From Microcaldota archaeon (GTDB taxonomy: Archaea > Micrarchaeota > Micrarchaeia > Micrarchaeales > CABMGC01), in assembly GCA_021817305.1 (NCBI GenBank), contig JAKAVL010000033.1, forward strand, positions 1-34,484: DNA of 34,484 nt. The letters are read 5' to 3'. This document shows positions 1 to 34,484 of the stretch, piece by piece. Made by a program: the position numbers and the translations under genes. Below the pieces are notes generated by a model that saw nothing but the letters and a program-made list of their open reading frames with translations, had not been told where the DNA came from and searched no databases. Within the stretch, counting starts at the first letter, position 1; the number at the start of each line of letters is the position of its first letter.

Positions 1-422
1 CCATAAGCAACAGGTATTGGGCAAATGTAGGCCATCAGACGAGCAATGTATGCAGCGAGACTGACAGCAATCCTGCAGGTACGTCTCTTGCAGGGATAGG
101 GCTGTGGACCACTAACTCGTACACCATAATAAACACGCCGCTTGCGGGAAGCGGAAGCCCATTTTCCACCAGTTATACGGTGGCGCAGAGTGGATCGTTT
201 GTTGTGATATCTGCAGCCTGCGGGCCGTATGGTTCCTGCAGTGCGGTTTCAGTACCAAGCGGTTGCACCCCGGTGGTTACTGAAAACGTTGGGACAGGCG
301 CCCTTGGGACTTCCTACATTGCAGTGTGCAGTGATGTCTCTTCCGGGAGCTATACCGTAACGCTTACTGAGAGCAGTGGAAGTTCCGAGGCGGTTGCGGT
401 ATATGACTTTGGAGTTCCGTGA
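1..422 (+). CDS. C-terminal part of a secreted or surface protein (5' partial)
   Basis: The frame containing the 80-residue track ORF is open upstream to the window edge (from base 3), so about 139 residues of a longer gene are visible and the GTG at 180 is not a real start. The visible part is rich in Ser, Gly, Thr, Ala and Val. It has several scattered cysteines (CGPYGSC, a Cys before TPVV, AVCSD) and alternating polar/hydrophobic residues typical of extracellular beta-sandwich domains. No membrane segment or catalytic motif is visible. The composition resembles the mature part of the pilin-like protein at 10805. I infer an exported or surface-layer/adhesin-type protein; the family is not recognised. 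Confidence 0.6.
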   Translation, partial: ISNRYWANVGHQTSNVCSETDSNPAGTSLAGIGLWTTNSYTIINTPLAGSGSPFSTSYTVAQSGSFVVISAACGPYGSCSAVSVPSGCTPVVTENVGTGALGTSYIAVCSDVSSGSYTVTLTESSGSSEAVAVYDFGVP

Positions 423-701
423 ACGGACCGAAATAAAAGGTGCGGATTAGGCATGAGCATATTCCGCCTCAGGTCAAATTCGGACTTTTTCGCCGGCCGC
501 TTTAACTGCTTAAGTTCGCCACTTATGACAGCGGTTCCTCTAACTTTGTGACCTAACTCAATTCGCCAAATCGACTTTTACCAACGCAGATTGAGGTTTT
601 TATTCCCATATTTGAGGGGAAAATTACCCAGAACTGCCCGAACCGGCGGTGAAAGATTGCTTACTGGAAACTGGATACGTGTCAGGCTCGTTCCGCCGGG
701 G

Positions 702-740
702 GGCGTGATGCCTTCAGTCAGCTTCGGTAGCGTGGCGTGA
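702..740. repeat. left copy of 39-base imperfect repeat flanking the ATPase gene
   Basis: It starts GGCGTGATGC and matches 2422-2460 at 29 of 39 positions without gaps, counted by eye. On the minus strand both copies read as a similar peptide (HATLPKLTEGITPPGG here, HAILQKLNESITPLGW at 2422). This suggests duplicated coding debris rather than a DNA-level transposon end. Confidence 0.45.
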
Positions 741-864
741 GGGCTTGGCTCTGGGGCGGAAGGGGCTTGACAGTGGATTGACTGGGCTTGCATGGGCCAT
801 ATATCTGATTTAATTGGTAATACATTCCTAGAAATACATGTTTTTGGGTAATTGACTACCAATA

Positions 865-872
865 TTTAAATA
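865..872 (+). promoter_or_regulatory. TATA box of the AAA/DUF4143 ATPase gene
   Basis: TTTAAATA lies inside the palindrome ATATTTAAATAT, centred about 26 bases before the ATG at 895. That spacing puts the transcription start at or next to the start codon, so the mRNA is probably leaderless. No Shine-Dalgarno sequence is visible. Confidence 0.6.
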
Positions 873-894
873 TCTTTATGCTGATATACTATTC

Positions 895-2394
895 ATGGTA
901 CGCTTGAGCGATATAAACGAGTCGAATCCGTGGTGGCGCCACGGTACTGCGTTTTCGGCATTTGATATGGACCTCAAAAGGTACTCTGCACAGAGGTTTA
1001 AGGTCCGGCGCGCCTTGCCAAAAATGGAAACCGGGAGGATATATATGATAAAGGGCCCGCGACGCGTTGGCAAGACAGTTGCTCTCAAGCTTCTGGTGCT
1101 CGGTCTTCTTGAACATGGTGTCAGAAGCGAGGACATACTCTACTTCTCGTTCGACGGCGTCAGAAGCGATAAGGAACTGTACAACCTTCTGGAGGACTTC
1201 CTTGCCAAAGTGCACAAGTCTTCATATCTCCTTCTTGATGAGATACAGAACGTCGACAGGTGGGAGTTCAGGATAAAGCACCTGTATGACTCAGGTGCGC
1301 TGCAGAATACAGTCACAGTGATAACGGGCTCGATAGCGCATCTCTTGAAGAGGGAAATGCTGCCGGGCCGGGGCATAGAAGGCAATGTGTACAGCATGCG
1401 CACGCTGTCGTTCAACAGGTTCTGCTTGGCGGTGCTTGCAGATGCGTCCGCGGGTATAGGCAAGACAGCGCGGTTCCTCGGAGAGGAAGTCGCAGCAGGA
1501 GAACTGGAGACGCTGGGAAGGCTCCTGGACAGCAACGGCATAACGCTAAATGAGAACCTCGAGGAGCTTTACGGCCTTCTGGAGCCCGTATCGGTGCACT
1601 CCCTGCTCCTGAGAAAGATGTTTGACCTGTACATCAGGACAGGAGGATATCCCTTGGCGATAAACAGTTATTTTGCCAACAACGAGAACGGGGTAGGCCA
1701 GGACGTCGCCGACGAGGTGTACAACTACATAATCAACGACGCAGCAACGCTTGCGGGCTCAGCGCTTGGCGATCCTGGCAAGGCGATGCAGGCGCTTAAG
1801 GCGATATCATTGAACGTGGGCAATGGTGTATCTAACAGCAAGCTGGCCGGTTATGTCGGGCTGGATCACAAAACCTTTGCAAGCTATTCAGGAAGGCTGG
1901 AGAACTCCTATGCGGTGCTTTCGCTGTCGGGCGCGGACGCACATCTCCAGGATGTAAGAATAAAAAAGATGTATTTTGCAGACGTGTTCATGCATTATGC
2001 TGTCGGATCAAGGCTGTCGGGATATGGAATGAATGCGTATTACAGCGAACTTGTGAATATAGAAAGTATAGGTGCAATAATCGAGGAGGTCGTGGCTGGT
2101 GCATTGATAAGGGTGCGAGAAACGGACTCGGAGCCATACGGCAGCTATCTTAGGTTTCTCAGAAAGAGCAACAGAGAGCTTGACTTCGTGTTCATGCGCG
2201 GCGACGGAAGCAGAATAGGCATAGAAGTCAAGTACCAGAACGAGCCGTCGCCGAGGAACGACGTGTACAGGGTAAAGGCCATAAACGAGTACATAATACT
2301 GTCGAAGGACACGCTGAAGAAGGGAAGCGACTACCTCATGACGCCCGCGTATCTTTTCCTCGCACTGCTTAAGCAGTCACCGCATAGCATATGA
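895..2394 (+). CDS. AAA-family ATPase with DUF4143 and PD-(D/E)XK-like C-terminus
   Basis: 499 residues. Walker A is GPRRVGKT (about 54-61), Walker B is YLLLDEIQ (111-118), and a sensor-like TVITGS follows at about 141. The middle is the DUF4143 helical region. The C-terminus has ELDFVF followed by GIEVKYQ (about 430-448), matching the D...ExK signature of the restriction-endonuclease-like fold in this family. Such proteins are abundant and often multicopy in archaea, and their cellular role is not settled. The gene stands alone with its own TATA box and is flanked by 39-base imperfect repeats. A decayed relative lies at 34050-34373, so this family has been mobile or repeatedly duplicated in the genome. 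Family assignment is secure; substrate and role are unknown. Confidence 0.88.
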   Translation: MVRLSDINESNPWWRHGTAFSAFDMDLKRYSAQRFKVRRALPKMETGRIYMIKGPRRVGKTVALKLLVLGLLEHGVRSEDILYFSFDGVRSDKELYNLLEDFLAKVHKSSYLLLDEIQNVDRWEFRIKHLYDSGALQNTVTVITGSIAHLLKREMLPGRGIEGNVYSMRTLSFNRFCLAVLADASAGIGKTARFLGEEVAAGELETLGRLLDSNGITLNENLEELYGLLEPVSVHSLLLRKMFDLYIRTGGYPLAINSYFANNENGVGQDVADEVYNYIINDAATLAGSALGDPGKAMQALKAISLNVGNGVSNSKLAGYVGLDHKTFASYSGRLENSYAVLSLSGADAHLQDVRIKKMYFADVFMHYAVGSRLSGYGMNAYYSELVNIESIGAIIEEVVAGALIRVRETDSEPYGSYLRFLRKSNRELDFVFMRGDGSRIGIEVKYQNEPSPRNDVYRVKAINEYIILSKDTLKKGSDYLMTPAYLFLALLKQSPHSI

Positions 2395-2421
2395 GCCACG
2401 CAACGCGTTTACCAACCCAGC

Positions 2422-2460
2422 GGCGTGATGCTTTCGTTCAGCTTTTGGAGTATTGCATGA
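2422..2460. repeat. right copy of 39-base imperfect repeat flanking the ATPase gene
   Basis: It lies between the stops of the ATPase gene and the Mre11-like gene and matches 702-740 at 29 of 39 positions. The minus-strand reading ends ITPLGW followed by a stop codon, so it may be the tail of a degraded gene. Confidence 0.45.
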
Positions 2461-2484
2461 TTGGACGACTGCGTGAAGTACAAC

Positions 2485-3687
2485 TCACGAGAAAAGCTCC
2501 TCTATCGCCTTGCTCACTGCCGCGTCCTTCTTCCCGTCGGAGCTGAGTATCTCGAATAGCCTCGACGGGCTCACCTTCAGCGAGTAGCCGTTCGCCCTGA
2601 GCTTCTCCAGGAATATGCCCATTCCATAATCGCGTATGGACAGGTTCTCCAGCATGCCGCTCTGCAGATCCTCAACGTCCTTCCCGGATGCGAGCTCCTC
2701 GACGTTGTTCCTTGCGACTTCGACTATGGCTTCCTGGTGCGCCGAGGCTATCCTGTTGACGTCGAGATCGGACGCCTTGAAGCCCTCCTTCATTTTGCCC
2801 TTGAGCTCTACGCGGATCAGAGGTTTCTCTGCCTTGCTGCCGGATGCGACTGCGGCCTTTATGCACTCCTCTATCTTCTCGCTGACCCGATTTGGCTCCT
2901 CTCCGGACACGTCGACCTTTACGACTACGAACCTCCGCGAGCTTATTGGGTGGAAGGCGTAGCTTTTCTTCTCGGTGTCGAAAACGAAAAATCCCTTCTG
3001 CTCCTGCTCGCCGTCCTTCAGCTGCGTGAGCACCGTGCTTCCGGGAACGAGGAAGGGCTTGCCATGGCACTTCAGCTCGACTTTGTTGTGTATGTGCCCA
3101 TCGACATAAAGATCGAATCCCTCCGGCAATTCCTCGATATGCATGAAGTCCTTGCTGAACGGGAGCAGCTCGTACAGTGACTGATGGAACATGAGTATGT
3201 TGAATGCGCCATCGACCGGCTTGAATGCAAGCTGCGTTAGGGTATCCTTGAAGCGTTCCTCTGCCACGCCCCCTACTCCGAAGACAGCCACCTTCTCGCC
3301 ATTCTTCTCGACTACGGCCTTCCCCATGCTTACATTGACAACAAGGCCCGCCAGTGAGAGCAGGTCCGTCGGGTCTACAGCGGTATCTGACCTGCGCTCG
3401 TGAGTCCCAGGGATGAGTATTATGGGCTTGTCCGTATAGAGGGGGCTTTTCCCCTCGAATGATGTCACCTTTGATGGAAATTCCTTCTTGGAGAGGCCTC
3501 CGAAGATTATTATCGCCTCGGCGATGACATCGGGTTTCGGATGCCTGTAGTCGAAGATGTCTCCTGGCATGATGATCATGTCAGACACGGATTGCGCCTG
3601 CTCAAGCGCCTCTTTCGCCTGGATAAATGCATCTTCCCGGAAACGCTCATATCCCAGATGCGTGTCGCTGACTATGGCTATTCGCAT
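2485..3687 (-). CDS. Mre11/SbcD-like metallophosphoesterase nuclease
   Basis: About 400 residues. The metal-binding motifs appear in order: SDTHLG near the N-terminus, PGDIFD, PGTHERR in place of the usual GNHE/D, MFHQSL, and DGHIHNK. They are followed by PGSTVLTQLKDGEQEQKGFF, which resembles the post-catalytic segment of Mre11/SbcD. In the family these enzymes act with Rad50 on DNA double-strand breaks. No rad50 lies beside it, so the partnership is inferred. The ORF track starts at a TTG (3696); the ATG at 3687 gives the usual MRIAIVSDTH start and is preferred. The Thr in PGTHE replaces the commoner Asn, a point to check before assuming full nuclease activity. Confidence 0.82.
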   Translation of the reverse strand: MRIAIVSDTHLGYERFREDAFIQAKEALEQAQSVSDMIIMPGDIFDYRHPKPDVIAEAIIIFGGLSKKEFPSKVTSFEGKSPLYTDKPIILIPGTHERRSDTAVDPTDLLSLAGLVVNVSMGKAVVEKNGEKVAVFGVGGVAEERFKDTLTQLAFKPVDGAFNILMFHQSLYELLPFSKDFMHIEELPEGFDLYVDGHIHNKVELKCHGKPFLVPGSTVLTQLKDGEQEQKGFFVFDTEKKSYAFHPISSRRFVVVKVDVSGEEPNRVSEKIEECIKAAVASGSKAEKPLIRVELKGKMKEGFKASDLDVNRIASAHQEAIVEVARNNVEELASGKDVEDLQSGMLENLSIRDYGMGIFLEKLRANGYSLKVSPSRLFEILSSDGKKDAAVSKAIEELFS

Positions 3688-3747
3688 GCCTACCAATATG
3701 ATTTGCAGGAAAAGGTTGTTATGATTATTGGTGCTTGCAGCTTACAG

Positions 3748-4614
3748 TCATATTACTAGGAATATCAGATTGCCGAAGAGCAACGAGAACACAACGCCTA
3801 TGAAGAAGAATGCGGCGAGAGGCGCTGCATTTCTGTAGACGGGAATCTTCCTCCTCTCTGATTTCAGGTCGCGCATTAGCCTTGTGGTAGCGAGCCTCCC
3901 GAAATTCCTCGATTTCCTCCTGAAGTATGCTAGGTCAGACCTAGACATGAGATTTGTCGCTATCATATCATCAGTGGTAAGTTCCTTCGGCAGCAGCATG
4001 GAGACCATGCGGTAGTTCATGAGGCGTTCGAATACAAACATCATTCCGGAGAATATGGCCAGTGCCATTATAACTGCAATGCCTATCACGCCTATGCCTG
4101 CAAGCGCATACATCATGACTGCGAGGAGGGCGTATGCCGTTACAAGGATTATTCCGGTAAGTACCCTCTCTTTCTTTACATGGAAGTTCTTTTCAAGTGG
4201 GCTTTTCCTTGCGAATAGCATATAGTAGAGGACCAGAACTATGACTGCGGAATACCCTGCGCTGATGAATACGGAGAGAACGAATGGCATCGAGAGCTGG
4301 GGCACATGCGCAAGCAGGGGTGCAGGCTGCAGCGGCAGCAGCAGGGCTATGGTCACGAGCTCGAGGACGTCGCCAGCTCCGAGAAGCCCTCTGCTGTATA
4401 GGAGATAGCCTAGACCTGCGACGAGAAGCGCGACGGCTGCGCCTATGAGAAGTTCGGTGACCGGATAGGACACGCTCAGCGCTATGGCGACGGCGAGCGC
4501 TGCGTACGCGAACAGGTTCGGCACTTCGCGCCTGTTGAACAGGTCGAAGAGCGCATATGCGAGGGCTATGCCTATAAGCAGTATTAAGCGTATCACGTAA
4601 AAATAGTCAGGCAT
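3748..4614 (-). CDS. type IV prepilin/archaellin signal peptidase (PibD/FlaK-like, A24)
   Basis: 288 residues with several hydrophobic helices. The two aspartates of this aspartyl protease family are visible: D24 in FDLFNRREVPN and D82 in the GAGD motif (GLLGAGDV). These enzymes cut class III signal peptides of archaellins and type IV pilins at the cytoplasmic face of the membrane. The C-terminal half adds more membrane helices and a basic cytoplasmic loop (about 205-265), making it longer than minimal PibD. A likely substrate is the pilin-like protein at 10805, which has the KRAQ processing site. It lies upstream of the Mre11 gene on the same strand, with about 60 bases between them. Confidence 0.85.
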   Translation of the reverse strand: MPDYFYVIRLILLIGIALAYALFDLFNRREVPNLFAYAALAVAIALSVSYPVTELLIGAAVALLVAGLGYLLYSRGLLGAGDVLELVTIALLLPLQPAPLLAHVPQLSMPFVLSVFISAGYSAVIVLVLYYMLFARKSPLEKNFHVKKERVLTGIILVTAYALLAVMMYALAGIGVIGIAVIMALAIFSGMMFVFERLMNYRMVSMLLPKELTTDDMIATNLMSRSDLAYFRRKSRNFGRLATTRLMRDLKSERRKIPVYRNAAPLAAFFFIGVVFSLLFGNLIFLVI

Positions 4615-4663
4615 TGATTTACCTCGGAAATCTTTTCGGCAGTAAACATTTTTGCAGAGAAGG

Positions 4664-4671
4664 TTTAAATA
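4664..4671 (+). promoter_or_regulatory. TATA-box-like element before the structured RNA candidate
   Basis: TTTAAATA is preceded by purine-rich AGAGAAGG, a plausible BRE. By normal archaeal spacing it would start RNA at about 4690-4695, which is inside the candidate outer helix (4679). It may therefore serve the 4867 gene or a shorter RNA. Confidence 0.45.
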
Positions 4672-4678
4672 GGTAATT

Positions 4679-4836
4679 GCGCCCTAGTAGTAAACGAGGA
4701 AGTAAGAAATCTGGCAGGGTTTGAAATGCAGGAAATCGCAGTGTGGAAGTTTTTTGGGTTCGTACACCCGTCATCCACAGCTATAGCGATGAAGGTCTGC
4801 ATGAATAGGTTGTATCTGTCACCTGCATAAGGGCGC
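4679..4836 (+). ncRNA. candidate structured RNA, unassigned
   Basis: The segment folds by eye into one nested, co-linear structure. An outer helix (GCGCCCT 4679-4685 with AGGGCGC 4830-4836) is followed by GCAGG/CCTGC (4714-4718/4822-4826), ATGCAG/CTGCAT (4726-4731/4797-4802), ATCGC/GCGAT (4735-4739/4786-4790), TGTGGA/TCCACA (4742-4747/4774-4779) and GGGT/ACCC (4756-4759/4766-4769). A T-run (4849-4855) follows and could be an archaeal terminator. It is not a tRNA, 5S or SRP RNA. GAGGAAGT near the 5' side and ATGAAT near the 3' side faintly recall RNase P conserved blocks, but it is much shorter than known RNase P RNAs and ACAGAA is absent. It could instead be a leader of the downstream HTH gene. 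Confidence 0.5.
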
Positions 4837-4866
4837 AAAAAATAACTCTTTTTTTCTGGTGCTCGC

Positions 4867-5214
4867 ATGCAAGTGGCAAAATTGGTAGTTAGAGGTGTAA
4901 AGGTTCAGAGTGAGCCTCGCTTCAACTCGAAGGAACTGCTGATCTTATCGGAGCTTGGCCTGGATCAGGTGCCATCGGCAACGAGCTTCGTTGAGTTCAT
5001 ATCAGGCAGGTATGGAATGTCAGCAAGCGGGGTATGGTACACGCTTAAGAAACTTAAGAGAAAGAGGGTGGTGGACTTCATGGAAAAGGGCGAGGGGTAC
5101 AAGCCCCTCTCCCTTACGGAGCTGGGCATGGGCGTGTTCAGGCGGCAGCAGAGCTGGCCTTCCTACAACGCGTACTATGCCGTGGAGAGAGCGGCGCCTA
5201 AGCTGAACTTCTGA
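4867..5214 (+). CDS. winged-helix DNA-binding protein
   Basis: 115 residues. The central part (about 22-85) has the pattern of a winged helix: a first helix (KELLILSELGL), a second (SATSFVEFISGRYG), a recognition-like helix (SASGVWYTLKKLKRK), then a basic beta-wing leading into LTELGMGVF. It is probably a transcription regulator; target and ligand are not visible. It follows the structured RNA candidate, with a T-run between the two, so either the RNA is a separate gene or it is a leader controlling this one. The C-terminus meets the convergent MGMT-like gene, overlapping by about 17 bases. Confidence 0.65.
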   Translation: MQVAKLVVRGVKVQSEPRFNSKELLILSELGLDQVPSATSFVEFISGRYGMSASGVWYTLKKLKRKRVVDFMEKGEGYKPLSLTELGMGVFRRQQSWPSYNAYYAVERAAPKLNF

Positions 5215-5509
5215 AAAGCCCTTCTGCTGAGAGGAGTGCTTTCTTCATTGACGTGCCGTAGCGGTAGCCGCCTATGCCTTTCCGGGATACGACTCGGTGG
5301 CATGGTATTATAAGAGGCAGTGGATTTCTATTCAGGGCAGTGCCTACAGCACGCGAAGCTCCAGGTCTGCCGATCTTTGCTGCAAGTTCCGAGTAGGTCA
5401 TCGTCCTTCCAGCTGGGATATCCATAGCGGCAAGAAGCACGTTCCTCTCGAAACCAGTTAGACGGCTGAGGCGCAATGCCTTTTCAAGTATCATGCGGCG
5501 CACGTTCAT
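5198..5509 (-). CDS. MGMT-family DNA alkyltransferase-like protein, C-terminal domain only
   Basis: 103 residues from the ATG at 5509, which overlaps the stop of the UPF0200 gene (ATGGAATGA arrangement). The visible motifs are the recognition-helix region SRAVGTALNRNP and the acceptor-cysteine motif PCHRVVS with C70, followed by GGYRYG. In the family the Cys takes alkyl groups from O6-alkylguanine. The usual N-terminal domain is missing, as in short MGMT-family and alkyltransferase-like proteins. Because Cys is kept, repair activity is possible. The longer ORF in the track (to 5680) overlaps the upstream gene and its extra 57 residues are low-quality shadow sequence. Confidence 0.8.
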   Translation of the reverse strand: MNVRRMILEKALRLSRLTGFERNVLLAAMDIPAGRTMTYSELAAKIGRPGASRAVGTALNRNPLPLIIPCHRVVSRKGIGGYRYGTSMKKALLSAEGLFRSSA

Positions 5510-6084
5510 TCCATCAATCCCGGAATCTTTGAGAGCGCCTTGTCCAGCTCCTCGCCCAGTTTCTCCATTTTCCCTGTGTTGTGTATCGTGTAATCGGCAT
5601 TCTTCACCAGAACCAGAAGCCCGTGCTCTGCCTCCTTCTTGTCTGCCATGAAACCCTGGTTGTTGCGTGCCTCGAGCCACATGAACTCTTCCATCGTCTT
5701 AGGATCCTCGGGCTTGCCCCTGTCGCGCATGCGCTCGAATCTCGCCTGCAGCGGGGCTTCAAGTGCCAGGACCTTCACGTCCTTGATATGACCCTTTATG
5801 TAATCCATTTCGTAGGTGCTCCTTACGCCCATTATGACCACCTTTTTTGCTGGCGTTGGTATTCTTTCAACCGCGTACCTTGCGTAAATGTCCTTGCCTT
5901 CCTTCTCGCGCAGCTGCATGGTGAATTCCCGTGTCGCCTTCGTGTCCTCCATCGGTATGCCCGCCTTCTTGACCAGTTCCCTCCAGATGTCTCCGAGCTC
6001 TATCACTATGTAACCCCTGTCGCGCAAGAGGCGAGCTACTGTAGTCTTTCCCGAACCCTGAAGCCCCACTACTACGAGAATCAT
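5506..6084 (-). CDS. UPF0200 family nucleoside-phosphate kinase-like protein
   Basis: 192 residues starting MILVVVGL, with P-loop GLQGSGKT at 7-14. The body shows the features of the archaeal UPF0200/dephospho-CoA-kinase-like group: ELGDIWRELVKKAG after the P-loop, an internal VVIMGVRSTYEMDYIK, and LQARFERMRDRGKPEDP resembling a lid region. The substrate is unknown. The start at 6084 is chosen because the upstream extension in the ORF runs into the MetRS beta gene. The spacing is 7 bases from the stop of that gene, and the MGMT-like gene overlaps its stop, so the three probably form one transcript. Confidence 0.8.
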   Translation of the reverse strand: MILVVVGLQGSGKTTVARLLRDRGYIVIELGDIWRELVKKAGIPMEDTKATREFTMQLREKEGKDIYARYAVERIPTPAKKVVIMGVRSTYEMDYIKGHIKDVKVLALEAPLQARFERMRDRGKPEDPKTMEEFMWLEARNNQGFMADKKEAEHGLLVLVKNADYTIHNTGKMEKLGEELDKALSKIPGLME

Positions 6085-6091
6085 GTGAACA

Positions 6092-6421
6092 CTAGAATAT
6101 CCTTGAGCCTTCGGGCATCTCCTTGTCAGGTGCAAGCAGCGAGAGCTTGTCCTCTGAGCTCGCCGCAAGAAGCATTCCCTGCGACTCGACGTTGGCTATG
6201 CGCTTTGGTTCGAGGTTAGCCACTACGATTATCTCCCTGTTTAGCAGCTCCCCTTTGGAGTACCTGCCCTTTATGCCCGCCACCAGCTGTTTGGTGCCGA
6301 GTTCTTCGCCGAGGTAAACCGTCAGGAGGTACACCGGGCTCCTGGCCCCCTCTATGTCGCCGACGCTTTTTATGCGCCCGATGCGCAGCTCTATTTTTGA
6401 GAAGTCCTCTATAGTTGCCAA
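6092..6421 (-). CDS. methionyl-tRNA synthetase beta subunit (tRNA-binding domain)
   Basis: 109 residues forming one OB-fold EMAPII/Trbp-type domain: IELRIGRIKSVGDIEGA near the N-terminus, then LVAGIKGRY and IIVVANLEPKRIANVESQGMLLAAS, all typical of the C-terminal domain of MetRS. It binds tRNA non-specifically and aids dimerisation. The metG gene at 29228 ends after the anticodon-binding domain and lacks this part, so the synthetase is split into two genes. CsaA-like stand-alone function is an alternative, but the match to the MetRS C-domain is closer. It is first of a three-gene minus-strand operon. Confidence 0.85.
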   Translation of the reverse strand: MATIEDFSKIELRIGRIKSVGDIEGARSPVYLLTVYLGEELGTKQLVAGIKGRYSKGELLNREIIVVANLEPKRIANVESQGMLLAASSEDKLSLLAPDKEMPEGSRIF

Positions 6422-6481
6422 TGAACCAACCGTTAGTATGTGTGGCTTAGGGTATTTATTCCTTGCCGGAGTCTGTTAATC

Positions 6482-7021
6482 ATGAGGTGCTTCGTCGCGA
6501 TAGAGCTCCCGGAAAGCCTGAAGCAGCGCCTTGGGCGTGTGCAGCAAGATTTCGATGACGAGGGCATAAGCCTCGTGAAGCGTGGCGCGCTCCACATCAC
6601 CCTAAGCTTTCTGGGCGACATAAGCGGGGAAGAGTCTGAGGAGGTGGAGAAGGAGCTTGCGGGGGTGCGGCTGCACGGCTTCGGTGCCTGGTGCAGGGGC
6701 CTTGGCTTCTTCTCCCCGAACAGGATAAACGTAATCTTCGCGAAGATTCACGATGGAGAGGGCTTCTCGGAGCTGTACGAAAGCGTATCTGGCGCGGTGA
6801 AGCGCGTAGTGAACCTGAAGGAAGAAAGGGGCTACGTGCCGCATGTCACCATAGCAAGGGTGTGCTGGGGGAACAGGGGAGGCCTCGAGCGCAGGATAAT
6901 GGAACATGATGATGAGGAGTTCGGCGAGTTCCATGTCAGGTCGTTCTCTCTGAAGAAGAGCACCCTGACCCCAAATGGGCCTATTTACGAGACGCTGCGC
7001 GAGTTTCCCCTGGAAAGATGA
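6482..7021 (+). CDS. thpR: RNA 2',3'-cyclic phosphodiesterase (LigT/ThpR family)
   Basis: 179 residues with two HxTx motifs, HITL (H38) and HVTI (H121), which form the active site of the 2H phosphoesterase family. It begins MRCFVAIELP and has LSFLG after the first motif, both typical of ThpR. The family hydrolyses 2',3'-cyclic phosphates to 2'-phosphates and can join tRNA halves in vitro, so a link to the intron-containing tRNAs here is possible but not shown. The ATG at 6482 is preferred over the GTG at 6440 because family members start there and a TATA-like GGTATTTATT lies about 30 bases upstream. The 3' end overlaps the convergent gene by 41 bases. Confidence 0.87.
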   Translation: MRCFVAIELPESLKQRLGRVQQDFDDEGISLVKRGALHITLSFLGDISGEESEEVEKELAGVRLHGFGAWCRGLGFFSPNRINVIFAKIHDGEGFSELYESVSGAVKRVVNLKEERGYVPHVTIARVCWGNRGGLERRIMEHDDEEFGEFHVRSFSLKKSTLTPNGPIYETLREFPLER

Positions 7022-7601
7022 AGCGCAGTGCCGCGCGCTCCGGCAATTCCGGCGCCAGCTTGTTCTGAAGAATTAGCTCTCCAGGCCTGTATATCCTATT
7101 GAGGAGAAGCAGGTTGTAAACCATTCCGGTCTTCGTGTCTATGGTTATATGCCTAGTGCTGTTTCCGAATAGGTCTGCCTCTGCCAGTATGTTTTCCTTT
7201 AGCTTGCGGATCTTGTGCACCGATTGTATCGGCTCGCTGGAGCCGTTCTGCATACCTATGACCCTCATCTCCAGATTGGGGCGCTTGATCCTTGAGAGCA
7301 GACCCGAAATCTCGCGCTGGTCCTTTCCGGATATCTCGACGTAAGACCTCAGTGCCAGAATAGCGGAACTGTTTACGTCGAACAATGTTATGAGCATGTC
7401 GAACTCGAGGGCCTTTACTGTTATGTATCTCCTGCTGTAGGAATACGTGAGGAAGACCGCGCTGCCCGGTCCGAGTTCAATGCTCCTATCCTGCACCGTC
7501 TTGAGCGAGAGGCCATGTCTTGCCCCTGTGTTAAGCTCAAGCTGACTTGTGCCGAACTCGGCGAGCCGCTCCCGTTTCTCGAATGCCTCCCAAAGATCCA
7601 T
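6981..7601 (-). CDS. hypothetical protein, 206 residues
   Basis: I do not recognise the family. The protein is soluble by composition, with alternating strand-like segments (SAVFLTYSYSRRYITVKALEF, RHITIDTKTGMVYNLLLLNRIY) and a charged helix in the middle (SVHKIRKLKENILAEADLF). No cysteine cluster, P-loop or signal peptide is visible. It has its own promoter: on the minus strand TTAAATAA lies about 35 bases before the ATG. The last 13 codons overlap the end of thpR, which is unusual here but acceptable for convergent genes. Codon use looks like that of its neighbours. Confidence 0.6.
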   Translation of the reverse strand: MDLWEAFEKRERLAEFGTSQLELNTGARHGLSLKTVQDRSIELGPGSAVFLTYSYSRRYITVKALEFDMLITLFDVNSSAILALRSYVEISGKDQREISGLLSRIKRPNLEMRVIGMQNGSSEPIQSVHKIRKLKENILAEADLFGNSTRHITIDTKTGMVYNLLLLNRIYRPGELILQNKLAPELPERAALRFIFPGETRAASRK

Positions 7602-7699
7602 GCTGCCAGGTTACCTATAAAAACAAGCATTTATTTAACAATTCGCAGGAAACTGCCGACCTTGATGGAAAGCATGCATCTGCCATGCGGTAATAAGCA

Positions 7700-7707
7700 T
7701 TTAAATA
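7700..7707 (+). promoter_or_regulatory. TATA box of the rpoD-ribosomal protein operon
   Basis: TTTAAATA lies in an AT-rich pocket between the divergent gene and rpoD. Transcription would begin near 7730, leaving a leader of about 30 bases before the ATG at 7762. Confidence 0.55.
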
Positions 7708-7761
7708 TGTTTTCGTACAATACTATGCTGCAATGCCGCAGGCCTATTTTTGGCTGGTTTT

Positions 7762-8334
7762 ATGAAGATTAACGTGCTTGAGAGTACACCATTTTCGCTG
7801 AAGGCGAAACTCAGCGGAAGCACATTCAATTTTGCCAACGCGCTACGCAGGAGCGCGATGAGCAGCGTGCCGTGCATGGCCATTGATTCCGTTACATTCT
7901 ACGAAAACACGAGCGCTATGTTCGACGAATACATAGCGCACAGGCTCGGGCTTGTGCCGCTCAAGACCCCGAAGGCCAGCAAGGACGGAGACGAGGTTCT
8001 CTTCTCGCTTGCGGAGGAGGGTCCTAGGATCGTATACTCGAAGGACCTCAAGAGCAGCGACAAGGACGTCAAGGTCGCCAACGAAAACATACCGATAATA
8101 AAGCTAGCGGAGGGCCAGACGATAAGGCTGGACGCCAAGGCGGTGCTTGGGCGCGGATCGCGCAGCTCGAAGTTCCAGCCCGGGCTCGCAAGCTACAAGG
8201 TGAACGAGGACGGCGATGAATTCGAGATTTACGTCGAGAGCTTCGGCCAGATGACCGCGCCGGAAGTGCTTTCAAGGGCATTGGATATAATAAGCGCTGA
8301 CTTGAAAGATATACACAAGGAGCTGAAGAAGTGA
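7762..8334 (+). CDS. rpoD: RNA polymerase subunit D (Rpo3)
   Basis: 190 residues from the ATG at 7762 (MKINVLES); the TTG at 7750 is less likely. The alpha-like assembly motif is clear in NFANALRRSAMSSVPCMAID and DEYIAHRLGLVPL (about 55-67). The C-terminal SRALDIISADLKDIHKEL is the usual final helix. Archaeal RpoD is often about 260 residues with an Fe-S-binding insert. Here that insert and its cysteines are absent, as in several lineages. RpoD pairs with Rpo11 to nucleate polymerase assembly. It heads the operon, and tRNA-Leu begins two bases after its stop. Confidence 0.95.
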   Translation: MKINVLESTPFSLKAKLSGSTFNFANALRRSAMSSVPCMAIDSVTFYENTSAMFDEYIAHRLGLVPLKTPKASKDGDEVLFSLAEEGPRIVYSKDLKSSDKDVKVANENIPIIKLAEGQTIRLDAKAVLGRGSRSSKFQPGLASYKVNEDGDEFEIYVESFGQMTAPEVLSRALDIISADLKDIHKELKK

Positions 8335-8336
8335 AC

Positions 8337-8439
8337 GCGGGGGTGGCAGAGCTTGGTCAAATGCGCAGGACCGAGGAGCATCGTGCTCGGACCTCCTGTA
8401 GCTTTAGTGCTTGCGTGAGTTCAAATCTCACCCCCCGCA
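8337..8439 (+). tRNA. tRNA-Leu(GAG) with a 16-base intron
   Basis: A class II tRNA with acceptor GCGGGGG/CCCCCGC, discriminator A73 and no encoded CCA. The D arm is GCA...TGC with a TTGGTCAAA loop, the long variable arm is AGC...GCT, and the T arm is GTGAG-TTCAAAT-CTCAC. Anticodon stem CAGGA/TCCTG encloses a perfect BHB: CCGA/TCGG as the 4-bp centre, bulges GGA and ACC, inner helix GCA/TGC. Cutting after the second base of each bulge removes 8377-8392 and leaves loop CCGAGGC with anticodon GAG (8373-8375). Base 33 is then C instead of the near-universal U. The gene lies inside the rpoD operon, so it needs 5' and 3' processing. Confidence 0.88.
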
Positions 8440-8457
8440 GTCAACGAGAGTGATGTT

Positions 8458-8799
8458 ATGCATGAAAAGAGCAGTATAAAGGCATGGACGACGGCAATGG
8501 AGAGCGTCAGGCAGGGCGAGAAGAACTCGGGCCTTGCGAGGGCGGTGCTCAGGATAGTGTCTAGGCCGAGGAGGGAGCGCGTGACAGTAAGCATAAAGAA
8601 GCTGAACGACAACGCCAAGGAGCGAGAGAGCATAATTGTGCCTGGCAAGATCCTTTCGGTTGGCGCCCCGGACAAGAAGTACGATGTGTGCGCGGTGGAA
8701 TATTCCGATGCCGCGGCGGAGAAGCTCAGGAGCGCCGGCTGCAGCATGGTTCCAGTGCAGGAGATGATCAAGAGGGAGGGAGTCCGCCTCGTTATATAG
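8458..8799 (+). CDS. rpl18e: ribosomal protein eL18 (L18e)
   Basis: 113 residues, the usual length for archaeal L18e. It has the basic AVLRIVSRPRRERVTVSIKKLN segment and VPGKILSVG typical of the family, which belongs to the large subunit and shares its fold with uL15. The start ATG follows GTGAT as a likely ribosome site. It lies just after tRNA-Leu, an order seen in several archaeal operons. Confidence 0.93.
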   Translation: MHEKSSIKAWTTAMESVRQGEKNSGLARAVLRIVSRPRRERVTVSIKKLNDNAKERESIIVPGKILSVGAPDKKYDVCAVEYSDAAAEKLRSAGCSMVPVQEMIKREGVRLVI

Positions 8800-8807
8800 T
8801 GATTTTG

Positions 8808-9233
8808 ATGGACAAGATTATTGACGGCGAAGGAAGAATCCTGGGTAGGATATCTACGCATGCCGCTAAGATGCTTCTGAATGGAGACAGTGTGATGATA
8901 ATAAACGCCGAAAAGATAGTCATAAGCGGTCACTTGAAGGACATTGTTGCAAAGTACAAGCAGAGGGTCGAGTTCAAGGACAAGGCGAATCCGGAACACT
9001 CCCCTTACGTGTCGCGCAGGCCGGACCTGTTCGTGAAGAGGGTCGTCAGGGGCATGCTGCCGTACAGGAGGCCGAAGGGCAAGGATGCATACAAGAGGCT
9101 CAGGGTTTATATGGGAGTTCCGGAGGGCATAACGGCCACGGATGCAACTGACATAAAGAAGGCAGAGGAGGTTTACGACGACATAATGACGATTAAGACG
9201 CTGGCCGAGAAGCTCGGCTACAAGGGTGCATAG
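8808..9233 (+). CDS. rpl13: ribosomal protein uL13
   Basis: 141 residues starting MDKIIDGEGRILGRISTHAAK. The family hallmarks are VIINAEKIVISG-like MIINAEKIVISG and RRPDLFVKRVVRGMLPYRRPKGKDAYKRL. It is a large-subunit protein. The ORF track extends upstream to 8688 inside rpl18e, but the ATG at 8808 fits the family and follows a GTGAT ribosome site that overlaps the rpl18e stop. Its stop abuts the rps9 start directly. Confidence 0.94.
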   Translation: MDKIIDGEGRILGRISTHAAKMLLNGDSVMIINAEKIVISGHLKDIVAKYKQRVEFKDKANPEHSPYVSRRPDLFVKRVVRGMLPYRRPKGKDAYKRLRVYMGVPEGITATDATDIKKAEEVYDDIMTIKTLAEKLGYKGA

Positions 9234-9812
9234 ATGGCTGAAGAAGAAAAGAAGGCGCAGCCTTCCAAGAACATTGCAAGAAAAGGGGTCAACGGCCTCG
9301 ACAAGGCACTGGACGAATTCAACGCCAGCGCCGCGCCTGCGGCACAGCCCGTGCAGCAGAAGAAGGTCTCCAAGAGGCGCGGATCTGCGAAGAAGAGGCA
9401 GGCGAGGGCGGTGAAGGTTTCAAGGGGCAAGAGGAAGGAAGCAATCGCCAGGGCCAGGATGACGAATGGCTCAGGAGAGGTGACGCTCAACGGGGTGCGT
9501 GTGGATCTCCTCAAGCCAAAAGAGATACGCGAGCTCATACTTGAGCCCCTGAAGATCTCTGAGGAGGCGAGGGCGCTCATGAAGGTCTCGCGCATTGCCG
9601 TAGAGGTAAGTGGAGGCGGCATAAGCGGAAGGGCTCAGGCCGCGAGGAGCGCGATAGCGAAGGCCCTTGTCGAATCTTCGGGAAGCGAGGCGCTCAAGAG
9701 GCAGTACATGGCATACGACAGGAACCTCCTTGTCGACGATCACAGGCGCGTGGAACCGAAGAAGTTCCTCGGTCCCAAGGCAAGGGCGAGATTCCAGACC
9801 TCATACAGATGA
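9234..9812 (+). CDS. rps9: ribosomal protein uS9 with N-terminal extension
   Basis: 192 residues. The conserved uS9 body begins near residue 60 (SRGKRKEAIARARMTNGSGEVTLNGV) and ends with the conserved C-terminal tail ARARFQTSYR, which reaches the P-site tRNA in ribosomes. Archaeal uS9 is usually about 130-135 residues. The extra 55-60 N-terminal residues are Lys/Ala/Gln-rich and probably disordered (PAAQPVQQKKVSKRRG). The start follows the uL13 stop with no gap; no alternative ATG lies near residue 60, so the extension looks real. Confidence 0.93.
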   Translation: MAEEEKKAQPSKNIARKGVNGLDKALDEFNASAAPAAQPVQQKKVSKRRGSAKKRQARAVKVSRGKRKEAIARARMTNGSGEVTLNGVRVDLLKPKEIRELILEPLKISEEARALMKVSRIAVEVSGGGISGRAQAARSAIAKALVESSGSEALKRQYMAYDRNLLVDDHRRVEPKKFLGPKARARFQTSYR

Positions 9813-9831
9813 TTGGATAATGGTGATTTGA

Positions 9832-10032
9832 ATGATGATACCTGTAAGGTGCTTCTCATGCGGGCAGGTCGTGGCCGACAAATGGGAGGAGTATGACAAG
9901 CGCGTCAACAAGAACAAGGAGGATCCCAAGAAGGTCCTCGAGGAGTTGAAGGTAAACAGGTACTGCTGCAGGCGCATGCTGATAGGGCACGTCGACCTAA
10001 TAGATGACATAATGAATTATGGAAGGAAGTGA
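9832..10032 (+). CDS. rpoN: RNA polymerase subunit N (Rpo10)
   Basis: 66 residues. The zinc motif CFSCG (C7, C10) and the paired CC (C45, C46) in [16 protein letters not shown] are diagnostic. Rpo10 anchors the RpoD/Rpo11 platform. GGTGAT lies 7-9 bases before the ATG. Two ATGs are adjacent, and the second may be the real start, since the family begins MIPVRCF. In many archaea rpoK and enolase follow; here a tRNA and rps2 come next. Confidence 0.95.
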
Positions 10033-10040
10033 CGCTTAGG

Positions 10041-10048
10041 TATAAATA
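10041..10048 (+). promoter_or_regulatory. TATA box of tRNA-Pro
   Basis: TATAAATA is centred 28 bases before the first base of tRNA-Pro. Transcription would then begin within a few bases of the mature 5' end, and could continue into rps2. Confidence 0.65.
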
Positions 10049-10072
10049 AATGCTGTACAAAAATATGAGAGA

Positions 10073-10168
10073 GGGGTCGTCTGCTAGCTTGGTTAGGCTC
10101 TGTGCTTAGGGAGCATAAGACCCGAGTTCAAAAAAGCGCGCAAGCGATTGAAAATCTCGGCGACCCCA
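10073..10168 (+). tRNA. tRNA-Pro(AGG) with a 22-base intron in the T-loop
   Basis: Acceptor GGGGTCG/CGACCCC, discriminator A, no CCA. The D arm keeps A14, GG and A21 but has T10-T25 unpaired. Anticodon stem TGTGC/GCATA encloses loop TTAGGGA, giving AGG (10108-10110). T-stem CCGAG/CTCGG is perfect, but 29 bases separate its strands. Removing 10133-10154 restores the canonical T-loop TTCAAAT. Central helix TTCA/TGAA with bulges AAA and AAT fits a BHB; the inner helix is weak (CGC/GCG with a GCAA loop). Proline is supported by the AGACCCGAGTTC region resembling archaeal tRNA-Pro. A34 is unexpected in an archaeon. Confidence 0.8.
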
Positions 10169-10189
10169 ATCACTCAAAAAAATGATTTT

Positions 10190-10804
10190 ATGACTAATGA
10201 AATGCTTGTGGACCAAAACGAGTACCTCGAGGTAGGCATACACATAGGCACGAAGGTCAAGACTCCGGGAATGAAGCGCTTCATATACAAGGTGCGCGAG
10301 GACGGGCTGTACCTTCTGGACCTTCCAAACATAGACAAGAGGCTTAGGACAGCGGCAAGGATGCTCGCAAGGTACAACCCGGAGGAGATAGTGGTGACCG
10401 CCTCGAGAATTTACTCGATAGCTGCGGCCAGCAAGTTCGCCGAAATAACGAACGTCAAGCTCATAACCGGCAGGGTCATGCCCGGGGTATTCACGAACCC
10501 TAACAGGGAAGGCTTCATGGAGCCGGAGATAGTGCTCGTGAGCGACAACAGGAACGAAAGGCAGGCGGTCAAGGAGGCCAACAACACCAACATACCCGTG
10601 ATAGCGCTGTGCGACACGGATAACTGGATAAAGTTCGTTGACCTCATAGTGCCGTGCAACAACAAGGGGCGCAGGTCATTGTCGCTCATCTACTTCCTGC
10701 TGGCAAGGGAGTTCCTCAAAGAGAAAGGCTTAATAAAGTCCAACGACGAATTTAACTACAAGGTCTCTGACTTCGAAGCGAAGGTCGAGATGAAGGCGAA
10801 GTAG
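10190..10804 (+). CDS. rps2: ribosomal protein uS2
   Basis: 204 residues from the ATG at 10190; the ORF in the track starts inside the tRNA, which is excluded. Family features are EVGIHIGTKVKTPGMKRFIYKVREDGLYLLDL, ITGRVMPGVFTNP and the aspartate-rich PVIALCDTDNWIKFVDLIVPCNNKGRRSLSLIYFLLAREFL. The archaeal/eukaryotic form has this exact layout. It is a small-subunit protein. A second ATG at 10202 is possible. It closes the ribosomal operon and its stop abuts the next gene. Confidence 0.94.
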   Translation: MTNEMLVDQNEYLEVGIHIGTKVKTPGMKRFIYKVREDGLYLLDLPNIDKRLRTAARMLARYNPEEIVVTASRIYSIAAASKFAEITNVKLITGRVMPGVFTNPNREGFMEPEIVLVSDNRNERQAVKEANNTNIPVIALCDTDNWIKFVDLIVPCNNKGRRSLSLIYFLLAREFLKEKGLIKSNDEFNYKVSDFEAKVEMKAK

Positions 10805-11359
10805 TTGGATTGGCGCAAGAATTCGAAAAGGGCGCAGGCAGCCCTCGATTTCATGTCTTCTTACGGCATAGCCATAATAATAATCATAATAGTGATGACA
10901 GCTGTCTACACCCTCAGCACGTCCAACAAGCACATATTCGCGCAGTCGTGCTCCGGATCCTCGGGCTTTGCGTGCGGGCCGTTCTCTTTGAATTCCCTAG
11001 GAGTGCTGAACATAACGCTGCAGCAGGCCACGGGCGGTGACATAACCATATACGGGCTTGCGTGTTCATCGACCATAAGCAACACCGCATCTAACTCGCT
11101 GCCGGGATACGGAAACGCGTACGTCACGAACAGCATTGCGTATTATCCGGCTGGGGGCAGCCCTGGCACTGGCGCCGTCGTATACACGGGAAGCGGCAGG
11201 CAGTTCCTGCTGTATTGCTTCTCTGCATCGCAGGAGGCATCGAAGGCCAATTCCTCAGGCGGTGATTTCATAGGCTACCTGTGGGCCAACTTCTCGATCA
11301 GCGGAAGGCCAGGCAGGATAACCCAGCTCGTTGCCACGGTAGAGGCAAGGTACACGTAG
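10805..11359 (+). CDS. pilin-like secreted protein with class III signal peptide
   Basis: 184 residues. The N-terminus is basic (WRKNSKRAQ) followed by ALDFMSSYG and a long Ile-rich helix (IAIIIIIIVMTAVYTL). This is the arrangement of archaeal type IV pilins, cut by prepilin peptidase between A and Q of KRAQ. The mature part is rich in Gly, Ser, Asn and Thr with five cysteines (SCSGSSGFACG, GLACSS, LLYCFS). The start is a TTG that abuts the rps2 stop; there is no nearer ATG, so it is probably translated by coupling. The peptidase at 3748 is the likely processing enzyme. A pilus or adhesin role is inferred. Confidence 0.75.
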   Translation: MDWRKNSKRAQAALDFMSSYGIAIIIIIIVMTAVYTLSTSNKHIFAQSCSGSSGFACGPFSLNSLGVLNITLQQATGGDITIYGLACSSTISNTASNSLPGYGNAYVTNSIAYYPAGGSPGTGAVVYTGSGRQFLLYCFSASQEASKANSSGGDFIGYLWANFSISGRPGRITQLVATVEARYT

Positions 11360-11368
11360 GCGCATGTC

Positions 11369-11842
11369 ATGGACCAGGTCCTGAGGTCCTGCCTCGAGAA
11401 ACTTGGCGTGCGTTACAGGCTCCACGGACACAAGGCGGTGTTTACCGTAGGAGAATCAGGATTCCTGCGCGGTGTGATACCTGGAATGCACACCAAGAAC
11501 CTCTTCCTGAAGGATGACAAAGGCGCATTTTATCTCGTCTGCATGGAAGGCGACAGGAAGCTCGACATGAAGGCGCTGAGGAGCCGTCTGCGTGCAGGCA
11601 AGCTGCACTTCGGAAATGCTGAAGAGCTGAAGGGGGAACTGAATCTGACTCCCGGAAGCGTTTCGATATTCGGAATGATATACGCGAGGAATACAAAGCT
11701 CATACTAGACAAAAAGGTGTGGAGCGCTGACATCGTGTCCTTCCATCCGAACATAAACACCGAGACTCTTGAATTGCGTCACGGCGACCTCGAGCTGTTC
11801 TACAACTCGCTGGAATGCCAGAAGGAAATCATGGAGCTGTGA
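11369..11842 (+). CDS. YbaK/ProX-type aminoacyl-tRNA deacylase
   Basis: 157 residues. The segment GMHTKNLFLKDDKGAFYLVCMEGDRKLD and LTPGSVSIFGMIYARN match the ProX/PrdX branch of the YbaK/ProRS-editing fold, which hydrolyses mischarged Ala (or related amino acids) from tRNA-Pro. The lysine in HTKNLF is the expected catalytic-type residue. The length is close to the family norm. It follows the pilin-like gene by 9 bases. The nearby tRNA-Pro is a suggestive neighbour but is not proof of function. Confidence 0.8.
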   Translation: MDQVLRSCLEKLGVRYRLHGHKAVFTVGESGFLRGVIPGMHTKNLFLKDDKGAFYLVCMEGDRKLDMKALRSRLRAGKLHFGNAEELKGELNLTPGSVSIFGMIYARNTKLILDKKVWSADIVSFHPNINTETLELRHGDLELFYNSLECQKEIMEL

Positions 11843-11909
11843 TACGGCATAGACGGCAAAATCGGCAACTATTATAAGTCTTACGGCGATAATATAAGTG
11901 CATTTATTC

Positions 11910-11914
11910 GGTGA
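11910..11914 (+). promoter_or_regulatory. Shine-Dalgarno site of the LSm gene
   Basis: GGTGA lies 4 bases before the ATG at 11919 and decides between that start and the upstream ATG-less extension at 11898. An AT-rich element (AATATAAGT) upstream may be the promoter. Confidence 0.5.
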
Positions 11915-11918
11915 AAGG

Positions 11919-12155
11919 ATGGCAATGGTGAACCATGAGAGGCCGTTTGACCTCTTGAACAAGTCGATAGGGCAGCAGGTGCTGATAAGGCTGAAGAACG
12001 GCACTGACATACGCGGCAAGGTACAGTCCTTCGACGTGCACATGAACATTGTGCTCGAGAACGCAGAGGAGATGGACGACGGCGGAAGTGCGAAGGTGAG
12101 GTTGAACACCATACTGCTCAGAGGGGGCAACATACTTTTCATATCTCCGGCATGA
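11919..12155 (+). CDS. Sm-like archaeal protein (LSm/SmAP)
   Basis: 78 residues, the usual size. Sm1 motif: KSIGQQVLIRLKNGTDIRGKVQSFDVHMNIVLENAEE; Sm2 motif: ILLRGGNILFIS. These proteins form heptameric rings that bind U-rich RNA. The start is at MAMVNHERPFD, supported by GGTGA just upstream. tRNA-Ala follows 19 bases after the stop and is probably read from the same transcript, since no good TATA box precedes the tRNA. Confidence 0.93.
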   Translation: MAMVNHERPFDLLNKSIGQQVLIRLKNGTDIRGKVQSFDVHMNIVLENAEEMDDGGSAKVRLNTILLRGGNILFISPA

Positions 12156-12174
12156 ATGCAAACTTATGCTTAAT

Positions 12175-12283
12175 GGGCTCTTAGCGCAACGGTAGCGCGC
12201 CTGCATGGCATGCAGGAGGTTGCGGGTTCAAACAAACTTTTGAAAAATTTTGATCAAAAGTTTTGAAAATCCCGCAGAGTCCA
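12175..12283 (+). tRNA. tRNA-Ala(GGC) with a 37-base intron in the T-loop
   Basis: Acceptor GGGCTCT/AGAGTCC contains the G3-U70 pair that defines tRNA-Ala. The D stem is GCGC/GCGC, anticodon stem CCTGC/GCAGG, loop ATGGCAT with anticodon GGC. T-stem GCGGG/CCCGC is interrupted by 44 bases that fold into a textbook BHB: central helix TTCA/TGAA, bulges AAC and AAT, inner helix AAACTTTTGA/TCAAAAGTTT (10 bp). Removing 12233-12269 restores T-loop TTCAAAT. The site is identical to that in tRNA-Pro. No CCA is encoded; discriminator A. Confidence 0.92.
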
Positions 12284-12351
12284 TTAATATTTGTCGGTTA
12301 GCCGCAGCTATGCGAGCCCATAAATATGTGGACAAGACCATGAACATTTTC

Positions 12352-14055
12352 TTACTGCTTTTTGAATATCTCCAGACTCGGAGCATAGAGCCCGGAGTAG
12401 TTAGAGAGGGGATTGCTCACAGTGTCAACAAGAGAGTATCCGGTTAGGTTCCGCTCTATGCAATTATCAAAACTCGCCATATACTCTGGACTTATATCAA
12501 GGCTTACGGTGCCACCAAAGACAACGTAGGAGTTGTCAGGAAGGCTGTTCAGATATGATGAGTTGCAGCTTTCTTGTTCAGAGATATTGTATTTATATCC
12601 TGAGACAAGGTTGGCTTCTGACATAAACAGGGGGCTGCCATGATATTGGGGGAGGGGATGCGCCGATACAAAGTTGATAAATGAATGCAACGTGTACATG
12701 GACGCGCGATAGTATCCTACATCATTGTTAAGGTCGGCCATGTCAAATGCCACCGCGGTAACAATTATTACGATGGCCACCAATATGGCCAGACGCTTTC
12801 CATTCTTAAGCAAGACATCCAGACCGAGGGCCATAATGACGATCATTGGGACCGTCAGAACTGTCGCGAGATAAGGCTGCTCGTCTATTGGGTAGTAGGT
12901 AATCACGCCTTTATTTATGCCAATGTTAGCGGGGAATAGCATTATGCACAGTAGCAGAAATCCAAACATCAGTGCCATTGTCACCGCCCACACGTTCCTT
13001 TTCTTTCTGAGGATTGTTACGGCTGCGAGGGGCAACATCAAGTATATCGAAATTGAAAAATACCTCATGAATGGCTCTATTGTGCTTACTGATGAATCTG
13101 CAAGTATCGAGGGGTAGAAACCAGGGTATCCTACATTGTAATCAAGGCATAAATTGCCGGATATGCACTGTACCGTCTGCGGTTGCGTTGCTTCTTGTAG
13201 GAGGTACACGGCATGTGTAAGTGACGGATACAGGAGGTAGTTTCCAGTCTGTATAAAATACACGCAGCCAATCAGGGAGTATGCCGCCAGAAAACCGATG
13301 AGCAGTGGCAACAACCCGATAATACCTGCAATTGCCTTTGTTTTCCCGTTGAAAGCCCTCGCGGCAATAACTAGAGTGAAGAATATCAGGAACAGGGCCC
13401 CGAGGGGATTTGTGATGTATGAAAGCCCTGCGAACGCCCCTGCAAGCGCATAATGCATTTTCCTGCCTTTTTCAATTGCAAGGATAAACGCGTATATTGC
13501 AACGGTTGCGAACATCATCGAGGGGATGAGAGGCTGAATGTGGGTAGAGAACAGAATATTCATTGGGAGAAATGCAAACAGTATTATGCCTAGGGTAGCT
13601 GGCCTGGCCCCGGATATGTGTTCCAAAATTAGAAAAATAAACAAACCCTCAACAATAGAAGTGAGAATCACGTAATAGATTGCGATATTCGCAGAAAATC
13701 CCAGAGTCTTCAGGACCAGAATTTCTGGGTATACGAACCCAACATAAAATTGGAATATATCCGCAGGATTGCACTCGCACTGAGAAAAGTTGCTTAAATT
13801 TACATTTTTATACTGCGAAAAACCTACAGTGTTGTTGAATAGAACGGCATTCGCAAAAATGTTTAAGTATATGCCTTCATCCTGTGTATTTGCAAATATT
13901 GGACCGGTGCTGTAGAATATTCTCACGCCAAGTATGAGCACCATAAGTGCCGTGATCAAAGCGAGTCTTTTTATCTTATTCGAATCTGTCTTATATTGAA
14001 TCGTCTTTATGCGGGAGTATTTGCTGCTATCTGCATTTTTCGGTACCGCCTTCAT
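12352..14055 (-). CDS. multi-pass membrane glycosyltransferase (PMT/ArnT-like GT-C)
   Basis: 567 residues with about ten or more hydrophobic helices and a soluble C-terminal part (about 450-567). The first extracytoplasmic loop has the acidic pair NTQDEG (D59, E60), as expected for GT-C enzymes that use polyprenyl-phosphate sugars. Many Asn-Ser/Thr sites and paired cysteines in outer loops suggest an exported face. It lies 10 bases downstream of a GT2 gene that could supply the polyprenyl-phosphate sugar. Base composition is visibly more AT-rich than in flanking genes, a hint of later acquisition. Acceptor (protein, lipid or glycan) is unknown. Confidence 0.72.
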   Translation of the reverse strand: MKAVPKNADSSKYSRIKTIQYKTDSNKIKRLALITALMVLILGVRIFYSTGPIFANTQDEGIYLNIFANAVLFNNTVGFSQYKNVNLSNFSQCECNPADIFQFYVGFVYPEILVLKTLGFSANIAIYYVILTSIVEGLFIFLILEHISGARPATLGIILFAFLPMNILFSTHIQPLIPSMMFATVAIYAFILAIEKGRKMHYALAGAFAGLSYITNPLGALFLIFFTLVIAARAFNGKTKAIAGIIGLLPLLIGFLAAYSLIGCVYFIQTGNYLLYPSLTHAVYLLQEATQPQTVQCISGNLCLDYNVGYPGFYPSILADSSVSTIEPFMRYFSISIYLMLPLAAVTILRKKRNVWAVTMALMFGFLLLCIMLFPANIGINKGVITYYPIDEQPYLATVLTVPMIVIMALGLDVLLKNGKRLAILVAIVIIVTAVAFDMADLNNDVGYYRASMYTLHSFINFVSAHPLPQYHGSPLFMSEANLVSGYKYNISEQESCNSSYLNSLPDNSYVVFGGTVSLDISPEYMASFDNCIERNLTGYSLVDTVSNPLSNYSGLYAPSLEIFKKQ

Positions 14056-14065
14056 GCCACCATCG

Positions 14066-14755
14066 TCATTTCCCGATGTTGGAGAATGCCTGCCTGATAA
14101 AATAGAATATGTCGCGCGTCGATACGGTTGACTTGTCTGTATCCCTGAACTCGACTGGCATGGAGCATATGCGCTTGTGCTGCCTCTCGGCGAGAAGCAC
14201 CAGCTTCGTATCGAAGAACCACTTATTGTCGTTCACGCCCTTCAGGTTTTCCCGCAGGAAATCTGCCCTGAAGAACTTGAAGCCGCACTGGAAATCAGTT
14301 ATCCTTGACAGGTAGAGAAGCCTGATCAGGTATATGTATATCTTGCTCTCTATGTACCTGCCGAGTTTCCGCTTTGCGTTTGATGCCTTCATGTACCTAT
14401 TGCCTATGACAACATCGCATCCGTCATTGATTTTCTTCAGCGCGGCTGGAACGTACTTCAGCGGCACTGCGAGATCTGTGTCCAGATATCCTATGACGTT
14501 TCCTTTTGCCGCGTTCATTCCGGTCCTGAGCGCAAGGCCCTTCCCCAGCGCCTGCACGTGCATCAGCCTGAACTTGTATCTCCTTGACATCCGGCGTAGT
14601 AGCGCGACTGAGCCGTCTGTTGACCCGCTCTCGACTGCTATCACTTCTGCGCCGTATCTGGACATGAACCGGAATATCTTCGGGAAGTTTTCCTTTATCT
14701 CAGTTTCCTGGTTCCGCACAGGCAGTATTATAGAAAGTCTCAATGCCTCATCCAA
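14066..14755 (-). CDS. family 2 glycosyltransferase (polyprenyl-phosphate sugar synthase-like)
   Basis: 229 residues. Typical GT2 elements: LSIILPVRNQE, VIAVESGSTDGS, the DxD in YLDTDLAVP (D92, D94), VIGNRY, and TDFQCGFKFFR. This arrangement resembles dolichyl-phosphate mannose/glucose synthases, without the C-terminal membrane part. The start is a TTG (14755), since no ATG precedes the conserved N-terminus; a TTG at 14743 is an alternative. An AT-rich element (CTAAATACC on the minus strand) lies about 30 bases upstream. It is probably co-transcribed with the membrane transferase, and the two together would make and use a lipid-linked sugar. Confidence 0.85.
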   Translation of the reverse strand: MDEALRLSIILPVRNQETEIKENFPKIFRFMSRYGAEVIAVESGSTDGSVALLRRMSRRYKFRLMHVQALGKGLALRTGMNAAKGNVIGYLDTDLAVPLKYVPAALKKINDGCDVVIGNRYMKASNAKRKLGRYIESKIYIYLIRLLYLSRITDFQCGFKFFRADFLRENLKGVNDNKWFFDTKLVLLAERQHKRICSMPVEFRDTDKSTVSTRDIFYFIRQAFSNIGK

Positions 14756-14816
14756 CTACAGATTGCATGCTAAGGGTATTTAGGCAATATGCCGCGTTTG
14801 ATGCCGTACGCCGGAG

Positions 14817-15035
14817 CTATCTTCTCCTTCTCGAGTGCGCAGGGTCGTTGCGCATCAGTATCAGCATCAGTATCCAGAGCACTATCAGGAACGCCACAAG
14901 CGTCAGAAGGTACCCGAGATATGAGCCTGCTATGCCTGCCGCGCCCAGCGCGGTGCTCATCTCTGCAGCGAAGCCCACTACTACGAAGACTGCCGCGAGA
15001 ATTATAGCCATTATCGCATGATGTATGGATTTCAT
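14817..15035 (-). CDS. small two-helix membrane protein
   Basis: 72 residues with two hydrophobic segments (about 7-25 and 38-62) and a basic tail (HSRRRR). No family is recognised. It is supported by its own signals: on the minus strand TATTTTAAAG lies about 40 bases before the ATG and GGAGTGG lies just before it. It may be the first gene of the run leading to the two glycosyltransferases, with a 61-base gap. Confidence 0.5.
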   Translation of the reverse strand: MKSIHHAIMAIILAAVFVVVGFAAEMSTALGAAGIAGSYLGYLLTLVAFLIVLWILMLILMRNDPAHSRRRR

Positions 15036-15190
15036 GAGACCACTCCCTCGTTTATAGTGCGACGTAAGACTTTAAAATACTTATGGAGAATGAAGGCCAC
15101 CAATAAAACTGCGGTGTTTCGACATGGAAAAAACAGAAGACTGCAGTACGGTTCTCCCGTCGGCAGGAATGCGCATTGTGAATTGATTAT

Positions 15191-15206
15191 AGTTGACCAT
15201 TCAACT
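15191..15206. promoter_or_regulatory. candidate operator: inverted repeat upstream of the HTH-grpE-dnaK-dnaJ promoter
   Basis: AGTTGA-CCAT-TCAACT is a perfect 6-bp inverted repeat about 20-25 bases upstream of the TATA box, where an archaeal regulator could act. Assigning it to the adjacent HTH protein is inference. Confidence 0.35.
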
Positions 15207-15228
15207 TTTTATTGGAAGAAAGCAAATA

Positions 15229-15236
15229 TTTATATA
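15229..15236 (+). promoter_or_regulatory. TATA box of the chaperone operon
   Basis: TTTATATA lies within an AT-rich run, centred about 28 bases before the ATG at 15260, so the mRNA would be leaderless. Confidence 0.6.
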
Positions 15237-15259
15237 TTTATTCATGCATATGTTAGAGT

Positions 15260-15691
15260 ATGCCAGTAGTTGAGAGGATAGTGATAAAGCAGGTCAGCAG
15301 GCCGGGAAAGGATGACGTGAACGAGATCATAGAGTGGTTCTGCGAGGTTTTCGACCTCGCCAACAAGGGCAATGATCTCGAGCCCGCGATATTCAAGGAG
15401 ATAGTAAGCAACAGCATGAAGGGAGAAGGGATAACAAGCAGGGAGCTCACCAGCGAGCTTGAGATGCCCAGGAGCACGGTGATATATCATCTGAACAGAT
15501 TCATAGACACGGGCCTGGTCATAAGGAAGGGCAGGAAATACCAGCTGCGCTCCGAAGACCTTGCAAGCACAATAGAGGAGATACAGGCGGACATGTTCAG
15601 GGAGTTTGGGCGCATGATAAGCCTGGCGCAGAGGATGGACGAGATGATAGAGGTTGAGGGCAATGCCAGGAGAAAAGGAAGAAGGCAGTGA
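15260..15691 (+). CDS. HTH transcription regulator heading the Hsp70 operon
   Basis: 143 residues. A winged-helix/ArsR-like domain is visible at about 45-100: IFKEIVSNSMKGEGITSRELTSELEMPRSTVIYHLNRFIDTGLVIRKGRKYQL. An N-terminal helix and a C-terminal helical, charged tail (ADMFREFGRMISLAQRMDEMIE) may serve dimerisation. It is translated from a leaderless start. The next gene, grpE, starts one base after its stop, so the regulator and chaperones share a transcript. I infer autoregulation and control of the chaperones; this is not the bacterial HrcA family. Confidence 0.75.
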   Translation: MPVVERIVIKQVSRPGKDDVNEIIEWFCEVFDLANKGNDLEPAIFKEIVSNSMKGEGITSRELTSELEMPRSTVIYHLNRFIDTGLVIRKGRKYQLRSEDLASTIEEIQADMFREFGRMISLAQRMDEMIEVEGNARRKGRRQ

Positions 15692-15692
15692 C

Positions 15693-16208
15693 ATGAAGGA
15701 TAACGGAGCAGAGAAGAAAGAAGATGCCGAGGCAAAGGTAGAGGGTAATAAAGGCACGGAGCAAGAAGACGAGTCAGCGGAACTCAAGGATAGGTTGCTA
15801 AGGCTTGCCGCTGAGTTCGACAACTACAAGAAGAGGACAATGAAGGAGGTCGATGCGGCAAAGGCCCTTGGAAAGGCGGAGCTTGCGAGGAAGCTGCTTC
15901 CTGTCCTCGATGAGTTCGGGCTCGCTATGGAGGCGATAGAGGCGAGGGGGGACATAGACAAGGGAATGGCCCTTGTGTTCTCCAACTTCGCGGATGCGCT
16001 GAAGAAGGAAGGACTGCGTGAGATAGATGCGAAGGGCGCGGCAGACCCGTACAGGCACGAGGTCATCCTGACAAAGGGCAGCGACAAGAAGGAAGGTGAG
16101 ATATTGGAGGTAATAAGAAAGGGATACGAGATGAATGGAATAATGCTTAGGCCTGCATCGGTCATAGTTTCAAAGGGAACCGTGCAGGATGAGGACAAAA
16201 AGGTGTAG
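15693..16208 (+). CDS. grpE: GrpE nucleotide exchange factor
   Basis: 171 residues from the ATG at 15693. The charged N-terminal region and coiled coil ([23 protein letters not shown]) lead into the conserved beta-domain, with DPYRHEVI and [12 protein letters not shown] at the end. GrpE releases ADP from DnaK. An earlier ATG at 15663 overlaps the HTH gene by 29 bases and would add ten residues; 15693 is preferred because it follows GGAAGAAGG and lies right after the upstream stop. Archaea with Hsp70 are generally thought to have received this system from bacteria. Confidence 0.92.
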
Positions 16209-16210
16209 AT

Positions 16211-18076
16211 ATGGCAAAAATAATAGGAGTAGACCTTGGCACTAGCAACAGTGCAGCGGCGGTACTTGAAGGAGGAAGGCCCGTGCTCATACCGAGCGCG
16301 GAGGGCACATCGCTTTACGGGAAGTCGTTCCCTAGCTATGTCGCATTCACAAAGGACGGGAACAGGCTTGTAGGAGAGCCAGCCAAGCGCCAGGCCGTTG
16401 CGAATCCTGAGGGCACCTTGAGCACCTTCAAGAGGAAGATGGGCACCAATTTCAAGTACAAGGCGTTCGGCAAGGAGTATACGCCGCAGGAGCTTTCGGC
16501 AATGGTGCTCCAGAAGATCAAGAAGGACGCAGAGGCGTTTCTCGGCGAGGGGGTAAAGCAGGCCGTCATAACGGTTCCGGCGTACTTCGATGACAACCAG
16601 AGGCAGGCGACAAAGGACGCTGGGGAGATAGCGGGGCTAGAGGTCGTGCGCCTGGTCAACGAGCCTACGGCGGCGGCTCTCGCATATGGTCTCGACAAGG
16701 CGAGCAAGGACATGAAGATAATAGTATACGACTTCGGCGGCGGCACCCTGGACGTGACAGTCATGGACTTCGGGGGAGGGGTATTCGAGGTAAAGTCGAC
16801 GAGCGGCGACACGCAGCTTGGAGGCACTGACATGGACAACGCCATAGTCGACTTCCTCGTAAAGGAGGTCAAGAAGCAGAGCAGTGTCGACGTGTCAAAG
16901 GACAGCCAGGCCATGCAGAGGCTGCGGGAGGCCGGGGAGCGCGCGAAGATAGAGCTGTCTACCACGCTTACAAGCGAGATAAACCTGCCGTTCCTTACCA
17001 TGGGCCCTGGCAATGCCCCGGTGCACTTCACATACGGCCTTACCAGGGCGAAGCTCGAGGAGATAGTGCAGCCTATAGTGGAGAGGACGACGAAGCCTGT
17101 GATGCAGGCTCTCAAGGATGCGAAGCTGGAGCCAAAGGACGTCGACAAGGTCATACTCGTCGGCGGGCCTACGCGCATGCCCATAGTGCAGAGGTATGTG
17201 GAGCAGTTCCTGGGCAAGAAGATAGAGCGCGGGGTTGATCCGATGGAGGCCGTCGCCTTCGGCGCGGCGGTGCAGGCAGGGGTGCTTACGGGGGAGGTAA
17301 AGGACATTGTCCTCCTTGACGTTACGCCGCTGTCGCTCGGCCTTGAAACGCTGGGGGGCGTAATGACAACCCTCATAGAGCGCAACACGACAATACCGAT
17401 AAAGAAGACACAGGTGTTCTCTACTGCAGCGGACAACCAGCCCGCAGTGGATGTGCACATACTGCAGGGGGAGAGGAGGATGGCCAAGGACAACATAGAG
17501 CTGGGGCAGTTCCAGCTCATGGGCATACCTCCGGCCCCTAGGGGCGTGCCACAGATAGAGGTCACCTTCGACATCGACGCCAACGGCATAATACACGTCA
17601 CCGCCAAGGACAAGGGAACCGGGAAGGAACAGAAGATGCAGGTGACTGCGCGCAACAAGATGAGCCGGGAGGACATAGACAAGAAGATAAAGGAGGCGGA
17701 GGAAAATGCCGAGAAGGACAGGGAGGCCTTCGAGAAGGCGCAGGTGCGCAACGACGCCGAGACATTGGTGTACACCGCTGAGAAGTTCCTCAAGGACAAC
17801 AAGGACAAGCTTGACAAGGACGCTACGGAAAAGGTCGAGAAGGCCAGCAAGGAGCTGAGCGAAGAGCTGAAGAAGGAGGGCAATGAGAAGGAGCTGAAGG
17901 AAAAGACCGAGAGCCTCAGCACTGTCCTGCAGGAGGCAGGGTCGAGCATGTACAAGGGAGGTGCGGGCGGAGGTCCGGAGGGCCCTGGGCCGTCTCCAGG
18001 CCCCGGCACAGGCCCAGAGGGGCCCGGAGGCCCGGATCCCGGCACCGTAGATGCGAACTTCAAGGTTGAGAAGTGA
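16211..18076 (+). CDS. dnaK: Hsp70 chaperone DnaK
   Basis: 621 residues. The ATPase domain has [24 protein letters not shown], and [11 protein letters not shown]. The substrate-binding domain follows [14 protein letters not shown], and the helical lid runs from about 500. The C-terminal tail is Gly/Pro-rich ([18 protein letters not shown]) before the final DANFKVEK, an elaboration of the usual short linker. It starts two bases after the grpE stop and ends four bases before the dnaJ start. A 603-codon antisense ORF over this gene is a shadow. Confidence 0.96.
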
Positions 18077-18080
18077 ACCG

Positions 18081-19166
18081 ATGCGCGACTACTACGACGT
18101 GCTTGGCGTGGCCAAGGATGCCACCCAAGACCAGATAAAGAGCGCATACAGGAAGAAGGCGCTTGAGCTCCATCCCGACAGGAACAAGGACAAGGACACC
18201 CAGGAGGCCTTCAAAGAGGTCAACGAGTCCTATGCTGTGCTAGGGGATCCGGAGAAGCGCCAGAAGTACGATGCGTACGGACCCGAGGCCTTCAGCCAGC
18301 AGTACAGCGAGGAGGACATATTCAGGGGCTTCAACGTCAACGACATCTTCAGGGACCTGTTCGGCGGCAGCGGGTTCGGATCCTTTGGCGGTTTCGACTT
18401 CGGCGGAGGTGGAGGCGGAGGCAACAGCGTCATGTATCGCATGAGCGTCTCGCTGCGCGAAGCCGCAGACGGAGCGGACAAGGAGGTCTCGCTTAGGCAC
18501 GTAGCGAGGTGCGACAAGTGCGACGGGAGCGGCGCGGAGCGTGGCTCCAAGGTGATAAAATGCCGCGAGTGCGGAGGACATGGGCGCGTGAGGAGGACAA
18601 GCAACACCATATTCGGGAGCATGCAGGTCGTCACGACCTGCCCGGACTGCTCCGGCACTGGAAAAACAATCGAGAAGAAATGCAAGGCCTGCTCCGGCAA
18701 GGGGGGCTATGTCAGGACGGAGCGCATACATGTCAAGGTGCCGGCGGGAGTGCGCGACGGCATGAGGCTCAGGCTCGAGGGCATGGGCGATTACTCGCGT
18801 TTCGGGGCTGGAGACCTGTACATTGAAATCGGGGTCGAGAAGGACAAGCAGTTCGTAAGGGAGGGCGATGACATACACACGAACGTCAGGGTGCCTTTCT
18901 ACACGGCGCTGCTCGGCGGGGCGATAGATGTGCCGACGTTGAAGGGCAGCAAGGAGATAACGCTTAACAAGGGTACGCAGCAGGGCGCACGCATAGTCCT
19001 AAAGAACGAGGGCATGAAGAGGTTCGGCAGCAACAGCAGAGGGGATCAGGTGATAACGATAAGCGTGGAGATACCGAAGACCGTGAGCACGGAAGAGGAA
19101 GAGCTCATAAAGAGGTTCAGGGAGGGGAGGGAAGGCTCGGGAAAGAAGAAGTTCGGGCTGTTCTGA
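18081..19166 (+). CDS. dnaJ: DnaJ (Hsp40) co-chaperone
   Basis: 361 residues from the ATG at 18081. J domain with HPD (ELHPDRNKD); Gly/Phe-rich linker ([12 protein letters not shown]); four zinc repeats [32 protein letters not shown]; then the C-terminal substrate domains and dimerisation end. This is a full type I DnaJ. It stimulates DnaK ATPase and delivers substrates. The longer track ORF starts inside dnaK and is rejected. Confidence 0.96.
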
Positions 19167-19230
19167 TACGGGTACGCTGATAAAGGCCACGATACTGTAA
19201 ATTTTTAGACCTGCACTTGCAACTACTTCC

Positions 19231-19236
19231 GGAGGT
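19231..19236 (+). promoter_or_regulatory. strong Shine-Dalgarno site of thyA
   Basis: GGAGGT lies 3 bases before the thyA ATG, stronger and closer than most sites here. TGTAAATTTTTAG about 40 bases upstream may be its TATA element. Confidence 0.5.
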
Positions 19237-19239
19237 TGT

Positions 19240-20124
19240 ATGGCTGGTGCAGACAACGCTTATCTCGGCATAGTGAAAAGGATAATCTCAGAGGGGGGAT
19301 GGAAGCAGAACAGGACAGGGGTCAAGGCGCTTGCCATAGCAGGCGCGATGTTCGAGCACGACATGTCGAATGGATTCCCGCTGCTCACCACAAAGAAGAT
19401 GCCTTTCAAGGCCATCGCTTCTGAACTCGAGTTCTTCGTGAAGGGGCTCACGGACAAGCAATGGCTGCAGGAGCGCAACAACCACATATGGGACGAGTGG
19501 GCCAACCCCAAGGCTGCGCCGTACGGCCACGGCGCTGAGGACAAGAGAAGAATGCTCGAAGAGCGCGACCTCGGACCCATATACGGCTTTCAGTGGAGGC
19601 ACTTCAACGGCGAGTACTCGGGCTATGCCTCGGATCACAAAGGAAAGGGGGTCGACCAGCTCGCAAGGCTCATCGACAAACTCAAGAGCGACCCGAACGA
19701 CAGGCGCATGATCGTGTCTGCGTGGAACCCGCAGCAGCTCGGCATGATGGCCCTTCCGCCGTGCCATTACGGCTTCCAGGTTACAGTGATAGGCGACAGG
19801 CTGAACCTGCTGTGGAACCAGCGCTCTGTAGACACGATGCTCGGGCTTCCCTTCAACATAGCGAGCTACGCGCTGCTCCTGCACCTGCTCGCCAAGGAAT
19901 CGGGATTCAAGGAGGGAAAACTCGTGGGCTTCCTTGCAGACGTGCACATATATGAGAACCACATGGATGGCGCAAAGGAGCAGCTGGGCAGGGATCCTGA
20001 TGCATATCCTCTGCCGAAGGTCAGGACCGACAGCTTTAGCGGTATCTTCGATTGGAAGTACACGGACACCGCGCTCGAGGACTACCAGAGCCACCCGGCA
20101 ATAAAATTCGACATAGCTGTGTAG
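19240..20124 (+). CDS. thyA: thymidylate synthase ThyA
   Basis: 294 residues. ThyA motifs in order: QNRTGV, LLTTKK, LGPIYGFQWR, DPNDRRMIVSAWNP, LPPCHYGFQ with nucleophile C175, NQRSVDTMLGLPFNIASYALLLHLLA, and DVHIYENH. It makes dTMP from dUMP using methylene-tetrahydrofolate and yields dihydrofolate. folA follows after one base, and glyA lies 5 kb away, so the complete folate cycle for dTMP is present. Many archaea instead use ThyX and no DHFR, so this pair looks bacterial in origin (inference). Confidence 0.97.
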   Translation: MAGADNAYLGIVKRIISEGGWKQNRTGVKALAIAGAMFEHDMSNGFPLLTTKKMPFKAIASELEFFVKGLTDKQWLQERNNHIWDEWANPKAAPYGHGAEDKRRMLEERDLGPIYGFQWRHFNGEYSGYASDHKGKGVDQLARLIDKLKSDPNDRRMIVSAWNPQQLGMMALPPCHYGFQVTVIGDRLNLLWNQRSVDTMLGLPFNIASYALLLHLLAKESGFKEGKLVGFLADVHIYENHMDGAKEQLGRDPDAYPLPKVRTDSFSGIFDWKYTDTALEDYQSHPAIKFDIAV

Positions 20125-20125
20125 C

Positions 20126-20599
20126 ATGCTGAACATAATCGTGGCGATGACCAGGGACAGGGTCATCGGCAGGGATGGAAAAATACCATGGCACCTGAAG
20201 GATGACATGGCCCTGTTCAAGAAGCTGACCGTCGGCAATACTGTCATAATGGGAAAGACGACGTGGCTGTCGCTCCCCGATAAGTTCAGGCCGCTGCCCG
20301 ATAGAACCAACATAGTTGTGAGCGGCACGCTTCCAGATCAGGATGGCGCAGTGGTCTGCAGAAGCGTAGACGAGGCGCTGAATGAAGCAAAAGGCAGCGA
20401 TGGGGAGGCGTTCTGCATAGGAGGCGCGCAGCTGTACAAGGCCATGCTGCCGCTCGCGGATGTGCTGCACGTTTCGTGGGTGAAGAAAGATTATGATGGC
20501 GACGCGCGGTTCCCTGATGTGGACTTCTCGAAGTGGAGGGAGGTTGAATCGCAGGATTTAGATGGATTTACCTATAGGAGGTATGCAAGGAGCGAATAA
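20126..20599 (+). CDS. folA: dihydrofolate reductase
   Basis: 157 residues, typical length. It has MLNIIVAMTRDRVIGRDGKIPWHLKDDMALFKK with the active-site acidic residue in KDDM, VIMGKTTWLSLP, and FCIGGAQLYKAMLP for NADPH binding. It regenerates tetrahydrofolate from the dihydrofolate made by ThyA. Its start lies one base after the thyA stop, so the two are co-transcribed. Confidence 0.95.
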   Translation: MLNIIVAMTRDRVIGRDGKIPWHLKDDMALFKKLTVGNTVIMGKTTWLSLPDKFRPLPDRTNIVVSGTLPDQDGAVVCRSVDEALNEAKGSDGEAFCIGGAQLYKAMLPLADVLHVSWVKKDYDGDARFPDVDFSKWREVESQDLDGFTYRRYARSE

Positions 20600-20623
20600 C
20601 GGTGCCTGGTTTCCTCGGAAGGG

Positions 20624-20695
20624 TATAAATAGGTTTTTAAAGCTTTTCCTAAAAATCGGGTAGATATATATACCATAATCGGCGCGTATATAGTG
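20624..20695 (+). promoter_or_regulatory. promoter region of the Tat-exported lytic enzyme gene
   Basis: TATAAATA at 20624-20631 is a near-ideal archaeal TATA box but lies about 95 bases before the ATG. Two further AT-rich elements (ATATATATACC near 20664 and GTATATAG near 20687) lie closer, the last at leaderless spacing. Which one is used, or whether a short RNA starts at the first, cannot be told. Confidence 0.45.
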
Positions 20696-20723
20696 AAGGC
20701 ATGGCTGTCTTCGTCTTGTTTGC

Positions 20724-21287
20724 ATGAACATAAATCATAAGGTATCCCGCAGGAGTTTTCTTGCGTCTGCTGCGGTACTCGCCGTCGGCATAGGCATGGG
20801 AGCTAACGCCAATGCGGATGCGGCGAAGGCGATATTCAGGACCGATGCGCAGGTTGCTGGAGCATCTAATCATATCGGAGCGGAGCAGTTCAAGTCCTTG
20901 AACAGGAGTTACGACAGCGCAACGCCTGAGGCGCGCTGGCACAGGAACAGCAGGCGCGGATGGATCAGCGCAGTGGCATTGAGGAACCAGCGGATTGCAG
21001 AATACATAATACGTGAGTCATATTCATACAGAGGGTGGGACACAGGAGAACAGTGGGAGGCTCTGAAGAAGCTCTGGATGAAGGAGTCGAGCTGGAATAA
21101 CAAGGCCGTGAACCATTCGAGCGGCGCCATAGGGATTCCGCAGCTGCTGCCGAGCCAGCACTCTGTACCGCAAGGCTACAGATGGGACGCGCGCGTTCAG
21201 ATAGAGTGGGGACTGCACTACATACTGCACAGGTACGGAAGCCCTGCTGCGGCGTGGGAGCACGAGCGCAGGCACAACTGGTACTAG
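20724..21287 (+). CDS. Tat-exported lytic transglycosylase-like (SLT/lysozyme-fold) protein
   Basis: 187 residues. The N-terminus is a twin-arginine signal: SRRSFLA (R9, R10) followed by a hydrophobic stretch and AxA-type ANANA. The mature C-terminal half (about 105-187) has LKKLWMKESSWNNKAVN with E121 at the expected catalytic position, then SSGAIGIPQLLPS, IEWGLHYILHRYGSP and a final AWEHERRHNWY. This pattern matches the short transglycosylase domain of actinobacterial secreted proteins. Such enzymes cleave peptidoglycan glycan strands, which archaea lack, so the target may be bacterial neighbours or another glycan. Horizontal transfer from a bacterium is inferred. Confidence 0.8.
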   Translation: MNINHKVSRRSFLASAAVLAVGIGMGANANADAAKAIFRTDAQVAGASNHIGAEQFKSLNRSYDSATPEARWHRNSRRGWISAVALRNQRIAEYIIRESYSYRGWDTGEQWEALKKLWMKESSWNNKAVNHSSGAIGIPQLLPSQHSVPQGYRWDARVQIEWGLHYILHRYGSPAAAWEHERRHNWY

Positions 21288-21330
21288 CAACTGATTTAAG
21301 GCTTGGCATCCATTAGTTAGCAGTGATCCG

Positions 21331-21999
21331 ATGCCTGATGCCGTTGTCGAGTCCTCTATGATAGTTTTCTTCGTCCTTAGTTCCGTCCTTGCCCTGCTGC
21401 TCACAAGGGCATACTTGAGGAAAGGTGAGAAGAGCTACATGTACTGGAGCATTGGGTTCTGGTTCTTCGCGCTCTCGGACCTTCTCGAGGTGCTGTTCGC
21501 CTTCGGCGCCTACAGCCAGGTCATCGCGCAGCTGTATCTGTTCGTCATTGCGTTCATGGTAATACCTCTAGCAATGGGCTCCCTCAGGCTGATAAAATCC
21601 GAGTTCGCGCGCCTTGTGTACTTCGGGTACTCATTCATCACTGCGCTCGTGCTGGCATACTTCACGTTCACCAGCACCATAGGCGACATGGTAAGCGGGG
21701 GGATGGTGAACGGCAACATACCGATGAACGTGCTAATCTCGTCATCGCTCATAACGTTTCCTGCAACGGTCATCATAATAGCCATAGCTGCCGTCACCCT
21801 CGTGCGCATGAGGAAGCTTAAGATGGCGTGGATAATACTCGGCATGCTCCTCTTCGCTTTCGGGGGCATGCTGTACATCGCCTCGATGCCTGTTGCCATA
21901 TACTATGTAGAGTTCTTCGGCCTGGTGGCGCTTTGGCTGGGATTCTTCGACTTCGCCACTATCGGGTCAGTGGGATCCAGAAGGAAGAGGAGGCGGTGA
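21331..21999 (+). CDS. polytopic membrane protein next to ctaB
   Basis: 222 residues with about seven hydrophobic helices and a basic C-terminal tail (SRRKRRR), so the C-terminus is probably cytoplasmic. No conserved motif or metal ligand is recognisable. The start ATG follows GTGATCCG. ctaB begins 4 bases after its stop and its ribosome site overlaps that stop, so the two genes are co-translated. A role in heme or respiratory membrane biology is possible by context only. Confidence 0.6.
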   Translation: MPDAVVESSMIVFFVLSSVLALLLTRAYLRKGEKSYMYWSIGFWFFALSDLLEVLFAFGAYSQVIAQLYLFVIAFMVIPLAMGSLRLIKSEFARLVYFGYSFITALVLAYFTFTSTIGDMVSGGMVNGNIPMNVLISSSLITFPATVIIIAIAAVTLVRMRKLKMAWIILGMLLFAFGGMLYIASMPVAIYYVEFFGLVALWLGFFDFATIGSVGSRRKRRR

Positions 22000-22003
22000 G
22001 TGT

Positions 22004-22852
22004 ATGTCGTCTGTCAGCGATTATCTGGGGCTCATGCAGTACAGGATAGTGGCTCTGCTGGTGCTGTCCTCAGTCGCGGGCTTCGTCATAGCCAACGGCC
22101 TGAACGGCGCGGGTGCACTGCGGGGCCTTGCGCTCGTAGTGCTTGCAGTAGCCGTAAGCGGAGCGGGCGCAGAACTTCTTAACAAGGTCCTTGAGATAGA
22201 CATAGACAGGAAGATGAAGCGGACAATGAACAGGGCGTCTGCGCGCGGGCGAATAAACAAGACCCACGGACTTGCGCATGGGATAATCCTTTCTGCTGCC
22301 GGAATCCTCCTCGGTTATGCGGTGAACGTCCTTACCGCGGCGATGGTATTCCTCGGGATATTCTTTTATATAGTAATTTACACCATCTGGTTGAAGAGGA
22401 GAAGCAGGTTCAGCATAATAATCGGGGGCCTCGCAGGCAGCTTCTGCGTCTGGGCAGGCGTTACTGCCGCTTCTGGAACGATTGCGCTGCCGGGATTCGT
22501 TCTCGGGCTCCTGGTGCTTCTCTGGATACCAGGGCACATATGGTCATTTGCAATGAGGTATAGGAAGGACTACATCAAGGCGGGGGTTCCAATGCTGACG
22601 GCAGTTGAGAGCAAGAAGACCGGTGCCAGAGTGATCTCGGCATTCAACATTGTCATGGCTGCTTTCTCCGTTTATCTTGCTGTTTTCCTTGGAGCTTATT
22701 ACGCTGTCATCATAGTGATACCGCTTGCGCTTTCGCTTTACCTCAGCTTCAAGACGATGGTCAACAGCTCTGCGGCGTGGACACTGTTCAAGTTCTCTTC
22801 TGTGTATCTGGCTTTCGCGTTCCTTGGAGTCATAGTCGCTGGCATTGCCTGA
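22004..22852 (+). CDS. ctaB: protoheme IX farnesyltransferase (heme O synthase, UbiA family)
   Basis: 282 residues with about eight to nine membrane helices. The first prenyl-diphosphate motif is NKVLEIDIDRKMKRTMNR (N60, D66/D68), followed by the CtaB-type YTIWLKRRSRFSIIIGGLAGSF loop and IPGHIWSFAMRYRKDYIKAGVPML, which is characteristic of heme O synthases rather than other UbiA enzymes. It adds a farnesyl tail to heme B for terminal oxidases. GGTGAG upstream of the ATG overlaps the previous stop. The neighbouring convergent gene is a large membrane protein that might hold such a heme. Confidence 0.87.
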   Translation: MSSVSDYLGLMQYRIVALLVLSSVAGFVIANGLNGAGALRGLALVVLAVAVSGAGAELLNKVLEIDIDRKMKRTMNRASARGRINKTHGLAHGIILSAAGILLGYAVNVLTAAMVFLGIFFYIVIYTIWLKRRSRFSIIIGGLAGSFCVWAGVTAASGTIALPGFVLGLLVLLWIPGHIWSFAMRYRKDYIKAGVPMLTAVESKKTGARVISAFNIVMAAFSVYLAVFLGAYYAVIIVIPLALSLYLSFKTMVNSSAAWTLFKFSSVYLAFAFLGVIVAGIA

Positions 22853-22869
22853 CGCTGTGCCGCTTAACG

Positions 22870-24489
22870 TTAATTTCCTTTGCGCCTGCGCGTACTTCGC
22901 GCAGTGCCCCTTGCAAGGTCGTGGCCGCTGCGCACTTTGAGCATCGCATAAATGACTATTCCAGACATCAGGAGGAGCCCGATTGAGAACACCAATCCCC
23001 AGGCCGTTGTGCCTGCCACGTTGGTTTGCGCGGCATTGAGCGTGCCTGGGTCTATGAAGGCATATATGAATCCGGTTATGAGCGCGAGGAGCGTGACTGC
23101 TATCCCCGACATAGCTATTTTCCTCCTCACATTCCTCTGTCCCTGGAAGAAATCGACTGCGAGAAATGCGAGCGCCACCATCGTTATGGCGAAGAGCGCG
23201 AAGTACTGCAGGTTGCCGAATACTACGTCTACTGGAGCGCCGCTGAGCGTCGCCTCGTTGAACTCGATGAAGAAGCCCTCGAGAGGCGTTGCCACGTATG
23301 CGATTATCCATGTCAGGAGTATCGAGAGGCGTATAGGGTCCTTCCATGCCGGCCTGTCCCTTATTCTAGTCAGCATCAGCGGCACGAGCATTATCATTGC
23401 GCCGAGGCTCGCGAGAAACATTGTTGCGTCGTCGCTTGCCATGCCGTTGGAGGCAGTGTATGACACCAGCTGCATCTGGCCTCCAGGATTGCTCGCGAAA
23501 AGCAGCGGAGGCGAAAAGCCGGCGAAGGCCTCGAACAGGAATACTGTGACCATTATCACGAGCCCGGTGATGCTCACCCACATGCCCAACTTGGCGAGTC
23601 CCCTGCTCCGACCCTTGAGTCCGAGGACGTTGAACCGTTTGGCAACAACTCCGACGACTCCGAGTATTATCGCCATGCCTATTACGTGCGAGTGCGAGCC
23701 TATGAGCGAGTCGAAGAACGCTGCTGCGCCTCCGAGCCACTGCATGTAGCCGTTTAGGAACGCAGGAGCCGCTATGAATACGTGGTATGGATTGATCCAC
23801 AATGCTATGAAGCCCATTATCCCTGCTATGAATGCGACAACCACGGCGGTTAGCACAAGCCAGTACGCAGAGTCCATCTTCCTGAAGTCTTTCCAGCCGG
23901 GCAGCTGCCTGCGCTTTGGAAACATGCCCATTGAGTTTTCGTAGGGATTGTACCTGCCCGAGATCTTTGCCGGAAGGAGGTACAGCTGCACTATCAGCGC
24001 TCCGCCCACGTCTGCAAGAAACAGCAGCGCGACGAACATTATTATGTCTGTTATCGGAGCAGTAGCTGCGTTGAACGCAGGCGATATGTAGAACAGCGCA
24101 GCGAGAGCGCCGAGCATGGTTGCTATGAGGGCCCTATATGCTATCGGGAAGTCTATGTTCGGTTCGTACTTGTCGAGTTCGAATGCGGCTATGACAAAAT
24201 AGACCAGCAGTGAAGCAATGCCTATGCCTATTGAGTGGAAGAACATGTCCGAGGGCCCGAAGATGAATGACGGCGGTATTGAGCCTCGTGCGCCCGGAAC
24301 AACGCCGAGGAGGAACCACAGCGCCGACATCACGCCCACTATCAGGAGCGTTATCCATACATAGGTGCGCAGGGCGTGCTTGTAGCTTTTGTGCGGCATG
24401 TTGTACCTGTTGGGCTTTACGCCTGTCTCACCGTAGAGGTCCCTGTAGCTCACCGCCACCATACTTTCCTTGCCTTTGCCACTTGCCAT
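22870..24489 (-). CDS. large polytopic membrane protein with membrane histidines
   Basis: 539 residues with roughly 12 to 14 hydrophobic helices and a short soluble N-terminus. Histidines sit within or beside membrane helices: SDMFFHSIG, INPYHVFIA and LIGSHSHVIGM. The HxH placement recalls heme- or metal-binding membrane proteins, but the hallmark sequences of heme-copper oxidase subunit I (WGHPEVY, the HH pair) are absent, so I do not call it an oxidase. The gene is convergent with ctaB, ending 17 bases from it. A heme-dependent respiratory role is inference. Confidence 0.6.
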   Translation of the reverse strand: MASGKGKESMVAVSYRDLYGETGVKPNRYNMPHKSYKHALRTYVWITLLIVGVMSALWFLLGVVPGARGSIPPSFIFGPSDMFFHSIGIGIASLLVYFVIAAFELDKYEPNIDFPIAYRALIATMLGALAALFYISPAFNAATAPITDIIMFVALLFLADVGGALIVQLYLLPAKISGRYNPYENSMGMFPKRRQLPGWKDFRKMDSAYWLVLTAVVVAFIAGIMGFIALWINPYHVFIAAPAFLNGYMQWLGGAAAFFDSLIGSHSHVIGMAIILGVVGVVAKRFNVLGLKGRSRGLAKLGMWVSITGLVIMVTVFLFEAFAGFSPPLLFASNPGGQMQLVSYTASNGMASDDATMFLASLGAMIMLVPLMLTRIRDRPAWKDPIRLSILLTWIIAYVATPLEGFFIEFNEATLSGAPVDVVFGNLQYFALFAITMVALAFLAVDFFQGQRNVRRKIAMSGIAVTLLALITGFIYAFIDPGTLNAAQTNVAGTTAWGLVFSIGLLLMSGIVIYAMLKVRSGHDLARGTARSTRRRKGN

Positions 24490-24593
24490 GCAGCTACTTG
24501 GAAGCCAAAGCTTTTTGACCTTTTGTTGCTTTCAGAGATTTGCGATAAGATTTTCTGGAATTTGCCTCTACAGAATATAACAGGGTAATAAGT

Positions 24594-25931
24594 TTACGTG
24601 CCAAGGCTTGGGTACAGCGGGAACCTGCGCGCGAGCTCCACGACCTGCTTCCGGATATCGTCCAGCTCCCTTGACTTCCTTATCTCTGCCCTGAAGCTGC
24701 GGAGATATTCGGCGCGCTCCTCCTTGCCATCGGGGAGTCTTCGCGCGCTTACGTATCTTATTACTGTGCCTATCAATCCCGCAATCTGCTTCATCTCCGG
24801 CTCCCCCATCCCTCTTGTAGTCAAGGCAGGCGTACCCATGCGCAGGCCGCTGGGATAGAACGGCGAGGACTGCTCCCCTGGCACTGTGTTCTTGTTCATG
24901 GTTATTCCTGCGGTATCGAGGGCGTCCTGCGCGAATACTCCCATGCCCGGGGCTATGGGCGTCAGGTCTGCAAGGATAAGGTGGTTGTCGGTGCCGTTGG
25001 TGGCCAGTCTTATTCCGTTTTTCATGAGAGCTTCGGCAAGCGCCTTTGCATTCTTCACCACCTGCGCCGCATACTCCTTGAACTCAGGCCTTGACGCCTG
25101 GAGCAGCGCCGTGGCTATGCCGGCAGTAACATGGTCGTGAGGACCGCCCTGCATCCCGGGGAATACGGACTTGTCTATCTTCTTCGGGAGCTCTGGATCC
25201 TTCTCGAGGCCCCTCCTTGTCACCATTATCATTGCACCCCTCGGACCGCGGAGCGTCTTGTGCGTCGTCGTTGTGATTATGTGCGCGTACTGCGCTGGGC
25301 TTTCGTGGACTCCTCCGATAACAAGGCCGGAGATGTGCGATATGTCTGCGGCGAGATACGCGCCGGTTTCCTCAGCTATCACTGCGAACTCCTTGAATGG
25401 CAGCATGCGCGGGTATGCGGTGCTGCCTATCCATATCAGCTTCGGCCTGTTCTCAATGGCGAGCTTCCTCGCCTCGTCTATGTTTATGTAGCCGTCCTCC
25501 CTGACGCAGTACTGTATGCTCTTGAATATCTTTCCTGTTGCGCTTGCCGGGGAGCCGTGAGTAAGATGGCCGCCGGAAGTGAGGCTCTGCCCCATTATCG
25601 TGTCTCCGGCATTGCACAGCGCAAGGTACACCTCCATGTTGGCGGGTGACCCGGAATAAGGCTGCACGTTGACATGCTCCACGTCGAATAGGGACTTGGC
25701 CCTGCTTATCGCAAGGCTCTCGATGCCGTCTATGAACTCGTTGCCGCCGTAGTACCTCTTGCCGGGATAGCCCTCTGAATATTTGTTCGTGAGTATGCTC
25801 CCGACAGCCTGCATCACGGCCTCGCTGGTGAAGTTCTCAGAGGGGATCATCTCGAGGGAGGTCTGCTGCCTAAGCAGCTCATTTTTCATGTAGCCGTATA
25901 GTTCCGGATCCAAGTCCTTTATCACATCCAT
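24594..25931 (-). CDS. glyA: serine hydroxymethyltransferase
   Basis: 445 residues from the ATG at 25931 (MDVIKDLDPEL); GGTGG lies just before it, and the TTG at 25943 is less likely. Motifs: LEMIPSENFTS, NKYSEGYPGKRYYGG, NVQPYSGSPANM, the PLP-lysine motif TTTTHKTLRGPRG, and FPGMQGGPHDHV. The enzyme converts serine and tetrahydrofolate to glycine and methylene-tetrahydrofolate, which feeds ThyA. It is last in the mcm-presenilin-glyA run, with its start close to the upstream stop (25945). Confidence 0.96.
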   Translation of the reverse strand: MDVIKDLDPELYGYMKNELLRQQTSLEMIPSENFTSEAVMQAVGSILTNKYSEGYPGKRYYGGNEFIDGIESLAISRAKSLFDVEHVNVQPYSGSPANMEVYLALCNAGDTIMGQSLTSGGHLTHGSPASATGKIFKSIQYCVREDGYINIDEARKLAIENRPKLIWIGSTAYPRMLPFKEFAVIAEETGAYLAADISHISGLVIGGVHESPAQYAHIITTTTHKTLRGPRGAMIMVTRRGLEKDPELPKKIDKSVFPGMQGGPHDHVTAGIATALLQASRPEFKEYAAQVVKNAKALAEALMKNGIRLATNGTDNHLILADLTPIAPGMGVFAQDALDTAGITMNKNTVPGEQSSPFYPSGLRMGTPALTTRGMGEPEMKQIAGLIGTVIRYVSARRLPDGKEERAEYLRSFRAEIRKSRELDDIRKQVVELARRFPLYPSLGT

Positions 25932-25944
25932 TCCATCCACCAAT

Positions 25945-27069
25945 TCAGCGTGATTTCCTGCCGAGCGGCCTTGGTTTTGCCTGGCCGCGTTCTTCGGCCT
26001 TCGCCGAGGATATCCTCCTAACCGCCAGGTACATTGCAGCTAATGACAGCACCGCGCCTGCGATGAATATCATCAGCGCCCCTGTGTCACTGATTCCTGC
26101 GCTTATGTAGAAGACTGCAAGCGCAAGGCTTACGAATGCGAATATAGGGGGTATTGCTGGCAGGCCTGCCTTGTACCTGCGCAGAACCCAGAAGGTTGCC
26201 ATGAGCCCGATTGATGCACCGAGCGCGATTGTCATCGCCAGGGATATGCTTGCAGTGTAGGCGTAGGAGCCGACGGCCACGGCCATCGGGAGCATTATGT
26301 CGCCGTTGCCGAGCATCACATTCGACACTGCAGGCGCATTGCCGCTGCTTATCAGGCTGCGCAGCTTCCTGTCCTTTATGGAGCCAAGATCCTCCTTTGT
26401 GTACTTGAATGTGCTGCCGGGGTGAAGCTCAAGCTCCGAAGATCCTATCATGAATGCGAGGTTCATGCTTGCTGCCTGCCTGGCAAGAGGTATCATGAAC
26501 TTGAGGACGAAAACAGCCAGGTAATCGTAGACTGCGAATATCCCGAGTATCGCATACAGTGCGAGGACGCCGAACTGCGCCCCGAGGTTGAGCCCTAAGA
26601 ATGCGCCGACGCCTATGCTGCTTATTATAGTGACAATGTTCCTGTAGGCGAGGACGTTCAGCTTCTTGCTCCTCTTTGCCGCGTACAATGCTACGGCGCA
26701 GGCAGCGGATGCCGCAGTAATCAGCCACGTATTCGCATAGGGAGCTATGTCTCCGAGAAGAAGCAGGAAGAAAAAGAAGCCTCCGAGGAGCACTATGTAC
26801 GCCTCTGCTATCACGAAGAAGTTCCTGCCCTTGTACGACCTGACGACGAATACGAGAACGGCGGCCACGGCTATGACCTCGAGTATCAGTATCCAGAGGT
26901 ATGTGTAGACGCTTGCCTGCTGCGACTGCTGCTGCGAGGCCTGGCTCAGCAGCCCAGGAACGGACTGCGGGGGTATTCCGACGTACGTGAGCAGAAGGCC
27001 GGCGAACTGCGCGAGGAGGAACAGCGAGAAAACCGCTACAAGCTGCCTAAGGTCTATGCGGCGCTCCAT
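25945..27069 (-). CDS. presenilin-like intramembrane aspartyl protease (A22 family)
   Basis: 374 residues, about nine hydrophobic helices. The paired catalytic aspartates lie in YDYLAVFVLKFM (D182) and GNGDIMLP (D257; GxGD motif), and PAIP (304-307) stands for the PAL motif. The order and spacing match archaeal presenilin/signal-peptide-peptidase homologues, which cut helices within membranes. A Gln/Ser-rich loop (QASQQQSQQAS) follows the first helix, and the C-terminus is basic. It starts 10 bases after the mcm stop. This is the second GxGD aspartyl protease in the window; substrates are unknown. Confidence 0.85.
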   Translation of the reverse strand: MERRIDLRQLVAVFSLFLLAQFAGLLLTYVGIPPQSVPGLLSQASQQQSQQASVYTYLWILILEVIAVAAVLVFVVRSYKGRNFFVIAEAYIVLLGGFFFFLLLLGDIAPYANTWLITAASAACAVALYAAKRSKKLNVLAYRNIVTIISSIGVGAFLGLNLGAQFGVLALYAILGIFAVYDYLAVFVLKFMIPLARQAASMNLAFMIGSSELELHPGSTFKYTKEDLGSIKDRKLRSLISSGNAPAVSNVMLGNGDIMLPMAVAVGSYAYTASISLAMTIALGASIGLMATFWVLRRYKAGLPAIPPIFAFVSLALAVFYISAGISDTGALMIFIAGAVLSLAAMYLAVRRISSAKAEERGQAKPRPLGRKSR

Positions 27070-27079
27070 GAAAACACTG

Positions 27080-29143
27080 TCAGAGGTCCTCCTCCTTCTT
27101 TACCATCTTTATGAGCCCGGGCTTCGGGCTGTAGACCTCCCCGGAGTGCTCCAGCTCTATGATGTATTTTGTTGTAGTGGCGCGGTCTATGCCCTGCTTC
27201 TCTGCCTCCTCGAGGATGCGCACCATCTTCGCGCTGCCCTCGTCCTTCTCCAGGGACTTTATGACCGAGACTATGCTGTTCATCTTGTTTATCTTCTCGC
27301 GCGGCAATCCGGTCATCAGCGCATCGATGTCGCGCCTTCCCCCTCTGTCGACTGCCAGGGTGTTGAGCATGTACTCGAACAGCGCTATGGCGAGCTCTGA
27401 GTCCTTCTGCGTTACTGTGTCGGCAAGCCTTGACTTCGCACTCGCCTCTGCCAGGCGCACCAGGCCCTCTATCTGCCTTGGGGTCATGGGCACCGCGCCG
27501 CTCTTTACCCCTATCTTCCTCAGCTCGACGTAATAGTCCTGTATCTTCTGGCTTGCCTCCTGCGTAAGCCTGGGCTTGACGTTCTTGCGCGCATATGCTA
27601 TGTACTTGCGCAGCAGTCCGGAATCCAGCGGCGGCTTTTCTACCTGCTCGCGCAGCTCAATCTCCGCGAGCTGCGCGCCGGCGGCCTCGTGCTGCACTAG
27701 TATGTGCCTGGCTATCTGCTTGTCGAGCTCTTCGTCAAGGATGTCCTTTATCGGGAATATGAGGTCGAATCTCGAAAGTAGCGCCGGGGATATGTCGAAC
27801 TGCTCGGCAGGATAGGAATTCGGGTCGAAGCGCCCGAACTTCGGGTTTGCTGCTGCGAGAACCGATGCCTTGGCATTGAACCTTGCAACGATACCGGCCT
27901 TTGCAACGCTTATGGTCTGCGACTCCAGCGCCTCGAGGAGCGCCGACTTGTCGTCGTCACTCACTTTTGAGAATTCATCGATACATACGATTCCGCCGGA
28001 TCCCAGAACGAGCGCGCCGGCCTTTAGCGTCCATCCCCCTTCGGAGAACTCGTCGCGCTCCGCTGCCGCGGTGAGCCCTGCGCCGCTCGTCGACTTTCCG
28101 CTGACGTAGATTCCCTTCGGCACTATCTCTGCGACTGCCTGCAGGAGCCTTGTCTTTGCGCTTCCGGGATCCCCTATGAGCAGCATGTGGACGTCGCTGC
28201 GTATCCTTCCGCCGTCGATAAGCCTTTTATCGGGCGTGCCGCCGAAAAGCTGCAGAGCCAGCGCCTTCTTTATCTCGCCGTGCCCGTATATGCTTGGCGA
28301 TATGGACATCGCTATCTTGTTGAATATCTCGGGGTCCCTTGACAGCTCCACTATGGACCTCTGCTCGTCCTGGCTTATCTCGAGCTCGGCGAACTCCTTC
28401 TGCTTGGACTTTATCGATACGGCATCGAAGAACATCGTGAATATCAGCTTGTCCTCCTTGCCCTTCGACGTGCGCCTGGGCTTTATGCGCAGTATTCCGG
28501 TTATGTCTATCCTGTCCCCTGGTATCACGCTGTTGACAAGATCGTCCTCCAGCCAGACCTCCAGATGCCACGTTGGAGTGCTTCCGCGCAGCCTTTCGAG
28601 AGGGTCCTGGACGGCTATGCGCTGCAGGTTGGTGAACCTTGACTCCGCATTGTCCTGCTTGAGCGCCCTGCGCTTGCACTGCGGGCATACGTCGATGGTG
28701 CTGTCCCGGTCTATCTTGAGCTTCAGCACCGTGCCGCAGAACAGGCACCTGAACACCCCCATGTTCACCCTTGGGGTTATCTCCGACCTTTTCACCACAA
28801 GCGAGTCTAGCGTAAGCATCTTGCCTATGTACTCGGAGCCTACATCCTGTATCAAGGGCATGTGCGTCTCTATTCCAAAGAAGCGCACGTATACCGGCTC
28901 GAGGGCGTTGGGATTTGGATTGAGCTTGAGCAGTGCTGCATTTGCAATTGGAAGTATGGTGTCTGGACCCTCTATCAGCTGGTCTGCTATCTCTGCATCG
29001 AAGCGCTCGAGGTTCTTTATGTCTACCGCAAGGCCCCTTTCCTTGGGGTATTTTATGTACATGTCCTTTATTTGCTCTGAGTAGTAGGAATTGAGGAACT
29101 CGAGGAGCCTGTCCGTGAGCACATTGCTCGCTATCTCATCCAT
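27080..29143 (-). CDS. mcm: MCM replicative helicase
   Basis: About 687 residues from the ATG at 29143, which has GGTG in the right place; the track starts at a GTG two codons earlier. The N-terminal domain carries a zinc site (CLFCG, CPQC). The AAA+ core has Walker A GDPGSAKT, Walker B IVCIDEFSKV, the helix-2 insert, and the arginine finger LLSRFDLIF. A C-terminal winged helix follows. MCM forms the hexameric helicase at archaeal forks. It leads a minus-strand run with the presenilin-like gene and glyA, and is divergent from metG. Confidence 0.96.
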   Translation of the reverse strand: MDEIASNVLTDRLLEFLNSYYSEQIKDMYIKYPKERGLAVDIKNLERFDAEIADQLIEGPDTILPIANAALLKLNPNPNALEPVYVRFFGIETHMPLIQDVGSEYIGKMLTLDSLVVKRSEITPRVNMGVFRCLFCGTVLKLKIDRDSTIDVCPQCKRRALKQDNAESRFTNLQRIAVQDPLERLRGSTPTWHLEVWLEDDLVNSVIPGDRIDITGILRIKPRRTSKGKEDKLIFTMFFDAVSIKSKQKEFAELEISQDEQRSIVELSRDPEIFNKIAMSISPSIYGHGEIKKALALQLFGGTPDKRLIDGGRIRSDVHMLLIGDPGSAKTRLLQAVAEIVPKGIYVSGKSTSGAGLTAAAERDEFSEGGWTLKAGALVLGSGGIVCIDEFSKVSDDDKSALLEALESQTISVAKAGIVARFNAKASVLAAANPKFGRFDPNSYPAEQFDISPALLSRFDLIFPIKDILDEELDKQIARHILVQHEAAGAQLAEIELREQVEKPPLDSGLLRKYIAYARKNVKPRLTQEASQKIQDYYVELRKIGVKSGAVPMTPRQIEGLVRLAEASAKSRLADTVTQKDSELAIALFEYMLNTLAVDRGGRRDIDALMTGLPREKINKMNSIVSVIKSLEKDEGSAKMVRILEEAEKQGIDRATTTKYIIELEHSGEVYSPKPGLIKMVKKEEDL

Positions 29144-29227
29144 GCGCACCTACCACAGCAGAGTATTGCGTAGAAAAGGAATAAAAGACTGCATAGCAAA
29201 AGGTTATAGCGATAGTTAGGTGCTTAT

Positions 29228-30706
29228 TTGGCAAAGTTCTACATAACGACCCCGATATACTACGTCAACGACAAACCTCACATAGGCCATACCTACACGA
29301 CTACCATGGCAGACATATTCGCGAGGTGGCACCGGCTGCTGGGCGATGACGTCTTCTTTCTCACAGGCACGGATGAGCACGGAGAGAAGGTGCAAAAGGC
29401 TGCGGAGAAGCAGGGACTGGGCCCGGAGGAGTTCGTTGACGCCATGGCGGCCCAGTTCATGGAGAGGTGGAAGGGCTTCGGCATAACCAACGACGTTTTC
29501 ATGAGGACTACTGACCCGCAGCACGAGAGAACGGTGAAGGATTTCATTAAGAAGATCTACGACGCGGGAGACATATACAAGGGGGAGTACGAGGGGTGGT
29601 ACTGCACGCCTGACGAGACATTCGTAACAGAGCTGCAGCTCAAGGATGGAAAATGCCCTTACTGCGGCAGGGAGGTGAGGAAGGTGAAGGAGGAGAGCTA
29701 CTTCTTCAGGCTTGGCAAGTACCAGCAAATGCTGCTGGACCTGTACGACAGGAATCCAGACTTCCTGTCTCCGAGGTTCAGGGCCATGGAAACGATAAAC
29801 AGGGTAAAGGAGGGCCTGAACGACCTGAGCATAACAAGGAAGAGTGTGAAGTGGGGCATAGAGTTCGAGCAGGACAAGGGCAATGTGCTTTACGTCTGGC
29901 TCGACGCGCTTATAAATTATCTCAGCGCATTGAAGTGGCCTGATGGCACGTTCGAGGACTTCTGGCCTGCTGATGTACACGTAGTTGGCAAGGACATCGC
30001 ATGGTTCCATGCGGTTATCTGGCCGGCGCTGCTGATGTCTGCCGGCATAGAGCCTCCGAAGAAGGTATTTTCGCACGGATGGTGGACTATCGAGGGCAGG
30101 AAGATGGGGAAATCCCTCGGGAATGCAGTGGATCCTGTCGATATAACCAGAAAGTACGGCGTAGACGCGCTGAGGTATTACTTTGTGAGGGAGATGCCGT
30201 TCGGCGAGGACGGCGACTTCTCTGAAGGCAAGCTCATAGCCAGGATAAACGGAGAGCTTGTCGACGATCTGGGCAACCTTGTTTATAGGAGCCTCACGCT
30301 TGCGGAACGGTTCGGAGGGAATATAACGGGCACGCCGGAACTCGACAGGGGCCTTGACATAGAGAATATAAAGGGGCTGATGCAGAAGCTCGACACGTTC
30401 AACGCCATAGAAGCCATATGGGAGCAGGTGCGCAGGACCAACAGATACATAAACGAGAAGCAGGCGTGGAAACTGTCAGGCGAGCAGCTCGGCAACGTGA
30501 TCTACAACCTTCTTGAATCGATACGCGTAATATCCATTCTGCTTAGCCCGTTCATGCCCGAAACTTCTGAAAAGATACGCGTGCAGCTGGGGGTGGAGAA
30601 GCAGGGATTGAATCACTGCGGATTCGGGGAGTTCAGGGGCAAAGTGAGCAAGCAGGGCCACCTTTTCGAGAAGTTCAGCAGAGAGAAACATTCTGAAAAC
30701 CCCTGA
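29228..30706 (+). CDS. metG: methionyl-tRNA synthetase, catalytic subunit
   Basis: 492 residues. The HIGH motif is in KPHIGHTYT (18-21), the KMSKS variant is KMGKSLGN, and one zinc-knuckle half is CPYCG with an upstream Cys in WYCTPDE. FLTGTDEHGEK and the YVWLDALINYLSAL segment are MetRS-specific; the layout resembles the bacterial type. The start is a TTG with AGGTG 7 bases upstream, since no ATG precedes the conserved beginning. The usual C-terminal tRNA-binding domain is absent; the stand-alone domain at 6092 probably supplies it. Confidence 0.94.
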   Translation: MAKFYITTPIYYVNDKPHIGHTYTTTMADIFARWHRLLGDDVFFLTGTDEHGEKVQKAAEKQGLGPEEFVDAMAAQFMERWKGFGITNDVFMRTTDPQHERTVKDFIKKIYDAGDIYKGEYEGWYCTPDETFVTELQLKDGKCPYCGREVRKVKEESYFFRLGKYQQMLLDLYDRNPDFLSPRFRAMETINRVKEGLNDLSITRKSVKWGIEFEQDKGNVLYVWLDALINYLSALKWPDGTFEDFWPADVHVVGKDIAWFHAVIWPALLMSAGIEPPKKVFSHGWWTIEGRKMGKSLGNAVDPVDITRKYGVDALRYYFVREMPFGEDGDFSEGKLIARINGELVDDLGNLVYRSLTLAERFGGNITGTPELDRGLDIENIKGLMQKLDTFNAIEAIWEQVRRTNRYINEKQAWKLSGEQLGNVIYNLLESIRVISILLSPFMPETSEKIRVQLGVEKQGLNHCGFGEFRGKVSKQGHLFEKFSREKHSENP

Positions 30707-30726
30707 AGGAGAACTGGAGGCCGGTG

Positions 30727-31062
30727 CTATAACGCAGATGATTTCGGGAATCTGCGGTGCCGCACCAGCGCTTTCGCGGCAACCAGCACGACAAGCGCGG
30801 CTACAAACCACACGACAATGTCAGCTGCTAGGCCGGGAATGTAAAGCGAGATGAGCGTGCCGGCACATCCGTCAGAAGAAAGCGACATCCAGCTGTACGG
30901 AAAGCCGTAGTTGCCGATGAAATAAGGCGTTGACGGTATGACCATGCATGCCGAGCTGCTTTGGTACCTTGAGACTGCGCCGATGGCCGTAGCAAGCGTT
31001 ATCGCTACTCCGATAATCAAGGAGGCACACAACAGAAGTGAGAGAGGCGTTAGCTTTTCCAT
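30727..31062 (-). CDS. small membrane protein downstream of lemA
   Basis: 111 residues with an N-terminal hydrophobic helix (about 5-28), an outer segment with cysteines and NYGFPYSWMS, and a second helix (80-100) followed by a basic tail. YGFP-W outer motifs recur in small archaeal membrane proteins of unknown role. The start overlaps the last codons of lemA by 13 bases, so it is translated with it. It ends 20 bases from the convergent metG stop. Confidence 0.6.
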   Translation of the reverse strand: MEKLTPLSLLLCASLIIGVAITLATAIGAVSRYQSSSACMVIPSTPYFIGNYGFPYSWMSLSSDGCAGTLISLYIPGLAADIVVWFVAALVVLVAAKALVRHRRFPKSSAL

Positions 31063-31613
31063 TGAACCGGCGCCTTGGCATCTGGGCTTGCGCTGAAAAA
31101 CGGCAGTTGCCTGTATCCCAGGATGCCGCTCAGCGCATTATATGGTATGACCTGTATCTTTATGTTGAACTCGTTCACACTGTCGTTGTAGAACTCGCGC
31201 CTGTCCGCTATCTCGTCCTCAATCTCGACTATGCTGTTCTGCAGCTGCATGAAGTTGTTGCTTGCCTTGAGGTCCGGATAGTTTTCCACATTAGCGAAGA
31301 GAGTTTTGAGCGCCCGGGTTATCTGGTTTGACGTTTTGATCTTGTCATTCACGCTATCATCCTGCACGTTCGCCCAGGAGGTGCGCATGCGCGTCAGCTG
31401 GGCCAGAACCGTTCTCTCGTACTTTGCATAACCCTTTACTACGTCAACAAGCGAGCCTATCAGGTCGTGCCTCTTCTGCAGTAGCACGTCTATGTTAGCC
31501 CAGGCCTTGTTCACATTGTTCCGGAGCATTATAAGGGTGTTGAATATTATCACGACAAGGCCGAGCACTACCACGGCGATTACCCCGATTATGATTTCGA
31601 GCAGGATGCCCAT
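31050..31613 (-). CDS. lemA: LemA family membrane-anchored protein
   Basis: 187 residues. One N-terminal helix (about 3-27) is followed by the LemA coiled coil: FNTLIMLRNNVNKAWANIDVLLQKRHDLIGSLVDVVKGYAKYE, and the later YPDLKASNNFMQLQNSIVEIEDEIADRREFYNDSVNEFN, all diagnostic. The function of LemA is not settled. It is commonly encoded near GIDE-domain or TPM-domain membrane proteins, and here the next upstream gene has a GIDE-like domain. A TATA-like TTTATAAT and GTATAAAAC lie just upstream on the minus strand, so it may have its own promoter. Confidence 0.93.
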   Translation of the reverse strand: MGILLEIIIGVIAVVVLGLVVIIFNTLIMLRNNVNKAWANIDVLLQKRHDLIGSLVDVVKGYAKYERTVLAQLTRMRTSWANVQDDSVNDKIKTSNQITRALKTLFANVENYPDLKASNNFMQLQNSIVEIEDEIADRREFYNDSVNEFNIKIQVIPYNALSGILGYRQLPFFSASPDAKAPVQWKS

Positions 31614-31668
31614 GCGATCACATTGATTGTTTTATACTGCTGCACATCGGTTATTATAAATGCTTGGG

Positions 31669-33045
31669 TTATGGCTCGATATACACTTGGAATGACTCCT
31701 CAGATGAACCGCCTTGCCAGGATTCACGCACCTCCACTGTGCAGGACCCTGACGCGCCAGGTTTTACGTTTACATCATATGTTAGCAGATATTGCTCCGG
31801 TGAGAGGACCATAGGATATTGGCCATTGAACATATTGGTCACGTTCAAGAGACTGCAGGCACTGACATTGATATTAGAGACACTGACTGTTTGGCTGCTG
31901 CTCAGATAAAAACTTATTGTTCCGCTTCCGCCGTATACAGTTGATTCTATCGGCATTATCTGAAATTGGGGGTTTGCCATAGCAGATGATTGTAAATTCA
32001 GATGCGGCACGCCGGCAATAAACAAGTACAGTGAGACTATCGCCAGAAGTATTCCAAGCCCTAAGGACAGGAAGGCTGCTTTTTTCTCGGATTTTTGGAC
32101 TCCGCTTCTGGATTCCTTGGTTACATCCAGGATTTTGCTGTTCCTTCCTACGGACATCACCTTTACTGGAAGGCCGTCGAAGCTCTTGCTTATGCCAGTG
32201 ACGGTACCCATCGCAAAATAACTATTGTCCACAGGCATTACGAGTTCGGATATCGCGAGCCTGTTGCCTTTGAATACGGCAATGTCATCTGGCTTTTTAT
32301 CTGATGTGCTGAAGTTAAATTTTCCGAAATCTATTTTTGGCGGGCTTGATTTTAGGTACTGTATGAAGTCTTTGCCTTCCTGCGTTCCGGTTCTGACTGA
32401 TTCGTTTTTCTTGTTAAGTATGTAATATCTTTTTCCTGTAAGGATGTCTGCAACGCTGGCATTTTTGAGGTCTATGGCAAGGTAACCTGTGCCGTCGGTC
32501 ATAAGCAATGGAAGCGCATCTCCATAAGAACACATGCCTGCCCAGTAGGTTCCGCTTCTTCTGCGCAGCTCCTGCTCAAGCCTTAGCTGGTACATGAGGC
32601 ACTGAGTTGATGATGCAGCTGCTTTTATTGATGATCCGCTTTCAGATATGAAATGCCCCTGTATCTCGTTCAGGCCATTTGCTGCTGACCTAATCTTTGC
32701 GAGCGGAATTGCTTCCGTGTCCTCAAGCATGGAGAATTCGTACCATCCGATTGCTATGAATACTACTCCAAAAACGAGAAGTGATGGGATTAGCAGAACC
32801 GAGGAATAGGAGTCTGCTATGATGACCCTTGATTCTATGTATATGACTATTATAAATGCTATCAGCACCAAGTAGAAGGGCCCGGTAAGGCCTCTACCTT
32901 TTGCGCGCGTTTGATAGTTCTGGAGTAAGAAACTGCTCTGCGCCTTAGTGAGTGCCTGCTTCATGTCAGGGGATTTGAAGATGCCTGCCATTGATAAAAT
33001 CAAAATCCCTGAGCTGTCTTGCAGATTGGAAGTTGGCGTACCCAT
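31669..33045 (-). CDS. GIDE/MUL1-like domain membrane protein
   Basis: 458 residues. Two helices (about 55-100) are followed by the GIDE-type motif DTEAIPLAKIRSAANGLNEIQGHFI and STQCLMYQLRLEQELR, as in mitochondrial MUL1 and its prokaryotic relatives. The rest of the GIDE region runs to about 310, a third helix follows (about 325-345), and the C-terminus is an Ig-like exported domain with cysteines and Asn-Ser/Thr sites (NVSACSLLNVTN). There is no RING domain, so ligase activity is not expected. The neighbour of lemA fits the known association. The ATG at 33045 is 11 bases from the upstream stop. Confidence 0.7.
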   Translation of the reverse strand: MGTPTSNLQDSSGILILSMAGIFKSPDMKQALTKAQSSFLLQNYQTRAKGRGLTGPFYLVLIAFIIVIYIESRVIIADSYSSVLLIPSLLVFGVVFIAIGWYEFSMLEDTEAIPLAKIRSAANGLNEIQGHFISESGSSIKAAASSTQCLMYQLRLEQELRRRSGTYWAGMCSYGDALPLLMTDGTGYLAIDLKNASVADILTGKRYYILNKKNESVRTGTQEGKDFIQYLKSSPPKIDFGKFNFSTSDKKPDDIAVFKGNRLAISELVMPVDNSYFAMGTVTGISKSFDGLPVKVMSVGRNSKILDVTKESRSGVQKSEKKAAFLSLGLGILLAIVSLYLFIAGVPHLNLQSSAMANPQFQIMPIESTVYGGSGTISFYLSSSQTVSVSNINVSACSLLNVTNMFNGQYPMVLSPEQYLLTYDVNVKPGASGSCTVEVRESWQGGSSEESFQVYIEP

Positions 33046-33056
33046 TTAATCATTCG

Positions 33057-33914
33057 TTACGCAGTCCGCAGCGCGGAGCCCGTTGCCTTGTACCCCGTCC
33101 ACTGCGCTATCAGAATTAGTATTGCAGAGACTATGTATATCACATACGCGGCTATGTTGATTAGTATTCCTGATCCGCCACCCGAAGTGAGCACGCCTGA
33201 TGCATTGAGCGATGACAATAGAGAGGTGCTGGCGAACAGGCTCATTATGCCTCCTGCAAAGGCGACAACTATTCCTATTATAAGTAATGTTGAGGAGGTG
33301 TTGAGGCCGTTCTGCGACATATCCCGACCGAGAAGCCTGTACATTTCACGCAGCTTCCAAACGAACAGAAACTCAAGTATCATGAAGATAATTGCGAACA
33401 ATGCCATTACTCCAGAAAATGCGCTTACGCTTACCGCACCCGTCCCGGAAAACGACGTAGACTCCAGTATCGGTATATTGCCGAGAGCCACGATTACGTA
33501 GATTACGCCAATTACTGCAGTTATTATAACAAGGTACTTTAACCATTTTGATATTGACGCATAGGCAGGCGCAGAGGGCATGCTGCTCCTTCTTACGTCG
33601 CGTATTCCGAATGTCAGTGATAGCATGGCGTACACCGCAAATACAAACATTGATATCATCATCACAAGCAGAAGCACGCCCAAGCCAGCCAATGCGATAC
33701 TCATTGACGATGCCATGAGAAGATTGCTCAGCGCTGATGACACAGTAAATAGAATGCCTACTATAATCAGGTCCAGGATTATGGCCAGCAGTACTGTAAT
33801 GGATGAATAAAGAAAGAACTTGTTGAGGCTCCTTATGCCCTCCATTGCAAGCAGGTTTATCTTTATACCTGCGCTTCTTGAAGCGCTGTCGGCAGACGCC
33901 TTTGACAATGCCAT
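33057..33914 (-). CDS. polytopic membrane protein heading the LemA-GIDE cluster
   Basis: 285 residues, about six hydrophobic helices, with a soluble N-terminus and a short loop of charge (WKLREMYRLLGRDMSQNG). The layout resembles archaeal DUF973/DUF996-type membrane proteins, but I cannot assign it with confidence. GGTGA precedes the ATG. TATAAAAG on the minus strand (33947-33954) is its promoter. It is the first gene of the run that continues to the GIDE-like gene. Confidence 0.6.
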   Translation of the reverse strand: MALSKASADSASRSAGIKINLLAMEGIRSLNKFFLYSSITVLLAIILDLIIVGILFTVSSALSNLLMASSMSIALAGLGVLLLVMMISMFVFAVYAMLSLTFGIRDVRRSSMPSAPAYASISKWLKYLVIITAVIGVIYVIVALGNIPILESTSFSGTGAVSVSAFSGVMALFAIIFMILEFLFVWKLREMYRLLGRDMSQNGLNTSSTLLIIGIVVAFAGGIMSLFASTSLLSSLNASGVLTSGGGSGILINIAAYVIYIVSAILILIAQWTGYKATGSALRTA

Positions 33915-33946
33915 AGTTTCACCGAAATAACTATGAAATGTGCATC

Positions 33947-33954
33947 CTTTTATA
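33947..33954 (-). promoter_or_regulatory. TATA box of the membrane-protein cluster
   Basis: TATAAAAG on the minus strand, about 35 bases before the ATG at 33914; GGTGA (33919-33923, minus) provides the ribosome site. Confidence 0.55.
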
Positions 33955-34049
33955 GGTTTCTGGGATTTTGGTTGCTTCAGAGGCCGAGTTCCGACTTGTG
34001 AAGTGCATTTATAACATAAGTGGTAATCTTCGAGTGTATGCTGTACTAG

Positions 34050-34373
34050 GGGCTTAAGCTGACGTTCGATGACTTCATAAAATGCCTGGGCTTTCCGGAA
34101 TTAGTGGACATCAGGGAAAAGGATGCAATAAAGAAGTATGTGAATGAGGGTGTGATAGAAAAGGTGATTTACAGGGACATACCGGAGCTGCTGCCCATAA
34201 AAGATGTTGCGGTACTTGCTTCGGTATACAAAATAATCGCGGATGAACCGGGGCAGCTCATCGAACTGCAGAGCCTGGCGAGCGGCCTTAGTATATCGCG
34301 GCAGACGCTTTCCACTTATCTGACTTATTTGGAGGATGCATTCCTCGTAAGAAAGCTTTACAAGAAGTCATAG
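34050..34373 (+). pseudogene. decayed DUF4143 ATPase fragment
   Basis: About 107 codons are open from 34050 (after a stop) to 34373. The reading LTFDDFIKCLGFPELVD, VIEKVIYRDIPELLPIKD and LSISRQTLSTYLTYLEDAFLVRKLYKK matches the DUF4143 region of AAA-ATPases like the gene at 895. Both the ATPase domain and the nuclease-like C-terminus are missing. The frame ends just where an intact protein would continue, next to a palindrome of IS200/IS605 type. The ATG-less upstream part and the GTG at 34104 make it unlikely to be a working gene. Confidence 0.7.
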
Positions 34374-34377
34374 CAGA

Positions 34378-34415
34378 AAGCCCACGATTTTCAATCGTGG
34401 GATGAATGCGAAGGG
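34378..34415 (+). mobile_element. terminal palindrome resembling IS200/IS605-family right end
   Basis: CCCACGATT-TTC-AATCGTGGG (34381-34401) is a perfect 9-bp hairpin, preceded by AAAG and followed by ATGAATGCGAAGGGC. This layout recalls the right-end hairpin of IS605-type tnpB elements, where a guide-type RNA also ends. No transposase lies upstream, so this would be a solo remnant or a small non-autonomous element. It directly follows the broken DUF4143 fragment. Confidence 0.45.
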
Positions 34416-34484
34416 CATGGATTTATAATTGTAATCAGGTATATCATATGGCAGTGAAGTAAATGAAATTAACCCAGGTTGTAA

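Follow-up and report, generated by a model that had tools for sequence, protein, structure and literature searches.

Gene content of the locus

The window, by which the whole stretch of 34,484 nucleotides that was analysed is meant, is contig 11 of an 840-kb assembly that is 81% complete and most likely belongs to Micrarchaeota. The part described here comprises, on the forward strand, a TATA box (TTTAAATA, 4664-4671), a leader ORF (uORF) of 34 codons plus TAA (4726-4830, MQEIAVWKFFGFVHPSSTAIAMKVCMNRLYLSPA) and the gene of a winged-helix HTH protein of 115 aa (4867-5214) preceded by the SD motif GGTG (4858-4861). Upstream of the HTH gene and pointing away from it lies a type IV leader peptidase gene (PF01478; 3748-4614, reverse strand), a homologue of which stands beside most HTH loci among the loci listed. 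Farther along the window an ORF at 10805-11359 (forward strand) has an N-terminus with QAALDF followed by a hydrophobic stretch, which looks like an archaeal pilin signal; the product is a possible substrate of the A24 peptidase.

The HTH protein is a predicted DNA-binding regulator, as indicated by its homologues, an AF2 model and Foldseek. The model has a mean pLDDT of 77; values are near 90 in the core but fall under 50 at residues 1-3 and at residues 9-13. The best solved matches were MarR, PadR and related winged-helix proteins and SSV1 F-93, the best with an E value of 1.8e-3 and none below 0.001. The protein of the window gave no Pfam match at 0.001 and no NCBIfam match; 13 of 49 homologues match PF13412 at E 0.01, and some match general winged-helix models.

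Homologues of the regulator were identified in 66 of the 79 genomes of the family and in 143 of the 164 genomes of the order. At the level of the class they were found in 136 of 295 genomes at E 1e-8, all of them in the order among the matches listed. A DNA search of 60 related genomes gave 75% identity over nearly all of 4640-4880 in genome G004 and 69% in G006, the other matching genomes being aligned mainly in the promoter stretch and from the end of a 158-nt candidate RNA (4679-4836, discussed below) into the HTH gene.

The comparisons comprise 90 regulator loci (L numbers), 70 from the window's family and 20 from a sister family. The former are 70 of the 71 matches of the HTH search, the last one (E 4e-4) being omitted, and the latter are 20 of the sister family's matches in the order-wide HTH search. 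An SD-like motif precedes the HTH gene in 69 of the 70 family loci and 19 of the 20 sister loci; as the motif itself helped to place the HTH starts, these counts lean high. Two HTH copies each are present in G016 (L054 and L078), G075 (L040 and L052), G077 (L058 and L073) and G080 (L048 and L067), which belong to one genus, and every copy has its own leader ORF.

Promoter

In 66 of 70 family loci and 18 of 20 sister loci a strict TATA hexamer precedes the HTH start by 155-245 nt; control stretches of the uORF contain one in 4 of 70 and 4 of 20, respectively. The earlier note on this DNA had correctly placed the box of the window at 4664. The distance from TATA box to uORF start has a median of 43 nt in the family, therefore the 5' leader is short. 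From archaeal TATA-to-start spacing the RNA presumably starts near 4690-4697. A single transcript, beginning about 25 nt after the TATA box, would carry the uORF and then the HTH gene.

The leader ORF

A uORF of 22-60 codons is found at the same place in all 90 HTH loci (70 family, 20 sister), upstream of the HTH gene and after the TATA box where one was identified. It forms a previously unannotated small-ORF family, next to every regulator copy examined. The start is GTG in two of the 90 loci, and the stop lies 18-44 nt before the HTH start (36 nt in the window). The uORF of the window has no clear SD, and a GGTG in front of the uORF was identified in none of the 70 family loci and in 8 of the 20 sister loci. 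A script located the uORF starts and stops, except in L038, L073, the 15 sister loci used for the pN/pS estimate given below, L182, L186, L193, L194 and L200, where this was done by eye; in L198 the uORF start is one codon too early, and the HTH start was probably set too early.

Reading across the whole uORF, sense frames 0, +1 and +2 are open in 90, 1 and 16 of the 90 loci, frame 0 being open by construction. Counting loci with at least 30 codons open upstream of the stop, frame 0 qualifies in all 84 loci compared and the other frames in 2 and 21 (the remaining 6 loci were judged by eye); the frame-0 count is partly circular, as ORFs were sought, and what tests the ORF is how far the other two frames fall behind. 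An antisense ORF of 67 aa (4665-4868, reverse strand) was rejected, antisense frames being open across the uORF in only 12, 33 and 2 of the 90 loci.

The encoded peptides are highly variable, with a mean column identity of 13% among 64 members; those of G004 and G006 are alike. For 33 disjoint pairs, chosen from 84 loci by similarity of the HTH protein and compared without the hairpin codons, the raw pN/pS is 0.77 and synonymous changes number 123 of 485 (p 0.0096); in a frame-blind alignment only 46 of 144 gaps are multiples of three. By these measures amino-acid selection on the uORF is weak at best. A search of Pfam and NCBIfam assigned the peptides to no family; four families were hit by one member each of 64, with a best E of 0.006. 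Since the reading frame stays open at every locus although the encoded residues change, the signal appears to be translation itself, and translating the leader seems to matter most, not the peptide sequence.

A stem can form inside the uORF between its start (4726-4732) and 4796-4802, with 7 of 7 pairs in the window, G004 and G006. It is a variable element: across the 90 loci, pairing of the uORF start with the 3' half of the same uORF averages -10.3, and with swapped halves -8.6 (sd 0.25).

The proposed coupling hairpin

The end of the uORF and the beginning of the HTH gene are the two arms of a hairpin. The 5' arm (4817-4836) comprises the last uORF codons, the stop and 6 nt beyond; the loop (4837-4858) is A-rich and ends in a T-run; the 3' arm (4859-4878) contains the GTG of the SD, the HTH start codon and codons 2-4. 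The segment 4816-4879 folds at -24.6 kcal/mol (z -4.53), and none of 200 shuffles was as good. The stem of the window is broken by 1x1 and 2x2 internal loops; the uORF stop has its first base paired and its other two within an internal loop. The stem also contains the HTH start. This pairing, which the earlier note had missed, is much stronger than the fold drawn there and shares the 3' strand of its outer helix.

The arms coevolve. Averaged over the 90 loci, the pairing energy is -21.7 kcal/mol for own arms and -13.8 for swapped arms (sd 0.4), a difference reached in 0 of 5000 permutations that ignore kinship. Within 69 family loci (L073, which starts with GTG, was omitted, and the HTH start of L079 was shifted to the next ATG) the values are -21.7 for own, -15.3 for swapped (sd 0.39) and -8.8 kcal/mol for shuffled arms, again with 0 of 5000 permutations, kinship ignored, and the own duplex beats all 100 shuffles in 61 of the 69. 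The same was observed in 15 of the 20 sister loci, in which the HTH gene is mostly GTG-started and has different following codons: own arms -22.2, swapped -17.5, sd 0.73, 0 of 5000 permutations (kinship ignored). Control stretches within the uORF pair with the HTH arm at -8.9.

Stem length in the 90 loci ranges from 9 to 20 pairs, with a median of 16. All three bases of the HTH start codon are paired in 78 of them and at least two in 88; the uORF stop codon is fully paired in 67. In L090, with a TGA stop, the stem is preserved with different letters. For the named pairs of the family alignment, 82.5% of cells are paired, compared with 26-50% when the arms are slid, and 64 cells carry double changes, compared with 29.4 after shuffling. 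As an adverse result, RNAalifold gave 0 pairs on the same MAFFT alignment, in which several arms are misplaced. A strict form of the hairpin pattern is present in 8 of 60 genomes, at one place in each and always at the HTH locus.

The first residues of the HTH protein are somewhat conserved within each family: 44 of the 70 family loci encode Q at residue 2, and 14 of the 20 sister loci encode Q at residue 3. Since this end is poorly ordered in the AF2 model, RNA pairing is sufficient to explain their conservation.

Four loci of one genus (L032, L039, L041 and L059) have a weaker coupling hairpin and a stop-to-start distance of 19-24 nt, perhaps reflecting a change of mechanism; L032 is the only locus of the 90 weaker than -12.5. 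In 33 of 90 loci (for example L065, L084, L087 and L088) a second hairpin directly precedes the coupling hairpin; visual inspection of L030, L044 and L051 suggests that some of its bases also belong to the coupling 5' arm.

Probable translational coupling

Translation of the leader ORF probably opens the hairpin and permits translation of the regulator. With the end of the uORF, its stop included, paired to the SD region, the start and the first codons of the HTH gene, the HTH start would be closed; a ribosome reaching the leader stop would break the 5' arm and free that start. Translation of the HTH gene would then require translation of the leader ORF and keep pace with it, which is translational coupling of the RNA-unfolding type, and the level of the HTH protein would respond to conditions that alter leader translation. 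In addition, the same ribosome could reinitiate after crossing the 36 nt to the HTH start (18-44 nt among the loci). Two features expected of such coupling were looked at: a co-directional upstream ORF ending near the downstream start was identified at 90 of 90 loci, and a structure that masks the downstream RBS and includes translated upstream sequence is indicated by prediction and by coevolution, RNAalifold alone giving 0 pairs.

This arrangement of leader ORF and hairpin is nearly universal in one Micrarchaeota order. A broader reading is offered tentatively, with rather more doubt than confidence: translation of a fast-evolving leader, acting through the stop/start hairpin and often a second hairpin, would set the level of the regulator across the order and so report ribosome state or amino-acid supply. 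A nearly universal regulator would then be serving as a reporter in archaea with very small genomes. Gene regulation in the Micrarchaeota group is almost untested, the organisms being hard to grow and to manipulate. The element is concrete, conserved and testable, and the test that it suggests is to break the pairing and restore it by a matching change.

Leader ORFs and translational coupling are known already, and archaeal coupling is known for overlapping genes. The trp and erm leader-peptide attenuators combine a short leader ORF with hairpins by which the start of the following gene is hidden or exposed; the present locus is like them in having a short leader ORF and a hairpin at the next start, and unlike them in that no regulatory codon run or common stall motif is apparent in the leader. 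In RNA-unfolding coupling, as described in PMC12548453, translation of a co-directional upstream ORF disrupts structure at the downstream start, and the mechanistic work covered there is mostly from E. coli. Base pairing between genes and a co-directional upstream ORF are shared with that system; the differences from that account are a fast-changing leader of 22-60 codons, a stop usually within the stem, a gap of 18-44 nt and a Micrarchaeota host. Termination-reinitiation in overlapping archaeal genes was described by Huber 2019, as cited in PMC7531240. Those pairs have coupled translation and an SD before the second gene in common with the arrangement proposed here, whereas in the present loci the ORFs are about 30 nt apart and joined by a coevolving hairpin. 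PMC8092293 describes mgtQ, located before mgtB in Salmonella, as a translation-aborting small ORF that needs acidic residues; it likewise overlaps stem-loops (alternative ones in mgtQ) that control translation of the next gene. Unlike mgtQ, the leader peptides here are poor in acidic residues, and no homology is claimed. Among the open-licence papers listed in literature searches, none reported an archaeal leader ORF whose stop and the next start form a coevolving hairpin, nor any such element in Micrarchaeota.

Alternative explanations

It is conceivable, if doubtful, that the leader is a leader-peptide attenuator, in which the position or speed of the ribosome on the uORF picks among hairpins: the stem inside the uORF, the coupling hairpin and termination at a T-run. 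That the regulator would in this way answer to a cue such as tRNA charging or ribosome state is likewise possible rather than likely. The second hairpin and the stem inside the uORF are compatible with an attenuator sensitive to where the ribosome stands, but they are not enough to claim one. Near the uORF end, a stretch of 42 nt folds better than chance, with a mean z of -1.28 over the 90 loci, and is below -1.5 in 33 of 90, compared with 6 of 90 for the first 42 nt; the uORF interior pairs with its own 5' arm at -8.88 and with those of others at -8.28 (6 of 2000 permutations, 90 loci); and the spacer has a T-run of 5 or more in 39 of 70 family and 12 of 20 sister loci (51 of 90). On the other side, the window has no good local hairpin there (4790-4836, z +0.52), the T-run sits in the loop and not after a stem, and neither a shared single-amino-acid run nor a common stall motif was apparent in the alignment or composition of the peptides.

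The composition of the peptides is one argument for regarding the uORF as a functional small cationic protein, which would either partner the regulator or be a toxin whose antitoxin is the HTH protein, the hairpin only setting their ratio. Net charge is zero or positive in 89 of 90 peptides, D and E make up 2.6% of residues compared with 13.9% in the HTH protein, and W is present in 65 and C in 67 of 84 peptides. Purifying selection, although weak, points the same way, as does the complete co-occurrence of uORF and HTH gene in the 90 loci. We consider this reading unlikely: a column identity of 13% and the lack of any Pfam or NCBIfam family speak against a functional peptide. Toxin-antitoxin modules have a patchy distribution, unlike an HTH gene present in 143 of 164 genomes of the order, and no known toxin or antitoxin family was matched by the uORF peptides (Pfam, NCBIfam) or by the HTH protein (NCBIfam).

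A separate uORF followed by an HTH gene with its own promoter in the A/T-rich spacer, transcribed as a leaderless RNA, is very improbable. In 4 of 70 family and 3 of 20 sister loci a TATA-like hexamer does stand 15-40 nt before the HTH start, but most loci lack one, and the TATA box is instead upstream of the uORF in 66 of 70 and 18 of 20. A leaderless start needs no SD, yet an SD-like motif precedes the HTH gene in 69 of 70 and 19 of 20 loci, and the coevolving hairpin would be left unexplained.

The candidate structured RNA

The stretch 4679-4836 had been proposed in the earlier note to be a structured RNA of about 158 bases with six nested helices, perhaps a strikingly reduced RNase P RNA, alternatively a new RNA or a leader of the HTH gene. 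The RNase P proposal drew on the single-sequence fold and on blocks, GAGGAAGT and ATGAAT, which are indeed present. It is already refuted, since a canonical archaeal RNase P RNA is encoded on another contig of this genome (RF00373, contig C46 of G000, 3992-4225, 99.6 bits against a cut-off of 84). No Rfam family, RF00373 included, reached its gathering score in the whole window, and a search of 4600-4900 up to E 10 gave no match on the strand of the candidate and a single weak one (E 5.1) on the other. The CR-V motif, which belongs with P4 to the RNase P core and which we take to be ACAGRANNNNRCUUA, matches the genome's real RNase P RNA with 1 mismatch (L001:1678-1692); no CR-V-like ACAGRANNNNRCTTA with up to 2 mismatches was found in 4679-4836.

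Any other free-standing structured RNA at this position is practically excluded along with it, since what is conserved here is an ORF together with a hairpin extending into the HTH gene. What the evidence favours among those proposals is the leader of the HTH gene, containing by its sequence pattern a translated-looking ORF. The region had been described as holding no gene: no forward ORF of at least 60 aa lies inside it, 60 aa being the limit of the ORF listing, but the conserved leader ORF of 34 codons falls below that limit and fills 4726-4830. A coding leader can therefore mimic a structured RNA for a reader of a single sequence.

The six-helix fold itself was obtained as drawn, with an MFE of -47.6 kcal/mol, but it barely beats chance, 8 of 200 dinucleotide shuffles being as good (z -1.68); on the reverse strand 7 of 200 of its own shuffles fold equally well, and the portion likely to be transcribed, 4692-4815, has a z of -0.78. 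The caveat that transcription from the TATA box would begin inside the outer helix was right, the expected start lying 3' of the 5' strand of that helix. This closing helix of 7 bp (4679-4685/4830-4836) forms in the window but is not conserved, as 4 of its 7 pairs fail in G004, the sole close relative alignable there (in G006 one side coincides with the contig end). Covariation over the three genomes (window, G004 and G006) was 0.133, compared with 0.138 for shuffled alignments, and with the loss of the outer helix in G004 the fold was rejected. The T-run said to follow the candidate is present, and 6 pairs of the sub-helix 4805-4810/4814-4819 are kept in the window, G004 and G006.

What the first reader, a model, noticed from the sequence alone, without database searches (positions are those of the whole stretch)
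20724..21287. Tat-exported peptidoglycan-lytic-type enzyme in an archaeon
The signal SRRSFLA and the domain around E121 (MKESSW, SSGAIGIPQLLPS, WGLHYILHRYGSP) match short actinobacterial transglycosylases. Archaea have no murein, so an exported folded lysozyme-like enzyme could attack bacteria, act in cell-cell contact or cut another glycan. It sits beside other bacterial-type genes (thyA-folA) with its own promoter.
Basis: partly seen in the sequence, partly recalled or inferred. Interest (0 to 1): 0.75.

Follow-up and report, generated by a model that had tools for sequence, protein, structure and literature searches.

The report
Bacterial-type wall-cutting enzyme in archaeon

Summary
The gene is real. 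ORF 20724-21287 (+, 187 aa) ends in a full-length 'aggregation-promoting factor C-terminal' domain (NF052397, residues 110-187, E=1.4e-25), a lytic-transglycosylase (SLT/GH23-like) type common in Actinomycetota and their phages. Catalytic Glu121 and all 22 positions invariant in 76 aligned relatives are kept. The contig is archaeal. The closest congener lacks the gene: folA and the next gene lie about 60 bp apart there, 731 bp here. Among 395 archaeal genomes only one other (same order, different family) has the domain over its cut-off. The two form one clade (100/98) at dN/dS about 0.23, so the gene is maintained; its composition is native.

The Tat claim fails. TatC is absent from all 7 genomes of the genus and solid in only 6 of 295 of the phylum; both Tat-signal models score below cut-off; the archaeal sister's signal lacks RR. 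Export by Sec is likelier (inferred).

Most likely use: cutting murein of nearby bacteria, for attack or food. The producer lacks murein polymerase (FtsW/RodA absent in 60 genomes), but substrate is untested. Archaeal peptidoglycan hydrolases that kill bacteria (Strock 2025) and DPANN murein transglycosylases are published, so this is a new member of a known kind.

The parts
20724..21287 (+). Gene of the 187-aa SLT/AggPromo-type enzyme (ATG to TAG)
   Evidence: dN/dS about 0.23 against its archaeal sister
20724..20816 (+). N-terminal signal peptide, residues 1-31: RR motif VSRRSFLA, hydrophobic core, AxA-type cleavage ANA|DA
   Evidence: sequence; TAT_signal 17.9 bits below cut-off 22.7; TIGR01409 14.1 below 16.7; RR absent in sister L123; cleavage site by eye, inferred
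20817..21050 (+). Linker and N-terminal helices, residues 32-109, no known binding domain; residues 41-85 missing in the archaeal sister
21051..21284 (+). AggPromo_Cterm / SLT catalytic domain, residues 110-187, ending in NWY
   Evidence: NF052397 1.4e-25, positions 1-80 of 80; confident domain model, Foldseek hits nearly all lytic transglycosylases
21084..21086 (+). Codon of Glu121, predicted catalytic acid (KESSWN)
   Evidence: invariant in A4 (76 sequences); aligned with the invariant Glu of ordinary SLT domains by hhalign
20687..20693 (+). TATA-like promoter element TATATAG, 31-37 bases upstream of the ATG
   Evidence: sequence; by eye, not a statistical test
20600..21296 (.). Segment absent at the same place in congener G006 (gene plus its promoter region); edges approximate
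20126..20599 (+). Left flank: folA (dihydrofolate reductase), 71% identical in G006
21331..21999 (+). Right flank: membrane protein (weak DUF7521 match), followed by heme o synthase; same order in G006

Best explanation
A bacterial (actinobacterial-type, perhaps through a phage) gene for a small secreted lytic transglycosylase entered this archaeal order long ago and is kept by selection. The protein is made from its own archaeal promoter, exported through the general Sec route with removal of the signal peptide, and released or held at the cell surface as a basic, Cys-free domain of about 9 kDa behind a short helical linker. Outside, Glu121 acts as the catalytic acid that breaks the MurNAc-GlcNAc bond of murein of neighbouring bacteria, which weakens their walls (attack) and frees material (feeding). 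Shown: gene, family, catalytic residue, archaeal context, absence of Tat, empty site in the nearest relative, purifying selection. Inferred: Sec export, activity, murein as substrate, benefit.
For: Full-length NF052397 match and SLT match over cut-off. Glu121 aligned with the Glu of ordinary SLT domains, hhalign E=1.9e-5. Domain model pLDDT 83.7, pTM 0.76; the first 30 PDB matches are all lytic transglycosylases or Rpf proteins of lysozyme fold. All 22 family-invariant positions kept in the window protein and its archaeal sister. dN 0.29 / dS 1.26 between the two. The archaeal pair is one clade, 100/98, among actinobacterial and phage sequences. Composition and codon use lie inside the range of neighbouring genes. 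No TatC, signal-peptidase-like gene present. No FtsW/RodA in 60 relatives including own, so no murein of its own to remodel. Published precedent: archaeal murein hydrolases kill bacteria (PMC12352652); DPANN murein transglycosylases proposed to act on bacteria (PMC8204110, PMC9723730).
Against: No activity data. No peptidoglycan-binding domain. Foldseek E-values are not significant on their own (best 0.17). The loop MASAGxDW of bacterial relatives is replaced by VPQGY in both archaeal proteins, which could change the substrate. Only 2 of 395 archaeal genomes have the domain, so it is not a core function. The signal peptide reads like Tat although the machinery is missing.
Confidence: 0.6

Rival explanations
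1. The enzyme has been turned to another glycan, such as surface glycans of the archaeal host or biofilm polysaccharide, and serves cell-cell contact.
For: The only two archaeal copies share a changed loop in the region after the GIPQ motif (VPQGY instead of MASAGxDW), a long stem of 0.82 changes per site and no binding domain. A cellulase of lysozyme-like fold is among the weak structural matches (2xqo). Described Micrarchaeota have archaeal hosts (PMC5498576, PMC8975820).
Against: All family-invariant and catalytic positions are unchanged. No known enzyme of this family cuts another glycan (own knowledge). The host of this organism is unknown.
Confidence: 0.15
2. It is a passenger left by a phage or mobile element, with no present function in the archaeon.
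For: Relatives are frequent in actinophages (268 phage records), and the gene is absent in congeners, with an empty site.
Against: dN/dS about 0.23 across two families of the order, intact frame and catalytic site in both, native codon use, no phage gene among the neighbours.
Confidence: 0.12
3. Export by Tat as a folded enzyme, with the translocase missed or supplied in another way.
For: VSRRSFLA fits the Tat consensus; Tat genes are reported for Mia14, another micrarchaeon (PMC5498576), and six genomes of this phylum have a clear TatC.
Against: TatC missing in own genome, in all 6 congeners (three of them at least 90% complete) and in 40 of 40 sampled family genomes; signal models below cut-off; the sister lacks RR.
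Confidence: 0.06
4. Assembly chimera or contamination by actinobacterial DNA.
For: The genome is a draft of 57 contigs; the gene is absent in all congeners.
Against: It lies inside a 34.5-kb archaeal contig with native GC and codon use, far from the GC of most actinobacteria; a 64-68% identical sister is in an independent archaeal assembly beside a KEOPS CGI-121 gene.
Confidence: 0.02

Closest known systems
Aggregation-promoting factor C-terminal domain proteins (NCBIfam NF052397) of Actinomycetota and lactobacilli, and phrog_12661 actinophage transglycosylases
   Same: Whole 80-residue domain, catalytic Glu in KESxWN, SSGAxGIPQxLP, QIxWGLxYI, terminal WY; exported; 42-55% identity
   Different: No Cys pair (as in some bacterial members); VPQGY loop; much shorter protein than most, without LysM, G5 or CHAP partner; lies in an archaeon without murein
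Sister protein in another archaeon of the same order, L123:1378-1824 (genome G264)
   Same: 64-68% identity over the domain, VPQGYxxD loop, no Cys pair in the domain core, same clade at 100/98
   Different: Signal peptide without twin arginine, no linker, a 5-residue insert after VPQGY, other place in the genome (by gatC and CGI-121 genes)
Archaeal peptidoglycan hydrolases Woldo and Danwoldo of Halogranum salarium (PMC12352652)
   Same: Predicted murein-cutting enzyme with signal peptide in an archaeon, patchy distribution, bacterial origin
   Different: Those are M23 or glucosaminidase domains with two peptidoglycan-binding domains and killing shown by experiment; this one has a lone SLT-type domain and would fall outside that survey's modular definition
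Large murein-like lytic transglycosylase proteins of Pacearchaeota and Woesearchaeota (PMC8204110, PMC9723730), and the ordinary SLT proteins of this phylum
   Same: SLT-superfamily enzyme in small-genome DPANN archaea, thought to act on bacteria
   Different: Those reach 3,000 aa or carry the classical GLMQ/AYNAG motifs; this is a 187-aa actinobacterial subtype

Membership tests
AggPromo_Cterm domain (NF052397) | Model matched over its curated cut-off along its whole length | tested here: met
   89.5 bits against 40, model positions 1-80 of 80
AggPromo_Cterm domain (NF052397) | Highly conserved C-terminus ending in GWY or NWY | tested here: met
   Ends NWY; W and Y invariant in 76 aligned sequences; GWY ending described in PMC3017865
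SLT / GH23-like lytic transglycosylase (PF01464) | Profile match over gathering score | tested here: met
   25.6 against 21.3 bits, over 40 residues only
SLT / GH23-like lytic transglycosylase (PF01464) | Catalytic Glu in the ES motif | tested here: met
   E121 aligned with the invariant Glu of ten ordinary SLT domains; invariant in A4
SLT / GH23-like lytic transglycosylase (PF01464) | Lysozyme-like fold | tested here: inconclusive
   Confident domain model; 30 top PDB matches all lytic transglycosylases or Rpf, probability up to 0.90, TM up to 0.59, but no E-value below 0.001
SLT / GH23-like lytic transglycosylase (PF01464) | Cuts murein to 1,6-anhydro products | not testable with these tools
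   Needs an enzyme assay
Tat-exported protein | Tat signal over the model cut-off | tested here: not met
   PF10518 17.9 under 22.7; TIGR01409 14.1 under 16.7, although SRRSFLA fits the motif by eye
Tat-exported protein | Tat translocase in the organism | tested here: not met
   No TatC in own genome, genus or 40 family genomes; 6 of 295 in the phylum; own genome is only 81% complete
Modular archaeal peptidoglycan hydrolase (Strock 2025) | Catalytic plus cell-wall-binding domain | tested here: not met
   No binding domain in Pfam, NCBIfam or PHROGs
Large DPANN murein-like transglycosylase family (PMC8204110) | Proteins up to 3,000 aa of the Pace-/Woesearchaeota family | tested here: not met
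   187 aa; different SLT subfamily

The most novel reading that the evidence does not exclude
A murein-cutting enzyme acquired from bacteria has been kept across an order of host-dependent archaea after its Tat route was lost, with the signal now read by Sec and the substrate loop remodelled (VPQGY) so that the enzyme works on an archaeal host's glycan at cell-cell contact rather than on murein.
Probability: 0.1. Interest if true: 0.8.

Novelty: new member of a known kind. Interest (0 to 1): 0.45.

Why it matters
It adds a minimal, single-domain, actinobacterial-type wall-cutting enzyme to the short list of archaeal enzymes that can only act on someone else's cell wall. At 187 aa, Cys-free and with a clear E121Q control, it is an easy test case for whether host-dependent archaea attack or feed on bacteria, and the RR signal without Tat is a test of how such genes are refitted for export. 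Surveys that require a binding domain miss this type.

Tried and rejected
Single-protein scan of viral contigs found nothing. phmmer against PDB sequences found nothing, and the profile search gave only WD-40 repeat proteins, which are spurious repeat scores. The full-length structure model was poor outside the domain, so its PDB search was weak and the domain was modelled alone. A search for a closer bacterial donor in 397 genomes of one phylum (reached from an Actinomycetes genome) gave only ordinary members. The Aeriscardovia sequence L081 has a similar DARVQI stretch but groups with Bifidobacteriaceae, so it is read as convergence. The B. longum lysozyme paper (PMC8587964) concerns a GH25 enzyme, not this family. 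thyA-folA as a co-transferred island was rejected: folA is in most congeners and the enzyme gene in none. The phylum name Micrarchaeota is my inference; the tools give codes only.

Full report
Observation. It matches Pfam SLT over the gathering score and, much better, the NCBIfam domain NF052397 'aggregation-promoting factor C-terminal-like' along its whole length, E=1.4e-25. PHROGs gives actinophage transglycosylases.

Context. The contig is archaeal (uS2_euk_arch, RNA polymerase subunit D, MCM), part of an 840-kb draft genome, 81% complete. I take it for a micrarchaeon, but the tools name no phylum. Upstream is grpE-dnaK-dnaJ, thyA, folA; downstream a membrane protein and heme o synthase. 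A TATATAG box lies 31-37 bases before the ATG, which fits an archaeal promoter and a short leader. GC (0.566), GC3 (0.681) and codon score (-1.073) of the gene lie within the range of 21 other genes of the window, so the gene is not a recent arrival from a high-GC donor.

Empty site. The closest congener, G006 (FolA and heme o synthase both 71% identical), has the same gene order, but folA and the membrane-protein gene are separated by about 60 bp instead of 731 bp, and the enzyme gene is missing. The sequence just after the enzyme gene here (TTTAAGGCTTGGCAT) aligns with the G006 spacer (TTTAAGATTTGTCAT). No genome of the genus has the gene. Gain in this lineage is the simplest reading; loss in the others is not excluded.

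Distribution. In 301 genomes of the phylum the subtype occurs only here and in G264, of the same order but another family; with NF052397 and 395 archaeal genomes, 94 or so of them outside the phylum, the same two are the only ones over the cut-off. The G264 copy (L123:1378-1824) lies beside gatC/gatA and a KEOPS CGI-121 gene, so it is archaeal too. The two proteins are 64% identical over the domain by one alignment and 67-68% by others, share VPQGY where bacterial relatives have MASAGxDW, and form a clade with 100/98 support on a long stem, inside a set that is otherwise actinobacterial, phage-borne or, in one row, Clostridium. The donor cannot be resolved with 99 columns. The best 80 of 591 relatives in the GTDB genomes are nearly all actinobacterial.

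Selection. Between the two archaeal copies dN is 0.29 and dS 1.26, and all 22 positions invariant in the 76-sequence alignment (which includes the window protein) are the same in both; given 68 of 101 identical residues, chance gives 22 of 22 with probability 4e-5. The invariants were chosen from an alignment that contains the window protein but not the sister, so the sister's agreement is the informative half. The gene is maintained as an enzyme.

Fold and catalytic residue. The domain alone was modelled with pLDDT 83.7 and pTM 0.76. The PDB search gave no E-value under 0.001, but the first 30 matches are all lytic transglycosylases or Rpf proteins: Cj0843, MltE, MltF, gp144 of phiKZ, RpfB. 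hhalign of the subfamily against ordinary SLT domains of the same archaeal phylum aligns Glu121 with their invariant Glu, E=1.9e-5.

Export. The motif VSRRSFLA looks like a Tat signal, but both Tat models are below cut-off, no TatC is found in the own genome, the genus (7 genomes) or 40 genomes of the family, and only 6 of 295 genomes of the phylum have a clear one. Tat genes are reported for another micrarchaeon, Mia14 (PMC5498576), so the loss is lineage-specific. The sister's signal is similar in layout and without RR. A signal-peptidase-like protein is present (hits below the model's cut-off). I conclude that the protein is exported by Sec, if at all; this is inference.

Function. The organism has no murein polymerase of the FtsW/RodA type, nor have 59 relatives, so the enzyme has no murein of its own to remodel. 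The mature protein is basic (pI 9.7) and free of Cys. The most likely use is cutting murein of neighbouring bacteria. Whether the gain is killing, feeding or both cannot be told. The rival is another glycan, favoured only by the remodelled loop.

What is known. Strock et al. 2025 (PMC12352652) found modular peptidoglycan hydrolases in about 5% of archaeal genomes and showed that two from Halogranum kill a bacterium; they required a binding domain, which this protein lacks. Castelle et al. 2021 (PMC8204110) and Vigneron et al. 2022 (PMC9723730) report murein transglycosylases in Pace- and Woesearchaeota and propose attachment to, or predation on, bacteria. In this phylum ordinary SLT proteins occur in 57 of 295 genomes. 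The present gene is therefore a new member of a known kind: the first of the aggregation-promoting-factor type that I could find described in archaea, with the caution that the literature search was limited to open papers.

Noticed in passing
Phylum-wide; examples L002:1219-1866, L003:1189-1881, L010:745-1866: Ordinary SLT-domain (PF01464) proteins, some small and with Sec-type signal peptides, occur in 57 of 295 genomes of this archaeal phylum, a much wider pattern than the single gene of the finding.
   Followed up: partly
window 22004-22852 (+): Heme o synthase (TIGR01473, 232 bits) in a small-genome archaeon; found in only 3 of 36 relatives including own.
   Followed up: partly
window 22870-24489 (-): 539-aa polytopic membrane protein without any significant family match, next to heme o synthase; might be a divergent respiratory protein.
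   Followed up: no
Genomes G043, G102, G189, G255, G223, G274: TatC is scattered and rare in the phylum (6 of 295 over cut-off), which suggests repeated loss or gain of Tat.
   Followed up: no
L127:264-2161 (IMG/VR contig, 2,490 bases): Three tandem genes of the same enzyme subtype on one short contig, all without the Cys pair.
   Followed up: no
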